Of a stretch of DNA of 61,553 bases, positions 1-61,553 are shown one piece after another. Numbering within the stretch: the stretch's first letter is position 1; the number at the start of each line of letters is the position of its first letter. Origin of the DNA: an uncultured Anaeromyxobacter sp. (lineage in GTDB: Bacteria; Myxococcota; Myxococcia; Myxococcales; Anaeromyxobacteraceae); contig CAIOAK010000149.1 in NCBI GenBank assembly GCA_903855945.1, positions 1-61,553 on the forward strand. The letters are read 5' to 3'. The position numbers and the translations under genes were made by a program. Under the pieces are notes generated by a model. The model was given only the letters and a program-made list of their open reading frames with translations, did not search any database and had not been told where the DNA came from.

Positions 1-348
1 GCCACCCCGTCTCGCCTGGCGGAAAGGCGGGCGACGCAGCGCTCACCCGGATCCCCCCTCGAAGCAGGCGCGCTCGAGTCGCCTTCGGCCCCGCATCCGA
101 CAGCCGGCGGGGGGCGCGACGCGACGAGCTGCCCGCAGGGGCGCCGGGACAAGAGCGGGTTCGGGCAACGGTGTGACCCGGCGCAGGACGGCCGAGCACA
201 CCCGAACCCGAGGACTGCTGCTCGGAGCGGCGCGCCCATCCCGCCGGCGGCCCCACGGACGCGGCGCCGAAGGCGATCCTCGATGCGACGCCGCGGCGCC
301 GAAGGCGACCCTCGACGCGACGCCGCGCCGCCGAAGGCGTTCCGAGCG
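1..348. other. Gene-poor left edge
   Basis: No convincing gene is seen in these 348 nt on either strand; the open frames here have no recognisable domain and look like GC-driven shadows. This is the region just downstream of ruvA, where ruvB often lies in other bacteria, but no ruvB sequence is visible. The stretch holds a short tandem repeat (264-339), and a related copy in the opposite orientation lies near 73-100 (core GCCTTCGGC). Confidence 0.5.
264..339. repeat. 32-bp tandem repeat, about 2.4 copies
   Basis: Two full 32-bp units (264-295 and 296-327) differ at two positions, and a partial third unit (328-339) follows. Each unit begins GCGCCGAAGGCGA and ends GCGACGCCGCG. The core CGCCGAAGGCG is nearly self-complementary, so each unit could fold as a small hairpin. 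It sits 9 nt from the ruvA stop codon and may act as an mRNA 3'-end structure, but no T-tract follows. Family unknown. Confidence 0.7.
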
Positions 349-939
349 TCAGCCTCGGAGCCTCTTCAACGCCTCCCGGAGCAGGTCGTCGAGCGTGCGC
401 CCCTCGGTGGCGCCGGCGAGCGCCTCCACCGCCAGGGTGGCCTGCTGCGGCCGGTAGCCGAGCCCGACGAGGGCCTGCTCGAGCTGTTCGCCGATGCCCC
501 CCTTGTGCGCGCCGGGGCGCGGGGATGCCGCCCGGGCCAGCGTCGCGAGCTTGTCCTTCAGCTCCACCACCAGCCGCTCGGCGGTCTTCTTGCCGATGCC
601 CGGCACCTTGGTGAGCCGGGCCACGTCGCCGGAGGCCACCGCGGCGGCGAGGTCTCGAGGCTCGATGCCGGAGAGGATGTTCTGCGCGGCGCGCGGGCCG
701 ACGTTCTTCACTCCGATGAGCTCGCGGAACACCGCCTCCTCCTCCTCGGTGGAGAAGCCGAAGAGGTCGAGGGCGTCCTCCCGGACGTGCATGTACGTCC
801 GGAGCCGGACCCGTGCACCGGGGGGAAGCGTTGCGAGGGTCGTGCCCGAGACGTGGAGCAGGTAGCCGACCCCGTTCACGTCGATGACCACCGCGCCGTC
901 CCGCTTCTCGACGACCATGCCTTCCAGGTGGGCGATCAT
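349..939 (-). CDS. ruvA: Holliday junction branch migration protein RuvA
   Basis: RuvA binds the four-way junction as a tetramer and loads RuvB helicase rings for branch migration in recombinational repair. The 196-residue product is full length. The N-terminal OB-fold opens MIAHLEG; two helix-hairpin-helix motifs are visible at [11 protein letters not shown] (about 79-89) and [12 protein letters not shown] (about 112-123); the C-terminal RuvB-binding domain contains [14 protein letters not shown] (about 161-174). The ATG overlaps the ruvC stop by 4 nt (ATGA), so the two are translationally coupled. No ruvB is seen in the remaining downstream sequence. Confidence 0.96.
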
Positions 940-1463
940 GCCGTACCCCGGGTGCGTCGGCGCGGCGCCGGCGGAGGCGGCACGGCTGGACGGTGGGCTG
1001 CGCGGGACACGTGGCAGACCGCGAGCGCGATGGCGTCTGCCTCGTCGGCGAGCAGGGCGGTGACACCGAAGAGGGCGCGGGCCATGCGGATCATCTGCTC
1101 CTTCTCGGCGCGCCCGTTGCCCGTGAGGGCGAGCTTGGCCTGTTGCGGGGCGTACTCGGCCACCGGAAGCCCGGCGCGGGCCGCCGCGGCCAGCACCACC
1201 CCGCGCGCCTGCCCGAGCACGAGCGCCGAGCGGGGCGACACTCCTGCGAAGACCGTCTCCACCACGACGGCGTCGGCGTGCGCACGCGCGAAGAGGGCCT
1301 CGAGCCCGTCGAGGATGAGGGCGAGCCGGCGCGGCAGGTCGTGGTTGCCCGGGATGAGCACCCCCGACTCGACCACCCGGAGCCGGGAACCCGTCCTTGC
1401 CACCACGCCGTAGCCGCACCGCTGCGTACCGGGATCGACGCCGACGACCACCACGTCCCCCAT
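936..1463 (-). CDS. ruvC: Crossover junction endonuclease RuvC
   Basis: RuvC is the Holliday junction resolvase that nicks symmetric strands once RuvAB has moved the junction. The 175-residue product has the RNase H-like fold: first catalytic Asp in [14 protein letters not shown] (residues 6-19), catalytic Glu in VVVETVFAG (about 67-75), and the C-terminal acidic cluster [15 protein letters not shown] (about 137-151). A proline/arginine-rich tail follows. The ATG fits the conserved N-terminus exactly. It starts 4 nt after the MFS gene and overlaps ruvA, so the three are probably co-transcribed. Confidence 0.96.
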
Positions 1464-1467
1464 CGTG

Positions 1468-2832
1468 TCACGGGTCTGAATGCCCGTCCAGTACCGGCTT
1501 CGTGAGCGCGAGAAGCCCCGCGGCGAGGGCCAGCACCGCCCCGGTCCCCAGCGCGAGCCGCCAGCCCAGGACGAAGGAGGTCCGCTCCCCCAGCTCGAAG
1601 AGCGCCCCTCCCGTGGCCACGCCGACGACCATCCCCACGTTGCGGGACGTCGCGAGCAGCCCTCCTCCCGATCCGAGCTTCGCGGGGGGAAGCACACCCA
1701 TGACGGTGCTGTTGTTGGGCGGCTGGAAGAACCCCATGCCCACTCCCTCCAGCACGAGTCCGGCCACGATCGACGGCATCGGTGTGCTCCCGTCGGCCGA
1801 GGCGAGCCACGCGAGCCCCGCGGCGATGGCCACCCCTCCCACGACCTGCGGCACACGCGGCCCGTACCGGTCGGAGATCCAGCCCGAGAGCGGAGAGGAG
1901 ATCATGAGCGAGATGGGGACGACCGTGAGCGTCGCGGCCAGACCCGCCTGCGAGAGCCCCTTCACGTCGGAGAGGAAGAAGGGGGAGAGCAGCGTCTGGT
2001 GGAAGATCGCCGCGTAGGAGAGCACCGCGGCGAGCAGTCCGAGCGAGATGGTCCGGTTCCCGAGAAGTTCCGGATCGACGAGCGGGGCGGTCTGGTTCCG
2101 CTCGACCCTCCGGAGGACGAACGCCGCCACCACCGCCGTGGCGAGCAGCGCGGCCGCCCACCTCCCGGAACGGGGCGCCATCTCGAGCGCCCCGATCCCG
2201 GTCGCGAGCGCCACCACCAGCCAGGCCGCGCCCGGAAGGTCGAACGGCGGGCGCGCCTCGTCCCGCTCGTCGGGGAGCACGCGCGAGGCCCAGATCGCGC
2301 CGGCCACGCCGACCGGCAGGTTGACGAGGAAGATGGCGTGCCACGAGGCGAACGAGAGGATGGCCCCTCCGACGGGTGCACCGGCGGTGAGGCCCGCGGC
2401 CACCACGCTCGACACCGCCCCCAGCGCCTGCCCCCTCTTCTCCCGCGGGAAGATCGACGTGACCACGGCGGGCCCCATCGACATCATCGCCGCCGCTCCC
2501 AGCGCCTGCACGGCGCGGGCCACGACGAGCACCGGCAGGGACCAGGACACGCCGCACAGCCCCGACCCCAGCGTGAAGAGGAGCATTCCGCCGGTGAAGA
2601 CCCGCCTGCGCCCCAGGACGTCGCCGAGCCGCCCGGCCGCGAGCATCGTCGCCGACAGCACGAGCAGGTAGACGCTCACCACCGCCTCGACGCCGCCGAT
2701 GGTGGACCCGAAGTGGGAGCGGATCGCGGGGAGCGCCACGTTGACGATGCTCCCGTCGAGCGTGGCCATGAACACGCCCACCGACACCGCGGAGAACCCC
2801 ACCCAGGGGGAGCGAGCGTTCGCGCCGGCCAT
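1468..2832 (-). CDS. MFS transporter, DHA2-type drug exporter
   Basis: A proton-driven multidrug exporter of the major facilitator superfamily, inner membrane, about 454 residues, with the hydrophobic profile expected of the 14-helix DHA2 group. Near the N-terminus FMATLDGSIVNVALP is the DHA2 helix-1 signature, and GRLGDVLGRRRVFTGG is motif A between helices 2 and 3. The chosen ATG gives a normal N-terminus; an in-frame GTG 30 nt upstream (2862) would add ten residues. It lies upstream of ruvC on the same strand with a 4-nt gap, so readthrough into ruvCA is likely although the functions are unrelated. Substrate cannot be told from sequence. Confidence 0.88.
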   Translation of the reverse strand: MAGANARSPWVGFSAVSVGVFMATLDGSIVNVALPAIRSHFGSTIGGVEAVVSVYLLVLSATMLAAGRLGDVLGRRRVFTGGMLLFTLGSGLCGVSWSLPVLVVARAVQALGAAAMMSMGPAVVTSIFPREKRGQALGAVSSVVAAGLTAGAPVGGAILSFASWHAIFLVNLPVGVAGAIWASRVLPDERDEARPPFDLPGAAWLVVALATGIGALEMAPRSGRWAAALLATAVVAAFVLRRVERNQTAPLVDPELLGNRTISLGLLAAVLSYAAIFHQTLLSPFFLSDVKGLSQAGLAATLTVVPISLMISSPLSGWISDRYGPRVPQVVGGVAIAAGLAWLASADGSTPMPSIVAGLVLEGVGMGFFQPPNNSTVMGVLPPAKLGSGGGLLATSRNVGMVVGVATGGALFELGERTSFVLGWRLALGTGAVLALAAGLLALTKPVLDGHSDP

Positions 2833-2890
2833 CGAACGGCGGAGGGTATCCCTTTTTCCCACCCCCGGGGCCCGTTATGTTCCCCCGCCC

Positions 2891-4273
2891 GTGCCGTTCC
2901 CCCCGTCCATCCGCGCCGAGGCGCGCGCGCTCCTGCGCCTCGCCGTTCCGCTGGCGCTCGCCAACGCGGGGCAGTCGCTCATGACGGTGGTGGACGCGGC
3001 GGTGGTCGGCCGGGCCGGCGCGGCGCAGCTCGCCGGCGTCGGGCTCGGCTCGCTCCTCTTCTTCGCGGTCACCGTCCTCGGGATGGGCACGATGATGGGG
3101 CTCGACCCGCTGGTGTCCCAGGCGCTCGGGGCGGGAGACGGGACGCGCGCACGCCACTTCCTCTGGCAGGGTGCCTGGCTCTCGCTCCTCCTCGGCACCG
3201 CGCTCGCCCTCCCGCTCTGCTTCGCGCCGCGGGCGCTCGGTCCGCTCGGGATCGCACCCGACGTGGCGGCGCAGGCCTCCGGCCACCTGCTGGCCCGGCT
3301 GCCGGGGCTCCCCGCCTTCCTCTTCTTCTTCGCGGCCCGCTCCTACCTCCAGGGATCGAACGCCCCCCGCGCCGTCCTCCTCTCCGCGGTGGTCGCGAAC
3401 GTCGTGAACCTGCTCCTCGACGTGCTTCTCGTCTTCGGCGGGGAGGGGCTCTCGCCGGGATGGGGCCCGCTCCGGGCCGTTCCGGCGCTCGGTGCCACCG
3501 GCTCCGGGATCGCCACCACCGTGGCCGCCTGGGTCCAGGCGGCGTTCGTGGCCTGGGCGGCGGGACGGATCCCGGTCCGCGGGCGCTGGGTGCGACGGCC
3601 GGTCGCGGCGGAGATGTCACTGGCAGTGAAAATCGGGGCGCCCATCGGCCTGCACATGGGCGTCGAGGTCGGGCTCTTCGCGCTCGTCGGGCTGCTGGCC
3701 GGCCGGCTGGGGGCCGTCCCCATGGCCGCCCACCAGGTGGCCCTCGCGCTCGCCTCCTTCTCCTTCAACGCCGCCGTGGGCATCGGGAACGCCGGCTCGG
3801 TGCGGGTGGGCTGGGCGGTGGGATCCCGGGACACCCCGGCGGCCCGCCGCGCCGGGCTCGTCACCTTCGGCCTCGGCGCCGCCGTCATGTCCACCTGGGG
3901 CCTCGCCTTCCTCCTCTTCCCGGAGGTCTTCGCCCGGCTCATGAGCTCCGACCCCGCGGTGGTCGCCATGGCCACGCCGCTGTTGCGCGTGGCCGGGGTG
4001 TTCCAGGTGTCGGACGGCATCCAGGCCATCGGGGCGGGCGTCCTGCGGGGCGCGGGCGACACCCGCTTCACCCTGTGGGCCAACCTGGTGGGGCACTGGG
4101 CCCTGGGCATGCCCGCGGCGCTCGGGCTGGGACTCGTGGCCGGCTGGGGGATCACCGGGCTCTGGTGGGGGCTGCTCATCGGCCTCTCCGCGGTGGCGGT
4201 CGCCCTCTTCGCCCGCTTCCGGAGGATCTCCTCCCGGGAGATACTCCCGATCCGGGGGGCCCACGCCGGATGA
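2891..4273 (+). CDS. MATE family efflux transporter
   Basis: A cation-coupled multidrug and toxin extrusion transporter (NorM/DinF-like), inner membrane. About 460 residues with twelve hydrophobic helices in two homologous halves; the N-terminal half opens RLAVPLALANAGQSLMTVVD, typical of MatE. I use the GTG at 2891 because it gives the family length. No clear Shine-Dalgarno precedes it; a TATGTT hexamer lies 9 nt upstream, so the mRNA may be almost leaderless. It diverges from the MFS gene across only about 58 nt, giving two exporters back to back. Codons at residues 243-249 contain an unusual palindrome (3617-3629). Confidence 0.88.
   Translation: MPFPPSIRAEARALLRLAVPLALANAGQSLMTVVDAAVVGRAGAAQLAGVGLGSLLFFAVTVLGMGTMMGLDPLVSQALGAGDGTRARHFLWQGAWLSLLLGTALALPLCFAPRALGPLGIAPDVAAQASGHLLARLPGLPAFLFFFAARSYLQGSNAPRAVLLSAVVANVVNLLLDVLLVFGGEGLSPGWGPLRAVPALGATGSGIATTVAAWVQAAFVAWAAGRIPVRGRWVRRPVAAEMSLAVKIGAPIGLHMGVEVGLFALVGLLAGRLGAVPMAAHQVALALASFSFNAAVGIGNAGSVRVGWAVGSRDTPAARRAGLVTFGLGAAVMSTWGLAFLLFPEVFARLMSSDPAVVAMATPLLRVAGVFQVSDGIQAIGAGVLRGAGDTRFTLWANLVGHWALGMPAALGLGLVAGWGITGLWWGLLIGLSAVAVALFARFRRISSREILPIRGAHAG
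3617..3629. repeat. Intragenic palindrome TCACTGGCAGTGA
   Basis: A perfect dyad with 6-nt arms around one central base, inside the MATE gene. The same 13-mer, extended to TCACTGGCAGTGAAA, recurs at 15982-15996 within deoB, and a TCACT-N3-AGTGA variant occurs at 11002-11014. It is written with TCA and GCA codons, which are rare here, suggesting selection on the DNA itself. Confidence 0.5.
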
Positions 4274-4318
4274 GGACGTGAACCGGCGGGCCTGAACCGG
4301 CAAGGGAGGAGGAGCGAC

Positions 4319-6352
<2,034 letters not shown>

Positions 6353-6371
6353 CCGCGGGGAGCTGCCGCGC

Positions 6372-7142
6372 TCACCGCCCGGTGGCGCGTCGCACGGCCT
6401 CGCGGGCCACGCCGGGGCGGTTGCTCACCACCGCCGCCGCACCCGCGCGAGCGAGTCGCTCCACCTCGCCGGGCTCGTCCACCGTCCAGACCAGCACCGC
6501 GAGCCCGTCCCGAGAGCAGGCGCCGATGCGCTCGTCGGTGGCGAGCGTGCGCGGCAGGTGGAGGGCCGAAGGGCGGAGCGCCCGGACGGCCAGGCTCGCC
6601 CTCGCCCAGGCCAGCGCCCCGCGCTCCACGAGCAGGCCGGTGGCGACGTCGGGGGCGAGCGTGCGGAACGCGCCGAGGAGCGACACCGCGAAGGAGGAGA
6701 CGATGACCCGGGACTCGGCCCCGTGCTGCCGGAGCGTCCGGACCACCTCCACCGCCAGCCCGGGATCGGGGATGCGCCCGCTCTTCAGCTCGACGTTGAC
6801 GACCGCTCCGGGGAAGGCCGTGAGCACCTCCGCGAGCGTGGGAATCCGCTCGCCGGCGAAGCCCTCCCCGCGCCAGCGCCCCACGTCGAGCTCCCGCAGC
6901 CGGGCGAGCGGCGCGGTCGCGACCCGGCGCGGCGACTGGCCGGTGCGCGCGACGTCGGCGTCGTGGATCACCACCGCCTCGCCCGTCCCGCAGCGCCACA
7001 CGTCGAGCTCGAATCCGTCCGCCCCCTGCTCCATCGCCATCCGGAAGGCGGCCAGCGTGTTCTCCGGAGCATCGGCGCTCGCCCCGCGGTGTCCGAGGAC
7101 GAGCGGTCGGCCGGGGGTGGAAGGGTAGTCGGCGGGGCTCAA
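6372..7142 (-). CDS. Glycerophosphodiester phosphodiesterase family protein
   Basis: A 256-residue GDPD-fold enzyme, probably hydrolysing glycerophosphodiesters to glycerol-3-phosphate and an alcohol. Catalytic signatures are [14 protein letters not shown] (substrate His and Glu, about 16-29), FELDVW (metal-binding Glu/Asp) and [11 protein letters not shown] (second His); VVNVELKSG carries the conserved Glu and Lys. No signal peptide is seen, so it is probably cytoplasmic. The only usable start is TTG at 7142, just 20 nt from the divergent tatA start, so the two genes share an extremely short control region. It converges on the DUF255 gene. Confidence 0.9.
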
Positions 7143-7162
7143 GCCGGGATATGCTAACTCCC
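7143..7162. promoter_or_regulatory. 20-nt divergent control region, GDPD / tatA
   Basis: Only 20 nt separate the two divergent start codons. TATGCT (7150-7155) lies 7 nt before the tatA ATG, in place for a -10 element of a leaderless mRNA; its -35 must lie inside the GDPD coding region. No Shine-Dalgarno is visible for either gene. Confidence 0.4.
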
Positions 7163-7402
7163 ATGCGACTCGGTTTTGGGGAGATTCTGGTCGTCCTGGT
7201 CGTGGTGCTGCTCATCTTCGGGGCCGCCAAGATCCCGCAACTTGGCGACGCCCTCGGGAAGGGCATCCGGAACTTCCGGAAGGCCACCGGCGGCGACGAT
7301 GCCATCGACGTCACCCCACCCAAGGGGGATCCGGACCAGATCGCCGGCGCCCAGGGTGCCGCCGCCGCGCCGAAGGCCGCCGCCGAATCGAAGAAGGTGT
7401 AG
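7163..7402 (+). CDS. tatA: Sec-independent translocase protein TatA (copy 1)
   Basis: TatA oligomerises to form the twin-arginine export path for folded proteins. The 79-residue product has one N-terminal membrane helix ([17 protein letters not shown]), the FG hinge and an amphipathic helix ([17 protein letters not shown]) with an acidic, alanine-rich tail. I chose the second of two in-frame ATGs because the paralog at 34350 begins with the same MRLGFGEIL. The polar residue usual near position 8 in the helix is represented by Glu7. No tatB or tatC is nearby. Confidence 0.92.
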
Positions 7403-7409
7403 GGCGCGG

Positions 7410-8453
7410 TCACGGCCCCTGCGGCGCGACCGGGTCGATGCGGAACCGGATCGCGCCCGGGTCGCCGGCCGGCATCGGGAATACCGCCAGGAAGGGCATG
7501 TCACGACCCGGCTCGATCCGCCCCGGGGCTCTCGAATCCACGAGAAGCCGCAGCGCCAGGAGATCGTCGGGGGAGGTCGCGAGGGCGACCTCCTCGGCGC
7601 TGGGCACGGCGCCGGCAGCCACCACCGCGGATCCCAGCGGGGCTCCCCCGCGCTCCAGGTGAACCCGGACCGCCAGGGGACCGTTCACCGGTTGGCTCGC
7701 CCGGACCACGCCCCGCACGAAGAGGACCGGGGCTCCGCGCGTCCCCTCGTAGACGCCGCTCGCCACCGATCCCACGTGGAAGGCCGGCCCGTCGGCTCGA
7801 CCTGAGCGCAGGAAGCTCCCGACCGTGTCGCCGCGCCACCACAGCACGATCCCGAGCGTGACGACGGGGAGCGCCGCCAGCGAGAGGAGGTTCATCGCCA
7901 GGGCGCGGGTCCGCGCCGGGCGGATGGGCGCGGACTCGGTGGGCGCGGGCGGCGCGATGGCCGGCGACGGCACCGGCACCGGGACCGGCGGAAGCGCGGG
8001 AGCGAGCGGAACACCCTGCGTCGTCTCCTCCTCGTGGAGGTCGAGACGCGCCAGATCCACCTCGTGGAACCCGTCCGGTCCCACCCGGATCGGGGTGACC
8101 GGCTCCGGGTCGCCCCAGCGCGCCAGCGATTCCCGGATGGGAATCGAAGCGGTGCGCTCCTCGAGGGAGAGACCCTGGGTGGGGGCGGCGAACCCGGCGA
8201 AGGGGTCATCCGCGACGGGGCGCGTCGAACCCGGGTCCGTCCCGGGCCGGCCCGCATCCTCGAGGGCGCCGGCTGGCCATCCCCCCGTCCCGCCGGGGTC
8301 GTGGATCTCCTGCGTGGTCTCGTCCTGCGGAGGAGCCGGCGCGACGGAGAAGGTCTCGCCACAACGGGTGCACCGGACGCGCGCCCCCCGCGGACCCACC
8401 TTCTCGTCGGGCACCCGGAACCGGGTGGCGCAGGCGGAGCAGGCGACGATCAT
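7410..8453 (-). CDS. MJ0042-type zinc-ribbon membrane protein with DUF3426-like tail
   Basis: A 347-residue protein beginning MIVACSACATRFRVPDEKV, with paired CxxC motifs (CSAC near residue 5 and CTRC near residue 28) that match the MJ0042 zinc ribbon common in Deltaproteobacteria. A long Pro/Thr/Glu-rich linker follows, then one membrane helix (LLSLAALPVVTLGIVLWW) and a beta-rich C-terminal domain of about 150 residues resembling DUF3426. The layout suggests a cytoplasmic zinc ribbon tied to a periplasmic domain. The ATG directly precedes the conserved ribbon. Function unknown. Confidence 0.82.
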   Translation of the reverse strand: MIVACSACATRFRVPDEKVGPRGARVRCTRCGETFSVAPAPPQDETTQEIHDPGGTGGWPAGALEDAGRPGTDPGSTRPVADDPFAGFAAPTQGLSLEERTASIPIRESLARWGDPEPVTPIRVGPDGFHEVDLARLDLHEEETTQGVPLAPALPPVPVPVPSPAIAPPAPTESAPIRPARTRALAMNLLSLAALPVVTLGIVLWWRGDTVGSFLRSGRADGPAFHVGSVASGVYEGTRGAPVLFVRGVVRASQPVNGPLAVRVHLERGGAPLGSAVVAAGAVPSAEEVALATSPDDLLALRLLVDSRAPGRIEPGRDMPFLAVFPMPAGDPGAIRFRIDPVAPQGP

Positions 8454-8497
8454 GCCGTGATTCCAGGCATCCCCCGCGAAGGTAGCACCGCTTCTTC

Positions 8498-8526
8498 TTG
8501 ACACACAACGTCGAGATCGAAAGAAT
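8498..8526 (+). promoter_or_regulatory. Sigma-70-like promoter of phaR
   Basis: TTGACA (8498-8503), a 17-nt spacer and AAGAAT (8521-8526, 4 of 6 matches to TATAAT). It gives a transcript start near 8533, inside a palindrome, and a leader of about 50 nt. Among the best consensus promoters in the window. Confidence 0.6.
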
Positions 8527-8540
8527 GCCGCACTGCGGCA
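8526..8540. promoter_or_regulatory. Dyad operator candidate TGCCGCA-C-TGCGGCA
   Basis: A perfect inverted repeat with 7-nt arms and a 1-nt centre, overlapping the end of the -10 element and the predicted transcript start of phaR. PhaR proteins studied in other bacteria bind TGC/GCA-type dyads and repress their own gene, so this is a plausible autoregulatory operator. The link to PhaR is inference. Confidence 0.55.
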
Positions 8541-8581
8541 GGAATCTCCCCGCCACGCATGCCCGAGGGGATCGGATCTCG

Positions 8582-9142
8582 ATGAGCGACCAGCAAACGG
8601 CCGACGCGGACGCGACCTCTCCGGGGCGTGAACCGAAGGTGATCAAGCGGTACGCGAACCGCAAGCTCTACGACACCGTGGAGTCGCGGTACGTCACGCT
8701 GGAGGAGATCGCCGGGATGGTGAAGGCGGGCGCCGAGGTCCGGATCGTGGACAACCGCACCAAGGAAGACCTGACGAGCGTCACCCTCGCCCAGATCATC
8801 TTCGAGGAGGAGAAGAAGACCTCCAAGATGAGCCTGCGCACGCTGAAGGATCTCATCCGCCACGGCGGGGAGCGGGCCCAGCAGATCGTGGAGGATGCGC
8901 AGGCCGACATCCGCGACCGGGTCCACACCCTCATCCCCCGCGTGCAGGCCACGGGCGACCGGGCCAAGGATCTCGTGGCCGCCTCCCAGGAGGCCGTCTC
9001 CCAGTTCCAGCGCCGCATCGACGAGCGGGTCCGCGCCGCGGTGGACGGGGTGGCCAACCTCCCCGAACTGCGCCGCGACCTGCAGCAGCTCTCCACGCGG
9101 CTCGAGGAACTCGAGCGGCGTCTCTCCGATCTCGACCGGTAG
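8582..9142 (+). CDS. phaR: Polyhydroxyalkanoate synthesis regulator-like DNA-binding protein
   Basis: A 186-residue member of the PhaR/PHB-accumulation regulator family. Its N-terminal DNA-binding domain contains the signature IKRYANRKLYDTVESRYVTL (about 22-41) and EVRIVDNRTKEDLT. The C-terminal half is a long amphipathic helix with heptads (LQQLSTRLEELERRLSDL), which could bind granule surface or phasin. Family members sense PHA granules and repress phasin genes. No phaC, phaA or phaB lies in the window, so the target is uncertain. I chose the ATG at 8582 since residues upstream are not conserved in character; a longer start at 8525 is possible. Confidence 0.82.
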   Translation: MSDQQTADADATSPGREPKVIKRYANRKLYDTVESRYVTLEEIAGMVKAGAEVRIVDNRTKEDLTSVTLAQIIFEEEKKTSKMSLRTLKDLIRHGGERAQQIVEDAQADIRDRVHTLIPRVQATGDRAKDLVAASQEAVSQFQRRIDERVRAAVDGVANLPELRRDLQQLSTRLEELERRLSDLDR

Positions 9143-9151
9143 CCGATTCTC

Positions 9152-9922
9152 TCAGGGCGCGGCCGGGCGGTCCCAGACCGCGCGGGCGATCTCCGCGAGC
9201 GCGAGCGCACCGGTAGACCGCGGGGCGTACTCGAAGATGGTCCGCCCGTGGCTCTGGGCCTCGTCGATCTTCACCGAGAACCCGAGCGGGGCCGACAGCT
9301 TTCCGGGGAACCGCTCCCGCAGCTTCTCCAGGATCTCGGCGGCGAGCTGCGTCTTCCGGTAGAGGGTGGGGACGACCAGCGTGATCTCCGGGCTCCGACC
9401 GGTCTCCTGCTGCAGCGTCTCGAGGCTTGCCAGGATCTCGGCGCACCCGTCGAGCGCCAGGTAGGTGAGCCCCACCGGGAGGACCACCTCGGTCGCCGCG
9501 CGCAGGACGTTCTCGGTGACGAGCGAGACCGACGGCGGCGCATCGAGCAGGACCGCGTCCCAGACTCCGTCCGGGATCTCGTCGAGCCGGCGGCGCAGCC
9601 GGTCGGCCCGGTCCGGGAAGGCGGCCACCTCCACCGGGAACCCGGCCAGCTCCTTGTTGGCGGCCAGGAGGTCGAGCCCCGGCACCCCGGTCGGCCGGGC
9701 CACGTCGCGCACGGAGAGCGAGTCCCGCAGGAGCACGTCCCGGATGGTGGGAGTGAGGCCGCGCACGTCCACGCCGAGCGCCTTGCCGGCGTGCCCCTGG
9801 GTGTCGAGATCGGCGACCAGCACCCGCTTCCCGCGCTCCGTGGCGATCCAGGCCGCGGTGTTCACGCAGAGCGTGGTCTTGCAGGTGCCGCCCTTCTCGT
9901 TGACGAAGGCGATGCGCCGCAT
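9152..9922 (-). CDS. Orphan ParA/MinD-family ATPase
   Basis: A 256-residue ParA-type ATPase. The deviant Walker A is FVNEKGGTCKTTLCVN (residues 7-22) with the signature lysine present; Walker A' is VLVADLDTQGHAGKAL and Walker B is VLLDAPPSV. There is no HTH domain and no ParB or parS nearby, so it is not the chromosome segregation ParA. A small coiled-coil gene lies just upstream on the same strand (21-nt gap). Such ATPase plus small partner pairs position cargo such as plasmids, chemoreceptor arrays, carboxysomes or granules. It converges on phaR, which makes PHA granules a reasonable cargo guess. Confidence 0.88.
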   Translation of the reverse strand: MRRIAFVNEKGGTCKTTLCVNTAAWIATERGKRVLVADLDTQGHAGKALGVDVRGLTPTIRDVLLRDSLSVRDVARPTGVPGLDLLAANKELAGFPVEVAAFPDRADRLRRRLDEIPDGVWDAVLLDAPPSVSLVTENVLRAATEVVLPVGLTYLALDGCAEILASLETLQQETGRSPEITLVVPTLYRKTQLAAEILEKLRERFPGKLSAPLGFSVKIDEAQSHGRTIFEYAPRSTGALALAEIARAVWDRPAAP

Positions 9923-9943
9923 GGGGAAGCGTCCGGCGCGGCC

Positions 9944-10270
9944 CTAGGCCCCGCCCTCGGCGTCCTTCTCGGCGTCGTCGTCCTCGCGCCCCTCGGCGCG
10001 GGCCAGGCGGGCCGACAGACCGTCGAGCAGCTCCTCCATCTCCACGAGGCGCCGCTTCAGCTCGTCGAGGTCGCGCGACGAGGGAACCTGCGCGGCGTCG
10101 AGAGCGGCTCGCGCCACCCGGTCGATGCGCTCGCGCGCCTCCCCGGCGGCCGCGAGGATCGTCTGGAGGGCGGCGCCGGCCACCTCGGGGGAGAGGACGC
10201 GACCGACCTGGCGCTCACCGGCGGCGCGCGCCTGGCGCAGGATCGGATGGTCGAGGAGCGTGCGGAGCAT
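9944..10270 (-). CDS. Small coiled-coil protein, possible ParA partner / phasin-like
   Basis: A 108-residue protein I cannot place in a named family. An alanine-rich amphipathic helical region (LQTILAAAGEARERIDRVAR) is followed by a leucine-heptad segment (LDELKRRLVEMEELLDGL, about 68-85) and a very acidic tail (EGREDDDAEKDAEGG). The build is like phasins and PhaF/PhaI-type granule proteins, and also like the adaptor proteins of ParA-based positioning systems. It probably forms an operon with the parA gene downstream. The ATG fits the start of the helical region. Confidence 0.6.
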   Translation of the reverse strand: MLRTLLDHPILRQARAAGERQVGRVLSPEVAGAALQTILAAAGEARERIDRVARAALDAAQVPSSRDLDELKRRLVEMEELLDGLSARLARAEGREDDDAEKDAEGGA

Positions 10271-10310
10271 GTGGACTTCTCCCCCCCTCGACGTTAGCTT
10301 GTCAAGCGTC

Positions 10311-11237
10311 GTGTCCGGCTCCGACCTGCTCGATCGCCGCCTCGTCGTGGTCACGGGCAAGGGTGGCGTCGGGAAGTCTACCGTGTCCGCCGCCCTCGCC
10401 GTGCTCGCGGCCCGTCGCGGGAAGCGCGTCCTCGTCGCCGAGGTGGACGCCCGCGAGCGCGTGGCTCCCATGCTGGGCGGGCGACCGACCGGCCCGGTGG
10501 TGCGCCCGGTCCTCCCCGGCATCTCCACGGTGAACGTCGATCCCCGCCATGCGCTCGAGGAGTACGCGCTGCTCGTGGTGAAGGTGCGGGCGCTCTACCA
10601 GGCGGTCTTCGAGAACCGTGTGGTGCGCTTCTTCCTCCGGGCGGTCCCCTCGCTCGCCGAGACCCTCATGCTGGGGAAGATCCTGCACGAGGCCCGCTCC
10701 GAGGATCGGGGGCGGCCCCGCTGGGATCTGGTGGTGGTGGACGCCCCGGCCACCGGCCACGCGCTCCAGCTCCTGGGCGTGCCGCGCGCGCTCCTCGACA
10801 CCGTCCCGGGCGGCCCTCTCCGCCGCGACGCCGAGTGGATGCAGGCCCTCCTCTCCGACCCGGCCCGGACCTCGGTGGCGCTCGTGGCCTTGCCGGAGGA
10901 GATGCCGGTGACCGAGACCGCCGAGCTCGACGCGCGCCTCCGCGACGACCTCCGCCTCCCGCGCGGGCCGGTCTTCCTGAACGCCATGCCCGAGGCCCGA
11001 TTCACTGTGAGTGATATCGCCAGGCTGCGCGACCTCTCCGGCTCCCCGCCCCCGCTCGGGCCGGCCGCCCGCGCCGGCTTGCTCCAGGCCGAGCAGCGGG
11101 AGCGGGCCGACGAGCAGGCGGACCGGCTCCGTTCGCTCCTGGGCCGTCCGCTCCTGCCCCTGCCGCTCGTCGCCTCCGACCGGTGGGGACGCCGCTCCGT
11201 GGAGCGGATCGCCGACGCCATGGACGGTGCGATCTGA
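10311..11237 (+). CDS. ArsA/Get3-like ATPase, first of a pair
   Basis: A 308-residue ATPase of the ArsA/GET3 branch of the SIMIBI class. VVVTGKGGVGKSTVSAALAV (about 13-32) is a deviant Walker A with the signature lysine, followed by VLVAEVDARERV and the switch VVVDAPATGHALQLL. It lacks the cysteine pair of arsenite-binding ArsA, and there is no arsenite permease nearby, so arsenite efflux is unlikely; a membrane-protein targeting or chaperone role is possible. GTG start; TTG at 10299 is an alternative. The stop overlaps the next ATG by 1 nt (TGATG). At 11002-11014 it contains a palindrome written in rare codons. Confidence 0.82.
   Translation: MSGSDLLDRRLVVVTGKGGVGKSTVSAALAVLAARRGKRVLVAEVDARERVAPMLGGRPTGPVVRPVLPGISTVNVDPRHALEEYALLVVKVRALYQAVFENRVVRFFLRAVPSLAETLMLGKILHEARSEDRGRPRWDLVVVDAPATGHALQLLGVPRALLDTVPGGPLRRDAEWMQALLSDPARTSVALVALPEEMPVTETAELDARLRDDLRLPRGPVFLNAMPEARFTVSDIARLRDLSGSPPPLGPAARAGLLQAEQRERADEQADRLRSLLGRPLLPLPLVASDRWGRRSVERIADAMDGAI
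11002..11014. repeat. Intragenic palindrome TCACT-GTG-AGTGA
   Basis: A variant of the TCACT-N3-AGTGA dyad seen at 3617 and 15982. In frame it is read through ACT, AGT and GAT codons, which stand out against the C/G-ending codons around it. Confidence 0.4.
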
Positions 11238-12364
11238 TGGGCGCCCTCCTCCGGTCGCTCGAGGGCAGGCGCGTCGCCATCGTGGTGGGCAGCGGCGGCG
11301 TGGGAAAGACCTCGGTCTCGGCCGCCATCGCCCTCTCCCGCGCGATGGAGGGCGGCCGGGTGCTCGTCTGCACCATCGACCCGGCGCGCCGGCTCGCCAC
11401 CGCGCTCGGGCTCGATTCGCTCGGCAACTCGGAGGCGCTCGTGCCGCCCGAGGCCTTCGCGCGCTCCGGGCTGGCACCGCGGGGGCAGCTCCACGCCATG
11501 ATGCTCGACGTGAAGCGCACCTGGGACGACCTGGTGACGCGCCACGCCCCCGACGCCGCCACCCGCGACCGCATCCTGGGGAACCGCATCTACCAGCAGG
11601 TCTCCGGGGCGCTGGCCGGCTCCCAGGAGTACATGGCCATGGAGAAGCTCTACGAGCTCTCCACCGAGCGCGACTACGACCTCATCGTGCTCGACACGCC
11701 CCCCACCGCCCACGCCCTCGACTTCCTGGAGGCGCCCGACCGCATCCTCGACTTCGTGGGGAACGAGACGGCCCGCAAGCTCTTCGCCCCGGCCCTCGGC
11801 GCCGGTCGGTTCGGCGCCCGCATCCTCCAGGTCGGCACCGGCTTCGTCGCCAAGACCCTCTCCCGCTTCACCGGTTCCGACGTCCTCTCCGACGTGGGCG
11901 ACTTCCTCGGACAGTTCCAGGGCATGTACGACGGATTCAAGGAGAGGGCCTCGGCGGTCCGTTCGCTGCTCACGCGACCCGAGGTGGGATTCGTCCTCGT
12001 CGCCAGCCCGAGTGCACTGTCGGTGGATGAGGCCCTCTTCTTCCACGACCACCTGCGGACCGCGGGGATGCCGGTGGCGGGCACGGTGGCCAACCGGGTC
12101 ACCCGGGAGCTCTGGCCCTACCCGGAGCCGGTGCCGGGGGGCGTGCAACTGGCCGAGGCGCTCGGCGGGTCCGGCCAGGGCGATCCGGAGCTCGCGGCCC
12201 GGCTCGCGTCCACGCTGGCGCAGCACGAGACCTTCGCGCACGCCGACGCGCGCGAGGTGGAGCGGCTGCGGCGGGGGGCGCCCGGTCCGCATGCGGCGGT
12301 CCCCCGGCTCGAGGGGGACGTGCACGACCTCTCGGGGCTGGCCGCGCTGGCGCGCCATCTGTAG
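11237..12364 (+). CDS. ArsA/Get3-like ATPase, second of a pair
   Basis: A 375-residue homolog of the preceding protein. Its P-loop reads VVGSGGVGKTSVSAAIAL (about 15-32): the usual signature lysine at the start of the GKGGVGK motif is replaced by serine, while the nucleotide-binding lysine remains. LVCTIDPARRLATALG and LIVLDTPPTAHALDFLEA (switch II) are clear. The one-nucleotide TGATG overlap with the first gene implies coupled translation and probably a heterodimer, with the upstream subunit supplying the cross-interface lysine. No arsenic resistance genes are present. Substrate unknown. Confidence 0.82.
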   Translation: MGALLRSLEGRRVAIVVGSGGVGKTSVSAAIALSRAMEGGRVLVCTIDPARRLATALGLDSLGNSEALVPPEAFARSGLAPRGQLHAMMLDVKRTWDDLVTRHAPDAATRDRILGNRIYQQVSGALAGSQEYMAMEKLYELSTERDYDLIVLDTPPTAHALDFLEAPDRILDFVGNETARKLFAPALGAGRFGARILQVGTGFVAKTLSRFTGSDVLSDVGDFLGQFQGMYDGFKERASAVRSLLTRPEVGFVLVASPSALSVDEALFFHDHLRTAGMPVAGTVANRVTRELWPYPEPVPGGVQLAEALGGSGQGDPELAARLASTLAQHETFAHADAREVERLRRGAPGPHAAVPRLEGDVHDLSGLAALARHL

Positions 12365-12393
12365 ACCGCGCCTCCCTGGACCGCGCCATCCGC

Positions 12394-13785
<1,392 letters not shown>

Positions 13786-13788
13786 ACT

Positions 13789-14928
13789 GTGGGGGTGGAC
13801 CCCCGACTCCCGCCCCTCGAGCCCGCCGAGGTCGAGCGCTACGCCCGCCACCTGCTCCTGCCGGAACTGGGGCGGGACGGGCAGCGGCGGCTCAAGGGGG
13901 CGCGCATGCTCCTCGTGGGCGCGGGGGGGCTCGGCTCCCCCGCCGCCCTGTACCTGGCGGCGGCCGGCGTCGGCCACCTCACGCTCGTTGACTTCGACGT
14001 CGTGGACGTCACCAATCTCCAGCGGCAGGTGATCCACGGGACGGGCGACGTCGGCCGCCCCAAGGTCGATTCGGCGCGCGACCGGCTCCGGGACCTCAAT
14101 CCCCACGTCCGGATCGATACGGTGGCGGAGCGGCTCTCCGCCGCGAATGCGCTCGGGCTGGTGCGGGACCACGACCTGGTCGTGGACGGGAGCGACAGCT
14201 TCACCACCCGTTACCTGGTCTCCGACGCCTGCGTCCTCGCCGATCGCCCCAACGTCCACGCGAGCGTCTTCCGCTTCGATGGGCAGGCGACCGTCCTCTC
14301 GGCGGCGGGAGGCCCCTGCTACCGCTGCCTCTACCCGTCCCCTCCCGCCCCGGGCGAGATCCCCTCCTGCGCGGAGGCCGGGGTGCTCGGGGTGCTGCCG
14401 GGACTCCTCGGCACGATCCAGGCCTCCCAGGCCATCCAGCTCGCGGCGGGCATCGGGGAGCCGCTCGTGGGGCGGCTGCTCCTCGTGGATGCGCTCCGCA
14501 CGACCTTCCGGACGATGCGGGTCGCGCGCGACCCTCTCTGCCCGGCCTGCGGCACCCGGACGATCCGCGAGCTGCGCGAGGAGGCGCCCGCCTGCGCCCC
14601 GGCCTTCGCGGTCCCGGAGATCTCTCCGGCCGAGCTGGCCGCGCGGCTCCGCGACGGCGACCCGCCGCTCGTCGTGGACGTGCGGGAGCCGCACGAGTGG
14701 GAGGCGGAGCGGATCCCGGGCGCCCGGCTCGCACCCCTCTCCCGGCTCGACGGCGCGCTCCCGCTGCTCGACCCCGCGCGGGAGGTGGTCCTCTACTGCC
14801 GCTCGGGGGTTCGCAGCCAGGAGGCGGGCGCGCGGCTGATCGCCGCCGGATTCCCGCGCGTCCTGTCCCTCGCCGGCGGGATCCTCCGCTACGCCGCCGA
14901 GGTGGGGTCCGCGGAGCGTCCAGGTTAG
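13789..14928 (+). CDS. MoeB/ThiF-type adenylyltransferase with C-terminal rhodanese domain
   Basis: A 379-residue E1-like enzyme of the MoeZ/MOCS3 type. The ThiF domain shows the nucleotide loop LLVGAGGLGSP (41-51), LVDFDVVDVTNLQRQ and zinc cysteines C177/C180 and C251/C254; a further Cys sits at 194 in PSCAEAGVLG. The rhodanese domain (about 280-375) has the active-site loop YCRSGVRS with C337. Such proteins adenylate the C-terminus of a ubiquitin-like sulfur carrier and load sulfur. The start is 3 nt after metY; GTG at 13795 is an equally close alternative. No MoaD/ThiS-like carrier or molybdenum cofactor genes are nearby, so homocysteine synthesis is the likeliest client. Confidence 0.88.
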   Translation: MGVDPRLPPLEPAEVERYARHLLLPELGRDGQRRLKGARMLLVGAGGLGSPAALYLAAAGVGHLTLVDFDVVDVTNLQRQVIHGTGDVGRPKVDSARDRLRDLNPHVRIDTVAERLSAANALGLVRDHDLVVDGSDSFTTRYLVSDACVLADRPNVHASVFRFDGQATVLSAAGGPCYRCLYPSPPAPGEIPSCAEAGVLGVLPGLLGTIQASQAIQLAAGIGEPLVGRLLLVDALRTTFRTMRVARDPLCPACGTRTIRELREEAPACAPAFAVPEISPAELAARLRDGDPPLVVDVREPHEWEAERIPGARLAPLSRLDGALPLLDPAREVVLYCRSGVRSQEAGARLIAAGFPRVLSLAGGILRYAAEVGSAERPG

Positions 14929-14944
14929 CGGACGCGCCGCCGCA

Positions 14945-16120
14945 TCAGCGGATGGGTCCCTGGACGCGGGCGAGGAAGCTCTCCCCCGGCCCCGGATCGA
15001 CCCCGAAGAACTCCGCCACCGTGGCACCCAGGTCGGCGAAGCTCCCCCGGGTCCCGAGCGGCACCCCGTCGCGCCCGGGCACCGCCACGAGCAGCGGCAC
15101 GTACTCGCGGGAATGGTCGGTGGAGGGGGTGGTGGGGTCGCAGCCGTGGTCGGCGGTGATGGCGAGCACGTCGCCCTCCCGGAGCGCCGCGAGGACCGGG
15201 GGCAGCCCGCGGTCCATGGCCTCCAGCCCGCGGGCGTAGCCGGCCACGTCGTTCCGGTGCCCCCAGAGCATGTCGAAGTCCACCAGGTTGACGAAGAGCA
15301 GACCGCGCTCCATGCGCCCGAGGATCTCGACGGTCCGGCGGAGCCCGTCTGCGTTCCCCTCGGTGTGGACGTCCTCGCTCATCCCCCGCCGGTCGAAGAT
15401 GTCCCCGATCTTGCCCACCCCGATCACCGGCACCCCGGCCGCGCCCAGCCGCTCCAGCACGGTCGGGTGCGGCGTGGCCAGCGCGAAGTCCTTCCGGTTG
15501 TAGGTGCGACGGTAGGCTCCCGGGCTTCCCACGAAGGGGCGCGCGATGACCCGGGCCACCCGGAGCGGGTCGAGGAGTCGGCGCGCTTCCCGGCACCAGG
15601 CGTAGAGGGTCTCGAGCGGTACGGTCTCCTCGTGGGCCGCCACCTGGAAGACCGAGTCGGCCGACGTGTAGACGATGGGCCAGCCGGTACGCTGGTGCTC
15701 GGCGCCCAGCTCCTCGATGATCTGCGTCCCGCTGGCGACCCGGTTGGCGAGCACGCCGGGCACGCCGGCGGCCCGCTTCCATGCGGCCAGGAGCTCCGCC
15801 GGGAAGCCGCCCGGGTACATGGCGAGCGGCTCGGAGAGCGGGACGCCCATCATCTCCCAGTGGCCGGTGATGGTGTCCTTGCCCGGCGAGCGCTCCGCCA
15901 TCCGGCCCCAGGAGGCCGTGGGGCGCCCCACCGGCGGGACGCCCCGGATCGGGACCACGTTGCCGAGCCCCATCCCTCCCATCACTGGCAGTGAAATCCC
16001 GCCCACCGCCCGGCTCAGGTTCCCGAGCGTGTCGGAGCCGGCGTCGCCATAGGCGGCCGCGTCGGGCAGCGCGCCCGCCCCGACGCTGTCGGCCACCAGG
16101 ATGACGAAGCGCCCGCCCAC
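14945..16120 (-). CDS. deoB: Phosphopentomutase
   Basis: Interconverts (deoxy)ribose-1-phosphate and -5-phosphate in nucleoside catabolism. The 391-residue protein is full length, alkaline-phosphatase superfamily: FVILVADSVGAGALPDA at the N-terminus with metal-binding Asp, catalytic Thr in GKDTITGHWEMMG, and C-terminal metal ligands in LAITADHGCDPTT and STDHSREYVPLL. GTG start. deoC ends 3 nt upstream on the same strand, so deoC-deoB form a unit. At 15982-15994 the coding sequence contains a palindrome read as TCA CTG CCA GTG. Confidence 0.96.
   Translation of the reverse strand: MGGRFVILVADSVGAGALPDAAAYGDAGSDTLGNLSRAVGGISLPVMGGMGLGNVVPIRGVPPVGRPTASWGRMAERSPGKDTITGHWEMMGVPLSEPLAMYPGGFPAELLAAWKRAAGVPGVLANRVASGTQIIEELGAEHQRTGWPIVYTSADSVFQVAAHEETVPLETLYAWCREARRLLDPLRVARVIARPFVGSPGAYRRTYNRKDFALATPHPTVLERLGAAGVPVIGVGKIGDIFDRRGMSEDVHTEGNADGLRRTVEILGRMERGLLFVNLVDFDMLWGHRNDVAGYARGLEAMDRGLPPVLAALREGDVLAITADHGCDPTTPSTDHSREYVPLLVAVPGRDGVPLGTRGSFADLGATVAEFFGVDPGPGESFLARVQGPIR
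15982..15994. repeat. Intragenic palindrome TCACTGGCAGTGA (second copy)
   Basis: Identical over 15 nt (TCACTGGCAGTGAAA) to the copy in the MATE gene 12 kb away. The two host genes are unrelated, so the match is not by protein homology. Confidence 0.5.
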
Positions 16121-16123
16121 CGC

Positions 16124-16816
16124 CTACCCCACCGGCTGGAAGGCGCTCTCGACGATGGTCACGCCCGAGCTCGTGCCGATCCGGTCGGCCCCGGCCCGGA
16201 CCATGCGGAGCGCGTCGTCGGCGCTGCGGATCCCTCCCGAGGCCTTCACCCCCACCGACGGCCCCACGCTGGCCCGCAGGAGCGCGACGTCCTCCTCGGT
16301 GGCCCCGCCCCCCGCGTAGCCCGTGGAGGTCTTCACCCAGGCGGCGCCGGCCGCCTGTGCGAGCGCGCAGGCCGCCACCTTCTCCTCGCGCGTGAGGCGG
16401 CTCGTCTCCAGGATCACCTTCACCGGGACCCGCGCCGCCTCCACCACCGCGGAGAGGTCCCGGAGCACCGCCCCGTGGTCGCGCCCCTGGAGCGCGGCGC
16501 GGCCGAGCACCACGTCCACCTCGGCGGCCCCGGCCGACGCCGCCGCCCGGGCCTCCCGCGCGCGGGCCTCGGTGGTGCCCGCGCCCTCCGGGAAGTCCAC
16601 CGTCGCGACCACCGCCACGCCGCTGCCGGCGAGCGCACGCGCCGCACGCGCCACCTGGCCGGAACGGACGCACACCGCCACGAAGCCGTGACGACGGGCC
16701 TCCTCGCAGGTGCGCAGGATGTCGGCCTCGCCCGCATCCTCCCGGAGGAGCGTGTGCTCGAGGAACGGAGCGAGGTCCCGCGGGGTCCGGATCGCTCCTG
16801 GGTCGATGCGTGCCAT
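16124..16816 (-). CDS. deoC: Deoxyribose-phosphate aldolase
   Basis: Class I aldolase splitting 2-deoxyribose-5-phosphate to glyceraldehyde-3-phosphate and acetaldehyde. The 230-residue TIM barrel has the Schiff-base lysine in AAWVKTSTGYAGGGAT (K162) and a second essential lysine in VGVKASGGIRSADDAL (K191); LEHTLLREDA and EVDVVLGRAAL are conserved. The ATG gives a standard N-terminus. With deoB it forms the nucleoside-sugar salvage pair; ttcA lies just upstream on the same strand (14-nt gap). Confidence 0.95.
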   Translation of the reverse strand: MARIDPGAIRTPRDLAPFLEHTLLREDAGEADILRTCEEARRHGFVAVCVRSGQVARAARALAGSGVAVVATVDFPEGAGTTEARAREARAAASAGAAEVDVVLGRAALQGRDHGAVLRDLSAVVEAARVPVKVILETSRLTREEKVAACALAQAAGAAWVKTSTGYAGGGATEEDVALLRASVGPSVGVKASGGIRSADDALRMVRAGADRIGTSSGVTIVESAFQPVG

Positions 16817-16830
16817 GCCCGTCCTCCCGG

Positions 16831-17634
16831 CTATCCCGCCTCGGCCTCGAACCAGGGATCGTCCCCGGTCGTTTCCCCGAGACGGCGCTGCAGATCGCGG
16901 TCGAGGAGATGGCTCGGCACCACGCGGGAGAGCGCCGAGAGGAGGTTCCCCTTCACCGCCGGGTGCTCCGCGGCGAGTTCCGCGATGAGCGTCTTCACCC
17001 GCTTGCGCATGAGGTTCGGCTGCGATCCGCACAGGTCGCAGGGGACGATCGGGAAGGCCTTCGCGGAGGCGAAGGCCGCGATCTCCTCCTCGGCGGCGTA
17101 GGCGAGCGGCCGGATGACGACGTTGCGGCCGTCGTCGGAGCGGAGCCGGACCGGCATGGAGAGGAGCCGGCCGGCGTAGAGCGCCGAGAGCAGCAGCGTC
17201 TCGATGAGGTCGTCCCGGTGGTGGCCGAGCGCGATCTTGGTGCAGCCCATCTCCACGGCCGCGTTGTAGAGGATCCCGCGCCGCAGCCGCGAGCAGGCCG
17301 AGCAGTAGGTTCCGCCCTCCGGGACGATCCGCTTCACGATGGTGAGCGTGTCCTGGGAGAGCATCCGGTAGGGCACGCCGACGCGCTGGAAGTGCTCCTC
17401 CAGGACGTGCGCCGGGAAGCCCGGGTGCCCCTGGTCCAGGTTCACCGCCACGAGGTCGAAGTCGATGGGGGCCCGCTCCCTCAGCCGCTGGAGCAGGTGG
17501 AGCATGACGAGGCTGTCCTTGCCTCCGGACACCGCCACGAGGATCCGGTCGCCGGCCTCGACGAGCGAGAAGTCCTCGATGGCGCGGGCCGCATCCCGCA
17601 GCAGGCGCCGCTCCAGCCGTTCCACCTCGTCCAT
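16831..17634 (-). CDS. ttcA: tRNA 2-thiocytidine biosynthesis protein TtcA
   Basis: Thiolates cytidine 32 in tRNA by adenylation at an ATP PP-loop and sulfur transfer via an Fe-S cluster. The 267-residue product has the PP-loop VAVSGGKDSLVMLHLL, the CxxC pair YCSACSRLRRG and a third cysteine pair in PCDLCGSQPN; LGHHRDDLIET is family-specific. The ATG at 17634 was chosen because the frame upstream has no conserved character. A TATACC hexamer lies 9 nt before the start and no Shine-Dalgarno is seen. Confidence 0.93.
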   Translation of the reverse strand: MDEVERLERRLLRDAARAIEDFSLVEAGDRILVAVSGGKDSLVMLHLLQRLRERAPIDFDLVAVNLDQGHPGFPAHVLEEHFQRVGVPYRMLSQDTLTIVKRIVPEGGTYCSACSRLRRGILYNAAVEMGCTKIALGHHRDDLIETLLLSALYAGRLLSMPVRLRSDDGRNVVIRPLAYAAEEEIAAFASAKAFPIVPCDLCGSQPNLMRKRVKTLIAELAAEHPAVKGNLLSALSRVVPSHLLDRDLQRRLGETTGDDPWFEAEAG

Positions 17635-17643
17635 TCCCGGGGA

Positions 17644-17649
17644 GGTATA
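17644..17649 (-). promoter_or_regulatory. -10 element of ttcA, leaderless candidate
   Basis: On the minus strand TATACC ends 9 nt before the ttcA ATG, so transcription would begin at or next to the start codon. The intervening TCCCCGGGA contains no anti-16S match. Confidence 0.4.
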
Positions 17650-17743
17650 GCCCAGCCAACTTCCTGGGGCCTCGCCTTTTCCTTTGACGCCGGGTGGGGC
17701 TTTCGGTAAACGGCGCGCACGTCCGCGTCCGCAGGGGAGACCG

Positions 17744-18010
17744 ATGGCACCGAAGGATCTGGGAAACAAGCACACCTGCTTCAAGTGCCAGACGAAGTTC
17801 TACGACCTCCGCAAGCCGGTTCCGCTCTGTCCCAGGTGCGGCGCCGACCAGCGGGAGAGTCCGGCCCTGAAGGCGCCGGCCCACGAGAAGCGCGCCCGGC
17901 AGGCGCCGCGCAAGCCGGAGCCGGAGGTCGATCCCCTGGATGCCGACGCCGAGGAGGAGGTCCCGGCGGAGGAGGACGAGGACGAAGCGGTCGAGGACGA
18001 GGACGTCTAG
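17744..18010 (+). CDS. FYDLN acidic-domain small zinc protein
   Basis: An 88-residue protein of the TIGR02300/FYDLN-acid family. It opens MAPKDLGNKHTCFKCQTKFY followed by DL, with CxxC pairs at CFKC and CPRC making a zinc ribbon, then a Lys/Ala/Pro segment and a highly acidic tail of repeated E and D. Function is unknown; the acidic tail suggests binding to a basic partner. A GGGGAGA Shine-Dalgarno fits the ATG at 17744. Its last 4 nt overlap the convergent cupredoxin-like gene. Confidence 0.85.
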   Translation: MAPKDLGNKHTCFKCQTKFYDLRKPVPLCPRCGADQRESPALKAPAHEKRARQAPRKPEPEVDPLDADAEEEVPAEEDEDEAVEDEDV

Positions 18011-18663
18011 AACGCGAAGTCCAGTACGGCAGCGCCCTCGGCGGGAACGGTCGCCTTGCCCTGGCGCTCCCCCAGCTTCTCGTGCCAGGCCGTCACCTCG
18101 TAGGTGCCCGGCGGGATCCCCGGGATGGCGTAGGCCCCGTCGGCCCCGGTGACGCCCGCCGGCCCCTCCACCACCCAGACGTAGGCGCTCATCCAGGCGT
18201 GCACGTCGCAGCGCACCACCACGAGCCCGGGCTTCTTCAGTTGCCGCGAGAGACGGGCGTCCTTGGACGGCATGGCGAGGTTGAAGGCGGTCGCCTGGCC
18301 CAGGTAGCCGTGGACGTTGTGCAGCGTGGGGTCGCCGTTCACGACGTCGAGGGTGCTGCCCACCGGGAGCGCCTGGACGTGGGGGACGTACCGGCAGGTG
18401 CGCTGGTCGAGGACCCCCTTCCCCGGGGGCGGCGCCGGAGCCCCCTTCACGACGACGACGACGTTCCGGAGCATCCCGCCCGTCGCCTGGACCGCCTCGT
18501 CCGGCACCGAGTCGCCGCAGACGGCCCGCTCCTTCGTCGTCTCGATGGGGGCCAGGGCCGGCGGTGCACCCTGGAATCTCACCACCCCTCGCAGGTCGCC
18601 GGCCAGGGAGCCGGTGGGCACGAGTGCAAGGCTGGCGGCCAGGGCGAGTACCTGTCGGTTCAT
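18007..18663 (-). CDS. Secreted cupredoxin-like protein with carboxypeptidase-regulatory tail
   Basis: A 218-residue exported protein. The signal peptide is MNRQVLALAASLALVPTGSLA; a cupredoxin-like domain follows with a complete type-1 copper set: H115 in LHNVHGY, then C152, H155 and M158 in VRCDVHAWMSA. The C-terminal 55 residues (DGAYAIPGIPPGTYEVTAWH) are a carboxypeptidase-regulatory-like beta domain. Copper binding is inferred from ligand order. It diverges from ctaA across 98 nt, so a role as periplasmic electron carrier or copper donor for the terminal oxidase is plausible. Confidence 0.78.
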   Translation of the reverse strand: MNRQVLALAASLALVPTGSLAGDLRGVVRFQGAPPALAPIETTKERAVCGDSVPDEAVQATGGMLRNVVVVVKGAPAPPPGKGVLDQRTCRYVPHVQALPVGSTLDVVNGDPTLHNVHGYLGQATAFNLAMPSKDARLSRQLKKPGLVVVRCDVHAWMSAYVWVVEGPAGVTGADGAYAIPGIPPGTYEVTAWHEKLGERQGKATVPAEGAAVLDFAF

Positions 18664-18722
18664 GTACGATCCATAGCGCGTCCCGGCCCCCTTGGGGTGC
18701 CCGGGAAGGGTCCAACGATGCC

Positions 18723-18736
18723 TTGACCTGGATCAG
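18723..18736. promoter_or_regulatory. FNR/CRP-family box upstream of ctaA
   Basis: TTGAC-CTGG-ATCAG matches the FNR/DNR consensus TTGAT-N4-ATCAA at eight of ten defined bases and is centred 32 nt before the ctaA start. A weak TTAAGT (18745-18750) could be the -10 in the ctaA direction, with the box covering the -35, a position that would repress ctaA; relative to the divergent gene it is about 66 nt upstream, fitting activation. Confidence 0.45.
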
Positions 18737-18761
18737 GCCCCCCCTTAAGTGTCCTTTCACC

Positions 18762-19679
18762 ATGCTGGAGTTCCGTCTCGCGCGGGCCACGGCCGTCGCC
18801 ACCTTCGTCCTCCTCGTCATCGGGGGGATGGTGCACGCCACCGGGTCCTCGCTCGCCTGCCCCGACTGGCCGCTCTGCTATGGGCAGTTCTTCCCCGCCA
18901 TGGAGGGGGGCGTCCTCTTCGAGCACGGACACCGGCTGGTGGCCCTCGCCGTGGCGCTGCTCACGCTCGCACTCACCGTGACCGTCTGGCGCCGGCGCCG
19001 CGAGACCTCGGTGCGCGTCGGATCGCTCGTGGCCGCCCTGCTCGTGCTCTTCCAGGCCTCGCTCGGCGCACTCACCGTGCTGTGGAAGCTGCCGCTCATC
19101 GTCTCCTCCGGCCACCTCGCCACCTCGATGGCCTTCTTCTCGGTGCTCGTGTGGCTCACCTGGCGGCTCGCACCCCGGGACTCCCTGCCGGCCGAATCCG
19201 CCGCACCTTCCGTGCGGGCGATGGCCGGTGCCGCCGCGCTCGCCACCTACCTCCAGATCGTCCTCGGTGCACTCGTCCGCCACGCCGGGTCGGGCCTCGC
19301 CTGCGGCACCGACGTGGTGCTCTGCCGCGGCGCGCTCTGGCCCTCGGGCGGCCCAGCCCAGCTCGTCACGCTCCACCGGTTCGCGGGCGTCCTCGTGGCG
19401 CTCTTCGTCCTCGCCGCCGCCCTGGCCGCGATCCGGTCGGGTCCTGCCCGCGCCCGGCCGGCCGCCCGGTTCGGAGCGGTGCTGGTGCTCCTCCAGGTGC
19501 TCCTCGGCGCCTGGACCGTGTGGAGCATGGTCTCCGTGACGGTGGTCAGCCTCCACCTCGCCGGGGGCGCCCTGCTCCTCGCCGACTCCCTCCTGCTCTT
19601 CCTCCAGCTCGGTCCCCGCCCGGCCACCAGCCGCGCCGGCGGGGATCGCCTTCCCGGCCTCGTCGCCGCCGCGGGGTGA
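18762..19679 (+). CDS. ctaA: Heme A synthase (COX15/CtaA)
   Basis: Oxidises the C8 methyl of heme O to give heme A for aa3-type oxidases. The 305-residue protein has about eight membrane helices in two homologous halves, each with a Cys pair: C33/C39 in SLACPDWPLC and GLACGTDVVLC in the second half. Heme ligands are the His residues in FEHGHRLVA, SSGHLATS, TLHRFAG and SLHLAGG. ATG start. It is first in a tightly packed run with ctaB (3-nt gap), an ABC exporter and DUF420. Confidence 0.93.
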   Translation: MLEFRLARATAVATFVLLVIGGMVHATGSSLACPDWPLCYGQFFPAMEGGVLFEHGHRLVALAVALLTLALTVTVWRRRRETSVRVGSLVAALLVLFQASLGALTVLWKLPLIVSSGHLATSMAFFSVLVWLTWRLAPRDSLPAESAAPSVRAMAGAAALATYLQIVLGALVRHAGSGLACGTDVVLCRGALWPSGGPAQLVTLHRFAGVLVALFVLAAALAAIRSGPARARPAARFGAVLVLLQVLLGAWTVWSMVSVTVVSLHLAGGALLLADSLLLFLQLGPRPATSRAGGDRLPGLVAAAG

Positions 19680-19682
19680 ACC

Positions 19683-20594
19683 GTGATCCAGACCCAGAGC
19701 CACGCCACGTCTCGAACTGCCCCCTCGCCGGCCTCGCCCCTCCGCGCCGTCGGCGACCTCTTCGCCCTCGCCAAGCCGCGCCTCTCCGGGATGGTCGTCT
19801 CGACCACCGCGGCCGGCATGTGGCTCGCCCCCTCCCAGCCGTCGGCCCCACGCGCCGCCGCGATCCTCCTCGGAACGGGGATGGTGGTCGGGGCCGCGAA
19901 CGTGCTCAACAACTACCTGGAACGCGACGTCGACGCCCGGATGCGCCGCACCTGGGATCGCCCGCTCCCGGCCGGCCGGATCGCTCCGGCCACGGCGCTC
20001 GCGATCGGACTCGGGATGCCGGCCTTCGCCATCCCGGTCCTGGCCCTCGCCGCGAATCCCCTCACGGCGCTCCTCGCGCTCGTGGCACTCGTCAGCTACG
20101 CCTTCGTCTACACGCCGATGAAGCGCTTCACCACCGCAGCGCTCTTCGTCGGGGCCATCCCCGGCGCCATCCCGCCGCTCATGGGCTGGACCGCCTCCAC
20201 GGGCGCCATCGACGCCCGCGGCCTCGCCCTCTTCGCGCTGCTCTTCGTGTGGCAGCTCCCCCACTTCCTCGCCATCTCCATCTACCTGAAGGAGGACTAC
20301 GCGCGCGGCGGCCTCAAGGTCTTCGCGCTGGTCCACGGGGAGCGGTCGGCGCGCATCTGGGCGCTCGTCACCAGCGCCCTCCTCGTCCCGGTGGGCATGC
20401 TGCCCGCGTTCCTGGGGATGGCCACCTGGGGATTCGGCGCCGTCGCCGCGCTCCTCGGCGGCGGGCTCACTGCGTCCGCGGCGCGGGGCCTCGGCCGGCC
20501 GGAGGGGGACACCCGCCAGGCGCGCAACTTCTTCCTCTCCACCCTGCTCTACCTGGTCGCCTTCTTCATCGCCCTCTTCCTCGGCGCCCGGTAG
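19683..20594 (+). CDS. ctaB: Protoheme IX farnesyltransferase (heme O synthase)
   Basis: A UbiA-family prenyltransferase that adds farnesyl to heme B. The 303-residue membrane protein has the prenyl-diphosphate/Mg motif NNYLERDVDARMRRT (about 77-91) and the second polar loop YLKEDYARGGLKVF; WQLPHFLAISIYLKEDY is COX10-typical. The GTG start sits 3 nt after ctaA, so heme O and heme A synthases are made together. Confidence 0.95.
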   Translation: MIQTQSHATSRTAPSPASPLRAVGDLFALAKPRLSGMVVSTTAAGMWLAPSQPSAPRAAAILLGTGMVVGAANVLNNYLERDVDARMRRTWDRPLPAGRIAPATALAIGLGMPAFAIPVLALAANPLTALLALVALVSYAFVYTPMKRFTTAALFVGAIPGAIPPLMGWTASTGAIDARGLALFALLFVWQLPHFLAISIYLKEDYARGGLKVFALVHGERSARIWALVTSALLVPVGMLPAFLGMATWGFGAVAALLGGGLTASAARGLGRPEGDTRQARNFFLSTLLYLVAFFIALFLGAR

Positions 20595-20595
20595 C

Positions 20596-21525
20596 GTGCG
20601 CCTCTCGGCGGAGGAGCTCCGCTTCGCCTACGGCGAGCGGATGGCGCTCGACGGCGTCTCCTTCGCCATCGCCCCCGGCGAGGTCTTCGGCTTCCTGGGT
20701 CCGAACGGCGCCGGCAAGAGCACCCTCTTCGCCATCCTGGCCGGGCTCCTCCCGCCCGCCTCCGGCCGGCTCTTCCTCGACGGTCTCCCCCTCGACCCCT
20801 CCTCCCGGGCGCTCCGCGCGCGGATGGGCGTGGTCTTCCAGGAGCCGAGCCTCGACGTGAAGCTCTCCGCCGAGGAGAACCTGCACCTCGGCGCCGCGCT
20901 CTTCCGCGTCCCCCGCGACGAGGCTCGACGGCGCGCTGCCGCGCTGCTCGAGGCCGCTGGTCTCTCCGACCGCGCGCGCGATCCGGTGGGACGGTTCTCC
21001 GGCGGGATGCGCCGCCGGCTCGAGATCGCCCGCGCGCTCATCCACCGCCCGGAGGTCCTGCTCCTCGACGAGCCCACCACCGGCCTCGACGCCCTCTCCT
21101 TCCGGCGCACCTGGGAGGCCCTCCGGAACTGCGCGGGCCCCGGGGGCACGACCGTGGTGCTCACCACCCACCGGCCCGACGAGGCGGCCTTCTGCGACCG
21201 GCTCGCCATCCTCTCCCGGGGGCGGGTCGTCGCGGTCGAGACCCCGGCCTCGCTCCTCTCCCGCCTCGCGGGCGACGTGGTGGTGGTGGAGGCCGATGAG
21301 GCGACGGCGCTGGCCGCCGAGATCGCCGAGCGGTTCGGCGTGCCCGCACGCGCCTCGGGCGACACGGTGGCCATCGAGCGGGAGCGGGGGCACGAGCTCG
21401 TCCCCCGCATCGTGGAGGCCTTCCCGGCGGGGCGCTTCCGTTCGGTCTCGGTGCGGCGCCCCAGCCTGGCCGATGCGTTCCTCCACGTCGCCGGCGAGGA
21501 TCTGGGGCAGGAGGCTCGATCGTGA
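20596..21525 (+). CDS. ABC transporter ATP-binding protein
   Basis: A 309-residue ATPase of the ABC-2 exporter type. Walker A GPNGAGKST, Q-loop VVFQEPSL, signature FSGGMRRRLEIARAL, Walker B LLLLDEPTTGLDAL and the switch His in LTTHRPDEA are intact. The C-terminal 80 residues form the extra domain of DrrA/NatA-like subunits. GTG start 1 nt after the ctaB stop; the 3' end overlaps the permease start by 4 nt. Linkage to ctaAB and DUF420 suggests a cofactor or copper export role in oxidase assembly, which is inference. Confidence 0.93.
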   Translation: MRLSAEELRFAYGERMALDGVSFAIAPGEVFGFLGPNGAGKSTLFAILAGLLPPASGRLFLDGLPLDPSSRALRARMGVVFQEPSLDVKLSAEENLHLGAALFRVPRDEARRRAAALLEAAGLSDRARDPVGRFSGGMRRRLEIARALIHRPEVLLLDEPTTGLDALSFRRTWEALRNCAGPGGTTVVLTTHRPDEAAFCDRLAILSRGRVVAVETPASLLSRLAGDVVVVEADEATALAAEIAERFGVPARASGDTVAIERERGHELVPRIVEAFPAGRFRSVSVRRPSLADAFLHVAGEDLGQEARS

Positions 21526-22307
21526 TCGGCGGCTACGACACCGCGGCCATCCGCGTGCTCTGGTGGCGCGACCTCGTCCGCTTCTTCCGGCAGCCCTCGC
21601 GCCTCGTGGGTGCGCTGGCCCAGCCGATCCTCTTCTGGGGGATCATCGGCTCCGGCATGTCGGCCACCTTCCGGATACCCGGCTCGGGCGAGGGCTACCT
21701 GCGCTACTTCTACCCGGGCGTGGTGCTCATGGTGGTGCTCTTCGCCGCCATCTTCACCACACTCTCGGTCATCGAGGACCGGCACGCCGGCTTCCTGCAG
21801 GCGGTGCTCGCCGGACCCGCCTCCCGCGGCGCGGTGGTGGTGGGCAAGGTGCTCGGCTCGGCGAGCGTCGCCCTCTCCCAGGCCGCACTCTTCCTGCTCC
21901 TCGCCCCGGCGGCCGGCTTCGGGCTCACCTCCATCGACTGGCCCGTGCTGGTGGCGGCGCTGGCGCTCGCCGCGGTGGGCCTCGCCGCGATGGGCTTCAC
22001 GGTGGCCTGGCTCGTGGACAACGTGCAGGGCTACCATGCCATCCAGATGACGCTGCTCGTGCCCCTCTGGATCGTCTCCGGCGCCATGTTCCCGATGAGC
22101 CCCGACCACCCGGTCCTCGCGACCGTCATGCGGTTGAACCCGGTCGCCTACGCCGTGTCGGCCACGCGCCGCGCGCTGGGCGGCCCCGACGCGCCCGGGG
22201 CCCTGCCGGGGTCCACGGCGCGCGACCTCCTCGTCCTGGTCGCCTTCGCGGCCGTCCACCTCGCCATCGCCGTCCTGGCGGCCCGGCGCAACGGAGCCCG
22301 TCGATGA
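21522..22307 (+). CDS. ABC-2 type permease
   Basis: The 261-residue membrane partner of the upstream ATPase: six hydrophobic helices and the ABC-2 pattern with LVRFFRQPSRLVGALAQPIL at the N-terminus and PLWIVSGAMFPMSPDHPVL before the last helices. The GTG overlaps the ATPase stop (GTGA) and its own stop overlaps the DUF420 ATG (ATGA), so three proteins are coupled in translation. Confidence 0.92.
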   Translation: MIGGYDTAAIRVLWWRDLVRFFRQPSRLVGALAQPILFWGIIGSGMSATFRIPGSGEGYLRYFYPGVVLMVVLFAAIFTTLSVIEDRHAGFLQAVLAGPASRGAVVVGKVLGSASVALSQAALFLLLAPAAGFGLTSIDWPVLVAALALAAVGLAAMGFTVAWLVDNVQGYHAIQMTLLVPLWIVSGAMFPMSPDHPVLATVMRLNPVAYAVSATRRALGGPDAPGALPGSTARDLLVLVAFAAVHLAIAVLAARRNGARR

Positions 22308-22735
22308 ACCTCGGAGAGATTTTACCCCCAGTGAATGCCGTGCTGAACGGCTCGAGCGCCGTCCTCGTCTTCCTCGGCTGGCGGGCCATCCGCGGCGGCC
22401 ACCGCGACCGCCACCGGGCGCTCATGCTCTCGGCGCTCGGCGTGTCCGCCGTGTTCCTCGTCTCCTACCTCGTCCGGGTGGCCCTCACCGGGACCCACCG
22501 GTTCCCGGGGACCGGCGCCGTGCGCAACGCCTACCTCGTCCTGCTCGGGAGCCACACGATCCTGGCGGCCGCCATCGTCCCGCTCATCGGCACGGCCCTC
22601 TACATGGCCTGGAAGGGGCGCTGGGAGGCCCACCGGCGCGTGGCCCGCATCACGCTCCCCGCATGGCTCTACGTCTCGGTGACCGGCGTGCTGGTCTACG
22701 TGATGCTCTACTGGGTGGCTCCGAAGGTCTCTTGA
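22304..22735 (+). CDS. DUF420 membrane protein
   Basis: A 143-residue four-helix membrane protein of the DUF420 family, which is regularly found with cytochrome oxidase assembly genes. Visible features are NGSSAVLVFLGWRAIRGGHR, RHRALMLSALGVSAVFLVSY and a conserved His in LLGSHTILAA. The first codons (ATT TTA CCC CCA GTG AAT) are strikingly rich in codons rare in this genome. Its stop codon lies inside the -35 hexamer of the tRNA promoter. Confidence 0.88.
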   Translation: MNLGEILPPVNAVLNGSSAVLVFLGWRAIRGGHRDRHRALMLSALGVSAVFLVSYLVRVALTGTHRFPGTGAVRNAYLVLLGSHTILAAAIVPLIGTALYMAWKGRWEAHRRVARITLPAWLYVSVTGVLVYVMLYWVAPKVS

Positions 22736-22760
22736 CACCCGTCCTGCCGACCCGTAAACA
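22732..22760 (+). promoter_or_regulatory. Promoter of tRNA-Ala
   Basis: TTGACA (22732-22737), a 17-nt spacer and TAAACA (22755-22760). The TGA inside the -35 is the stop codon of DUF420. The predicted start near 22767 leaves about 29 nt of 5' leader on the tRNA precursor. Confidence 0.6.
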
Positions 22761-22795
22761 AGCCCCCTCCCCGCCAATCCGGGGGGCGTGAACGC

Positions 22796-22871
22796 GGGGC
22801 TGTAGCTCAGCTGGGAGAGCGCTAGAATCGCACTCTAGAGGTCTGGGGTTCGATCCCCCACAGCTCCACCA
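22796..22871 (+). tRNA. tRNA-Ala (anticodon CGC)
   Basis: All arms fold: acceptor GGGGCTG with CAGCTCC (one G-U pair), D stem GCTC/GAGC, anticodon stem CTAGA/TCTAG with loop ATCGCAC giving anticodon CGC (reads GCG), five-base variable region, T arm TGGGG-TTCGATC-CCCCA, discriminator A and encoded CCA. It reads GCG, a common alanine codon in this GC-rich sequence. A hairpin terminator follows at 22889. Confidence 0.96.
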
Positions 22872-22888
22872 CTTTTGGGCAGTGATTT

Positions 22889-22918
22889 CAGGGGGCTCCG
22901 AGAGATCGGGGCCCCCTG
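22889..22918. terminator. Rho-independent terminator downstream of tRNA-Ala
   Basis: A 13-bp stem (CAGGGGGC-T-CCGA paired with TCGG-G-GCCCCCTG, one G-T pair) is closed by a GAGA tetraloop and followed by TTCATTTT. It also lies just past the end of the decayed PIN gene on the other strand, so it may serve both directions. Confidence 0.75.
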
Positions 22919-22920
22919 GT

Positions 22921-23143
22921 TCATTTTCGTCCCTGGGAGGCGAATGCGTCCGGTGACACCGCCGTCTCCGGGAAGGCGGCCAGCACCTGCCGGTCGCTCG
23001 TGACGAGCGGGACCCCGAGTTGCTTCGCGAGCGCCACGAACTCGCAGTCGTAGGCGGTGCAGCGGGAGCGCACGGCGAGTTCGAGCACGTTCCGGGCCGG
23101 GCAGGAGCAGGTAGGCGAGCAGGTGGGTGTCCACGACGATCAT
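22921..23143 (-). pseudogene. Decayed PIN-domain (VapC-like) toxin gene
   Basis: The minus strand begins MIVVDTHLLAYLLLPG, a perfect PIN-domain N-terminus with the first catalytic Asp. After about 17 codons the frame is lost; in another frame the sequence continues as a PIN C-terminus (TAYDCEFVALAKQLGVPLVT, then SDRQVLAAFPETA) to a TGA. The span is 223 nt where intact PIN toxins have about 400, so roughly 60-70 central residues and the frame are missing. The product cannot be active. Confidence 0.8.
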
Positions 23144-23202
23144 GGACGGCCCTGCCGCTTCAGCCGGTCGATCTCCGGCCCGGTGGTCCGCGCTGCGGAC
23201 TG
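23140..23202 (-). pseudogene. 3' remnant of the cognate antitoxin
   Basis: Immediately before the PIN ATG, a frame ending TTGPEIDRLKRQGRP and a TGA that overlaps the PIN start by 4 nt (ATGA) looks like the C-terminal tail of an antitoxin gene. Only 20 codons remain; upstream it runs straight into the stop codon of the histidine kinase, so the body of the gene has been deleted. Short, so confidence is limited. Confidence 0.45.
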
Positions 23203-26200
23203 TCACCCCTCTACGGGCGCCGCAGGCAACTCGATCCGGAACGTCGAGCCCTTCCCGACCTCGCTCTCCACGCTGATGTCGCCGCCGTAGGACGTCACGA
23301 TGGCGTGGCAGATGGCGAGCCCGAGCCCGGTCCCTCGCCCCTCCCCGGCCGGACGGGTGGTGAAGAACGGGTCGAAGATCACCTCCAGCAGCCTCGGGTC
23401 GATCCCGGCGCCGTCGTCCTCGACCTCGATGCAGGCCATGCCCGCCCGTCCGGGCCGGAGCCGGACGACGATGTTGCCCTTCCTGCCCGGTGGGATGGCC
23501 TTCGCGGCGTTGGTCACCAGGTTCAGGAACACCTGGCCGAGCTGGCCCGAGGAGGCGAGAACGTCCGGCGCGCCGAGATCCTCCACGCGGAGGGTCACCC
23601 TGGCCCCGAGGGTCGCGGGTAGCCAGCGAATGGCCAGATCCACCGCGTCCACGAGATGGACCCGGGTGCGCAGCGGGTCGGGCCTCCCGAAGAGGGACAG
23701 GTCCCGGATGATCTCCGCGATCCGCTGGCCGCCGACCCTGACGTCCTCCAGCGATTCGAGGGCCTCTTCGAGAAGCCGGAGCGCGCGGTCCCGAGCCTCC
23801 CCGGTCCCCTGGACGAGGAGAGCGCGCGCCTCCTGGACGGTCTCCGCTGCCACCCCTCCTCCCGCCAGGACGCCGGAGAGTGGATTGTTGACCTCGTGGG
23901 CGACGCCGGTGACGAGCGTGCCCATCGCCGCCAGCCGGGACGCGATGGCCAGGTGCTCCTGCAGCTTTCGCACCTCGGTGACGTCCTTCGCGACCCCGGC
24001 GATGCCCGCCACGCCTCCATCGGAATCGCGCAGGGGCGCCTTCGTGACCAGGAACCTCCGCATCCCGGTGGACGACGGGACCACCTCCTCGAAGTTCACG
24101 TGGGAAGCCGACTCCATGACCTGCCGGTCGTTCGCGGCCAGCTGCCTCGCCACCTCCGGGTCGCCGATGATCTCGGCATCGGTCCTGCCCACCACCTCCG
24201 AGCCGCTCTTCCCGAAGAGCCGGAGCACCGCCTGGTTCGCGAAGGTCCATCTCCCTTCCCGGTCCTTCGCGAAGATGGAATCGGGGCTGGAGTCGGCGAT
24301 CGCGCGCAGGAGCGCCTCGCTGGAACGGACGGCCACCTCGGCGACCCTGCGCTCGGTGATGTCCTGCACGGTTCCGGCCACGCGCACCGGACTGCCCTCG
24401 GCGTCCCGGACGATGTGGCCGGTCTGCTGCACGAACTTGACCCGACCGTCGGTCATGAGGAGCCGGTGGGTGAACCCCGGAGAGGCGCGCCCTTCGAACG
24501 CCTGCCGGTACGCCGCGTCCACGTCGTCCCGATCCTCCGGGTGGACGGCGCGGAGGAAGGCCTCCAGGCTGGCCTCGCTGCCGGCCGGGTCGGCCTCGTA
24601 GATCCGGAAGGTCTCGTCGGACCAGGAGGTCGCGTTCGTCCGGAGATCGATCTCCCAGTTCCCGAGTTGCGCGAGCCGCTGGGCATCCTTGAGTCGCTCC
24701 TCGCTCGCCGCCAGAAGGAGGTTCCTCCGCTCGTTCTCGATCGCTCGCCCGGTCGCCCCGAGCAGGAGCACCTGGAGCATGGCGACGAAGAGCAGTCCTC
24801 CCACTCCAGCCGCCCACGCCATCCAGGGGCGGTGCGCCTGCCAGTAACTCTTCGTGGGCTTCAACGAGAGGACCCAGGTGCGCTGTCCCATCGCCAGGGA
24901 CGTGCTCCACTCGACGGCCGCGTGGGTGTCGCGGGCGGAACTTCCTTCGCCGCCCTCCGATTCGTGGATCAGGCGCCAGCCGTCGGGAGCCTCGGGATCG
25001 GTCAACCGGAACACGATCCCGGCCGGGACGTGCCCCTCGGTGGCGATCCGGACCATCTCGTCCAGCTTGATGACGGCGACGGCAAAGCCGACGACCCGGT
25101 GGGCTCCGTCGAACGCGGGCTTGACCTCGAGCATCCCCGGGCGGCGTTGCTCCCCCTGCACGAGATGGACCGGGGCGGTCACGGTGAAGATGCCCGACCT
25201 CCGCGCCGTCTCCACGGCGGCCCGGCGGGTGGGTTCGGACAGGATGTCGAAGCCCACCGCAGGGCCATTTCCCGCCAGGGGCACGACGAAGCGGACCGGC
25301 ACGTACTCGGGGCGCGACCCGGCGCGAACCAGCCGACCTTCCGCGTTCCGCTCGGTGATCTGGTAGGCGCCCAGAGGGGACTGCCGGCCCGTGGTCTCCT
25401 CGAACTCGAGGCGACGCGATTCCTCCACGAGGTCGTCGAACTGGAGCGCGAAGATGTCCGGGTGGTCCCGCAAGGTGAGCCGGGTGAACTGGTCGAACTG
25501 GGTGAAAGTGAAGCCGGGCGTGGCCTCCACGAAGTTCCGGACCGCCGCCAGGACCTCGCGCTGGACCACGCCCCTGTCCTGGAGCTGGGAGCTCAGCTCC
25601 TCCCCCACCGACGAAAGGCTCCTCGTCTCCGCCTCGGCCTCCCACCGGGACGTGCCGTAGAATACGGCGACGACGATCCCCAGCGCAGCCAGCATCGGGA
25701 CGAGAACCCGCCGGAAACGGTCTCGCTCGGAGGTGCTCGACGCTTCCAGGAAGCAGAGGGCCAGCGGCGCGACGACCAGCATCCCCACGACGTCGCCCAC
25801 GTACCAGATCCACAGGGTGAAGGGCACCTCTGCGAGCTCGATGACCCCGGTCGCCGCGAGCCCTGCCACGCTGACCGACGAGGAGACGAGCCCCGCGGCC
25901 ACGCAACCGAGCAGGAGGAAGCGAAGAACCTGACCCTCGCGCTCCAGCCTGCGCCAGGACGGACCCATCCCCTTCTGGACGAGCCAGCGCCCCGCGCCGG
26001 CCTGGAGGGTTGCACCCACGCCGACGACCAGAGCGGCCGTCACCGTGCCGGACGACAGCCTCCCGGTCACCGCCGCGTGCCCCAGTTCGAGCAGGGTGGA
26101 GCCCAGCCAGACACCCGGGAGAACACGGTTTCCGAAGAGCAGGACGGCCGCGAGCGCGAGGCCGGCTGCGGGGAACACCGGGCTCGCGTATCCCGGAGGG

Positions 26201-26322
26201 ATGGCGAGGAGCAGGCCGAGGGCCCCCAGGACGAGGTAGCCGACCACGAGCCAGGACGTCACCCGGATGGTCGAATACCCGCCTGGCGCCTCCGCGATGC
26301 CTCTTCGGTTCGAGCGGTCCAT
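23203..26322 (-). CDS. Membrane sensor histidine kinase, MASE1-CHASE-PAS-PAS-HisKA-HATPase
   Basis: A 1039-residue sensor kinase. An N-terminal MASE1-type block of about eight helices (20-230) is followed by an extracytoplasmic CHASE-like domain (about 240-500), one more helix (WMAWAAGVGGLLFVAMLQVL), two PAS domains (about 550-665 and 675-790; the first ends VRVAGTVQDITERR), and the kinase core. The phospho-acceptor is H809 in GVAHEVNNPL; ATPase boxes are NLVTNAAKA, DDGAGID and GTGLGLAICHAI. There is no partner response regulator next to it. The stop abuts the antitoxin remnant. Confidence 0.9.
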   Translation of the reverse strand: MDRSNRRGIAEAPGGYSTIRVTSWLVVGYLVLGALGLLLAIPPGYASPVFPAAGLALAAVLLFGNRVLPGVWLGSTLLELGHAAVTGRLSSGTVTAALVVGVGATLQAGAGRWLVQKGMGPSWRRLEREGQVLRFLLLGCVAAGLVSSSVSVAGLAATGVIELAEVPFTLWIWYVGDVVGMLVVAPLALCFLEASSTSERDRFRRVLVPMLAALGIVVAVFYGTSRWEAEAETRSLSSVGEELSSQLQDRGVVQREVLAAVRNFVEATPGFTFTQFDQFTRLTLRDHPDIFALQFDDLVEESRRLEFEETTGRQSPLGAYQITERNAEGRLVRAGSRPEYVPVRFVVPLAGNGPAVGFDILSEPTRRAAVETARRSGIFTVTAPVHLVQGEQRRPGMLEVKPAFDGAHRVVGFAVAVIKLDEMVRIATEGHVPAGIVFRLTDPEAPDGWRLIHESEGGEGSSARDTHAAVEWSTSLAMGQRTWVLSLKPTKSYWQAHRPWMAWAAGVGGLLFVAMLQVLLLGATGRAIENERRNLLLAASEERLKDAQRLAQLGNWEIDLRTNATSWSDETFRIYEADPAGSEASLEAFLRAVHPEDRDDVDAAYRQAFEGRASPGFTHRLLMTDGRVKFVQQTGHIVRDAEGSPVRVAGTVQDITERRVAEVAVRSSEALLRAIADSSPDSIFAKDREGRWTFANQAVLRLFGKSGSEVVGRTDAEIIGDPEVARQLAANDRQVMESASHVNFEEVVPSSTGMRRFLVTKAPLRDSDGGVAGIAGVAKDVTEVRKLQEHLAIASRLAAMGTLVTGVAHEVNNPLSGVLAGGGVAAETVQEARALLVQGTGEARDRALRLLEEALESLEDVRVGGQRIAEIIRDLSLFGRPDPLRTRVHLVDAVDLAIRWLPATLGARVTLRVEDLGAPDVLASSGQLGQVFLNLVTNAAKAIPPGRKGNIVVRLRPGRAGMACIEVEDDGAGIDPRLLEVIFDPFFTTRPAGEGRGTGLGLAICHAIVTSYGGDISVESEVGKGSTFRIELPAAPVEG

Positions 26323-26427
26323 GGGGTGCCGATGCTTCCTCTGATTCTCTCATGGGGCTCGGGAGCCCGTCGATCTGCGCCCCGCGAGGTGACTGCGGAC
26401 CGGCCGGCGTTCTGTTAACTCTGGGCG

Positions 26428-27342
26428 ATGCCCGAGGCCGCTCCCCTCCCCCCCTCCCGGACCGCCCACTTCTCGCTCGCCCGGAGCCAGGCCTGGCTCG
26501 CCGGCGCCTACCTGCTTGCCCTCCTCGCCGCGGTCGCCACTGCCCTGGCGCTCCCCGGGCGGGACCCCATATGGGTGGCGCTCGCGGCCGACCTCGTGGC
26601 CACGGCGGTGGTCTTCGCCTTCAGCGTGGCCCTCGACAACTCCAGCATGTACGACCCGTTCTGGAGCGTGGCGCCGATCCCCGTCGTCCTGTACTGGGCG
26701 ATGGCACCCGGCGGGGAGCAGGCGGTCCCGTCCCGGCAGGGGCTCGCGGTCCTGCTCGTCGTCTTCTGGGGGCTCCGCCTCACCGCCAACCAGATGAGCC
26801 GCTGGCACGGCCTCGCCGACGAGGACTTCCGCTACGTGGACATCCGCAGGAAGACCGGCCGCCTCTACTGGCCGGCGAGCCTGTTCGGGCTCCACCTCTT
26901 CCCCACCGCATGGGTGTTCCTGGCGCTCCTCCCCGTCTGGGCGTCGGTGAACGGCCCGGGACGCCCCCTCGGCTGGCTCGACGCGGTGGGGTTCCTGGTC
27001 GCCGCGGCGGCCATCGCCATCGAGACCGCCGCCGACCTCCAGCTCCGCCGCTTCATGTCCTCGCGCCGGGAGCGTGGCGCCACGCTCGACACCGGGGTGT
27101 GGGGCTGGTGCCGCCACCCGAACTACCTGGGCGAGATCGGCTTCTGGTGGGGGCTCTGGATCCTGGGGTTCGCCGCGCGCCCGGGCTGGTGGTGGAGCGC
27201 CGTCGGACCGCTGGCCATCACGCTCCTCTTCGCCTTCGCCTCCATCCCCATGAAGGACCGGCGGATGCTCGAGAACCACCCGGAGTATGCCGACCGGATG
27301 AAGCGGACCTCCGCGCTCCTGCCGATGCCGCGACGCCGCTGA
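26428..27342 (+). CDS. DUF1295 / steroid-5-alpha-reductase-like membrane protein
   Basis: A 304-residue protein with about seven helices of the DUF1295 family, related to steroid 5-alpha-reductases and isoprenylcysteine methyltransferases. The C-terminal cofactor-binding signature GVWGWCRHPNYLGEIGFWWG and KDRRMLENHPEYADRMKRT are clear; NSSMYDPFWSVAPIP is conserved near the N-terminus. Probably an NADPH reductase or methyltransferase acting on a lipid; substrate unknown. TTAACT lies 7 nt before the ATG with no Shine-Dalgarno, a leaderless arrangement. Divergent from the sensor kinase. Confidence 0.88.
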   Translation: MPEAAPLPPSRTAHFSLARSQAWLAGAYLLALLAAVATALALPGRDPIWVALAADLVATAVVFAFSVALDNSSMYDPFWSVAPIPVVLYWAMAPGGEQAVPSRQGLAVLLVVFWGLRLTANQMSRWHGLADEDFRYVDIRRKTGRLYWPASLFGLHLFPTAWVFLALLPVWASVNGPGRPLGWLDAVGFLVAAAAIAIETAADLQLRRFMSSRRERGATLDTGVWGWCRHPNYLGEIGFWWGLWILGFAARPGWWWSAVGPLAITLLFAFASIPMKDRRMLENHPEYADRMKRTSALLPMPRRR

Positions 27343-27351
27343 GCCCCGGGG

Positions 27352-29637
27352 CTACTTCTTTCCGGCACCCGCCGGCCGGGACCGGGAGATGAGCCAGAGC
27401 GAGGCCGGCAGCGCCGTGAAGTCGGCCACCATGGAGAGCAGGAAGGCCGCCGAGGTGATCACCCCGAACTGGCGCAGCGGGGGGAAGCTCGAGACCGAGA
27501 GCGCCAGGAATCCGGCCGCGTTGATCAGGGTCGCGAAGACGATGGCCCGCCCCGATACACGCAGAGTGTAACGGAGCGCGTCCTCGAAGTTCCGCCCCTC
27601 CTGCCGCCCCTCCTGCAGGTGGTAGAAGAAGTGGATCTGGTCGTTCTCGGTGGTCCCGAGCACCGTCGTGGCGATGAGGATGGTGGCCACGTTGAGGCTC
27701 GCCCCGAGCATGCGCATCCCGAGGAACGTGGCCAGGATGGCGAAGACCGACGGGATCATCGCCATGAGGCGCGCCGACGGGCTGCGGAAGACGAAGAGGA
27801 AGGCCAGGAAGATGAGCCCGGCCGTGAGGGCGAAGCTCTCGGTGAGCGTGGGCACGAGGCTCGCCCCCACCTTGGCCTGCAGGAGCGACTCGCCCACCAC
27901 CTGCATCTCCACGCCGCGGAAGGCAGGATCCCCCGAGACGGCGACCTCCCAGGCCTTCTTGATCTGGCCGATGAGGTCGTGGAACTCCTTCTCCTCCACG
28001 CCGGCGAAGACCACCGTCAGCGTGGCATTGCCGAGCGTCCCCACGTCGAGGAAGGCGCGCAGCTCGGGCTCGGCGAGGAGCAGTTGCTCCACGTCAGCGG
28101 CCGCCGCGGCGAAGGCCTCCGGCTCCTGCGGAAGCTTGTCCCCCTGGCCGGCGATGTAGCGGCGCATGCGCAGGAAGGTGGTGGGGCCGACCACGCCCGA
28201 CACCTGGGGCAGCGCCTCCACGGAGGTGGCGAAGCGGTCGATGCCCCGGAGGAACTCCGGATCCACGGCGACACCGGGCGGCGTCCGGACCCAGACCCGC
28301 GCGACGTTCAGCCCGGCCACGTTCTTGCGGAACCAGACCATGTCCCGGTGGATGGGCAGGTCCGGATCGACGTAGTCGAGCGAATCGACCCCCACCCGCA
28401 TGGGCGGGACGACTCCCGGGAGGCCGAAGAGACCCACCGCACCCGCGCCGGACACGACGAGCGAGCCCACCACGAGGAGCCAGCGGTACCGCCAGGTGAA
28501 GGCCGGGAGCAGGTCGGCGAGCCGGTCGTAGAAGCGGGTCCGGATGGCCACGGTGCGGCCGGTGGGCGTCTCGAGCACCTTCTGGAGCGCCGGGAACAGG
28601 GTGAAGGCGACGATCCAGCCGAGCGCCAGCCCCACCGCGGTCCAGAGCCCCATCTCGCGAACCGGGCGGATCTTCGACACCGCCAGCGCCCCGAACCCCA
28701 GGACGGCCGCCACGGTGGAGGCGGTCACCGGGGGAAACTTGTTGGCGAGCGCGAAGACCTGGTGGGCGTCCACGTCGGTCCCCTCGGGCTGATCGACGAA
28801 GCGGGACTGGAGGTAGACGAGCGTCGCGAGCGTGGTCACCATCACGGTGAGCGGCACGAGCGCCGAGACCACCGTGAAGGAGAATCCGAGCAGCGCTCCC
28901 GCCCCCACCCCCATGGCCACCGCGGTCCCGAGCGCCAGGAGCACGGCGAGCAGCGTGCGCCACGACCGGTAGAGGAAGAGCGCGATGACCACCACGAAGA
29001 TGCCGAAGAGCGGGAAGTAGCGGGCCGAGGCCGTCCCCGATTCGTGCTCGATCCAGGACTCGACGAAGGGAGCACCCACCCTGCGGATGGTTGTGACGCC
29101 CGGTCCGGGGGGGCCGATGGCCTTCTCGATGGCCGCGAGGGTGCCGGCGCGCTCCCGGGGTGCGCCCCCGAACCCCGCCACCACGGCGAGGAAGCGCTCC
29201 CCCACGAGCCCCTGCCGCCGCAGGATGTCGGTCCCCTGGGCGAACGTCCGGAAGGCCGCCGCGGACGTGGCGTCGGGCTGGAACCCCGGCTGCACCCGCC
29301 GGTAGATGTCGAGCGCCGAGACCGGGTGGACGCCGGGGATCTTCCCGAGCCGCCCCTCCAGCTCCGAGACCTGCCGGAGCACCTCCGGATTCCAGGGATC
29401 GTCCGACTCGAGGAGCAAGAGCACCACCTGCCCCTCCGGGAAGACCTTCTGGAAGGCGCGGGTCGCGACGAAGTCCGGGTCGGACGGGACGATGAGACGG
29501 TCGATGGCCCCTTCCGACGGGATCCGCAGCGCGAGCGCGATGGCCACGGGCAGGAGGACGGCGTAGAGCGCGAGCACCGGGACGCGCAGCGCGACGATGC
29601 GGCGGAAGACGCGCTCCAGGAAAGGGGATCGTTCCAT
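27352..29637 (-). CDS. MMPL/RND family exporter
   Basis: A 761-residue RND-superfamily transporter with twelve helices: one, a large external loop, five, a second loop and six. The sterol-sensing/MMPL core is visible in LVPLTVMVTTLATLVYLQSR and in TVLGTTENDQIHFFYHL; in the latter Thr/Glu replace the Asp seen in many MMPLs. Likely exports a lipid or hopanoid-like molecule. The ATG is 4 nt after the mscS stop, so the two genes form an operon; the GGGAAG at the mscS end serves as Shine-Dalgarno. Confidence 0.9.
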   Translation of the reverse strand: MERSPFLERVFRRIVALRVPVLALYAVLLPVAIALALRIPSEGAIDRLIVPSDPDFVATRAFQKVFPEGQVVLLLLESDDPWNPEVLRQVSELEGRLGKIPGVHPVSALDIYRRVQPGFQPDATSAAAFRTFAQGTDILRRQGLVGERFLAVVAGFGGAPRERAGTLAAIEKAIGPPGPGVTTIRRVGAPFVESWIEHESGTASARYFPLFGIFVVVIALFLYRSWRTLLAVLLALGTAVAMGVGAGALLGFSFTVVSALVPLTVMVTTLATLVYLQSRFVDQPEGTDVDAHQVFALANKFPPVTASTVAAVLGFGALAVSKIRPVREMGLWTAVGLALGWIVAFTLFPALQKVLETPTGRTVAIRTRFYDRLADLLPAFTWRYRWLLVVGSLVVSGAGAVGLFGLPGVVPPMRVGVDSLDYVDPDLPIHRDMVWFRKNVAGLNVARVWVRTPPGVAVDPEFLRGIDRFATSVEALPQVSGVVGPTTFLRMRRYIAGQGDKLPQEPEAFAAAAADVEQLLLAEPELRAFLDVGTLGNATLTVVFAGVEEKEFHDLIGQIKKAWEVAVSGDPAFRGVEMQVVGESLLQAKVGASLVPTLTESFALTAGLIFLAFLFVFRSPSARLMAMIPSVFAILATFLGMRMLGASLNVATILIATTVLGTTENDQIHFFYHLQEGRQEGRNFEDALRYTLRVSGRAIVFATLINAAGFLALSVSSFPPLRQFGVITSAAFLLSMVADFTALPASLWLISRSRPAGAGKK

Positions 29638-29641
29638 ATCG

Positions 29642-32140
29642 CTACTTCCCGGACGGCGCGTCGCCTCGGAGAGCGCGCGCGGCCCCCTCGTCCACCGACA
29701 CGACGCGCAGGTCGCGCTGCGGGAAGGGAATGGAGATGCCTGCGGCGTCGAGCCGCGCCACGATCGCCATGCGCACGTCGCTCCCGACCACCAGGTAACG
29801 ATCGTACTGAGCGGTCCAGAGGCGGAGCTGGAAGTTGAGGGCGCTGTCGCCAAACCCGGTGAAGAGGGCCACCGGCGCGGGCTCGGCCAGCACCGCCGCA
29901 TCGGAGCGCGCCGCCGCGATCAGGAGTTCCTGCACCACCGCCACGTCGCTTCCGTAGGCCACACCCACCTCGATCTCGATGCGCCGTTGCCGGCTCGAGA
30001 GGGTCCAGTTGGTGAGCTGGTTCGACACCAGGATGGAGTTCGGAAGCACCACCTCGGCGCCCTGGAAGGTGGCCACGGTGCTCGACCGGATGCCGATGTG
30101 GCTCACCGTGCCCATGGCCGTGCCCACGTCGATGACGTCGCCCACGCGGATGGGTCGCTCGTACAGGAGGATGAGACCGGAGACGAAGTTGTTCACCACG
30201 TTCTGCAGGCCGAAGCCGATGCCGACCGAGAGCGTGCCCAGCAGGACCGTGAAGCGGGTCACGTCCATGCCGGAGGCCAGGACGGCCACCAGGAAGCCGA
30301 ACGCAATGACCGCGTAGGCCACGGTCTTGCTGATGGCGACGGGCACACCCGGAGGCAGCTTCCCGCCCTTGTCGAGCCGGGCCTCGAGGACCACCCGGAG
30401 CAGCCGGGCCAGGATCACCGACAGATAGAGGGTGAGCCCGAAGGCGGCCAGGTCACCGAGGGAGACGTCGAGCCCCCCGAACCGGAGCCGGGCGGTGAGG
30501 ACCGAGACGAGCGCCGCCCTCACGGTCTCGTGGACGTGAAAAACCTTGAGGGTCCCGGCGAGCCAGAGGAGGACGGCGACGAGGTCGAGGAAGGACGCCC
30601 CGCGGTCTGCGAGCCGCTCCGCCTCCCCGGACTCGACGAAGATGCCGCGGACCGGCGGCATGGCCAGCGCGCCCGCGAGAAGCGCCCCCAGCACGCGCGC
30701 CACCGCGGCGAGGAGGAGGGCGATCATCACCGTCGAGAGGGCGCCGTCCACGAGCAGCCGCCCGAGGCTCACGTTCCCGATGACGTTCGCGACGAACCCC
30801 ACCCCGATGATCCCGGCGAGCACCCAGACCGCTGCGCGAACCCTGGAGCGGCGGGAGGCCCGCTTCACCGCGGCGGGCCAGCGCGCGTCCTTGCGGAGCA
30901 GCCGGAACGCGCCGTACATCCCCACTCCGGCGACGACCATCATGAGCAGCCGCCCCGGGAGAGAATATTCGGGGAGGAGCGCGCCCAGGCGGCAGACGGC
31001 GAAGAGCCCGGTGAACCCGTAGAGGGGCATCCGCATCCCCGGCGCGAGCAGGTTGCGGGTCATGACGAGGAAGGGCGCGAGCATCACCAGGACCACGAGC
31101 TCGCTGAACGCCGCCGGGGCCCGGGGGAGGATCCAGGAGGTGACGGAGAGCGCCACGAGCAGGCCCGCCGACACGGGGTGGGAGAGCACCTCGGCCGGCG
31201 CCTGCATCTCCGGATCCTCGCCGGCCCGGGCCGTGAAACGTCGGCTGGCCCAGGTCACCGCGACCACCACCGCCGCGAACACCGCGAGCACCCACAGGAG
31301 TCCGTCCCCTTCCTCGCGGATGAACGCGGAGAGCGCGGAGACGTTGTGCTGCACCAGCCGGCCGAGCTGCTGGCCAAATTCCCGCACCGGCGCCTTGCGG
31401 GCGAATACCGCCCAGATGGGGCGGGCCTCGACCTCGAAGAGCTGCTGCTCCCGCAGCGCGTCCGCCTTGTCGGCGGCGCTCAGCCAGCCCATGATCCGGA
31501 TGCGCAGGCCACCGACCTCCTCCTGGGCGGCGAGCAGCTTCTCGAGGCGAAGCTTCACCTGCCTCTGGAGGTCGTCGATCTCGCCGCGGACCTGCGCGGC
31601 CCGCTCCACGAGCGAGGCGCCGGCACCCTCGGCCCGGGCCTGGCGCTCGGTGAGCACCCAGACCTCGGCCATCCGCGAGAGCTCCTTCTGCGATCCGTAG
31701 ATGGCATGGACCGCGAGGGAGAGCTTGCCGCTCCACCGGTCGAGAAGCGCGTCCTGCCGGAGCATCTCCTGGCGGAAGTCCACCAGGTCGCGGTCGGAGA
31801 CCGAGGCCATGGGCTGGCGGGTGAGCTGCTTGCCCGCCTTCTCGACGGTCTCCGCGACGTCGGCGAGCGGTGCGAGCATCTCGTCGAGCGCCCCATCCGC
31901 GTCGGCGTTGGCGCGGATCACGCCCATGCTCCGGTAGGCGTCCACGGCCGCCGGGACCACCTGCGGCACCGGGATGGCCTCGGGCGGCGGGGGCCGGTCG
32001 TTCTTCGGACCGGGCTTCGCATCGGCCGCGGGGGAAGCCGAGGGCGTGAGGAGGTCGAGCGGACCGGCGGCGCGGGCCCACCCGGCACAGAGGAGGAGGG
32101 CCGTGGCGCAGGCGGCGAGGACCGTCTTTCGGGGCAGCAT
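29642..32140 (-). CDS. MscS-family mechanosensitive channel, large multi-TM type
   Basis: An 832-residue MscK/YbdG-like channel. A signal peptide (MLPRKTVLAACATALLLCAG) precedes an alpha-helical periplasmic domain (about 30-290, coiled-coil) and about ten membrane helices; the MscS core is near residues 590-760 with the pore helix block VLLGTLSVGIGFGLQNVVNN, FVSGLILLYERPIRVGDVID and VVLPNSILVSNQLTNWT. It releases solutes on hypo-osmotic shock. The ATG at 32140 was chosen because it begins the signal peptide. Co-transcribed with the MMPL exporter. Confidence 0.92.
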   Translation of the reverse strand: MLPRKTVLAACATALLLCAGWARAAGPLDLLTPSASPAADAKPGPKNDRPPPPEAIPVPQVVPAAVDAYRSMGVIRANADADGALDEMLAPLADVAETVEKAGKQLTRQPMASVSDRDLVDFRQEMLRQDALLDRWSGKLSLAVHAIYGSQKELSRMAEVWVLTERQARAEGAGASLVERAAQVRGEIDDLQRQVKLRLEKLLAAQEEVGGLRIRIMGWLSAADKADALREQQLFEVEARPIWAVFARKAPVREFGQQLGRLVQHNVSALSAFIREEGDGLLWVLAVFAAVVVAVTWASRRFTARAGEDPEMQAPAEVLSHPVSAGLLVALSVTSWILPRAPAAFSELVVLVMLAPFLVMTRNLLAPGMRMPLYGFTGLFAVCRLGALLPEYSLPGRLLMMVVAGVGMYGAFRLLRKDARWPAAVKRASRRSRVRAAVWVLAGIIGVGFVANVIGNVSLGRLLVDGALSTVMIALLLAAVARVLGALLAGALAMPPVRGIFVESGEAERLADRGASFLDLVAVLLWLAGTLKVFHVHETVRAALVSVLTARLRFGGLDVSLGDLAAFGLTLYLSVILARLLRVVLEARLDKGGKLPPGVPVAISKTVAYAVIAFGFLVAVLASGMDVTRFTVLLGTLSVGIGFGLQNVVNNFVSGLILLYERPIRVGDVIDVGTAMGTVSHIGIRSSTVATFQGAEVVLPNSILVSNQLTNWTLSSRQRRIEIEVGVAYGSDVAVVQELLIAAARSDAAVLAEPAPVALFTGFGDSALNFQLRLWTAQYDRYLVVGSDVRMAIVARLDAAGISIPFPQRDLRVVSVDEGAARALRGDAPSGK

Positions 32141-32175
32141 CCGGGCCAATCTACCCGAACCGCCAATCGGCGCTA

Positions 32176-33654
32176 TCAGCGGGATCGCCGCCTGGGGGCT
32201 GCCCGGCGCCCGGCGACCACCGGGGCGGACACCGCCCTCGACGGGTCGCAGGTGTCGCAGCTCGCACCGCAGGGGGGCACGTCCTCGCCGAAGTGCGCGC
32301 CGAGCAGCCGGTGACGGCATCCGCTTCCCTCCGCCCAGGTGAACATGCCGCGCGCCTTCTGCCGCTGGAGGCGGGCCGTGGTCTCGTCCCCGGCGCCCTC
32401 GGCGAGCCGGTCGTGCGCCATGACGTCCGCCCAGGAGTAGAGGAGCACGCAGTCGGAGGGCGCCCCGTCGCGCCCGGCGCGGCCGATCTCCTGGCAGTAG
32501 CCCTCCACCGAGCCGGGCATGTCCCGGTGGATCACGTAGCGGATGTCCGGCTTGTCGATCCCCATCCCGAAGGCCACCGTGGCCACCACCACGTCGGCCT
32601 TGCCCCCGAGGAAGGCGTCCTGGATCCGCTCGCGTTCCCCGGCCTCGAGCCCCGCGTGGTAGGCGAGGGCCTTCACCCGGCGGGAGCGGAGGAAGTCGGC
32701 CACCGACTCGGCCGACTTCCGGGCGATGCAGTAGACGATCCCGCTCTCGCCCCGGTGGGCGCGGACGCGCTCCAGGATCTCCTCGCGCGACCCCGGCCCG
32801 TCGCCCCCCTTCTTCACCACCTCGAGCCGGAGGTTCGACCGGAACACGGAGCCGCGGAAGATGGCGGGGTCGCGCATCCCCAGCTGCTCGGCGATGTCGG
32901 TCGCGACCTTCGGCGTCGCCGTGGCGGTGAGCGCGAGCACCGGCGCCCCCCCGAAGCGGGCTCGCAGCCCGGCCAGGTTGCGGTAGGCCGGCCGGAAGTC
33001 GTGCCCCCAGTGGCTGATGCAGTGGGCCTCGTCCACGGCCACGAGCGAGAGTCGCGCCCCGGCGAGCGCCGCGCCCGCCGCGCCCTCGAGACCCTCCGGC
33101 GCCGCGTAGACCAGCTCGTACTCGCCGCGACGCACCGCGGCCACGCGGCTGCGACGCTCCTCCGCCTCCAGCGTCGAGTTGAGGAAGGTGGCCCGCAGCC
33201 CCACCCTCCCCATCGCCTCCACCTGGTCCTTCATGAGTGCGATGAGCGGCGACACGACGAGGGTCACCCCGCCGAGGACCCGGGCCGGCAGCTGGTAGGT
33301 GAGCGACTTCCCCGACCCGGTGGGGAGTACCCCGAGCGCGTCCCGCCCCGCGAGGACCGCATCGACGAGCTCCCGCTGGCCGGGTCGGAAGGAGGGGAAT
33401 CCGAAGACCTCGCGGAGAACCGCGTCCGGATTGGCCACCGGAACCCGGGCCACGGGGGGCGCCGGCACCACGGCCGCCGGAGCCGCCGGGCGCACGAGCC
33501 GGGCCGCCTCGGGGGAAAAGAGGTCGGGGCGATCCCGGCGAAGGTTCTTGAGCGCCGCCACGGTGTCGCCGATGCGCGCGCGCAGCTCATCGTCCCCGTC
33601 GGGCGGACCGGACCAGGCCTCGAGCAGGCGGGAGACGTCGGGGGGAACCCTCAT
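32176..33654 (-). CDS. recQ: ATP-dependent DNA helicase RecQ, short form
   Basis: A 492-residue 3'-5' helicase. SF2 motifs are intact: LGVLPTGSGKSLTYQLP, VVSPLIALMKDQVEA, DEAHCISHWGHDFRP (DEAH), LALTATAT, ATVAFGMGIDKPDIR and QEIGRAGRDGAPS. A cysteine zinc module follows (GCRHRLLGAHFGEDVPPCGA, then SCDTC). The winged-helix and HRDC domains of long RecQ are absent. An extra N-terminal stretch of about 80 residues precedes the helicase core. TGC-TAGGTT lies 9 nt before the ATG, an extended -10 that would give a leaderless mRNA. Confidence 0.92.
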   Translation of the reverse strand: MRVPPDVSRLLEAWSGPPDGDDELRARIGDTVAALKNLRRDRPDLFSPEAARLVRPAAPAAVVPAPPVARVPVANPDAVLREVFGFPSFRPGQRELVDAVLAGRDALGVLPTGSGKSLTYQLPARVLGGVTLVVSPLIALMKDQVEAMGRVGLRATFLNSTLEAEERRSRVAAVRRGEYELVYAAPEGLEGAAGAALAGARLSLVAVDEAHCISHWGHDFRPAYRNLAGLRARFGGAPVLALTATATPKVATDIAEQLGMRDPAIFRGSVFRSNLRLEVVKKGGDGPGSREEILERVRAHRGESGIVYCIARKSAESVADFLRSRRVKALAYHAGLEAGERERIQDAFLGGKADVVVATVAFGMGIDKPDIRYVIHRDMPGSVEGYCQEIGRAGRDGAPSDCVLLYSWADVMAHDRLAEGAGDETTARLQRQKARGMFTWAEGSGCRHRLLGAHFGEDVPPCGASCDTCDPSRAVSAPVVAGRRAAPRRRSR

Positions 33655-33663
33655 CGGGAGCGC

Positions 33664-33672
33664 AACCTAGCA
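33664..33672 (-). promoter_or_regulatory. Extended -10 element of recQ
   Basis: On the minus strand TGC-TAGGTT fits TGnTAnnnT and ends 9 nt before the recQ ATG. No Shine-Dalgarno lies between, supporting a leaderless transcript. Confidence 0.4.
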
Positions 33673-33727
33673 CCTCCCTCCCCCAGCGGGACCTAACGAT
33701 CCGCGGGTCCGGGGGTATGGAACCGAC

Positions 33728-34300
33728 ATGACGACCCGAAGCGCCCTCGCCGCACTCCTGCTCCTCTCGGCCTCCACCGCCTCCGCGCGCCCGTTCGCCC
33801 CCAACCCGGAGGTGGCCGCTCTCCGGGAGGAGATCGCCGCACTCCAGGTGGACCACGCGCTCGACCTCACGCAGGCCCAGGCTCGCGCCCTCCTCCCGCT
33901 GCTCCAGCAGGCCGCGACCCAGGTCGAGGCGGCCCGCGCACGGATGGAGGGCCCCAACCCGGCGCTGGTCGCCGCTCTCACCCAGGCGCGGGACGAGCTG
34001 CGCGCCGGAGGCTCCGTCTCGGCCTCCACCCAGCAGGCCATCCGCGACGCGCGGCGCGCCGCGATGCCGGCGGGGCGCGGCGAGGCCCAGGCGATCCGCA
34101 AGCAGGCCCTCGCGATCCTCACGTCCGCGCAGGTCCGGGCGCTTCAGTCGGTCAAGCTCGGAGCCGGGACGGGTCGCGGCGGTCCGGACGCCGACCGGGG
34201 TGCGGGGATGGGGCGCGGCGGTGGGATGCGCCGTCTCGTGATGCTCGGCGTCCTGACCTCGCCGCGGTTCCTGTCCCTCCTGGAAGCCCGTACCCGCTGA
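33728..34300 (+). CDS. Periplasmic Spy/CpxP-like protein
   Basis: A 190-residue exported helical protein with signal peptide MTTRSALAALLLLSASTASA. Two LTxxQ-type motifs (LTQAQARALLPLLQ and LTSAQVRAL) separated by about 80 residues resemble the Spy/CpxP periplasmic chaperone family; the C-terminal region is Gly/Arg-rich (GRGGPDADRGAGMGRGGG). TATGGA lies 6 nt before the ATG. It diverges from recQ. The assignment is by motif only. Confidence 0.6.
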   Translation: MTTRSALAALLLLSASTASARPFAPNPEVAALREEIAALQVDHALDLTQAQARALLPLLQQAATQVEAARARMEGPNPALVAALTQARDELRAGGSVSASTQQAIRDARRAAMPAGRGEAQAIRKQALAILTSAQVRALQSVKLGAGTGRGGPDADRGAGMGRGGGMRRLVMLGVLTSPRFLSLLEARTR

Positions 34301-34335
34301 AGGTGACACGGATATGGTGCGCCGACTCTCCTGAT

Positions 34336-34343
34336 GCTATACG
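34336..34343 (+). promoter_or_regulatory. -10 element of tatA copy 2, leaderless candidate
   Basis: TG (34335-34336) one base before TATACG (34338-34343) is an extended -10. The hexamer ends 6 nt before the ATG, so transcription would begin at the start codon; no Shine-Dalgarno is present. Confidence 0.45.
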
Positions 34344-34349
34344 GCCCCC

Positions 34350-34598
34350 ATGAGACTCGGATTCGGCGAGATCCTGCTCATCCTCGCGGTTGCGCTCCTC
34401 ATCTTCGGCCCGTCGAAGCTTCCCCAGCTCGGCGAGGCGCTCGGCAAGGGCATCCGCAACTTCAAGAGGTCCTCCGAGGGGCCGGACGATCCCCCTCCCG
34501 CGAAGGACCCGGTGACCACCGAGCTGCCCGCGCACGCGCAGGGCGCCCCGTCGCAGGGCCCGAAGGACGCCGTCCCGAGCGAGCGCAAGATCTCCTGA
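34350..34598 (+). CDS. tatA: Sec-independent translocase protein TatA (copy 2)
   Basis: An 82-residue TatA paralog of the gene at 7163. The membrane helix ILLILAVALLIFGPSKL, FG hinge and amphipathic helix [17 protein letters not shown] are typical; here the hinge has Pro-Ser as in most TatA. The tail is Pro-rich. Tat systems often have two TatA-type subunits, but tatB/tatC are elsewhere. Stand-alone gene with its own promoter-like -10. Confidence 0.93.
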   Translation: MRLGFGEILLILAVALLIFGPSKLPQLGEALGKGIRNFKRSSEGPDDPPPAKDPVTTELPAHAQGAPSQGPKDAVPSERKIS

Positions 34599-34666
34599 CG
34601 TAACTTCCCGCGCCGCCGCGGGTTGATGTCCGTGCTGCGATCGGATCACTCGCCCGGAGACCCCAC

Positions 34667-35872
34667 ATGAACTTGCGAAGCCTGCTCCTCGCCGTTCCCC
34701 TCGCCATCGTCACCGCCTGTGGCGGTTCCACCCCCTCGGGCGCGGGCAGCGCGGCGCTCGACGCCGCCGCTCCCACCTACGCGACGCTGGCCATGGATCA
34801 GCTCGCCACCGACACCACGCCTCCGGCCGCCACGCCGGCCATGGCCGCTCCCGCGGAGCAGTCCCTCGCCCCCCTGGCCGCCTCGACCGGAACCGTCTGC
34901 CACCCGCTGCTCTTCTCCCGCGAGCGGGAGGTGGTCGAGCGGGTGAACCGGCACGTCTACAAGGTGCTCGGCAAGGTCGAGAAGCTGCTCGCCACCCAGC
35001 CGGTGAGCGCCACCGACACGAGCAAGACCTGGAGCAAGACCGAGGGCGGCGTCACCTTCGCGTTCACCATCACGCTCGTCGGCCCGAACGTCTACGGCTG
35101 GCAGCTCGCCGCGGGCCCCGCGGGAACCACGCCCCTCACGGTCCTCATGACCGGCCAGATCGATCGCAACGGCTTCACCGGCGCCCACGAGGGCAAGGGC
35201 ACGATGGCGATCGACTTCGCGAAGCTCCACGCGGTCCTCCCGGCCGAGAAGGCCGCCTCGGGAACCCTGGACGTCCGCTTCGACGTCTCTGCGACGGCCC
35301 GCAAGATCGCGGCCCGCGGCACGAACGTCGCCTGGGACCTCGACCCCGGCAAGTTCGGCGGAGTCGTCCCGACCGGCCTCGCCCAGCCCCGCAGCGGCGC
35401 CTACCTCTTCTTCCGGGAACCCGGCAAGGGAGGAAGCCTGAAGATCCAGGACGAGATGATCTTCCTCTGCGGGATGAACCCAGCGGCAGGTGTGTCCGCC
35501 CTGACCCCGGCGACCGCGCAGGTGGTATCTCGCTGGTTCCGCCTGGCCGACGGCACCGTCCACGGGCGCGCCGATGGCAAGATCTCGGGTGGCGTCCTCG
35601 TCGCCCCGGTGGCGAGCATCGTCGGAGTGACCTGCTTCTCCGCCACGGCCGAGCAGCTGGCTCCCGGCACCGCCGCCGAGCCGGAGGCCTACTGGATGAT
35701 GAAGGCCGAGGGCGTGGCGGGTGCCACCCTCGTCGGACTCGATGCCGGCACCGCGTCCTCCTGCGACGCCAGCTTCGGCGCGGTCCCGTCGAAGGACGGT
35801 GCGGCCACCGACTTCACGGCCTGGCCGGCCTCCTCCTTCGACGATCCGCCGTTCCCGTTCCCGGGGATGTAG
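34667..35872 (+). CDS. Predicted lipoprotein, function unknown
   Basis: A 401-residue protein whose N-terminus MNLRSLLLAVPLAIVTACGG is a lipoprotein signal with the modified Cys in VTAC. A low-complexity Ala/Pro/Thr region follows to about residue 75, then a beta-rich body (VTFAFTITLVGPNVYGWQLA, GKGTMAIDFAKL). I do not recognise a family. Convergent with the membrane protein gene downstream (3-nt gap). Confidence 0.78.
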   Translation: MNLRSLLLAVPLAIVTACGGSTPSGAGSAALDAAAPTYATLAMDQLATDTTPPAATPAMAAPAEQSLAPLAASTGTVCHPLLFSREREVVERVNRHVYKVLGKVEKLLATQPVSATDTSKTWSKTEGGVTFAFTITLVGPNVYGWQLAAGPAGTTPLTVLMTGQIDRNGFTGAHEGKGTMAIDFAKLHAVLPAEKAASGTLDVRFDVSATARKIAARGTNVAWDLDPGKFGGVVPTGLAQPRSGAYLFFREPGKGGSLKIQDEMIFLCGMNPAAGVSALTPATAQVVSRWFRLADGTVHGRADGKISGGVLVAPVASIVGVTCFSATAEQLAPGTAAEPEAYWMMKAEGVAGATLVGLDAGTASSCDASFGAVPSKDGAATDFTAWPASSFDDPPFPFPGM

Positions 35873-35875
35873 CGA

Positions 35876-36739
35876 TCAGCCCGCGGTTCCGTGTCCGGAG
35901 CCGCGGGTGTAGTCGTACTCGGAGCCGAAGATGCTGTGCGGGATGAAGTAGACCGCCAGCGTCACGGCGGTGGCCGCGATGACGGCGCCCCGTACGATCC
36001 TCGGGTTCCGGGCCAGCGAGACCGTGACGGCTGCCAGGAGCCACGCGGCCAGCTCCACCAGCACCTTGTTGTCGGTCCAGTCGTAGCCGAAGGGCCACCC
36101 CGACCAGTACACGCCGAAGGCGTACTTCTGCACGATGGGGCCGAGCACGAAGGCGCCCAGGACGAGCGACCCGATGGTGGCCCAGGCGAGCCCCCGGACC
36201 TCCCCACCGGCCAGGGCCGCGATCCCGGTGCGGAGCGCCAGCATCATGGAGAGGAAGACCACCAGGATGTGAACGAGCAGCACGGCGTGGGGCACGGGCG
36301 CCTTGTAGCGCGCGTAGATGGGCCGGTCCCCCGTGACGGAACGTGAACCGTTCCCGTCGTCCACGAGCACCTGGTACTCGTACTTGCCGGCTCGCTCCGG
36401 CAGCGACGGGAGCGTCGCGCCGACGCCGCGCACCTCCTCGGCCGTCCCGCGCCGGGAGAAGCGGAAGGTCCCGGGGTTCATCGGGGTCTCGCTCCAGCCG
36501 TCGTTCGACTTGTAGCGGCGCCAGCGCACCTTGGCCGAGACGCCGGGGGGGACGGGATCCCGCAGCATGATCTGGAGCCCCTTGCCGATCTCCTCGCTGC
36601 GCAGGAACTTGAAGGCCACGTCGCCCCGGGAGGTGGGGAAGCTCCCCACCAGCGGATAGGTGGGACCGGTCCGGTTCTGGAAGGCGAAGCAGGCGAGCGT
36701 GAGCGCCGCGGCCACGACCCAGGGCAGGATTCGCTTCAC
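35876..36739 (-). CDS. Integral membrane protein with extracytoplasmic domain
   Basis: A 287-residue protein: signal anchor (KRILPWVVAAALTLACFAF), an extracytoplasmic beta domain of about 120 residues with immunoglobulin-like spacing (AGKYEYQVLVDDGNG), then about five membrane helices. A GGAGG Shine-Dalgarno precedes the GTG start. It begins 13 nt after the M28 peptidase gene on the same strand, so the two are probably co-expressed. No family recognised. Confidence 0.72.
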   Translation of the reverse strand: MKRILPWVVAAALTLACFAFQNRTGPTYPLVGSFPTSRGDVAFKFLRSEEIGKGLQIMLRDPVPPGVSAKVRWRRYKSNDGWSETPMNPGTFRFSRRGTAEEVRGVGATLPSLPERAGKYEYQVLVDDGNGSRSVTGDRPIYARYKAPVPHAVLLVHILVVFLSMMLALRTGIAALAGGEVRGLAWATIGSLVLGAFVLGPIVQKYAFGVYWSGWPFGYDWTDNKVLVELAAWLLAAVTVSLARNPRIVRGAVIAATAVTLAVYFIPHSIFGSEYDYTRGSGHGTAG

Positions 36740-36752
36740 GTGTCCTCCGGGG

Positions 36753-38564
36753 CTACTTGCGCTCGGCGAGGGTGACCGTGACCACGACCGACTTGCCGCC
36801 GTGGAGGTACTCCACCTCCACGACGTCACCCGGGCGGTGATCGGTGAGCGCGTACTGCATGTCCTGCAGGTTCAGGATCTTCTTCATCCCGATCCGCAGC
36901 ACCACGTCGCCGGCGGCGAGCCCCGCCTTCTGGGCCGGGCTGCCCGGGACCACGCCGGAGAGCAGCACGCCCGGCTCCTTCCGCTCCCCGAAGTCGGGGA
37001 TGGAACCGAGCGAGGGCCGGCTCCCCCTCCCCCCACCGCCCTGGGTCTGGGGCTGGGCGGCCTTGACCACCTCGACCCGAGCCGGCAGGTCGGAGAGCGC
37101 GCGCGCCGCCCGCCAGGCGAGGCGGGACACCTCGGCGAGGCTGGTCGCGTCGATCTTCTCGGGGGTGTCGGTCACGCGGTGGTAGTCGGTGTGGGCGCCG
37201 TTGAAGAGGAAGAGCACCGGTACTTCGCGGGCGTAGAAGCTGGCGTTGTCGGACGAGCCGAAGCCCTCCCCGCCCATCTGGACGTCGAGCGCGATGGGCG
37301 GGGCCTCGTCGGCGAGCGCGCGCACCAGCTCGCGGAACCCCTTTCCGGTGTCCACGCCGTGCACGTAGAGCTTCCGGTTCGCCGGACGGCCCACCATGTC
37401 CAGGTTGACCATGGCCTGCATCTTCGGGACCGAGCACCCCGCCGGCGGGTTGCGCACGAAGAAGGCGGAGCCCAGCACACCCAGCTCCTCGCCGGAGAAG
37501 GCCACGAAGACGAGGGGGCGGCGCGGCGGCGGCTGCGAGGCGAAGGCGCGGGCCACCGCCAGCATCGCCGAGGTGCCCGAGGCGTTGTCGTCGGCGCCGG
37601 GGTGGGGCTTGCCGATCTGGTCGGGCGCCGCCGAGCTCTCCCCGCCCAGCCCCAGGTGGTCGTAGTGCGCCCCCACCACCACGCACTCGTCCGCCACGGA
37701 GGGATCGCTGCCGGCGATCTTTCCCACCAGGTTGGCGGTCCGGGCCCGCTCGTGCGCCACCTCGACCTGCATCGCCGCCTTCACCCCCAGCGCCTTCGAC
37801 CGCGGCTTCAGGTCGGAGGCGATCGGAACGGCCAGCGCGGCGACGTCGATCCCGGCTCCCTTCGCCGCAGCCATCGTGATCCGCGCCGCGAGGAGGCCGG
37901 CGCGCGAGCTGGGCGATCCCTTCCAGGCCGGGATCTCGTCCGGCCCGGGGTGGTTCCAGTCGTCCCGGACCGCGAGCAGGGCCGCGGCGCCGTGGTCGCG
38001 CGCGTTCATCACCTTGTAGCGCCACTCGCCGTAGCGGTTGTTCCGGGGGTCGCGGAAGGGAGACCTGGGGTCGGGCTCGCCGGGGAAGTCCTGCGCGACG
38101 ACCACGATCTTCCCCTTCACGTCGAGTCCCGCGTAGTCGTCGTAGTGGAGATCGGCGGCGGTGATGCCGTACCCGGCGAAGACGAGCTCGCCCTCCACCT
38201 TGCCGTCGTCACTGAACGTGAATGGGAGCCAGTCTGCCTCGAGGGACTCCGCCTTGCCTGCGAGGGAAAGGGAGTTCCCGGCGAGCAGCCGGGCGCCGAC
38301 CGGGGCCTCGAAGACCTGCCGGTACCCGTCCGACCCCGCCGGCGCGAGGCCGATCGACTTCATCCGCGCCTCCACCCAGTCCGCCGCCGCGTCGATGCCG
38401 GGCGTCCCGACCCCTCGCCCGGCGCGGGCCGGGTCGGCGAGCCAGGTGACGTCCGCCTTGGCCGCCGTCCCGTCGAACTTCGGCTCGGCGGGGGTGGGAA
38501 GGGTGCGGGCGGAGGTGCAGGCCGCAAGTGCCAGCGAGGCGAGGACGAGGATCGGTCGGCGCAT
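36753..38564 (-). CDS. Lipoprotein M28 aminopeptidase with PA and PDZ domains
   Basis: A 603-residue zinc peptidase. The lipoprotein signal ends LALAACTS (Cys16). A PA-like insertion (about 130-260) precedes the M28 catalytic core: VVGAHYDHLGLGG (first zinc His), PGADDNASGTSAML (bridging Asp), FSGEELGVLGSAFF (catalytic and metal Glu), VNLDMVGR and GAHTDYHRVTDT (last His). A C-terminal PDZ domain (GVLLSGVVPGSPAQKAGLAA) follows. Probably an envelope-anchored aminopeptidase. TATAAC ends 8 nt before the ATG, again without a Shine-Dalgarno. Confidence 0.92.
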   Translation of the reverse strand: MRRPILVLASLALAACTSARTLPTPAEPKFDGTAAKADVTWLADPARAGRGVGTPGIDAAADWVEARMKSIGLAPAGSDGYRQVFEAPVGARLLAGNSLSLAGKAESLEADWLPFTFSDDGKVEGELVFAGYGITAADLHYDDYAGLDVKGKIVVVAQDFPGEPDPRSPFRDPRNNRYGEWRYKVMNARDHGAAALLAVRDDWNHPGPDEIPAWKGSPSSRAGLLAARITMAAAKGAGIDVAALAVPIASDLKPRSKALGVKAAMQVEVAHERARTANLVGKIAGSDPSVADECVVVGAHYDHLGLGGESSAAPDQIGKPHPGADDNASGTSAMLAVARAFASQPPPRRPLVFVAFSGEELGVLGSAFFVRNPPAGCSVPKMQAMVNLDMVGRPANRKLYVHGVDTGKGFRELVRALADEAPPIALDVQMGGEGFGSSDNASFYAREVPVLFLFNGAHTDYHRVTDTPEKIDATSLAEVSRLAWRAARALSDLPARVEVVKAAQPQTQGGGGRGSRPSLGSIPDFGERKEPGVLLSGVVPGSPAQKAGLAAGDVVLRIGMKKILNLQDMQYALTDHRPGDVVEVEYLHGGKSVVVTVTLAERK

Positions 38565-38572
38565 GGGGGCTC

Positions 38573-38578
38573 GTTATA
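38573..38578 (-). promoter_or_regulatory. -10 element of the M28 peptidase gene
   Basis: Minus-strand TATAAC (5 of 6 matches to TATAAT) ends 8 nt before the ATG, the best single example of the leaderless pattern in this window. Confidence 0.5.
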
Positions 38579-38618
38579 CGTTGACGCCCCCTCCCCCCGG
38601 AAGGGACAAGCGCCGGAG

Positions 38619-40157
38619 CTACCGTGCCGCCGGGACCCCGGGGATGGGCAGGTCGATCCCGCTCTCCCGGAGCATCTCCTTCACCGAGTCGGGCATGCTG
38701 GCGTGGCCGGCCATGCGCCGCATCTCGTCGCCCAGGTAGCTGTTCTCGATGAGGAGCTTCAGAACCTTCACCATGAAGCGGCGCTTCTCGGGCGTCAGCT
38801 TCCCCAGGTTCTTGAACTTGTCGTGGAAGAAGTGGCCGGTGGCACGGTGGAGCTCGCCGTGGAGCTCCTCGATCGTCATGTGGTCGGGCTTCATCACCGG
38901 CTCGACCAGGTTGTACCGACGGTAATCCTTGGTCACGAGCCGGCTCTCCATCTCCGGCCCGATCTCCGAGTAGGGCCAGGGGGTGAGCGCGAGGAAGAAG
39001 GCCATGTCGGGCGCGTACCACTTGGCGAGCTCGACCGTCTCGCGGACCGAGGCGGTGGTCTCCTCCGGCGTGCCCAGCACGAAGGAGGTCTCCGACACCA
39101 TCCCGTGGGCGTTCACGAGGTCGATGGCCCGCTTCGACTCGGCCACCTTGATGTCCTTCTTGTAGAGGTCGAGGGTGGCCTGGGAGGTGGATTCGACGCC
39201 CAGGTAGACGTGGGAGATCCCCGCCCGGACGTACTTCCCCAGGATGTCCTCGTCGCGCAGGACGTCGTCCACGCGGGTCTCCATGAGGATCTCCATCCCG
39301 GTCCCGCGCTCGGCGAGCAGGTCGAGGACCTTCTCCCATCGGGCCCGGTCGGTGGTGGGCGTCTCGTCGGAGAGCATGGCCACCGCCACGCCGTAGCGAT
39401 CGCGCAGCATCTCCAGCTCGGTGACGAACTGGAGCGGATCGCGCCCGCGCCAGCTGCGCCCCCAGAACTTCTGCTGGGAGCAGAAGGAGCAGCGCTGCGC
39501 GCAGCCGCGCGCCGAGGAGACGATGGCGAGCTTGCCCTGCGGGCTCGGCCGGTACCAGTAGAGGGGCCAGTCGATGAGATCGAAGGCGGGCTGGAACCGG
39601 TCGAGGTCGAAGCAGAGCATCCGCGGCGCGTTGGCGACGGGCACCCCGTCCTTCCGCCAGGCGAGCCCTGCGATCCGGTCGTACCCCTCGCCGCCGGCCG
39701 CCACCGCCTGCACCAGCTCGGCGATGGTCCGCTCCCCCTCGCCCCGGACGACGAAGTCCACGTTGGGATCGTCGCGGAGGATCTCCTCCCAGCAGTAGGT
39801 GGCGTGGACGTTGCCGACCACCGTCCGGACCGCCGGGTTCCAGGCCTTGGCCGTCGCGCAGATGACGCGCGCGTCGGGCTCGGTGGCGGTGATGGCGGTG
39901 GTGCCGACGATGTCGGGCTTGAACTCGGCGATCTTCCGGCCGATGTCTTCGTGTGAAACGTACATCGACATCGCGTCGTAGATCTCGACCTCGGCGCCGG
40001 CTGCCCGGGCCTCGCCAGCGACGTACACCAGCGCGAGCGGCATCCAGGTACCAGCCGCCTCGACCACGCCGGCGTGGTACGGGGAGGTGATGAGGAGCAC
40101 GCGAGGCTTGTGACCGGTCAGGGAAAACCTCCAGGATGAGTCCACATTAGCTAACAC
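38619..40157 (-). CDS. B12-binding domain radical SAM protein
   Basis: A 512-residue enzyme with an N-terminal cobalamin-binding Rossmann domain (about 18-155; VGTTAITATEPDARV) and a radical SAM barrel with the 4Fe-4S motif ARGCAQRCSFCSQQ (CxxxCxxC), then YLGVESTSQ and a helical C-terminus. BchE/HpnP-like class B methyltransferase architecture; substrate unknown. The frame opens at GTG 40157 (or GTG 40145), but neither has a Shine-Dalgarno. A GGAGG lies 7 nt before an in-frame CTG (40121) that would give a normal N-terminus (TGHKPRVLLI), so translation may start there. Confidence 0.88.
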   Translation of the reverse strand: MLANVDSSWRFSLTGHKPRVLLITSPYHAGVVEAAGTWMPLALVYVAGEARAAGAEVEIYDAMSMYVSHEDIGRKIAEFKPDIVGTTAITATEPDARVICATAKAWNPAVRTVVGNVHATYCWEEILRDDPNVDFVVRGEGERTIAELVQAVAAGGEGYDRIAGLAWRKDGVPVANAPRMLCFDLDRFQPAFDLIDWPLYWYRPSPQGKLAIVSSARGCAQRCSFCSQQKFWGRSWRGRDPLQFVTELEMLRDRYGVAVAMLSDETPTTDRARWEKVLDLLAERGTGMEILMETRVDDVLRDEDILGKYVRAGISHVYLGVESTSQATLDLYKKDIKVAESKRAIDLVNAHGMVSETSFVLGTPEETTASVRETVELAKWYAPDMAFFLALTPWPYSEIGPEMESRLVTKDYRRYNLVEPVMKPDHMTIEELHGELHRATGHFFHDKFKNLGKLTPEKRRFMVKVLKLLIENSYLGDEMRRMAGHASMPDSVKEMLRESGIDLPIPGVPAAR

Positions 40158-40200
40158 GAAGCCGGCCGGGGGTCACCGGTCCATTCCCCAGGGAGGAGTT

Positions 40201-42498
40201 TTGCGCACAGGAGCGTCGATACGACCCGCAATTCGCGCCCTCGCCGTGGCGGGGTTCCTGGCGCTGGCGGTCTCGCTCCCGCTGCTCCCCTGGATCCACG
40301 ACGGCGCCCTCCTGGGCGCCCGCGACACGGTCCGGCTCTACGCGCCGCTGCGCCCGCTCGTGGTGGAGTCGATCCGCTCCTTCTCGCTTCCGCTCTGGAA
40401 CCCGTTCGAGGGAACGGGCCATCCGCTGCTCGCCGAGGGGATCCACGGGGTGCTCCACCCGGTCTCCGTCGTGGCAGCCTGGCTCGCCCCGTCCTCGATG
40501 AACGGGCTCCTCGTCGGGTACCTCGTCGCCGCAGCGCTGGGCGCGTGGCTGCTCGCGCGGAGCCTCGGCCGGAGCCCGGCCGCGGCCTTCCTCGCCGCCG
40601 TCGCCTACGCCCTCTCCGGCTTCGTGGCCTCGATGACCGACAACCTGGTCTTCCTGGCGGGCTCGGCCACGCTCCCCTGGGTCCTCGCCGCCCTGCGCGC
40701 CTGCCGGCTTCCGGGCGGCGCCCCCGTCGCGGCCGCCGGGGCCGCCGTGGCTGCGGCGCTCCTCGCCGGCGATGCCCAGTCCTCGGGGGTCGGCGTGCTG
40801 GTAGGTCTGGCGCTCGCCGCCGAGGGGGGCGGCCGGCGCGCGCTCCTCCGGGCCGGGCTGGGCGTGGGGCTCGGCGCGCTCCTGGGGGCCGTCCAGCTCG
40901 TACCGGCCCTGGTCCACGTCCAGCGGACCGTCCGCAAGCTCGGACTGGACGAAGCCTCCCGCGCCCAGTGGGCCCTCTCGGCGTGGCGCCTCCCCGAGTT
41001 CGCGATCCCGGGGCTCTTCGGTAGCCGGACGCCAGCCGTCGCTTTCCCGGTCTTCCGCGCCCTGGGAGGACCGACGGAGTACACGATCCCTTTTGCTGCC
41101 TCGGTCCACGTCGGGCTCGTGACCCTCCTCCTCGCGCTGCGCGGGATCCGCGCCGATCGAACCTCGCGCCTGCTCGGGGTAATCGCCCTCCTCCTGCTCT
41201 GGCTCGCTCTGGGTCCGGCGCTCTCCGCATCGCAGGCCTCGGCGCTCCTGCCTGTCTGGGGAAAGTTCCGCTACGCGGAGAAGCTCGTCGGGCCGCTCAC
41301 GCTCTGCCTCGCGCTGCTCGCGGCCCGCGGCCTCGACCGCGAGCTCGGGACCGGCCGCCGGTCCTGGGTCCCGGCAGCCGTCGCGGCGATGCTCGCGCTC
41401 ACGGCGCTCCTCCTCTGGCCCGGGGCGGTCGCCGGATGGGTCCTCGGCCTCGCGGGACACGAGGAGATCGCACCGGCGGCGCTCGACGCGTTGCGGGAGG
41501 GATTCTGGATCGGGCTCCCCTTCCACGCGGCTGCCGCGGCTGTCCTGGCAACGACGAGGCTGCCGACGGTCCCGCGCGGCTGGCTCGTCGCCGGAATCAC
41601 CTGGGGGCTCGCCGCCGTCTCCCTCCCCTGGGCCATCCACCCGCCGCCCGCCGGGTGCGAAGGGCCGGGGTGGCTCGCCCGGCTCCGCTCCGACCCACCG
41701 GGCCCCCGCATCGGGACCCCCACGATGCGCGAGTACCTCCCCGCACATCCCGACGCCTGGCGCCTCACCTGGTGCGAATACTCCACCCTCGCCATCCCGG
41801 CGCTGAACGCCCCCGTGGGCGTGGACCAGCTCGACCTCTACACCGGGCTCGACCCGATCCGCTTCGCCCGCGTCTGGAACGCACTGGGAGAGGAGCGCTG
41901 GCGACACCTGCGACGCTTCGGACTCACCCACGTCGTGGCGGCTCCACCGTCCGGCGCGGCGGACGCAAAGGCGCTTTCGATCGCCATCGACGGTGGCACG
42001 CCGGTGACGACGGCGGCCGGGGGGCGGGTCACCGCCTGGGCCGTACCGCACCGGGCCTGGGCGCTCTTCGCCCGGTCCGCGTCCTCCGCCTCGACGCCGC
42101 AGCCCACGCTGGAGCGGCTGCAGGCGATCCTCGCCGCCGGATCGGACGAGGTGGTGATCCAGGCGGATGCAACGCCCGCGACGGCGCCGGGCGAGGTCCT
42201 CTCGGTGCGGCGTGGGCGGGAGGAGCTCACGGTCGAGGCCCGCGCGGCGGGACCGGCGCTCCTCGTGGTGAACGACGCCTGGTGGCCCGGGTGGGTGGCC
42301 CGCGTGGACGGTTCGCCGGTCCCCATCCTGCCCGCCGACGTGCTCGTGCGGGGCGTGCCCTTCCCGGCGGGGCGCCACGTCGTCGAGATGTCCTACCAGC
42401 CGCCGGAGGTGCGCTGGGGGCTCGCCCTGTCCGCCGCCGGACTCGTCGGGGTGGCCGTGCTGCTCGTCCTGGGGCGACGACGCGCCTATCCGAAGTAG
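40201..42498 (+). CDS. YfhO-like multi-spanning membrane protein
   Basis: A 765-residue protein with about twelve helices and a C-terminal extracytoplasmic domain of the bacterial YfhO family (GT-C glycosyltransferase-like fold). LRPLVVESIRSFSLPLWNPF in the first loop and the C-terminal WWPGWVARVDG are family hallmarks. Probably transfers a sugar from a polyprenyl donor. TTG start with a GGAGG 4 nt upstream. It diverges from the radical SAM gene across 43 nt and its last 13 nt overlap the convergent CopD-like gene. Confidence 0.85.
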   Translation: MRTGASIRPAIRALAVAGFLALAVSLPLLPWIHDGALLGARDTVRLYAPLRPLVVESIRSFSLPLWNPFEGTGHPLLAEGIHGVLHPVSVVAAWLAPSSMNGLLVGYLVAAALGAWLLARSLGRSPAAAFLAAVAYALSGFVASMTDNLVFLAGSATLPWVLAALRACRLPGGAPVAAAGAAVAAALLAGDAQSSGVGVLVGLALAAEGGGRRALLRAGLGVGLGALLGAVQLVPALVHVQRTVRKLGLDEASRAQWALSAWRLPEFAIPGLFGSRTPAVAFPVFRALGGPTEYTIPFAASVHVGLVTLLLALRGIRADRTSRLLGVIALLLLWLALGPALSASQASALLPVWGKFRYAEKLVGPLTLCLALLAARGLDRELGTGRRSWVPAAVAAMLALTALLLWPGAVAGWVLGLAGHEEIAPAALDALREGFWIGLPFHAAAAAVLATTRLPTVPRGWLVAGITWGLAAVSLPWAIHPPPAGCEGPGWLARLRSDPPGPRIGTPTMREYLPAHPDAWRLTWCEYSTLAIPALNAPVGVDQLDLYTGLDPIRFARVWNALGEERWRHLRRFGLTHVVAAPPSGAADAKALSIAIDGGTPVTTAAGGRVTAWAVPHRAWALFARSASSASTPQPTLERLQAILAAGSDEVVIQADATPATAPGEVLSVRRGREELTVEARAAGPALLVVNDAWWPGWVARVDGSPVPILPADVLVRGVPFPAGRHVVEMSYQPPEVRWGLALSAAGLVGVAVLLVLGRRRAYPK

Positions 42499-42839
42499 AC
42501 GATCGCCACCTGCCAGGCGGTCCCGACGGCGAAGGCCACCCCCAGGACCGCGTGCTTGATCTTGAGCAGCCGCACCCGGTCGCGCGCCACGTCGCCGGTC
42601 CAGCCGAAGACCTTCCAGGTGACCATCCGGACGACGCCCGTGAGCAGGATCACGGCCAGGCTCACCCAGGTGACCCACAGGAAACGGGACGCGAGGGGGC
42701 GCACCAGGTGTGCGGCCGGCGCCCACTCCGGCCTCGACGCCTGCGCGTGGAGGATGGAGAGCAGCACCAGCGAACCGATCCACGTACCGGTGGCCACGTC
42801 GTGGACGAAGGCGTTCAGGATGGTGAGCTTCTCGCGCAT
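42486..42839 (-). CDS. Small CopD-like membrane protein
   Basis: A 117-residue protein with about four helices (FVHDVATGTWIGSLVLLSIL, FLWVTWVSLAVILLTGVV, HAVLGVAFAVGTAWQVAIVY). The His in the first helix and overall pattern recall CopD-like proteins. An in-frame GTG at 42851 overlaps the ccsA stop (GTGA) and may be the true coupled start. It is the last gene in the resB-lipoprotein-ccsA run, so a role in cytochrome c or heme handling is likely by context only. Confidence 0.72.
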   Translation of the reverse strand: MREKLTILNAFVHDVATGTWIGSLVLLSILHAQASRPEWAPAAHLVRPLASRFLWVTWVSLAVILLTGVVRMVTWKVFGWTGDVARDRVRLLKIKHAVLGVAFAVGTAWQVAIVYFG

Positions 42840-42847
42840 GGCTTCGT

Positions 42848-43675
42848 TCACTGGAAGTACGCGGCGTGGATCGAGGGCATGAGGAACGGCAGGATGAGGA
42901 GCGCCAGGATGAAGACGGCGAAGGCCGCCACCGAGGCCCGCGCGGTGGCCACCGGCCCCAGCCGGAAGAAGAGCCGGGCGTGGAGGACGGACCCGTAGCC
43001 CAGCCAGGCGATGAGCGACCAGGTCTCGATGGGATCCCAGCCCCAGTAGCGCCCCCACGACTGGTGCGCCCAGATCGAACCGGCGGCGATGGTGATGGTC
43101 CAGAAGAGGAAGCCGAAACCGATGAAGCGCACGTCGTAGGCGTCGAGCACGTCGCTCGCCGGGACCCGCTCCATCCAGGCCCAGGACGCCTTCCGGCCGC
43201 GCAGCAGGACCAGCACCGCCGAGGCGAGCGAGAGGAGGAACGACGCCGCGGAGAGCTTGGCGAAGGTGATGTGGAAGATGAGCCACACCGAACGGAGCGA
43301 CGGGGGGATCTCCCGCACCTCCGCGTTGGAGAAGAGGCCGAACCCCATGGCCAGGATGGAGAGGGGCAGCACCACGAGCCCCATGGCGCCCCAGGCCGGC
43401 CTTCGCCAGAGGAAGAGGAGCAGCGCAGCCACGGCGAGCCAGGAGTTGGAGGCGAGCACCTCGTACTTGAGCAGGTAGGGACCGTGGCCGATGGCGATCC
43501 AGCGGACCAGGATCGCGGCGCCGTGCGGGAGGAGCCCGGCGGCGGCCGCCCAGCGGGCCCACCGCACCCGCGCCGGGTGGTCGAAGATCACCGCGTTGGC
43601 GAGGAGCGCCGTCGCGAGTCCGTAGAGCCCGACCGCGATCCAGAGCAGCGTCACCTCCACCGCGAATCGCGTCAT
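42848..43675 (-). CDS. ccsA: Cytochrome c biogenesis protein CcsA (ResC-type)
   Basis: The heme-handling subunit of system II cytochrome c assembly. 275 residues, about eight helices, with the tryptophan-rich heme motif QSWGRYWGWDPIETWSLIAW (about 205-224) and flanking heme-ligand His in IFHITFAKLSAA and SVLHARLFF. With ResB it forms the synthetase that moves heme to the periplasm and attaches it to CxxCH. The ATG overlaps the lipoprotein stop by 4 nt. Confidence 0.94.
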   Translation of the reverse strand: MTRFAVEVTLLWIAVGLYGLATALLANAVIFDHPARVRWARWAAAAGLLPHGAAILVRWIAIGHGPYLLKYEVLASNSWLAVAALLLFLWRRPAWGAMGLVVLPLSILAMGFGLFSNAEVREIPPSLRSVWLIFHITFAKLSAASFLLSLASAVLVLLRGRKASWAWMERVPASDVLDAYDVRFIGFGFLFWTITIAAGSIWAHQSWGRYWGWDPIETWSLIAWLGYGSVLHARLFFRLGPVATARASVAAFAVFILALLILPFLMPSIHAAYFQ

Positions 43676-44214
43676 CTCGCTGCTCCCCTTCCGTCCACCG
43701 TCTCCATCCCGTGAAAGGCCCCGGCCGGAGCCCGGTCGGGAACCTGTGTGCGCCCCACCTCGGGCTTCTCCGCGAACTCCGTCCGGTCCACCACCCACGC
43801 CTTGCCCGACTTCCGGAGGAAGTAGCGCATCACGTAGTGGTCCCGCGAGTCCTGCCCCACCTGCTCGCCGGTTCCGATGCGGCGGTCGAGGTAGTGCCAG
43901 CGCTCGTCGGTGGTCACCACCACCTCGTCGCCGCGTCGCTCCACGCCGCGGGGCTGGAGTTCCACGAGCCTGGCGTCGAGGGTGAGCCCCTGATCGAGCT
44001 TCACGCCCACGTGGGCCGCCACCCTCCGGAACTCGTCGTCGCCGGTCACCGGCCGGGCCGCCACGGGGTCCCCGGCCCGGTAGGCGTCCGACACGAGCGC
44101 GTCGTAGCTCCGGACCACCTCCAGCGCCTCGGCGTCGGTGGGGCCGGGGCGGCAGGCCGGTGCGCCGGCGAGCAGGAGCAGAAGCGGGAGCAGCGCAGGG
44201 ATCCGGGTTCGCAT
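43672..44214 (-). CDS. Small lipoprotein between resB and ccsA
   Basis: A 180-residue predicted lipoprotein: MRTRIPALLPLLLLLAGAPA before the modified Cys. The body is charged (DARLVELQPRGVERRGDEVV, RWHYLDRRIGTG) and has a C-terminal HGMETVDGR. No family recognised, though comparable small proteins occur with ccs genes. It overlaps ccsA by 4 nt and follows resB after 12 nt, so it is made with the assembly machinery. A GTG three codons upstream is an alternative start. Confidence 0.75.
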   Translation of the reverse strand: MRTRIPALLPLLLLLAGAPACRPGPTDAEALEVVRSYDALVSDAYRAGDPVAARPVTGDDEFRRVAAHVGVKLDQGLTLDARLVELQPRGVERRGDEVVVTTDERWHYLDRRIGTGEQVGQDSRDHYVMRYFLRKSGKAWVVDRTEFAEKPEVGRTQVPDRAPAGAFHGMETVDGRGAAR

Positions 44215-44226
44215 CGACCGCACATC

Positions 44227-45504
44227 CTAACGACGGCCCGCTTCGCGCTCCACCCTGCGCTCGAACCGATCGGCGAAGAGCGGCGCGAGTCGCTGCGGGC
44301 GCATGGCCACCGTCACCCGTTCCCGGTCGCCGTCCGGCTCGGCCACGACCATCGTGTCCACGCGCACGAACACCGACAGGAGCACCACACCCGCGATGGC
44401 GAGGCCGAACCCCACGAACATGGGCCACGCGGTGGGGTCGCGCGAGGCGGCAACCCGCACCCACCATCGAACGTCCTGGAGTGCGAGGCTCCCGCCGCCC
44501 GGGAGGTCGAGCACGGCTCCGGGCTGCATGCGTCCGGCGGCCAGGAGCGCGTCCCCCCGCAGGACGCGGACGTCCACCTGGCTGGCCGGGCGTGCCGGTC
44601 CGGGCGCGTGCCGGGCCCGCATGCGGACCTCGAGCCCGTCGGGCATCCGCCCGCTCCAGGCGTCGTCACCGGAGGCACCGGGCGCGAGCAGGATGACCCC
44701 ACGGCTGGGCGAGGCGGTTCCCGCGATCTCGACCACCGCCGCCGGACCGAAGGCCGGGGTGAGATAGAGGCGGGCGGCACCGAGATCGAGCGGCTCGTTC
44801 ACCGCGACGGTGGCCTGCCGCCCCGGTGGCTCTCCGATCCGGACGAGCGCGGTGAACTCGAGCAACGCCCCCGAGGGATAGAACCCGGGGCGGAGCTCGA
44901 CGAACTGCACCGGTTCGGGAAGCTCGAGCGGGCGGGCGAGCGGGCCGAGGTACTGGGTCTCGAACCCGGAGGGGCCCGCGGGGAGGACGCCGCCCTCCCA
45001 GACGTCGCGCGCGGCGTCGGCGGCGAAGAGCATGCGCGCCACGCCGACCACCGCGATCGCGAGGAGCCCGGTGTGGAAGAGCGGCGAGCCGATGGCCCCG
45101 AGGCGGCCCGCGACCTCGATCGAGACCCGCCTTCCCTCCCCCGTGGGCGCCCGGTGGACGACGCGCCGGTAGGGGGCGCTGCGGAACCAGCCCTCCCCGG
45201 GATCCTTCCAGTCCCGCACGAGCCGCTTCCACTGCTCCCAGGCCACGATGGAGAGCGATCCGGCGGCCAGCGCCACGAGTGCCAGGAACCAGGGAGCGGT
45301 GAAGACGTGATCGATCGCGAGGGCCCGGACCGCCGCGGCGAACGCCGGCGCCTCCTCGGCGAGCCGCTCCCGGGCCAGCGGCGTGGGGTGCTGCTCGATC
45401 CAGGTGGTGGAGACCCCCGCCAGCGCGATCCCCAGGATCTCCAGCGTGATGGTCCACGGGGACCGGAGGAAGCGACGGAAGGCGGCGCCGGGCGACGATG
45501 TCAT
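44227..45504 (-). CDS. resB: Cytochrome c biogenesis protein ResB
   Basis: The 425-residue ResB/Ccs1 subunit of system II. Helices near residues 15-30, 68-88 and 135-155 flank a large periplasmic beta domain (about 165-365), with a last helix at about 370-395 (PMFVGFGLAIAGVVLLSVFV). The N-terminal FLRSPWTITLEILGIALAGV and the His in IGSPLFHTGLLAIA are typical. First of the four-gene assembly operon; it starts 13 nt after the rrf2 stop on the same strand, so the repressor and cytochrome assembly may share transcripts. Confidence 0.92.
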   Translation of the reverse strand: MTSSPGAAFRRFLRSPWTITLEILGIALAGVSTTWIEQHPTPLARERLAEEAPAFAAAVRALAIDHVFTAPWFLALVALAAGSLSIVAWEQWKRLVRDWKDPGEGWFRSAPYRRVVHRAPTGEGRRVSIEVAGRLGAIGSPLFHTGLLAIAVVGVARMLFAADAARDVWEGGVLPAGPSGFETQYLGPLARPLELPEPVQFVELRPGFYPSGALLEFTALVRIGEPPGRQATVAVNEPLDLGAARLYLTPAFGPAAVVEIAGTASPSRGVILLAPGASGDDAWSGRMPDGLEVRMRARHAPGPARPASQVDVRVLRGDALLAAGRMQPGAVLDLPGGGSLALQDVRWWVRVAASRDPTAWPMFVGFGLAIAGVVLLSVFVRVDTMVVAEPDGDRERVTVAMRPQRLAPLFADRFERRVEREAGRR

Positions 45505-45517
45505 GCGAGGAGCCGGT

Positions 45518-45925
45518 TCAGGAATGGCCGCGGATGTCCGCGACGGTCGCCTGGTCCAGGAACTTCCGGTACGCCTCGTTGACGTCCCCCCAGGTGGCGT
45601 GGGCCGAGCAGGCGCCCGAGTCGCGGCAGGGACGGTCGGGCCGGAGCAGGCAACCGGTGCGGGCCCTCCTCCCCTCGAACGGGGTGACCACCTCGGCCAG
45701 CTTGATGCGCTCCGGAGCGCGGGCCAGCCGGTAGCCCCCCTTGGCGCCCCGGACGGCCGTGAGCACGCCGCTCCGGGCCAGCGTGGCGAGCACCTTGGAG
45801 AGGTAGTCGGGCGGGATCTTGAGGCGCCGCGCCAGGTCGCGCCCGAGCACGGCGTCGTCCCCGCCGTGGGCGGCCAGCCAGGCCAGGGCGCGCAGCGCGT
45901 GGGTGGTGGACGCCGAGAAGTTCAC
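45518..45925 (-). CDS. Rrf2-family Fe-S regulator, NsrR-like
   Basis: A 135-residue winged-helix repressor. The N-terminus NFSASTTHALRALAWLAAHG and the wing PPDYLSKVLATLARSGVLTA, then VRGAKGGYRLAR are Rrf2 hallmarks; three cysteines in GCLLRPDRPCRDSGACSAH (C-x7-C-x5-C) can hold an Fe-S cluster that senses NO or redox. The GTG at 45925 matches the family start; a frame extending to TTG 45973 adds non-conserved residues. Divergent from a hemerythrin-like gene, a typical NO/iron-damage pairing. Confidence 0.88.
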   Translation of the reverse strand: MNFSASTTHALRALAWLAAHGGDDAVLGRDLARRLKIPPDYLSKVLATLARSGVLTAVRGAKGGYRLARAPERIKLAEVVTPFEGRRARTGCLLRPDRPCRDSGACSAHATWGDVNEAYRKFLDQATVADIRGHS

Positions 45926-45966
45926 GAACGCGAGGCTACCCGATCCGAACGCCAGCGTCACCCTCC

Positions 45967-45996
45967 TGGACAATCACCCTCTATTATGGATAGACT
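45967..45996 (+). promoter_or_regulatory. Promoter of the hemerythrin-like gene
   Basis: TGGACA (45967-45972, 5 of 6 matches), an 18-nt spacer and TAGACT (45991-45996). Transcription would start about 7 nt later, within 2 nt of the ATG at 46005, giving a leaderless mRNA. Confidence 0.45.
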
Positions 45997-46003
45997 TATC
46001 CAT
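45986..46003. promoter_or_regulatory. Rrf2 operator candidate ATGGATA-GACT-TATCCAT
   Basis: A perfect dyad with 7-nt arms and a 4-nt centre in an AT-rich island between the Rrf2 and hemerythrin-like genes. It covers the predicted -10 and transcript start of the latter, so bound repressor would block it. Size and site suit an Rrf2 dimer. Confidence 0.65.
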
Positions 46004-46004
46004 T

Positions 46005-46562
46005 ATGAACGCCATCGAACTCCTCATGCAGGAACACCAGCTCATCCTGGGCGCCCTCGACGCGCTCGACGCCTTCGTGGCCGCTCAGTCCCGCGGCGGC
46101 GACGACCGCGCCGAGCTGGCCCGCTTCGTCCACTTCATCCGCGCCTTCGCCGACACGCGCCACCACGCCAAGGAGGAGGACATCCTCTTCGTGGCCATGG
46201 TCGCGGCCGGCTTCCCGCGCGACGGCGGCCCCATCGCCGTCATGCTCATGGACCATGACGCCGGGCGTGCCCACGTGGCCGCCATGGCAGAGCGGGCCGA
46301 GCAGTCCGCTCCCTGGTCCGACGAGGACCGGCGCGCCATGGCCGCCGCCTGCGGGGGATACGCGGATCTCCTCCGCGGGCACATCCAGAAGGAGGACCGC
46401 ATCCTCTACCCCATGGCGGTCCAGCGGCTCCCCGAGGAGGCGATGCGCCGGGTGGACCGGGACTGCGCCGCCTTCGAGGCGAGGCAGGTCGCAGCGGGGG
46501 GTGACGCCCTGAAGGTGCTCGCCGGCGAGCTCGCGGCGCGCCACCTCCCCGCCCGCTCGTAG
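46005..46562 (+). CDS. Hemerythrin-like domain protein
   Basis: A 185-residue four-helix-bundle di-iron protein. Iron ligands are visible as H in LMQEHQLILGALD, HHAKEEDILF (His and Glu), the His in MLMDHDAGRAHVAAM and HIQKEDRILYPM. Such proteins (near DNR/NorA/YtfE types) bind O2 or NO or repair damaged Fe-S clusters. The ATG directly follows the operator palindrome, with no room for a Shine-Dalgarno. Divergent from the Rrf2 regulator, which probably represses it. Confidence 0.88.
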   Translation: MNAIELLMQEHQLILGALDALDAFVAAQSRGGDDRAELARFVHFIRAFADTRHHAKEEDILFVAMVAAGFPRDGGPIAVMLMDHDAGRAHVAAMAERAEQSAPWSDEDRRAMAAACGGYADLLRGHIQKEDRILYPMAVQRLPEEAMRRVDRDCAAFEARQVAAGGDALKVLAGELAARHLPARS

Positions 46563-46596
46563 CGGCCGGGGGCCGGAGCGTGTATGCCTTCCCCCG

Positions 46597-47655
46597 ATGG
46601 AAGGCGTGACCAACCCCGCCCGGATCGAGGTGGACTTCGAGTACGGCGACCTCGAGGAGGTCGTCGTGGGCGTTCCCTTCATCGTCTACCCGGACCTCGC
46701 GGTGGCCTCGTGGGCGCGGGAGGCCATGAAGGTCGTCCCGGAGGCCGAGGCGGCTCGGGCGATGGCCTTCTCCGGGAAGGACTCGATCGAGGTCGGAGTC
46801 TTCGACGCGATGGAGCGGGAGAACGAGGGGCTCATCTCGGAACTCACGCGGCGCGGCATCCGGGTCCACCGGCCGGAACGGCTCACGCGGGAGCGGGTGG
46901 TCGTGAGCTTCGGCGAGGACTACGTCCGCCTCGCGGGCATCTCGCAGCAGTTCACGCGCGACCCGGTCATCGTGGTCGGGGAGAACGTCATCGAGTGCAC
47001 GATGGGTTCCCTCTACCGGCGCGCCGACATCCTGGGGCTCGTTCGCCCGCTCCTCGCCCGGCTCACGGGGTCGAACGCCCGCTGGGTCTCCATGCCGTCG
47101 ATCGATCTCTCGCTCATGATCCGCGGCGGCGACTTCGACAAGACCGGCTTCCCGGTCCTGGAGGGCGGCGACGTCCTCGTGCTGGGCCGGAAGATCCTGG
47201 TGGGCACCTCGGCCAATCCCACCACGGGTTCGAGCGAGCTCGGATGGCGCTGGCTCCGGGACTACCTCGGCCCCCAGGGATACGACGTCGAGCGCGTGCC
47301 CCTCCCGGCGGACATCCTCCACCTCGACGTGGCCCTCTCGGTTCCCCGGCCCGGCGTCGTGGTGACCTGCCCGGAGGTCTTCGAGGGAGGCCTCCCCACC
47401 TGCTTCGATGGATGGAAGCGGATCGAGGTCTCGCGGGAGGAGACGCGCCTGCTCGCCACGAACGGCCTCCCCCTCGACCCCGCGCACTACCTCCTGGGAA
47501 CGAACGACCGGTTCGACGGAAGCCGGGTGGCCGGACCGCTGCGCGCGCTCGGCATCGAGGTCACGCTGCTCCCGTTCGGCGTCCACACCGCCCACGGCGG
47601 CTCGATCCGCTGCAGCACGATGCCGCTGCGACGAAGGCTGCGCGAAGGGAGATGA
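46597..47655 (+). CDS. Amidinotransferase / dimethylargininase-fold enzyme
   Basis: A 352-residue guanidine-modifying-fold protein related to glycine and inosamine-phosphate amidinotransferases. The catalytic triad is in place: Asp in VLEGGDVLVLG, His in ILHLDVALSVPRPG, and the nucleophile Cys near the end in HGGSIRCSTMPL (C339). Substrate is unknown; no arginine-degradation genes are near. TATGCC lies 8 nt before the ATG with no Shine-Dalgarno. It is followed after 4 nt by a PatB-type PLP enzyme, so the two should act in one pathway. Confidence 0.85.
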   Translation: MEGVTNPARIEVDFEYGDLEEVVVGVPFIVYPDLAVASWAREAMKVVPEAEAARAMAFSGKDSIEVGVFDAMERENEGLISELTRRGIRVHRPERLTRERVVVSFGEDYVRLAGISQQFTRDPVIVVGENVIECTMGSLYRRADILGLVRPLLARLTGSNARWVSMPSIDLSLMIRGGDFDKTGFPVLEGGDVLVLGRKILVGTSANPTTGSSELGWRWLRDYLGPQGYDVERVPLPADILHLDVALSVPRPGVVVTCPEVFEGGLPTCFDGWKRIEVSREETRLLATNGLPLDPAHYLLGTNDRFDGSRVAGPLRALGIEVTLLPFGVHTAHGGSIRCSTMPLRRRLREGR

Positions 47656-47659
47656 GACG

Positions 47660-48814
47660 ATGACCTTCGACTTCGACCACCCGCCCGACCGGCGCGGGAC
47701 CGACTCGCTCAAGTGGGGCCGGTACTCCGGGCGCGACGTCCTCCCGATGTGGGTCGCCGACATGGACTTCGTGGTCGCACCGCCCATCCAGGAGGCGCTG
47801 GCGCGGCGTGTGGCCCACGGGGTCTTCGGGTACTCGGCGCCCTGGCCATCCCTCACGGACGCGGCGGTCGAGCACCTCTCGGACGAGTACGGCTGGGCCG
47901 TCGACCCGGCCTGGCTCGTGTGGCTTCCCGGGGTCGTCTCGGCACTCCACGTCGCCTGCCGGTCGGTGGCCGGCGGGGCCGTGACGGCCACCCCCGTCTA
48001 CCCGCCCTTCCTCTCGGCCACCCCGCGCCTCTCGACGGCGCCGCTCCGGCGAGGGGCGGAGCGCTGGGAGTGGGACCTCCCGGCCCTCGAGGCGGCCCTC
48101 ACCCCGGAGACGCGGCTCCTGCTGCTCTGCCACCCGCACAACCCGGTGGGGCGTGCCTGGGAGGAGGGGGAGCTTCGCGCCATCGACGACCTGGCGGCGC
48201 GGCGCGGGCTCGTCGTCTGCTCCGACGAGATCCACTGCGGCCTCGTCCTCGAGCCGGGCCGGCGCCACTTCCCATACGCCAGGCTCTCCCCCGAGGCGGC
48301 GCGGCGCAGCATCACGCTCCTCGCGCCGTCCAAGACCTTCAACGTCCCGGGGCTCGGCTGCGCCTTCGCCGTCATCCCCGATCCGGAACTGCGGCGCGCC
48401 TTCCGGGGCGCCATGTGGGGGATCGTCCCGCACGTGAACGTCCTCGGGCTCGTGGCCTGCGAGGCCTCGCTGCGCCACGGCGGGCCCTGGCACCGGGCGC
48501 TCATCGACCACCTGCGCGGGAACCGGGAGCGGGTGATGGACGCGGTGCGCACCATCCCCGGCCTGCGGAGCACCCCCGTGGAGGCGACCTACCTCGCCTG
48601 GATCGACGCACGGGGCACCGGGCTTCCGGATCCGCACCGCGCGTTCGAGGAGGCCGGCGTCGGCCTGTCGGATGGAACGGAGTTCGGCCCGGGCAACGTC
48701 TACCGGGGGTTCGTGCGGCTCAACTTCGGCTGCTCCCGATCCCTGCTCGACGAGGCGCTCGCCCGGATGCGGACGATCTCCCTCACCGCCTCGAAGTTCT
48801 CCGGGGTGCAGTAG
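47660..48814 (+). CDS. MalY/PatB-type aminotransferase / C-S beta-lyase
   Basis: A 384-residue fold-type I PLP enzyme of the MalY/PatB group, which cleaves cystathionine or other C-S bonds or acts as an aminotransferase. LPMWVADMDFVVAPPIQEAL near the N-terminus is the PatB hallmark; PHNPVGRAW and SDEIHCGLVL are cofactor motifs and the PLP lysine is in LLAPSKTFNVPGLGCAFAV. A GAAGGGAGA Shine-Dalgarno overlaps the end of the amidinotransferase gene. The normal C-terminus (FGCSRSLLDEALARMR) is followed by about 13 extra residues lying over the 3' end of the convergent gene. Confidence 0.9.
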   Translation: MTFDFDHPPDRRGTDSLKWGRYSGRDVLPMWVADMDFVVAPPIQEALARRVAHGVFGYSAPWPSLTDAAVEHLSDEYGWAVDPAWLVWLPGVVSALHVACRSVAGGAVTATPVYPPFLSATPRLSTAPLRRGAERWEWDLPALEAALTPETRLLLLCHPHNPVGRAWEEGELRAIDDLAARRGLVVCSDEIHCGLVLEPGRRHFPYARLSPEAARRSITLLAPSKTFNVPGLGCAFAVIPDPELRRAFRGAMWGIVPHVNVLGLVACEASLRHGGPWHRALIDHLRGNRERVMDAVRTIPGLRSTPVEATYLAWIDARGTGLPDPHRAFEEAGVGLSDGTEFGPGNVYRGFVRLNFGCSRSLLDEALARMRTISLTASKFSGVQ

Positions 48815-49323
48815 ATCCCGATCGGCTTCGAGAGCAGCCGGCCTCGCACCTCGACGTAGCGTGCCTTTTCCACCACCCGGACCCTCCGGATCTCCCGCCA
48901 GGTGATGTCGGCCTCCTGCTCGGATCGCGCGAGGAGCCCCGCCCCCGCCGTGGTGGCCGAGCCGGCGAGCGCTCCCACGACGGCGACTGCGTCGGCGACG
49001 TCGCGCGACCGCCTGCCCATCGCGAAGTGGATCCCCCGCTCGGAGAGGAGGTAGGAGGCCTCGAGCCCACCCAGCAGGTCGAGGATGGCGCAGGAGATCG
49101 CCCACAGGACCACGAAGAAGGCGCCCAGGCCGGCCGCGAGCAGAAACGCCTCCTTCCATGTGGCGACGAACCCGATCAGCACCGTGAGGAAGGCCAGCGG
49201 GATCCCGAGCACGAGAGGAAGCGCCCCCCAGGTCACGCGGTTGAAGAGCGTGCGAACGCGCAGCGTCCACGGGGGGATCAGGGGCTCCGCCGCCGGACAT
49301 CCTCTCTCCTCGGTCTGGATCAT
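48700..49323 (-). CDS. Two-helix membrane protein with PH-like (YcxB-like) tail
   Basis: A 207-residue protein with two or three helices (WGALPLVLGIPLAFLTVLIG, FLLAAGLGAFFVVLWAISCA) and a cytoplasmic C-terminal segment (ITWREIRRVRVVEKARYVEV) that resembles bacterial PH/YcxB-type domains. Function unknown. It lies 14 nt after the hybrid kinase gene on the same strand, probably one operon. Its last 115 nt overlap the PatB gene on the other strand, an unusually long convergent overlap. Confidence 0.7.
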   Translation of the reverse strand: MIQTEERGCPAAEPLIPPWTLRVRTLFNRVTWGALPLVLGIPLAFLTVLIGFVATWKEAFLLAAGLGAFFVVLWAISCAILDLLGGLEASYLLSERGIHFAMGRRSRDVADAVAVVGALAGSATTAGAGLLARSEQEADITWREIRRVRVVEKARYVEVRGRLLSKPIGIYCTPENFEAVREIVRIRASASSSRDREQPKLSRTNPR

Positions 49324-49337
49324 GGCCAGCCCGCAGG

Positions 49338-51389
49338 CTACCGCACCGCGGCCGCCGGTGAAGCGACGCCCACCGGAGCGACGCCCCCACCGTCGAGGAT
49401 CCTCCGGATCCTCCGGAGCAGGGTCGCATCGCTGAACGGCTTGGAGATGAAGTTGAGGTCGCTCCCCGGCCCCGCCTCGGCTCCGAACGCCCCATCGGAG
49501 TAGCCGGACATGAAGAGCACCGGCATGCCCGGACACTCCTCCAGCAGACGATCCCGGAAGACCCTGCCGTTCATGCCCGGCATGACGACGTCGGTGAGGA
49601 CGAGCTCCACTCGCCCCTCCTGCTCCAGGCAGAGCGCGAGCCCCGAAGGCCCGTCCTCCGCGGCGAGCACCGCGTAGCCCGCCTTCGCGAGCGTGCGCCG
49701 GATGAGCTCCCGGACCGACGCGTCGTCCTCGACCACCAGGATCGTCTCCGACCCGGAGAGGTCCTCGTCTTCGGGCTTCGGCGCCGCCTCGTTCGCCGCG
49801 CTCTCGCATCGCGGGAGGATCACGTCGACGACGGTCCCCTGGCCGGGCTTGCTCGACACGCGGATCGAGCCCCCGCTCTGCTCCACGAACCCGTAGGCGA
49901 TGGAGAGGCCCAGCCCCGTCCCCTTCCCCAGTTCCTTCGTCGTGAAGAAGGGCTCGAAGAGCCGGTCGAGGGTTTCCTCCTCCATCCCCACGCCCGTGTC
50001 GATGATCTGGAGCAGGACGCGAGGGGACGCACCGGCGCTTCCGGTATCGCCCGGCTCGTGCGAAGGCTCGACGTTTCGGGTCCGGAGGGTGAGCGTTCCT
50101 CCGTCCGGCATGGCGTCCCGCGCGTTGACGGCGAGGTTCACGATCACCTGCTGGATCTGGACCGGATCGGCGCGCACCCGGCCGAGCTGCGGGGCCAGGT
50201 CGGGAATGACGGAGACGTCCTCGCCCACGACCCGCCGCAGCATCTTCTCCACGCCCTGGATGAGCACGTTCAGATCGAGGACCTCCGGCTCCGGGACCTG
50301 CTTGCGGCTGAAGGCGAGCAGTTGCCGGGTGAGCGAAGCCGCGCGCTCGGCGGCCGTCTCGATCTCCCGAAGATCGGAGCGCAGCTCCCCCTCCTCGCGT
50401 ACCGCCTCGAGCGCGAACCGGACGCTCGCCAGGATGACGGCCAGGATGTTGTTGAAGTCATGGGCCACGCCGCCGGCCAGCCGGCCGATGCTCTCCATCT
50501 TCTGTGCCTGGAGGAGCTGGGCCTCGAGCGCCAGGTCGCGTGTGATGTCCCGCTTCACCGCCACGTAGCTCGAGATCTGCCCGTCGGGGGCCCGGACGGG
50601 CGAGATCGTCACATCCTCGGTGTAGAGCTTCCCGTCCTTGCGGCGGTTGACGATCCGACCGGTCCAGTTCCTGCCCGACGAGATGGTCCTCCAGAGCGCC
50701 TCGTAGAAGGCGGCGTCGTGGACACCGCTCTTCAGGACGCGGGGGGTGAGGCCGATCGCCTCCGAGATCGGGTACCCGGAGATCGCCTCGAACGCCGGGT
50801 TGGCGTAGACGATCTTCCCGTCCCGGTCGGTGATGACGATGGTCTCGGCCACCTGCTCGATGGCCGTGGCGAGAAGTTCCCGGTCGGCCTCCGCCCTCCG
50901 GCGCTCCTCGAGCTCCTCCCGGACCTGCCGGGTCCGGTCCAGGACCAGGGCCTCGAGTTCGTCCCGCTCCCGACGTCGCTCCCGGGCCGCCTCTCGCAGG
51001 CGGGTCATGGCGCGGATCTGGGCGGCGAGCTCGAACTCGTCGGGCGGCTTCGCCAGGAAGCCTTCCGCCCCGGCCCGCAGCGCCTCGATTCGCGCTCCCC
51101 TGGCGGTGCCCAGGGCGGTCAGGAAGACGACCGGGATCTCACGGAGCCGCTCGTCGGCCTTCATCCGCGCGCAGACCTCGAACCCGTCCATCCCGGGCAT
51201 GACGATCTCGAGGAGGACCACGTCGGGGTCCGCCGACCGCGCCAGCTCGAGGCCGCGCTCCCCGTCGGTGGCGGTGAGGAGCACGCAACCCGGGAGGGCA
51301 ACGGCCAGGACCGCCCGCAGGGCGACGAGATTGTCCGACTTGTCGTCGATGGCGAGGACCCGAGGGCCCGATGAGTGTTCGATGAGCAT
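49338..51389 (-). CDS. Hybrid histidine kinase, REC-PAS-HisKA-HATPase-REC
   Basis: A 683-residue soluble hybrid kinase. The N-terminal receiver (10-130) keeps the acidic pocket (D15/D16), T91 and K114, but the phospho-acceptor position is Glu61 (VVLLEIVMPGMDG) in place of Asp. A coiled coil (135-172), PAS (about 172-285), phospho-acceptor H310 in GGVAHDFNNIL, and ATPase boxes NLAVNARDA, DTGVGME and GTGLGLSIAYG follow. The C-terminal receiver has D600 (LTDVVMPGMNG) and K in ISKPFS. No membrane segment is present, so input is intracellular or through partner proteins. Confidence 0.92.
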   Translation of the reverse strand: MLIEHSSGPRVLAIDDKSDNLVALRAVLAVALPGCVLLTATDGERGLELARSADPDVVLLEIVMPGMDGFEVCARMKADERLREIPVVFLTALGTARGARIEALRAGAEGFLAKPPDEFELAAQIRAMTRLREAARERRRERDELEALVLDRTRQVREELEERRRAEADRELLATAIEQVAETIVITDRDGKIVYANPAFEAISGYPISEAIGLTPRVLKSGVHDAAFYEALWRTISSGRNWTGRIVNRRKDGKLYTEDVTISPVRAPDGQISSYVAVKRDITRDLALEAQLLQAQKMESIGRLAGGVAHDFNNILAVILASVRFALEAVREEGELRSDLREIETAAERAASLTRQLLAFSRKQVPEPEVLDLNVLIQGVEKMLRRVVGEDVSVIPDLAPQLGRVRADPVQIQQVIVNLAVNARDAMPDGGTLTLRTRNVEPSHEPGDTGSAGASPRVLLQIIDTGVGMEEETLDRLFEPFFTTKELGKGTGLGLSIAYGFVEQSGGSIRVSSKPGQGTVVDVILPRCESAANEAAPKPEDEDLSGSETILVVEDDASVRELIRRTLAKAGYAVLAAEDGPSGLALCLEQEGRVELVLTDVVMPGMNGRVFRDRLLEECPGMPVLFMSGYSDGAFGAEAGPGSDLNFISKPFSDATLLRRIRRILDGGGVAPVGVASPAAAVR

Positions 51390-51546
51390 TTCTTATCCAG
51401 ACTCACCTTCCTCCACGCCTCCGGTCCGCGCAAGTGGCGAAGGGAGGGGTTCATCGCCCAAGGAGGTCGATGAACTGGCCCCGAGGGGTGGTCTGGCGCC
51501 TTCGATCGGGAACTGCGTAGACTTCCGTTCCCGGAGGGCGAAACCC

Positions 51547-52140
51547 ATGTCGCTGTCGAACTCGGTTCGCGGTCAACTGGTCGTCGGACTGCTCACGATC
51601 ACGGCGTGCGCGACGGCTCCGGTCTCGAGCCCTCCGCCTCCCCCCCCTCCCCGCGTCCTGGAGGCCCCACCGGTCGTCGCAGCGCCGGCGCCGGCGCCGG
51701 TCGTCGTGGACGAGGGGGCCTTCGGCTTCAAGAAGGGAATGACGGTGGCACAGGCCAACGCCGTCTCCGCGCTCCGGATCCTCCCGCGGAACTCGAACAC
51801 CTTCGCGATGCGGAAGTTCCCGGTCGACGATCCCCGCTTCTCCGAGGCGACGGTCGTGGTCTCTCCGAAGGTGGGGCTCTGCCGCGTCCGGGTTTCGAGC
51901 GCACCCGCGGATCCGCCGAAGACGAAGTCCCTTCTCGACTCGGTGATGGGTGAACTCACCGGCCGGCACGGAGCTCCCGATCCGGACGTCGGGAACGACC
52001 CCACCGCGCGCGCCGTGTGGGCCGAGCCCTTCGGCGTGGGCAGTTCGGTCTGGGTGTACGAGGCGAAGGACTCGAAGGGCACGTCCACGGTCGTGGTGGA
52101 CTACCTCTTCACGAACTACGAGACCTGCGCCAGCGAGTGA
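51547..52140 (+). CDS. Predicted lipoprotein, function unknown
   Basis: A 197-residue protein; SVRGQLVVGLLTITACATAP carries the lipoprotein signal with Cys in ITAC. A Pro/Ala/Val linker with PPPPPPPR follows, then a globular domain (FGFKKGMTVAQANAVSALRI; SSVWVYEAKDSKGTSTVVVD) with two later Cys that could pair. GGAGGG is the Shine-Dalgarno. The 157 nt upstream, back to the hybrid kinase start, show no strong promoter. Family not recognised. Confidence 0.75.
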   Translation: MSLSNSVRGQLVVGLLTITACATAPVSSPPPPPPPRVLEAPPVVAAPAPAPVVVDEGAFGFKKGMTVAQANAVSALRILPRNSNTFAMRKFPVDDPRFSEATVVVSPKVGLCRVRVSSAPADPPKTKSLLDSVMGELTGRHGAPDPDVGNDPTARAVWAEPFGVGSSVWVYEAKDSKGTSTVVVDYLFTNYETCASE

Positions 52141-52281
52141 GCCGCTCCCTCGGGCGGCCTGCCCGGGATCCGGGCAACGCCTGCGCGCTCCGCGGGCATC
52201 TGCGCCTCCCCCGATCCCCGGAACGACCGCCGATCCGCATCGGGACGCCGGCGCGACCCTTGCAGGCCAGGCGTCCCACCC

Positions 52282-52977
52282 ATGGCACGAATCCACATGA
52301 TCGGCGGAGAGAAGGGCGGCGTCGGAAAGTCGCTCGTGGCGCGCATCCTGGCGCAGTACTTCATCGACCGGGAGATCCCGTTCCTCGGGTTCGACGCCGA
52401 CCGATCCCACGGCGCCCTCATGCGATTTTACTCCGGGTACGCGTCCCCGGTGACGGTGGACCGCTACGAGAGCCTCGACGCGGTCGTGGAGGCCGCCATC
52501 GCGGAACCCGGTCGGGAGGTGCTCCTCGACCTCGCCGCACAGACCCAGGAACCGCTCGTGCGCTGGATCGAGAGCGCCTCGCTCCTCGACCTGGAGGAGG
52601 AGGCCGGGTTCAAGCTCGTCTACTGGCACGTGATGGACTCCGGCCGCGACTCGGTGGACCTCCTGCGGAACCTGCTCGACCGCTTCGGCCCCCGCATGGG
52701 CTACGTCGTGGTGCAGAACCAGGTTCGCGGCGACAGCTTCTCCATCCTGGAGGCGTCCGGACTGCACGAGCGAGCGCTCGAGCTCGGCGCCCGCTTCGTC
52801 GCGATCCGGAAGCTCCAGGAGACCGTCGCCAACAAGCTGGACGCGCGGAGCACGAGCTTCTGGTCGGCCGTCCACGGCGGAGGAGACCGGACCAAGCAGC
52901 TCGGACTGCTCGAGCGGCAGCGCGTGAAGACCTGGCTCCGGCACGCCTACGAGGAGATCGACCGGGCCCTGGCCTGA
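52282..52977 (+). CDS. MinD/ParA-like P-loop ATPase
   Basis: A 231-residue SIMIBI-class ATPase with deviant Walker A IGGEKGGVGKSLVARILAQY (about 8-27, signature lysine present), FLGFDADRSHGALM as switch I and VLLDLAAQTQEPL as Walker B. Residues after 100 diverge from true ParA and MinD. Stand-alone, with no ParB-like partner; its stop is 1 nt from the end of the convergent lipoprotein gene. Role unknown. The 141-nt gap upstream shows no feature I can support. Confidence 0.82.
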   Translation: MARIHMIGGEKGGVGKSLVARILAQYFIDREIPFLGFDADRSHGALMRFYSGYASPVTVDRYESLDAVVEAAIAEPGREVLLDLAAQTQEPLVRWIESASLLDLEEEAGFKLVYWHVMDSGRDSVDLLRNLLDRFGPRMGYVVVQNQVRGDSFSILEASGLHERALELGARFVAIRKLQETVANKLDARSTSFWSAVHGGGDRTKQLGLLERQRVKTWLRHAYEEIDRALA

Positions 52978-52978
52978 C

Positions 52979-53614
52979 CTACGGGTGGGCGAGCGTGACC
53001 ATCGCCGGAACCGCGTCGAGCGACCAGCAACCGCTGGTGAAATCGAAGCCTCCGGGGATGGGCAGGAGCGACGAGAAGCAGAGTTCGCCCGTGGACGTGG
53101 TTGCCGGGACCGCGAAGACCGTCTGGCCCAGGGTGCTCGTGCCCTGGGTCGCGATCACCTCCTTCGGAACCGGAGGAGTCGCGTTGCCGTCGATCCCGAC
53201 CGAGGCGACGACCGGGGAGTTCGGTATGGCCACGTCGCTCGCGGTGACGGTCACCCTCGCCTTCGAGGCGCCGACCCCGATGCCGAGGGATGCCACGCTC
53301 TCCCCACCGGCGTTCGTCGCAACCACGATGTAGAACGCCGGCGTGGAAGCCAACGTGGGGGTGCCAGTGACGACGCCCGTGGCGGTGTCGAACATCAGCC
53401 CCTCGGGGAGAGCGGGCGAGATGGAGTAGGCGTCGATCGCCCCGCCGCTGCTGCTCGGGACGTTGGGCGTGATGGCCACGGCCGCTCGATAGGCGGCCGG
53501 GTTCGTCGAGTAGGAGAGGTTCGCCGGCGGGGGAGGCTTGGGGTCCTCGGACGTTCCGCAGGCGGCCAGGGCGAGGGGGGCGACCAGGCAGGCGACGCGG
53601 AGGATGCGGGTCAA
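52979..53614 (-). CDS. Lipoprotein with putative immunoglobulin-like (He_PIG) domain
   Basis: A 211-residue lipoprotein; MTRILRVACLVAPLALAACG ends in the lipobox Cys. An He_PIG-like repeat is visible as ISPALPEGLMFDTATGVVTG followed by TPTLAST, the usual LPPGL-x-G-x-ITGTP type pattern. The only start is TTG, fixed by an in-frame stop 21 nt upstream. It is 15 nt after the radical SAM gene and probably translated from the same mRNA. Confidence 0.75.
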   Translation of the reverse strand: MTRILRVACLVAPLALAACGTSEDPKPPPPANLSYSTNPAAYRAAVAITPNVPSSSGGAIDAYSISPALPEGLMFDTATGVVTGTPTLASTPAFYIVVATNAGGESVASLGIGVGASKARVTVTASDVAIPNSPVVASVGIDGNATPPVPKEVIATQGTSTLGQTVFAVPATTSTGELCFSSLLPIPGGFDFTSGCWSLDAVPAMVTLAHP

Positions 53615-53629
53615 GGCCGCGCCCTTCGC

Positions 53630-55186
53630 CTACGCCACCGCCCGGGGAGCGGGGGGAGTCCCGTCGGTCGGCTTGCGAACCGGCGCCGTGAGCCCCTCTG
53701 CGACCATGCGGGCGGGGAACTGCCGCTTCGACACCGGGTGCGGCCGGAAGGGTCCCCGGATGAGCCCGAGGAGGTCGCTCCAGGACATGTGGCGGCTGAA
53801 GTTGCGGAAGAGTTCCCACGTCCGGACCGGGCGCGTGGCCATGCGATGGAGCAGCAGGTTGGCGTAGCCCCACATCCGGATCCGGTTCACCTCGTCGGTG
53901 GGCACCGTGTCCGGATCGACGTCGCAGCACTTGAAGGTCTTGTCCCAGTCCTTCTCGTTGTCCACGAGGCCGCGCTTCGCGTACTCGTCCCAGAGCGGCG
54001 TCCCCCGGTAGACGGCCAGCCGGTTGAAGCCGAAGGTGTCGATCTGGAGGCGCGCCGCGTACCGGAAGGTCTCCCGGATCTCCTCGGCGGTCTCTTCCGG
54101 AGCACCGATGACGAAGAAGCCGTGCACACGCGAGATCCCGTGGCGCTTCGCCTCGGTGACGGCGTGCTCGACCTGCTCGAGGGTCTGCCGCTTCCGGAGG
54201 CGGTCGAGCACCCGCTGGGTCCCGGCCTCCACCCCGTAGGCGAGCCACTGGCAGTTGGCCTTCCCCATGAGCGGGAGCTGGTCCACGCCCACCGAGTCGA
54301 CGCGTCCCTCGCACCCCCAGTGAAACTTGAGGTCCCGATCGATGATGCCGTTGCAGATGGCGGCGATGCGCTTGCTCTGGAGCAGGAAGTGGTCGTCGGT
54401 GAGGTAGATCGACCGGTATCCCTTGTCGGAGAGCTCCTGCATCTCGCCCAGCACGTGCTCCGCCGATCGGGACCGCCACTTGCCCTCCCCGATGGAGGGG
54501 ATGTCGCAGTAGATGCAGGTGTAGGGGCAGCCGCGGGAGGTCTGGATGGTGCAGAACTTGTCGAGCGAGAGCACCGCCGGGATGTCGAGCGGGAGCGACT
54601 CGATGTAGTCGATGGGCAGGCTCTCCCGATCCGCGTAGGGGAACCGGTCGAAGTCCCGCAGGAGCGGCCGGGAACGGTTCTGGACGATCTCCTCGCCCCG
54701 ACGCCACGCCAGGCCGTCCACCACCGCCGGGTCGTCCAGGTGGGCGAGGTAATCGGGGAAGAGCTCCTCGCCCTCGCCCACGCCCACGTGATCGATGAAG
54801 GGGCACTCCTCGAGGATGTGCTTCGCGTTGATGGTCGCGAACGGGCCGCCGACGATGATGCGGACACCCGGATTCGCGCCCTTGATCACCTTCGCCGCCG
54901 CCTTGAGGTACGGGAAGGCGGTCACCGAGAGAAACGAGAGCGCGATGACGTCGGGCCGCTCCTCCCGCGCCGCGCCGGCGATGTCCTCGGCCTGCATCCG
55001 GGGATGGCAGGTGTCGAACATCCGCACCTCGTGCCCGGCCTGCCGGAGGATGGGGGCGAGCATCTGGATGCCCAGCGGCGGGAAGGCCATCACCTTGACC
55101 CGGTCGGTGGCCAGGGCCGGCTCGGGCTGCCCGGGCAGGAGATGGAAGTAGTCGTCGTCCTGCACGTAGGCGAGGTAAACGCGCAT
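53630..55186 (-). CDS. B12-binding domain radical SAM protein (second)
   Basis: A 518-residue cobalamin-dependent radical SAM enzyme. The B12 domain spans about 30-150 (PPLGIQMLAPILRQAGHEVR; VRIIVGGPFATIN), the 4Fe-4S motif is in QTSRGCPYTCIYCDIP, and VEAGTQRVLDRLRKRQ and FFVIGAPEETAEEIRETF mark the barrel end. Distinct in sequence from the enzyme at 38.6 kb, so not a recent duplicate. Likely a methyltransferase or cyclase on an unknown natural product or lipid. Confidence 0.9.
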   Translation of the reverse strand: MRVYLAYVQDDDYFHLLPGQPEPALATDRVKVMAFPPLGIQMLAPILRQAGHEVRMFDTCHPRMQAEDIAGAAREERPDVIALSFLSVTAFPYLKAAAKVIKGANPGVRIIVGGPFATINAKHILEECPFIDHVGVGEGEELFPDYLAHLDDPAVVDGLAWRRGEEIVQNRSRPLLRDFDRFPYADRESLPIDYIESLPLDIPAVLSLDKFCTIQTSRGCPYTCIYCDIPSIGEGKWRSRSAEHVLGEMQELSDKGYRSIYLTDDHFLLQSKRIAAICNGIIDRDLKFHWGCEGRVDSVGVDQLPLMGKANCQWLAYGVEAGTQRVLDRLRKRQTLEQVEHAVTEAKRHGISRVHGFFVIGAPEETAEEIRETFRYAARLQIDTFGFNRLAVYRGTPLWDEYAKRGLVDNEKDWDKTFKCCDVDPDTVPTDEVNRIRMWGYANLLLHRMATRPVRTWELFRNFSRHMSWSDLLGLIRGPFRPHPVSKRQFPARMVAEGLTAPVRKPTDGTPPAPRAVA

Positions 55187-55253
55187 GCCGGCGCAACGTA
55201 CGGCTTCGACCGGCCGACCACAACCCCCCCCGGGACGCTCCCCAGGGAAACAT

Positions 55254-55697
55254 TCAGTTACACATGGCGTATTCGCGGCCGTCGGCGCGCAGGATGATCG
55301 CGCCGTTCGAGTTCCGGGTCGCGTCCAGGCCGACGTCCTGGAATCCGGCGCCGGCCCCCTGATCGACGTACAGGCGAAGGCTCTCGACCTTCCAGCGCAG
55401 GGCGTCCTGCTTCCTCGACTGCCCCGCGTAGGTGCCGCCCTGGCCGGAGCTGTAGGTCTCGGCGCCGCCGCTCATCAGCATCACCCCGTCCCGGCGGAAC
55501 ACCACCTTGCGCGTGGTGGAGGTGCCGCTCACCTTGTTGTAGGTGAACGAGCACCAGGCGCTGCTCGTGAGGATCTGCCGGACCTGGGCATCCTGCGAGC
55601 CGTCCGGGGCATCCCGGGACGGGCCCGGTTGCGGCGCCGCCGATGCCTGGCCGACCGGCATGCCGAGCAGCGTGATGAGGAAGAGCAGCTTGCGCAT
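55254..55697 (-). CDS. Small secreted protein next to the TIR gene
   Basis: A 147-residue exported protein with signal peptide MRKLLFLITLLGMPVGQASA. The mature part has a WCSFTYNKVSG block, a basic strand (TTRKVVFRRDGVML) and a C-terminal DGREYAMC; Cys near WC and the last Cys could form a disulfide. Lipocalin-like beta character, family not recognised. AGGAGCC before the ATG is its Shine-Dalgarno. It follows the TIR gene after 39 nt on the same strand and is probably the third gene of the RyR-TIR operon. Confidence 0.7.
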   Translation of the reverse strand: MRKLLFLITLLGMPVGQASAAPQPGPSRDAPDGSQDAQVRQILTSSAWCSFTYNKVSGTSTTRKVVFRRDGVMLMSGGAETYSSGQGGTYAGQSRKQDALRWKVESLRLYVDQGAGAGFQDVGLDATRNSNGAIILRADGREYAMCN

Positions 55698-55736
55698 CGG
55701 AGGCTCCTTCGATCGGTGAGGCCGTGCGGCGTCGTC

Positions 55737-56972
55737 CTACTGGGCGCTCAACTGCAGCCGCGCCTGGGCCTTGAAGGTGGGCTGGACGTCCGTCACGTCC
55801 TCGCCCGGGACCCTGCCGAACTCGAGGTCCACCGTGAGCACGGGAGGGGTCTTTCCCAGGAGCATGTGCCCGGAGATGCGGACGTAGGCCTTGCCGTCGG
55901 TCGCGCGGGCCACCTGCACCCCCTCGAAGGACACGCGGTCCCCGTCGCGGGTGGCGCGCACGGTCATCGGGAAGAACCCGGGCGCCTGGTCGGCCGGGGC
56001 GAAGGTGAAGGCGCCACGCGGGCCGAGGTACCACTTCGCGTTTCCGACGAGGGACCGGCCGTGCCCCCGCGCCTCGGGGCTCCCCAGGTACTGGTTGAAC
56101 GACACCACCTCGGAGGTCGCGAAGGCGAGACGTTGCTCGGGCGGGCTCGCCGGAGGGGGGGCCGGTTGCTCGGTCCCCGGCGCGGCCGCCACCGACTTCC
56201 GGGCCTTCTGCACGGGCGCCTTCTGCACGGGCGCCTGCTGCACGGGCGCCTGCTGCACGGGCGCCTTCTGCGGGACGGCTGCCTCGCGGGGGGCCTGCGC
56301 CGGGAGGGGCGCAGCCACGGCCACCTCGGCGGGCGCAGCCGCCCCGGCGCTCGGTGGCTTCCCCCCGGGCCGGAGCAGGAGCACGGCGCCCACGCCGATC
56401 GCGGCGATCACCCCGGCGACTGCGATTCCGATCCGGAGCCGATCGCGCCCCCCCACCCTGCCCCGGGAGAGCCGAGGTCGCAGCGACTCGATGAGTTGCT
56501 GGACGTTGTGGTCCCAGTCCTGCTCGGTGATCTGGAGGCATTGTCGGCTCAGGAGGCCGTGCAGCGACTCCGGCAGGTCCTCCTCGGCGGGGACCGTGGC
56601 CCCTCCGATGAGCACCGGAACCACCAGGACGTCCGGGCGCCGGAGCGCCGTGCCGATCTCGAGGGCCACGACGTCGCGTGGGTCCTTGATGCGGCGTCGC
56701 CCCGCCGCGTCCACCACGTTCACCCAGGCCTTCCCGATGAGGACGAGGACCACCTGGCAGTGCCCCACGGTGTGCTCGATCTCCTCGAGGTAGTTCACCC
56801 CTGGTGCGAGCCCCTTCACGTCCATGAAGACCTGGTCGGGGAAGGCGCGCTCCAGGGCGTAGAGCAGCGCGCGGGCCTGCCCGCCGCTGTCCTCGCGCCG
56901 GTAGTTGATGAAGATGGCGCGGCGGCGGTCCGGACCCCCGTCGTGGCTTTCCGGCCCGGGACCCGGGGTCAT
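55737..56972 (-). CDS. TIR-domain transmembrane protein with extracytoplasmic domain
   Basis: A 411-residue protein with three parts. The TIR domain (about 18-165) opens RRAIFINYRREDSGGQARAL, then FMDVKGLAPGVNYLEEIE; E105 in DVVALEIGTALRRP sits where TIR NADases have their catalytic Glu. One membrane helix (181-200, IGIAVAGVIAAIGVGAVLLL) and an Ala/Pro linker with APVQQ/APVQK repeats lead to an unrecognised beta-rich domain (about 275-411). Positive charges before the helix place TIR inside and the tail outside. Known TIRs hydrolyse NAD+ or make signal nucleotides; activity here is inferred. Its ATG overlaps the RyR stop (ATGA). Confidence 0.85.
   Translation of the reverse strand: MTPGPGPESHDGGPDRRRAIFINYRREDSGGQARALLYALERAFPDQVFMDVKGLAPGVNYLEEIEHTVGHCQVVLVLIGKAWVNVVDAAGRRRIKDPRDVVALEIGTALRRPDVLVVPVLIGGATVPAEEDLPESLHGLLSRQCLQITEQDWDHNVQQLIESLRPRLSRGRVGGRDRLRIGIAVAGVIAAIGVGAVLLLRPGGKPPSAGAAAPAEVAVAAPLPAQAPREAAVPQKAPVQQAPVQQAPVQKAPVQKARKSVAAAPGTEQPAPPPASPPEQRLAFATSEVVSFNQYLGSPEARGHGRSLVGNAKWYLGPRGAFTFAPADQAPGFFPMTVRATRDGDRVSFEGVQVARATDGKAYVRISGHMLLGKTPPVLTVDLEFGRVPGEDVTDVQPTFKAQARLQLSAQ
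56201..56273. repeat. 15-bp tandem repeat in the TIR linker
   Basis: Four full copies plus a partial one of GGGCGCCTTCTGCAC (T or G at one position) encode APVQK/APVQQ in the extracytoplasmic linker. The copies are nearly identical at the DNA level, so the linker length is likely to vary between strains. Confidence 0.75.
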
Positions 56973-57283
56973 CGCTCTCCCCCCGGTTCGACCGGACCGA
57001 CGATCCGGAACCCGAACGCGTAGAGCGCCCTCAGCGTCGCCTCCGCCGCGATGCGGTCGTACTTCTTCTCCTCCTCGGGGAGGTCGTCGAACGGCACGAG
57101 GCTGGGATGGAACTTGGTCGCGTCCTCGCGACGGGGGCCGAGCGTCCATCCGTCGGCCAGACGCTCCCGGGCCCAGGCGTCGTGGACGGCCCGGGCGAGT
57201 CGGTCCAGGACGGCCTCGACCTCCTCGGGCAATCGACCCCGGGCGATCTCCGGCGGCAGCGGCCCACCTTGGCTGGACGGCAT
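56969..57283 (-). CDS. RyR-domain small protein
   Basis: A 104-residue protein whose body matches the RyR domain first seen in ryanodine receptors: an N-terminal helix (LPEEVEAVLDRLARAVHDAW), ADGWTLGPRREDATKFHPSL, VPFDDLPEEEKKYDRIAAEA and LYAFGFRIV. Prokaryotic RyR domains occur in nucleotide-signalling and conflict systems and are thought to bind a small ligand; that is not proved here. The ATG at 57283 was chosen because residues further upstream are not conserved in character. The stop overlaps the TIR start by 4 nt, so the two proteins are made together. Confidence 0.82.
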   Translation of the reverse strand: MPSSQGGPLPPEIARGRLPEEVEAVLDRLARAVHDAWARERLADGWTLGPRREDATKFHPSLVPFDDLPEEEKKYDRIAAEATLRALYAFGFRIVGPVEPGGER

Positions 57284-57514
57284 TCGCAGGGGGTGATCAC
57301 GGAATCGCCGCTCCCGGCCCGTTTCCACCCTTCTCCTTTCCTTTGGCGGCTCCGTGCCCGAGTATCACGAGCGAACCCGATCCGGCCAGCCTGCTGCACC
57401 CGGAGGACGGGCCCGGGCAGGCCCCGCGACCCCGGTCTGGCCGATACCCGTGCCGGGCGACCCTCGAATGCGGCATAATCAGGAGATCGTCTGTACCAAC
57501 CGGGGGGGATTCGG
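57284..57514. other. 231-nt divergent control region, RyR-TIR / barrel-SLATT
   Basis: The longest unexplained intergenic gap in the window. It holds GTGATCAC (57293-57300, self-complementary) close to the RyR start, and CATAAT (57474-57479) as a -10 candidate for the barrel gene with no good -35, suggesting an activator. The barrel ATG has a run of seven G as its Shine-Dalgarno. No RNA gene or further ORF is evident. Confidence 0.5.
57474..57479 (+). promoter_or_regulatory. -10 candidate for the barrel-SLATT operon
   Basis: CATAAT (5 of 6 matches) lies 35 nt before the barrel ATG. The hexamer 17 nt upstream (TGCCGG) is a poor -35. Confidence 0.35.
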
Positions 57515-58198
57515 ATGAAGCGACTTTTCGTTCTCTTGTGCCTTGTCGTGGTCGTCGCCCTACCGCACGGTGCGCGGGCCCAGCAGGGGGTCGACCCATT
57601 CCTGAAGGCCGCGCCCGCCGGACCGCCGGAGAGCGGGCTCTCCCTCGCGCTCAGCATCGGCTACGCAGTGCCGATGGGGAGCATCGACGGGTCCGCGAAG
57701 GTCTCGGACTTCTTCAGCGGCGGTCTTCCGCTCCAGGTGGACATCGGCTGGCGCTTCACCCCCAACCTCTACCTGGGCGCCTTCTTCGAGTACTCGTTCG
57801 CCTTCCTGAACTCGACGGTGAGCAGCGGCTGCTCGGCGACCCCCGGAGTCAGCTGCTCGGGCAGCAACATCCAGTTCGGCGTCGACTTCGTCTACACGTT
57901 CATGCCGTACGCGAAGTTCGCGCCTTACGTGGGACTCGGCGTCGGGTGGGAGTTCGCCTCCCTGAGCGCGTCCGCATCCAATGTCTCCCAGTCGCTGACG
58001 CTCTCGGGCTTCCAGTTCGCCCGCATCATCGTGGGCGGCGATTTCCGGGTGGGTTCTGCCTTCCGGGTCGGCCCCTTCGTGAACTTCTCGCTGGGTCAGT
58101 ACGGCAGCGTCAGCTCCACGGGTCTGAACCTCACCCTCGGGGACAAGACCCTCCACGAGTGGTTCCAGTTCGGGGTCAAGGGCACCGTAGACCTGTGA
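57515..58198 (+). CDS. Outer-membrane beta-barrel protein upstream of SLATT
   Basis: A 227-residue exported protein. The signal peptide is MKRLFVLLCLVVVVALPHGA, then RAQ. The mature chain is a series of amphipathic strands with alternating aromatic residues (LSLALSIGYAVPMG, LQVDIGWRFTPNLYLGAFFE, IQFGVDFVYTFMPYAKFAPY, FQFARIIVGGDFRVG), consistent with an 8-strand OmpW/OmpX-like barrel; it ends FGVKGTVDL without the usual terminal Phe. Two Cys in SSGCSATPGVSC may pair. The stop overlaps the SLATT GTG, so a barrel and an inner-membrane effector are translationally coupled. Confidence 0.8.
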   Translation: MKRLFVLLCLVVVVALPHGARAQQGVDPFLKAAPAGPPESGLSLALSIGYAVPMGSIDGSAKVSDFFSGGLPLQVDIGWRFTPNLYLGAFFEYSFAFLNSTVSSGCSATPGVSCSGSNIQFGVDFVYTFMPYAKFAPYVGLGVGWEFASLSASASNVSQSLTLSGFQFARIIVGGDFRVGSAFRVGPFVNFSLGQYGSVSSTGLNLTLGDKTLHEWFQFGVKGTVDL

Positions 58199-59112
58199 CC
58201 GAGCCGGAGCGGTCGGCGCCCGTATCGTTCGACGCCTACCCCGGCCTCTTCCAGGGGGCCGACGTGGCGGCCGTCTCGCTCCGGTCACGCCATTACGGGG
58301 GCGAGGCGCTGCTGCTCGTCCTGAACCCGGTCAGCGCGGGCCTGGCCCTGCTCGTCACGCTGGGGGCGGTGCGGCTTCCAGGCGCCGTGTTCACGGCGAT
58401 CTCGACCATGCTCATGGTCCTCGCGCTCTGGGTGACGCGCGCCGCGCACTGGCAGCACAAGTGGTACGAGTGCCGGAGCGTCGCCGAGGACCTGAAGCGG
58501 CTCACCTGGCGCTACCTCATGCAGCTCGAGCCCTTCACTGCCGACGAGAAGGCCCCCGACGCGGCCTTCGTCTCCGCGGCGAACGGGATCCTGCACCGGT
58601 ACCCGGGGGTGCTCACCATCGTGGGACGGCGCGACCACACCCCGTCGCCACCGGTCACGCCGGAGATGCGGCGCGTGCGACAGTCGAGCGTCGAGGAGCG
58701 CGCCGAGCTCTTCCTGACGTCACGCCTGCGCCCCGAGGTGGCCTGGTACGCGGCCAAGGCACGGCGCCTGGGGACGGCCGACCGCAGGTGGTTCGCCGCC
58801 CTGATCTTCGTGCAGGTCGCCGCCGTCGCTTCCGCCCTCATCCTGGCCTTCCGGGTTCTCCGGGGCACCTGGAGTCCTGCCGAGGACGGCTGGGTGGTCA
58901 TGCTGACGGCCGTGGGCACTTCCATGATCGGCTGGCAGCGATCCAAGCGCTTCTCCGACCTGGAGTCCTCCTACGCCGCCACGGCTCATGCCCTGGCGGG
59001 GATGGAATCGGCCCGGCCGCAGCCGTCCGAGTCGGGCCCGTACGTGAAGTGGCTCGAACGCGTGGAGGCGACGCTGGCCCAGGAGCACGAGGCCTGGCGC
59101 CACATGACCTGA
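58195..59112 (+). CDS. Tandem SLATT-like (DUF4231-type) membrane protein
   Basis: A 305-residue protein with two helix pairs (about 38-59 with 65-81, and 198-220 with 233-246), each followed or preceded by SLATT-type sequence: HKWYECRSVAEDLKRLTWRY, then LMQLEPF, after the first pair, and ERAELFLTSRLRPEVAWYAA with KARRL before the second. Both helix pairs are flanked by cytoplasmic helices. SLATT proteins are predicted pore-forming effectors tied to nucleotide-signal systems. GTG start overlaps the barrel stop (GTGA). The proximity of TIR and RyR genes supports a shared system. Assignment by pattern, not by search. Confidence 0.72.
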   Translation: MTEPERSAPVSFDAYPGLFQGADVAAVSLRSRHYGGEALLLVLNPVSAGLALLVTLGAVRLPGAVFTAISTMLMVLALWVTRAAHWQHKWYECRSVAEDLKRLTWRYLMQLEPFTADEKAPDAAFVSAANGILHRYPGVLTIVGRRDHTPSPPVTPEMRRVRQSSVEERAELFLTSRLRPEVAWYAAKARRLGTADRRWFAALIFVQVAAVASALILAFRVLRGTWSPAEDGWVVMLTAVGTSMIGWQRSKRFSDLESSYAATAHALAGMESARPQPSESGPYVKWLERVEATLAQEHEAWRHMT

Positions 59113-59130
59113 CCCCGGCTGGACATGGAA

Positions 59131-59159
59131 ACGCCCCGGGCAGAAGTGCCCCGAGGCGT
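59131..59159. terminator. Bidirectional terminator candidate
   Basis: ACGCCCCGGGCA-GAAG-TGCCCCGAGGCGT forms a long, slightly imperfect hairpin with a GAAG loop between the convergent SLATT and outer-membrane protein genes. No strong T-run follows on either side. Confidence 0.5.
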
Positions 59160-59181
59160 CCCTTCGGTCCGTCCGTCCAGC

Positions 59182-59865
59182 CTAGAAGAGCCGGTAGCCC
59201 ACGAAGGCCTGTACCTGGAACGCGAACAGCGCAGAGGACCCCGACGAGGTGGGGATCGCGACGCCGAAGCGGGTATTCAGGCCGAGGGCCAGGTTCGGGT
59301 TGTCGAGGTGGTACTCGACGTACGGTCCCGCCCACGGGCCGATGACGAACGTGACGGGGGTGGTCACGTTGAGCGCCATGTTGAGGTCGAGGCCGAACCC
59401 GACCTCCACGTTGCGCGCCACGGGGAAGCCGCCCACGATTCCGACCGGGGCCTGGAAACCGAAGATCGTGTTGCTCGTGGTACCGCAGTAATAGAAGTTG
59501 CAGGTGCTGCTCCCGAAGTAGAGCTGCACGCCCGGATCGACGTGGAGGAGCATGTTGAACCCGCTCCCGCGAACCAGCTGGAAGCGGATGGGAGCCCACA
59601 GGCCGAGCCCGAACTGGGTGAGGGTCGTGCCCCCGAGTCCGTAGAGGAGGCCGAAGCGGATGCCGAGGTCGCTCGACTTGCCCATGCTGAAGGTGTAGCC
59701 GAAGTTGACGTTGGGCCAGCCGACCTGGACGTCCTCGTAGGCCTTGCCGGTGTTGACCTGGGCTCCGACGACGCTCCAGTCGCCCAGCCCCTTGGCCTCC
59801 TGGGCCAGGGAAGAGAAGGGAGCGAGCGCGAGCAGGACCACGAGTGCGAGCGACTTGAGTCTCAT
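59182..59865 (-). CDS. Outer-membrane beta-barrel protein (second)
   Basis: A 227-residue exported barrel-type protein: signal peptide MRLKSLALVVLLALAPFSSL, then AQ, strands such as VNFGYTFSMGKSSDLGIRFG and NVEVGFGLDLNMALNV, and a canonical C-terminal strand FAFQVQAFVGYRLF ending in Phe, the BAM recognition signal. A Cys pair sits in TCNFYYCG. It is unrelated in sequence to the barrel at 57515 but equal in length. AGGAAA is the Shine-Dalgarno. Function unknown. Confidence 0.8.
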   Translation of the reverse strand: MRLKSLALVVLLALAPFSSLAQEAKGLGDWSVVGAQVNTGKAYEDVQVGWPNVNFGYTFSMGKSSDLGIRFGLLYGLGGTTLTQFGLGLWAPIRFQLVRGSGFNMLLHVDPGVQLYFGSSTCNFYYCGTTSNTIFGFQAPVGIVGGFPVARNVEVGFGLDLNMALNVTTPVTFVIGPWAGPYVEYHLDNPNLALGLNTRFGVAIPTSSGSSALFAFQVQAFVGYRLF

Positions 59866-59919
59866 CGGTTGTTTCCTTTCGGAGGTGGAGAGGCCGGGCG
59901 AGCCTAGCAGAACCGAGGT

Positions 59920-59947
59920 TTCTTATTCACCACCCCGGGGGAGTCAA
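59920..59947 (-). promoter_or_regulatory. Promoter of the second barrel gene
   Basis: On the minus strand TTGACT (59942-59947), a 16-nt spacer and TAAGAA (59920-59925), giving a leader of about 50 nt. Confidence 0.45.
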
Positions 59948-59989
59948 GAACGGCTTACAGGGGACCGGCCAGCCTACGGCTGGAGTACG

Positions 59990-60175
59990 ATGCTCCCCAT
60001 GCCCGACCCTGCCGACCTGCTCACCGCCGCCAAGATCGCCCAGCAGCTCTCCGTCTCCGACGCCAAGGTGAAGAAGGCCATCGCGGCCATCGGCCTGAAG
60101 CCCACGGCGAAGAAGGGCGTCTGCAACCTCTACGCGAAGTCGGACGTCGCGAAGATCAAGAAGGCGCTGGCGTAG
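59990..60175 (+). CDS. Very small MerR/excisionase-like DNA-binding protein
   Basis: A 61-residue basic protein with one winged-helix-like unit: LLTAAKIAQQLSVSDAKVKK resembles a recognition helix-turn-helix, followed by LKPTAKKGVCNLYAKSDVAK as a wing. No effector domain. Either ATG 59990 (GGAG 4 nt upstream) or ATG 59999 (TACGAT 7 nt upstream, leaderless) could be the start. Alone between the second barrel gene and the small minus-strand genes. Confidence 0.65.
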   Translation: MLPMPDPADLLTAAKIAQQLSVSDAKVKKAIAAIGLKPTAKKGVCNLYAKSDVAKIKKALA

Positions 60176-60188
60176 CGGGGGACCATCC

Positions 60189-60389
60189 CTACCCGCTGCC
60201 GCCGAGCTTGAGCTGACTCACGAGCCGGGGAACCACCTTCCCGGTCCCGTCGAGTTCCACGGAAGCGAAGAGCCGCCCCTCCTTCTTGTACGTGGCGCTG
60301 ATGGTCCCGTGGCCGGTCCGCAGCCACAGGAACCCGTGCCGGACGGTCACCCTCTCCCCGACAAGACCCTTCGTCGCGCCACGAGCCAT
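60189..60389 (-). CDS. Small hypothetical protein
   Basis: A 66-residue protein ([20 protein letters not shown]) with beta character: [20 protein letters not shown], then [20 protein letters not shown]. It might be a small SH3- or Tudor-like barrel. It is 10 nt after the lysine-rich gene upstream and so probably in an operon with it. No family recognised; the short length makes this tentative. Confidence 0.5.
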
Positions 60390-60399
60390 CACCTGCCCC

Positions 60400-60690
60400 C
60401 TACCTGGACTTCTTCGAGCGGACTGGCTTGGGCTTGACGGGCTGCGGCCTCGGCGCCCTCGTCGGCCTGGCCAGCAGGGCCTTCCCCTGCTTGACCTGCT
60501 CGACGGACTTCCTCATCTCCGACTTCTTCTTCTCGACACCGGCCACGCGCTCTCGCTCCGTCGTGACCTGCCCGAAGGTCTTCTTCAACGCGTTCCGCGT
60601 CCTGGCGGCGGCGGTCAGAAGGTCCCGTCCCTCCGCCAGTTGTTCGAAAGTCTTCTTCATGTCGGCAGCGACCTTCACCTTCTTGCTCAT
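60400..60690 (-). CDS. Small lysine-rich coiled-coil protein
   Basis: A 96-residue, strongly basic helical protein. [20 protein letters not shown] begins a helix that continues to about residue 70 ([18 protein letters not shown]); the tail is Pro/Lys/Arg-rich ([17 protein letters not shown]), like histone H1-type tails that bind [17 protein letters not shown] and [14 protein letters not shown] look like an internal repeat. Possibly a nucleoid-associated protein. Followed by the 66-residue gene. Confidence 0.6.
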
Positions 60691-60807
60691 GGCGTCCCCC
60701 CCCTGCGTTCGTCCCGAAGCATACATCCCGCACCCAGGGGGAGCCACCGAGCAACACCCGGGATCTGCTACCATCCGCCTCACCCGCCCCCTTTCCGGAG
60801 CCCTCAC

Positions 60808-61422
60808 GTGCAGATCGTCTGTCTCGACCTCGAAGGCGTCCTCGTCCCCGAGATCTGGATCGCGTTCTCGGAACGCACCGGCATTCCGGAGCTTCGCCGG
60901 ACCACCCGGGACGAGCCCGATTACGACAAGCTCATGACCGGCCGCCTGGAGATCCTCCGGCGGCACGGGCTGGGCCTGCCCGACATCCAGAAGGTGATCG
61001 CGAGCATGGGGCCGGAGCCGGGGGCGCGGGCCTTCCTCGACAGCCTGCGACGGCGGTATCAGGTGGTGATCCTCTCGGACACCTTCTACGAGTTCGCGAT
61101 GCCGCTCATGGAGCAGCTCGGGTTCCCGACGCTCTTCTGCCACGAGCTCGAGACCGATGCGGCCGGGTACGTCTCGGCCTACCGGCTCCGGATGCCGGAG
61201 CAGAAGCGGGCGGCGGTGAAGGCGTTCCGCGATCTCCACTTCCATGTCATCGCCGCCGGCGACTCGTACAACGACACGGCCATGCTGGCGGAGGCACACG
61301 CCGGCATCCTCTTCCGGGCGCCGCAGAACGTGATCGAGGCCTTCCCCCAGTACCCGGTCGAGCGGGAATACGACGCGCTCCGCGCCCGCATCGACGAAGC
61401 CTCCGGGCGGATCGGCGGGTAG
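60808..61422 (+). CDS. thrH: ThrH-type phosphoserine phosphatase / homoserine phosphotransferase
   Basis: A 204-residue HAD-family enzyme matching ThrH in length and sequence. Motif I is [13 protein letters not shown] with nucleophile Asp6, motif [11 protein letters not shown], motif III the Lys in MPEQKRAAV and motif [14 protein letters not shown]. ThrH dephosphorylates phosphoserine and can pass the phosphate to homoserine. GGAG lies 8 nt before the GTG start, which gives a standard N-terminus. It stands alone; the 117 nt upstream show no clear regulatory element. Confidence 0.9.
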
Positions 61423-61473
61423 TCCAGCCTCCGGACGTTCACCGGGTCGCCGGACTGTCCGTGAGGGGACGTC

Positions 61474-61553
61474 ATGGGGTACCGCCACCGCCTGCGCATC
61501 GCACTCCCCGCCCTGGCCATCGCACTCTTCACCGGCTGCGGCTCCTCTCCGCC
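61474..61553 (+). CDS. Lipoprotein gene, cut by the window edge
   Basis: Only 26 codons are present. MGYRHRLRIALPALAIALFT, then GCGSS is a clear lipoprotein signal with Cys in FTGC. GAGGGG precedes the ATG as Shine-Dalgarno. The rest, and so the function, lies outside the window. Confidence 0.6.
   Translation, partial: MGYRHRLRIALPALAIALFTGCGSSP

Follow-up and report, generated by a model that had tools for sequence, protein, structure and literature searches.

An RyR–TIR/barrel–SLATT gene unit in Anaeromyxobacter as a candidate trans-envelope nucleotide-signal conflict system

Gene content of the locus

The window analysed here (61,553 nt, contig CAIOAK010000149.1, uncultured Anaeromyxobacter sp.; all coordinates are window positions) carries two divergent pairs of overlapping genes, RyR–TIR and barrel 1–SLATT, together with a second barrel-like gene and a gene for a secreted protein:

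55254–55697, minus strand: secreted protein, 147 aa, downstream of TIR; signal-peptide-like start
55737–56972, minus strand: TIR_2 protein, 411 aa; ATGA overlap of its start with the RyR stop (sister genome: GTGA)
Parts of the TIR protein (residues): TIR domain ~17–165; membrane helix 181–199; Pro/Ala-rich stretch 200–278; C-terminal domain ~279–411
56972–57283, minus strand: RyR-domain protein, 104 aa from the ATG common to the sister protein
57284–57514: divergent intergenic region between RyR–TIR and barrel 1–SLATT, 231 nt (136 nt in the sister genome)
57515–58198, plus strand: outer-membrane beta-barrel-like protein 1, 227 aa; signal-peptide-like start
58195–59112, plus strand: fused SLATT_3–SLATT_1 protein, 305 aa; GTG start overlaps the barrel 1 stop (GTGA)
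59182–59865, minus strand: barrel-like envelope protein 2, 227 aa; signal-peptide-like start, C-terminal Phe; convergent with SLATT

Profile searches bear out the RyR, TIR and SLATT domains named in a preliminary description of this DNA. The RyR protein matches PF02026 with an E-value of 2.6e-24 (85.7 bits against a Pfam cut-off of 27.4) and strongly matches solved ryanodine-receptor domains, and its gene is the sole RyR match within its own genome. The RyR frame, with its stop codon at 56969–56971, is open upstream to a GTG at 57328; the 231 nt described earlier as a shared control region hold for a start at the ATG at 57283, the region being shorter for the GTG. It displayed no clear conservation with the sister genome and no sigma-70-like promoter, and scans for promoters and terminators returned nothing above chance.

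The TIR_2 match (E 1.5e-9, Pfam) covers the N-terminal part of a composite protein. By hydropathy, residues 181–199 form one strong hydrophobic helix, which is followed by a Pro/Ala stretch of 79 residues (delimited by hand; 19 Pro, 22 Ala) and a C-terminal domain, an architecture that supports the membrane helix, further domain and envelope link proposed at the outset. The linker region is weakly similar to the GltJ/GltG gliding proteins (NCBIfam), far below the cut-off and probably through low complexity. Within the TIR domain, E105 aligned with E642, the catalytic glutamate of SARM1 (724-residue chain, position counted along the alignment). The two structure models obtained for this protein and its C-terminal domain were of low confidence (mean pLDDT 50.0 and 53.6); in one of them the TIR part matched the TIR domains of SPARTA and TIR-STING. 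Relatives of the C-terminal domain occur as stand-alone proteins on two plasmids, the Rhodococcus plasmid relative (a weak match) having a signal-peptide-like start, and a search of phages gave no match. An avidin-like fold for this domain was not relied on, the matches being weak and none reaching E ≤0.001 for the separate domain; a 22-bit match of the domain in genome G182 was dropped, as no TIR-like frame was seen by eye over the match.

On the other side of the divergent region, the call of a beta-barrel gene is favoured by the signal-peptide-like start of barrel 1 and an OMP_b-brl match (E 1.8e-4), but the score of 22.2 bits (26.3 bits for the sister copy) lies below the Pfam cut-off of 28.7. 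Barrel 2 matched no Pfam family and its barrel nature was judged by eye only. The SLATT protein matched SLATT_3 (4.6e-22) and SLATT_1 (5.9e-16) in Pfam, and the NCBIfam domains too, and contains several hydrophobic helices by hydropathy. Both domains lie in one open frame, so the duplication reported earlier stands as two fused domains in a single gene rather than as two tandem genes.

Conservation of the unit and recurrence of its parts

Five genes, RyR–TIR/barrel 1–SLATT/barrel 2, are found in the same order and orientation in the genome of a sister species (G027), with about 60–70% identity across their proteins (RyR 60%, TIR about 70–71%, barrel 1 68%, SLATT 63%). The overlaps between RyR and TIR and between barrel 1 and SLATT, already noted in the preliminary description, are retained as ATGA or GTGA in both genomes (GTGA in each for barrel 1/SLATT), and dN/dS was 0.32–0.50 for all five genes (NG86 script, two sequences). 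The flanks differ: no other tested window reading frame matched nearby at >45%, and the radical-SAM and HAD neighbours of the window unit are on other contigs in the sister genome. That the five genes stay together while their surroundings differ between the two genomes marks the unit as more than chance.

This comparison also redraws the limits of the unit. The span first described, ending at 59112, is too short, since barrel 2 is present in the sister locus at 70% identity and belongs to the unit. Conversely, the secreted protein does occur downstream of TIR but falls outside the conserved unit. Its gene is absent from the sister locus and was not found in the sister genome. Among 195 genomes, 13 others carry relatives, and none of these 13 has an RyR match; the protein was therefore rejected as a core component. 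No significant Pfam family was found for it.

Co-occurrence elsewhere, which the earlier proposal had set as its refutation test, was found narrowly: the whole unit recurs in a single other genome, from the same genus. The carriers are thus two of the four genus genomes, one non-carrier being only 74% complete. A SLATT-pattern scan of ~85,000 species genomes returned the sister alone (short exact patterns, insensitive), and scans of viral contigs from RyR and SLATT alignments, likewise built on short exact patterns, confirmed no relatives. None of the PADLOC and NCBIfam system models covers the unit within the cut-offs applied.

Both barrels belong to widespread families, with matches in 86/195 and 109/195 genomes of the phylum. 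Apart from the sister unit's copy, barrel 1 is at most 45% identical to the other matches listed (195 genomes), and barrel 2 shows 56–58% identity to non-unit copies in the genus. At eight non-unit barrel-1 loci, no RyR, TIR or SLATT match at E <1e-3 was found in ~1.5 kb on each side. As the families are common across the phylum, the barrels look recruited, and a special effector class was rejected on these grounds and on the lack of core genes beside the non-unit loci. Of the coupling to an outer-membrane barrel and a secreted protein proposed earlier, the barrels remain as conserved members, but from common families, and the secreted protein does not.

The TIR–SLATT association, by contrast with the RyR–TIR co-translation and the barrels, which are the unusual part, is recurrent. 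On plasmids, TIR is the next gene to a fused SLATT gene in 9 of the 11 loci inspected (chosen loci, not a random sample, and several of them related), and a TIR gene also lies next to a fused SLATT gene in a Myxococcota genome (G094). Plasmid hosts with DUF4231 and TIR comprise Vibrio, Klebsiella, Serratia, Yersinia, rhizobia and Rhodococcus. This recurrence supports the earlier idea of a TIR-made signal acting on a putative SLATT membrane effector. In the unit itself TIR and SLATT are not next neighbours, as RyR and barrel 1 lie between them in divergent units.

RyR has matches in 5 of the 195 phylum genomes. In three other myxobacterial genomes it forms the C-terminal end of a ~585-aa protein; the one of these that was scanned contains a TrkA_N domain, and the remaining two appear closely related to it. 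RyR also occurs in phages and on plasmids, adjoining a TrkA_N gene in Arcobacter and, in Priestia, closing a gene row that also contains a cyclase and PycTM. Seven of the nine RyR plasmid matches were inspected, and in these seven no annotated TIR gene overlapped RyR or lay beside it.

Relation to known signalling systems

Interest in the unit stems from the recent report of RyR-type proteins as a phage tool that destroys alarm signals. According to a preprint (PMC13232231), RyDEP (gp78 of phage DyoEdafos) was reported in 2026 to cleave 2'/3'cADPR, with H75 and D117 as the catalytic pair and W78 and H100 as ligand residues. In an alignment with gp78 these correspond to H34, D76, W37 and H59 of the window RyR, and direct alignment showed all four to be identical in the window and sister RyR. 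The H/D pair is no proof of hydrolysis: in the same source, the other tested phage RyR homologues showed no cleavage, six of eight bound, and pocket residues by themselves cannot tell cleavers from sponges. The likeness to RyDEP and sponge-type RyR proteins thus lies in the PF02026 domain and its pocket; the difference is that the unit's RyR gene is bacterial and overlaps a TIR gene, whereas RyDEP is described as counteracting host TIR.

SLATT proteins are predicted in PMC9503650 to be ADPr-regulated membrane-permeability effectors associated with TIR, and a pore gated by a TIR-made signal is predicted there and in PMC7159879; TIR–SLATT gene pairs are described for firmicute phages (PMC9503650). 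The unit shares with such pairs a fused SLATT_3–SLATT_1 protein and a TIR protein in one locus. It differs from the plasmid pairs, in which three of the four TIR proteins tested by Pfam were of the ThsB_TIR type and no annotated RyR or barrel neighbour was present at the loci inspected; the unit's TIR_2 is extended by a membrane helix and a C-terminal domain and shares co-translation with RyR, as its SLATT does with a barrel.

With Thoeris the unit shares a TIR protein that has the aligned glutamate and would be expected to supply a separate effector with an ADPR-type signal. It lacks a ThsA-type effector, a role in which SLATT would serve, and its TIR appears membrane-anchored. None of the Thoeris models reaches its cut-off on the unit's TIR (a partial ThsB match at 29.1 bits; ThcB4 at 32.3 bits against a cut-off of 220), and the Pfam listing shows no SIR2, SLOG or macro domain among the unit's proteins. 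The logic of a nucleotide signal and a membrane effector is that of Pycsar and CBASS, a likeness extended by the Priestia plasmid row; the difference is that no nucleotide cyclase or CD-NTase is present among the unit's proteins (Pfam listing).

No published description of an RyR–TIR–SLATT locus was recognised in the literature searched; Burroughs et al. 2015, reportedly the primary SLATT paper, may mention TIR–RyR. Such a locus is not described in the consulted passages of PMC9503650, PMC7159879, PMC9122126, PMC12948488, PMC10799925, PMC8195603 and PMC13232231.

Proposed role and alternative explanations

We give roughly even odds (a probability of about 0.5) to the reading that the unit is a trans-envelope TIR–SLATT nucleotide-signal conflict system, with an RyR protein that binds and likely removes the signal. 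Its role would most likely be abortive anti-phage or envelope-damage defence. The TIR enzyme would be anchored in the inner membrane. Its Pro/Ala linker, which is TonB-like, would carry the C-terminal domain out into the periplasm and is in principle long enough to extend to the outer membrane, the presumed site of one or both barrels inherited with it. An envelope event, whether phage adsorption or injection or damage, would cluster the TIR domains, which are predicted from the aligned glutamate to act as an NADase converting NAD+ to an ADP-ribose-type signal. This signal would gate the SLATT_3–SLATT_1 protein and so permeabilise the inner membrane. Translated with TIR, RyR may bind the signal and most likely hydrolyse or buffer it, acting as a threshold and off-switch that keeps basal TIR activity from opening SLATT. 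A fuller version is doubtful, in which an RyR glycosidase or sponge is the TIR system's built-in means of switching off an alarm of the cADPR type while TIR reads the outer membrane through linker and barrel and opens a SLATT pore.

That RyR reads the nucleotide product, as first suggested, is one of two options. RyR would then be a receiver rather than a sink: the TIR product would bind RyR, and RyR so liganded would open the pore through SLATT or TIR, as in a split ligand-gated channel. The intact pocket residues fit this arrangement, as do the RyR–TrkA_N proteins of myxobacteria and the Arcobacter plasmid pair, consistent with ligand sensing near transport, and the Priestia RyR at the end of a cyclase–PycTM row. 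However, the plasmid TIR–SLATT loci inspected have no annotated RyR neighbour, so SLATT seems not generally to need RyR; moreover, the chemistry demonstrated so far, for phage RyR in PMC13232231, is cADPR binding and hydrolysis, so the signal may be removed or held by RyR and not reported. We regard the receiver as possible but distinctly less probable than the sink.

Two further explanations dispense with this circuit. TIR might be an effector that does no more than deplete NAD+, with SLATT a toxin in its own right and RyR and barrels hitchhikers in a small-lineage accident. The finding of the unit in just two related genomes and the common families of the barrels agree with this, yet order, orientation and both overlaps have been kept at 60–70% identity among unlike flanks and TIR–SLATT adjacency recurs on plasmids, which makes an accident unlikely. 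Least probable, in our judgement, is an envelope-homeostasis unit without a conflict role, in which TIR, RyR and SLATT tune ion flux to the state of the outer membrane. A TIR with a membrane helix beside two barrel-like genes, the joining of RyR to TrkA_N in another myxobacterium and, weakly, the low-complexity GltJ/GltG resemblance would suit such a role; it is opposed by the patchy presence within the genus, allowing for the incomplete non-carrier, and by the occurrence of RyR on plasmids and in phages and of SLATT on plasmids.

If the conflict-system reading is correct, the unit reveals how toxic ADPR-type alarm signalling is kept in check in bacteria, and each step of its mechanism is open to testing with a handful of small proteins. 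Its RyR off-switch would be a counterpart of the CRISPR ring nuclease, built from a protein type that serves phages as a weapon against TIR, and would give the phage RyR proteins described in 2026 a counterpart in cells. TIR sensing from outside the cytoplasm would amount to a Toll-like arrangement, and the unit would be relevant to the question of cADPR and animal ryanodine receptors.

Gene content and conservation of the unit

Five genes of the window locus recur in the same order and orientation at locus L008 of a sister-species genome (G027). Their positions in the window, and that of the gene lying after TIR, are as follows.

Genes of the window locus
56972-57283, minus strand: RyR gene (PF02026, 85.7 bits against a cut-off of 27.4)
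55737-56972, minus strand: TIR_2 gene (E 1.5e-9), overlapped by the RyR gene
57515-58198, plus strand: barrel 1, barrel-like (OMP_b-brl, 22.2 bits, under the cut-off of 28.7)
58195-59112, plus strand: fused SLATT gene (SLATT_3 4.6e-22, SLATT_1 5.9e-16), overlapping barrel 1
59182-59865: barrel 2, barrel-like (70% identity to the L008 copy)
55254-55697, after TIR: secreted protein, 147 aa, with a signal-peptide-like start

The RyR and TIR domains of the preliminary description were borne out by profile searches, the TIR protein having one hydrophobic helix and a C-terminal domain. Its tandem SLATT stands as regards the two domains, but these are fused within one gene; for the barrel, OMP_b-brl similarity falls short of the cut-off.

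Identity to the sister proteins is 60% for RyR, 70% for TIR, 68% for barrel 1 and 63% for SLATT, and dN/dS, calculated from the two sequences using our own NG86 script with Jukes-Cantor correction, is 0.50 for RyR, 0.35 for TIR, 0.32 for barrel 1, 0.45 for SLATT and 0.44 for barrel 2. Both gene overlaps described earlier are kept in the sister, with RyR/TIR reading ATGA in the window and GTGA in the sister, and barrel 1/SLATT reading GTGA in both. The flanks are unlike: when window frames past 40 kb that survived GC3 filtering were compared with the sister contig's first 40 kb, those outside the unit gave no match above 45% identity. The neighbouring radical-SAM and HAD genes sit on other contigs both in G027 and in another sister-species genome (G028). 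The secreted protein, previously proposed as part of the system, was rejected as a member, its gene being found neither in the sister locus nor in G027, while the 13 other genomes carrying its relatives gave no RyR match. The shared order and overlaps, the unlike flanks and the missing secreted gene therefore define a conserved unit of RyR, TIR, barrel 1, SLATT and barrel 2.

Near the unit, a B12-binding radical SAM gene (53630-55186, minus strand) is BchE/HpnJ-like, under those cut-offs, with relatives (72-73%) elsewhere in the genome in two sister species, the G028 copy containing an in-frame TGA. A frame whose lysine-rich end occupies 60400-60693 (minus strand) resembles, by eye, a small basic protein of histone-H1 type.

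Distribution of the components

The window is a complete contig of 61,553 bases, from a genome of ~4.07 Mb. RyR matches were present in 5 of 195 phylum genomes, two with the unit and three (L003, L004 and L005, in large myxobacterial genomes) as the end of a ~585-aa protein; L005, when scanned, contained TrkA_N besides RyR, and the remaining pair appear closely related to it. SLATT_3 matched in 11/195 genomes and the TIR C-terminal domain in 3/195, one of these being a 22-bit match that was dropped. Relatives of the unit SLATT protein occur in two of 24 family genomes, and RyR with SLATT in two of four genus genomes, the window's included (one of the two without is 74% complete); a SLATT pattern scan of ~85,000 species genomes gave the sister as sole match. 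Matches to barrel 1 were present in 86/195 genomes and to barrel 2 in 109/195; the genome of the window has six to barrel 1. For each, the nearest relative is the sister unit copy, at 68% versus at most 45% among the other matches listed for barrel 1, and 70% versus 58% for the next match for barrel 2.

TIR and its recurrent association with SLATT

An alignment of the TIR domain to SARM1 structures (best E 1.1e-4) places E105, by residue count, opposite SARM1 E642, a catalytic residue. In a low-confidence model of the full-length protein, Foldseek matched the TIR part to those of SPARTA and TIR-STING. A single strong hydrophobic helix (residues 181-199) has an arginine-rich stretch before it and, after it, 79 Pro/Ala-rich residues (19 Pro and 22 Ala, by our own boundaries) and then the C-terminal domain, suggesting that the TIR domain lies inside and the C-terminal domain outside. 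If extended, this linker could span ~25 nm, enough for outer-membrane contact to be sterically possible. The C-terminal domain matched no Pfam family; an avidin-like fold, given by weak matches to a low-confidence domain-only model, was not relied on. Standalone relatives are encoded on plasmids of Stanieria (E 1e-7) and, weakly, Rhodococcus (E 0.03), the latter beginning, as judged by eye, with a signal-peptide-like segment.

Plasmid loci of these relatives
L075, 4914-5408: cyanobacterial, no Pfam match
L076, 3875-4405: Rhodococcus (weak), no Pfam match

The unit SLATT protein matched 80 plasmid records. From the best 40 we took 11 loci, a non-random choice spanning organisms, with several interrelated (Rhodococcus, R. 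etli, Vibrio vulnificus, Agrobacterium MA01, Klebsiella variicola, Neorhizobium, A. leguminum, Serratia, Yersinia aleksiciae, Klebsiella pneumoniae and V. harveyi). A TIR gene directly adjoins SLATT in nine of these; for K. pneumoniae (a 5.2 kb plasmid) this requires circularizing a record listed as linear. It lies <3 kb away in Agrobacterium MA01, and no annotated TIR gene was found within 4 kb in R. etli. Pfam confirmed four of the SLATT proteins and four TIR partners. Since a fused SLATT gene with two same-strand TIR_2 genes after it also occurs in G094, a Myxococcota genome, TIR-SLATT is a recurrent association. PMC9503650 reports it for firmicute phages and, with PMC7159879, describes SLATT as a predicted ADPr-regulated membrane effector.

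Two rhizobial plasmid loci, L042 (NZ_CP123001.1, 1-5372) and L043 (NZ_CP120216.1, 1-5402), carry a QueC-type gene within the TIR-SLATT cluster, in the operon-like order carbohydrate kinase, TIR, DNA lyase/hypothetical, 7-cyano-7-deazaguanine synthase (QueC), TIR, fused SLATT, TIR. A convergent pair of fused SLATT and small TIR genes occurs on plasmids, small as well as large, of enterobacteria and Vibrio (L015, L017, L044, L045 and L046); no PADLOC model matched the L015 and L017 SLATT proteins.

Role of RyR and class of the system

The gene anatomy fits a scheme in which an envelope cue would lead TIR to make an ADPR-type signal, the SLATT protein would respond in the inner membrane, and RyR would bind or remove the signal. 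We put this at about even odds, because the carriers found are just two related genomes and the activities are predicted from gene content. Co-translation with TIR, together with the silencing of TIR systems by phage RyR proteins, suggests that RyR is a built-in brake on the TIR signal; the main rival is that RyR is its receiver. A preprint (May 2026, PMC13232231) reports that the phage RyR protein gp78 (RyDEP) cleaves 2'/3'cADPR, W78 and H100 being ligand residues and H75 and D117 the catalytic pair; six of eight other phage RyR homologues bound the signals and those tested showed no cleavage. All four of these gp78 residues are identical in the window, sister and two plasmid RyR proteins. 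In a phage collection, 204 records had RyR matches.

Contexts were taken for seven of nine plasmid RyR matches, and no annotated TIR gene adjoined RyR in any. One is the C-terminus of a 910-aa protein whose AAA/MoxR matches are all sub-threshold, one has TrkA_N and DUF4062 genes as neighbours, and in four the context is phage-like or uninformative. On a Priestia plasmid (L012, NZ_CP128553.1, 647-8856), RyR directly follows an adenylate/guanylate-cyclase gene in a row that a PycTM gene opens; ~1.4 kb beyond, the opposite strand carries a TIR_2 gene. RyR may thus also serve cyclic-nucleotide systems.

By the tests run, the unit is not Thoeris, from which it differs in having no ThsA effector and in a TIR that scores far under the curated Thoeris cut-offs. 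With TIR and fused SLATT common to it and the recurrent pairs, the unit is best called a new form of TIR-SLATT conflict system.

What the first reader, a model, noticed from the sequence alone, without database searches (positions are those of the whole stretch)
55737..56972. TIR domain wired through the membrane to an extracytoplasmic sensor-like domain
Most bacterial TIR effectors are cytosolic and sense phage from inside. Here a TIR with a candidate catalytic Glu105 is followed by one membrane helix, a repeat linker and a beta-rich domain of about 135 residues placed outside. That is receptor-like topology, as in animal Toll receptors but inverted in order. Topology is inferred from charge and hydrophobicity.
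Basis: partly seen in the sequence, partly recalled or inferred. Interest (0 to 1): 0.6.

Follow-up and report, generated by a model that had tools for sequence, protein, structure and literature searches.

The report
Membrane TIR receptor-like gene with RyR, SLATT
A soil bacterium related to Anaeromyxobacter carries a small, shared gene cassette in which a membrane-anchored TIR enzyme-like protein is co-encoded with a relative of the nucleotide-binding domain of animal calcium channels and sits beside a predicted pore-forming protein, which suggests, but does not prove, a built-in alarm-and-kill circuit that starts at the cell envelope.

Summary
The gene is real, on the minus strand (56972-55737, 411 aa): TIR_2 domain, one strong membrane helix (181-199), a variable Ala/Pro/Gln linker and a conserved C-terminal domain (279-411). 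E105 aligns with SARM1 E642. Predicted topology is TIR inside, C-terminus outside. The 'sensor' role is unproven. TIR plus one membrane helix plus a tail also occurs in other Myxococcota, so topology alone is not new.

The context says more. The TIR start codon overlaps by 4 nt the stop of a RyR-domain gene (PF02026). Divergently transcribed are an outer-membrane barrel and, again with a 4-nt overlap, a SLATT_3/SLATT_1 protein. This cassette recurs at 60-70% identity in one other species, in a different setting. RyR, SLATT_3 and this TIR are each found in only those 2 of 24 family genomes. A 2026 preprint shows phage RyR-domain proteins bind or cleave the TIR products 2'/3'cADPR; all four key residues are present here at the same spacing.

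Best reading: a Thoeris-like TIR to cADPR circuit with a host-side RyR protein (receptor or off-switch), a SLATT membrane effector and an envelope-facing TIR. No step is shown experimentally. New variant of a known kind.

The parts
55737..56972 (-). TIR-TM-ectodomain protein, 411 aa
   Evidence: start overlaps the RyR stop as ATGA
56478..56921 (-). TIR domain, residues 18-165; E105 at 56658-56660
   Evidence: PF13676 1.5e-9; SARM1 alignment
56376..56432 (-). membrane helix, residues 181-199
   Evidence: hydropathy and flanking charge
56139..56366 (-). Ala/Pro/Gln-rich linker with KAPVQ repeats, residues 203-278
   Evidence: 43% identity, dN/dS about 0.69 between the two species
55740..56138 (-). 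C-terminal (predicted extracytoplasmic) domain, residues 279-411
   Evidence: 80% identity, dN/dS about 0.13; homologue on a Stanieria plasmid
56969..57283 (-). RyR-domain protein, 104 aa from ATG; carries H34, W37, H59, D76
   Evidence: PF02026 2.6e-24; residue offsets 0,+3,+25,+42 match RyDEP H75/W78/H100/D117
57515..58198 (+). outer-membrane beta-barrel-like protein OMP1, 227 aa, with an N-terminal hydrophobic segment
   Evidence: weak OMP_b-brl match, below the curated cut-off; 68% identity to the relative's copy; paralogues in 23 of 24 family genomes
58195..59112 (+). SLATT_3 + SLATT_1 protein, GTG start overlapping the OMP1 stop (GTGA)
   Evidence: PF18184 4.5e-22, PF18181 5.7e-16
59182..59865 (-). 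second predicted outer-membrane protein OMP2, 227 aa, convergent with SLATT
   Evidence: conserved in the block; no Pfam hit; genus-wide family
57284..57514 (.). shared divergent promoter region between RyR-TIR and OMP1-SLATT
   Evidence: inferred from gene layout

Best explanation
A compact envelope-coupled TIR signalling cassette, most likely defensive. The TIR sits on the inner face of the inner membrane; its C-terminal domain lies in the periplasm on a flexible linker and may contact the outer-membrane proteins encoded beside it. A signal at the envelope clusters the TIRs, which convert NAD+ to a cyclic ADP-ribose. The small RyR-domain protein, co-translated with the TIR, binds that signal in the cytosol. 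The SLATT protein, a predicted membrane effector, then permeabilises the inner membrane and the cell stops growing or dies. Shown by sequence: domains, overlaps, conservation and co-occurrence. Predicted: topology. Inferred from other systems: TIR catalysis, RyR ligand, SLATT as pore. Guessed: the trigger, contact with the OMPs, and that RyR is receptor rather than off-switch.
For: RyR and TIR genes overlap by 4 nt (ATGA), OMP1 and SLATT by 4 nt (GTGA); the RyR-TIR overlap recurs in the relative L002 and the order of all five genes is the same there. The block 55740-59922 is the only part of the window that matches 40 kb of the relative's contig. RyR, SLATT_3 and this TIR each occur in exactly the same 2 of 24 family genomes, single copy, within 3.4 kb. 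E105 = SARM1 E642. The RyR protein has the four ligand/catalytic residues of phage RyDEP at identical spacing, and RyDEP-family proteins bind or cleave 2'/3'cADPR (PMC13232231). SLATT is predicted to be a nucleotide-responsive pore and is found beside TIR genes (PMC7159879, PMC9503650). The ectodomain is under strong purifying selection.
Against: The SARM1 W638 position is V101 and the E599 position is A56, so catalysis is uncertain. The four RyR residues are conserved across PF02026, so their presence does not prove cADPR binding by this protein. The cassette is seen in two related species only. The ectodomain has no confident fold (pLDDT 55) and no known ligand. OMP1 has paralogues in 23 of 24 family genomes, nearly all outside any such cassette, so its role in the system is doubtful. 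No known defence system is called by PADLOC models beyond a partial ThsB match. No experiment.
Confidence: 0.42

Rival explanations
1. Same circuit, but the RyR protein is the off-switch: it sequesters or hydrolyses the TIR product, setting a threshold and preventing self-killing, and SLATT senses the signal directly.
For: Tested phage RyR proteins sequester or degrade cADPR; the catalytic dyad H/D is intact here; coupled translation with the TIR suits an inhibitor.
Against: Only one of the tested phage members is hydrolytic; no nucleotide-binding domain other than SLATT itself would then receive the signal.
Confidence: 0.25
2. The TIR simply depletes NAD+ on activation (or is a non-catalytic scaffold), and SLATT/RyR are neighbours of separate function.
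For: TIR proteins that kill by NAD+ depletion are known in CBASS and Pycsar (PMC9122126); the aromatic residue at E-4 is missing.
Against: The genes co-occur and are shared as a block by two species, and RyR overlaps the TIR gene.
Confidence: 0.15
3. An envelope-stress or developmental signalling system rather than immunity, using the same domains.
For: Envelope proteins OMP1/OMP2 lie in the block; the TIR has a predicted extracytoplasmic domain; no defence island was shown around it.
Against: Patchy distribution and a block shared in different settings, and SLATT/TIR/RyR partners known mainly from conflict systems.
Confidence: 0.18

Closest known systems
Thoeris anti-phage systems (TIR ThsB + effector ThsA)
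   Same: TIR protein with the catalytic-position Glu, predicted to make a cADPR-type signal for a partner effector
   Different: no ThsA (SIR2-SLOG or Macro) was seen next to it; the TIR is membrane-anchored with an outer domain; adds a RyR protein and SLATT
TIR-SLATT gene neighbourhoods (Aravind group; phage TIR-SLATT loci, PMC9503650; TIR effectors with SLATT, PMC7159879)
   Same: TIR encoded beside a SLATT membrane protein
   Different: here SLATT_3 and SLATT_1 are fused in one protein, divergent from the TIR, with a RyR gene and an outer-membrane barrel added
RyDEP family of RyR-domain proteins (PMC13232231)
   Same: stand-alone PF02026 domain with H/W/H/D at identical spacing
   Different: RyDEP is phage-encoded and anti-Thoeris; this one is in a bacterial operon overlapping a TIR gene
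TIR-TM-repeat-tail proteins of other Myxococcota (L051, L052, L053, L055)
   Same: same TIR subgroup, one TM helix, low-complexity outer tail
   Different: no conserved C-terminal domain, and no RyR or SLATT_3/1 homologue found by tblastn within about 6 kb
Animal Toll-like receptors
   Same: TIR inside, another domain outside, single pass
   Different: domain order reversed, no LRR, no evidence of ligand binding or of common descent of the architecture

Membership tests
TIR domain (PF13676) | profile match over the whole domain above the gathering score | tested here: met
   38.8 bits against cut-off 28, profile 1-122/122
TIR domain (PF13676) | catalytic Glu of NAD-cleaving TIRs | tested here: met
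   E105 aligns with SARM1 E642 and is kept in P0008 and P0013
TIR domain (PF13676) | NADase or cyclase activity | not testable with these tools
   needs purified protein; V101 at the W638 position is a caution
Single-pass N-in/C-out membrane protein | one hydrophobic helix with positive-inside flanks | tested here: met
   181-199, K/R 6 before against 2 after; prediction only
RyR domain / RyDEP family (PF02026) | profile match and ligand/catalytic residues H75, W78, H100, D117 | tested here: met
   85.7 bits; H34, W37, H59, D76
RyR domain / RyDEP family (PF02026) | binding or cleavage of 2'/3'cADPR | not testable with these tools
   literature on phage members only
SLATT (PF18184, PF18181) | profile matches above cut-off and membrane helices | tested here: met
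   79.4 and 59.1 bits; three hydrophobic segments by simple hydropathy
Thoeris | ThsB TIR equivalog score | tested here: not met
   ThcB4 32 bits against cut-off 220; only a partial ThsB match, E 1.3e-7
Thoeris | ThsA effector (SIR2-SLOG or TM-Macro) beside the TIR | tested here: not met
   neighbours are RyR, OMP, SLATT and a small secreted-looking protein
Avidin/calycin barrel (ectodomain) | shared fold | tested here: inconclusive
   best Foldseek E 0.015; VIA Z 7.2, rmsd 3.7, 101 aligned, on a model with pLDDT 55

The most novel reading that the evidence does not exclude
A bacterial receptor-like TIR that senses at the periplasm or outer membrane and signals through a cyclic ADP-ribose to a host-encoded RyR-domain receptor that gates a SLATT membrane channel: a prokaryotic parallel to cADPR control of animal ryanodine-receptor channels.
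Probability: 0.2. Interest if true: 0.88.

Novelty: new variant of a known kind. Interest (0 to 1): 0.6.

Why it matters
TIR enzymes make cADPR signals, and in May 2026 phage RyR-domain proteins were reported to capture or destroy them. This locus puts a host RyR gene in translational overlap with a TIR gene, beside a predicted membrane effector. If the RyR protein is the receptor, it would be a new kind of cADPR sensor and would give a direct test of whether RyR domains can act as receptors for TIR signals, an open question for animal ryanodine receptors. If it is an off-switch, phages may have borrowed theirs from hosts. Either result is reachable with small proteins and standard assays. The outer domain would also be a rare case of a TIR wired to the cell envelope.

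Tried and rejected
Weak ectodomain matches L016/L017 (E 0.002-0.005) showed no credible homologous gene on inspection. Rhodococcus hit H8 (E 0.04) was not used. Ectodomain profile against PDB: only cold-shock proteins and cell-surface proteins at E 0.07 or worse, taken as chance. P0005 is not related to the ectodomain by BLASTP and has no counterpart beside the relative's TIR gene, so it was left out of the system. Empty-site search: flanking radical SAM and ThrH-like genes exist in sister genomes but in unrelated surroundings, so no clean empty site could be shown. RyR in three large-genome Myxococcota is a TrkA_N-RyR fusion without a TIR, not this system. No viral contig encoded a relative of the TIR protein. 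No match in E. coli genomes. Searching other phyla for RyR-TIR pairs was limited by caps and by genome centres being Myxococcota only, so rarity is shown within Myxococcota only.

Full report
What was checked. The finding's coordinates hold a minus-strand gene, 56972-55737, 411 aa. Pfam finds TIR_2 at 20-161 (E 1.5e-9) and nothing further except a sub-threshold low-complexity Extensin match to the linker. The nearest solved sequences are SARM1 TIRs; counting along the alignment puts E105 on E642, with Y24/R25/R26 on Y568/R569/R570, but V101 on W638 and A56 on E599. There is one hydrophobic helix, 181-199, at the same place in the relative, with more positive charge on its N-side.

Is it a real gene under constraint? 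The one close relative (L002 = G015:C27, an uncultured Anaeromyxobacter MAG) encodes the same protein at 70% identity. By region: TIR 87% identity, dN/dS about 0.23; membrane helix 58%; linker 43%, about 0.69; ectodomain 80%, about 0.13. So the outer domain is at least as constrained in dN/dS as the TIR domain, and the linker behaves as a spacer. At 76 residues and rich in Pro and Ala, the linker could plausibly reach across much of the periplasm; that is inference.

The surroundings. The TIR start overlaps by 4 nt (ATGA) the stop of a RyR-domain gene (PF02026, E 2.6e-24). Divergently, an outer-membrane-type protein is followed, with a GTGA overlap, by a SLATT_3+SLATT_1 protein. A second predicted outer-membrane protein converges on it. 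In the relative the same five genes lie in the same order and the RyR-TIR overlap recurs. Comparing all window frames with 40 kb of the relative's contig, only 55740-59922 matches, so the unit is shared while its setting is not.

Co-occurrence. Among 24 genomes of the family, this TIR is in 2, SLATT_3 in 2, and RyR in 2 (5 of 195 in the phylum, the other three being TrkA_N-RyR fusions). They are the same two genomes, one copy each, within 3.4 kb. Three single-copy genes landing that close by chance in a 4-Mb genome is of the order of 1e-6 (my estimate), before counting the second species. OMP1, by contrast, belongs to a family found in 23 of 24 genomes and OMP2 to a genus-wide one, so their membership of the system is less secure.

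What RyR adds. A May 2026 preprint (PMC13232231) reports that phage RyR-domain proteins bind 2'cADPR and 3'cADPR, the products of TIR enzymes in Thoeris, and that one hydrolyses them; H75, W78, H100 and D117 contact the ligand, H75 and D117 being catalytic. The window's RyR protein has H34, W37, H59, D76: identical residues at identical spacing (0, +3, +25, +42), as does the relative's. These residues are conserved across the family, so this is compatibility, not proof. Elsewhere RyR genes also sit in signalling contexts: a Priestia plasmid operon with a Pycsar-type effector (PycTM) and a protein annotated as a nucleotide cyclase, with a TIR gene 1.35 kb away, and beside or fused to TrkA_N/RCK-type membrane proteins. 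In the library searched, no paper described a bacterial RyR-TIR pair.

What SLATT adds. SLATT has been predicted to be a nucleotide-responsive pore-forming effector and is found with TIR genes in conflict loci (PMC7159879; PMC9503650). A three-gene TIR plus transmembrane system from a P2-like phage protects E. coli, with a nucleotide messenger proposed (PMC9122126). So TIR plus SLATT is a known kind; TIR-TM-ectodomain plus RyR plus SLATT was not found described.

The ectodomain. It has no Pfam family. AlphaFold with two sequences gives a two-helix, seven-strand model at pLDDT 55, with weak resemblance to avidin barrels (Foldseek E 0.015, VIA Z 7.2), which at this confidence may be only a common arrangement. 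Its only clear distant homologue is a stand-alone 164-aa protein on a Stanieria plasmid near an NB-ARC gene (29% identity over the aligned part, E 2e-7), with no predicted membrane segment. That weakens the idea that the domain is inherently an outside sensor.

How common is the topology? The nearest other TIRs in Myxococcota include four with one membrane helix after the TIR and a repeat tail but no conserved outer domain (L051, L052, L053, L055; L051 also has a borderline hydrophobic stretch inside its TIR), and a Streptomyces relative has several membrane segments. TIR wired to the membrane is therefore a recurring theme; the conserved outer domain and the partners are what set this one apart.

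Verdict. The best account is an envelope-facing TIR signalling cassette with a host RyR protein as receptor (favoured) or off-switch, and SLATT as effector. Architecture, conservation and co-occurrence are shown; topology is predicted; chemistry and trigger are inferred.

Noticed in passing
window 55254-55697 (-): Small secreted-looking protein (147 aa, P0005) directly downstream of the TIR gene, no family, no counterpart beside the relative's TIR gene.
   Followed up: partly
window 53630-55186 (-): B12-binding radical SAM protein; 72-73% identical homologues in two sister genomes in different surroundings.
   Followed up: partly
L071, L072, L073: About 590-aa TrkA_N-RyR fusion proteins in large-genome Myxococcota, beside a conserved set of genes.
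   Followed up: partly
L011 653-5279 and 6631-8862: Priestia plasmid operon: PycTM effector, two unknown genes, a protein annotated as nucleotide cyclase (TPR-S domain in Pfam), RyR as last gene; a 743-aa TIR_2 protein on the other strand nearby.
   Followed up: partly
L095 7046-8493: In an unverified faecal 'phage' scaffold, a RyR gene directly precedes a membrane protein with a weak RCK-like match; flanking genes look bacterial (SusC/FecR-like), so the scaffold may not be phage.
   Followed up: no
L010 5914-6408: Ectodomain homologue on a Stanieria plasmid, between an EAD4-NB-ARC gene and a dynamin-family gene.
   Followed up: partly
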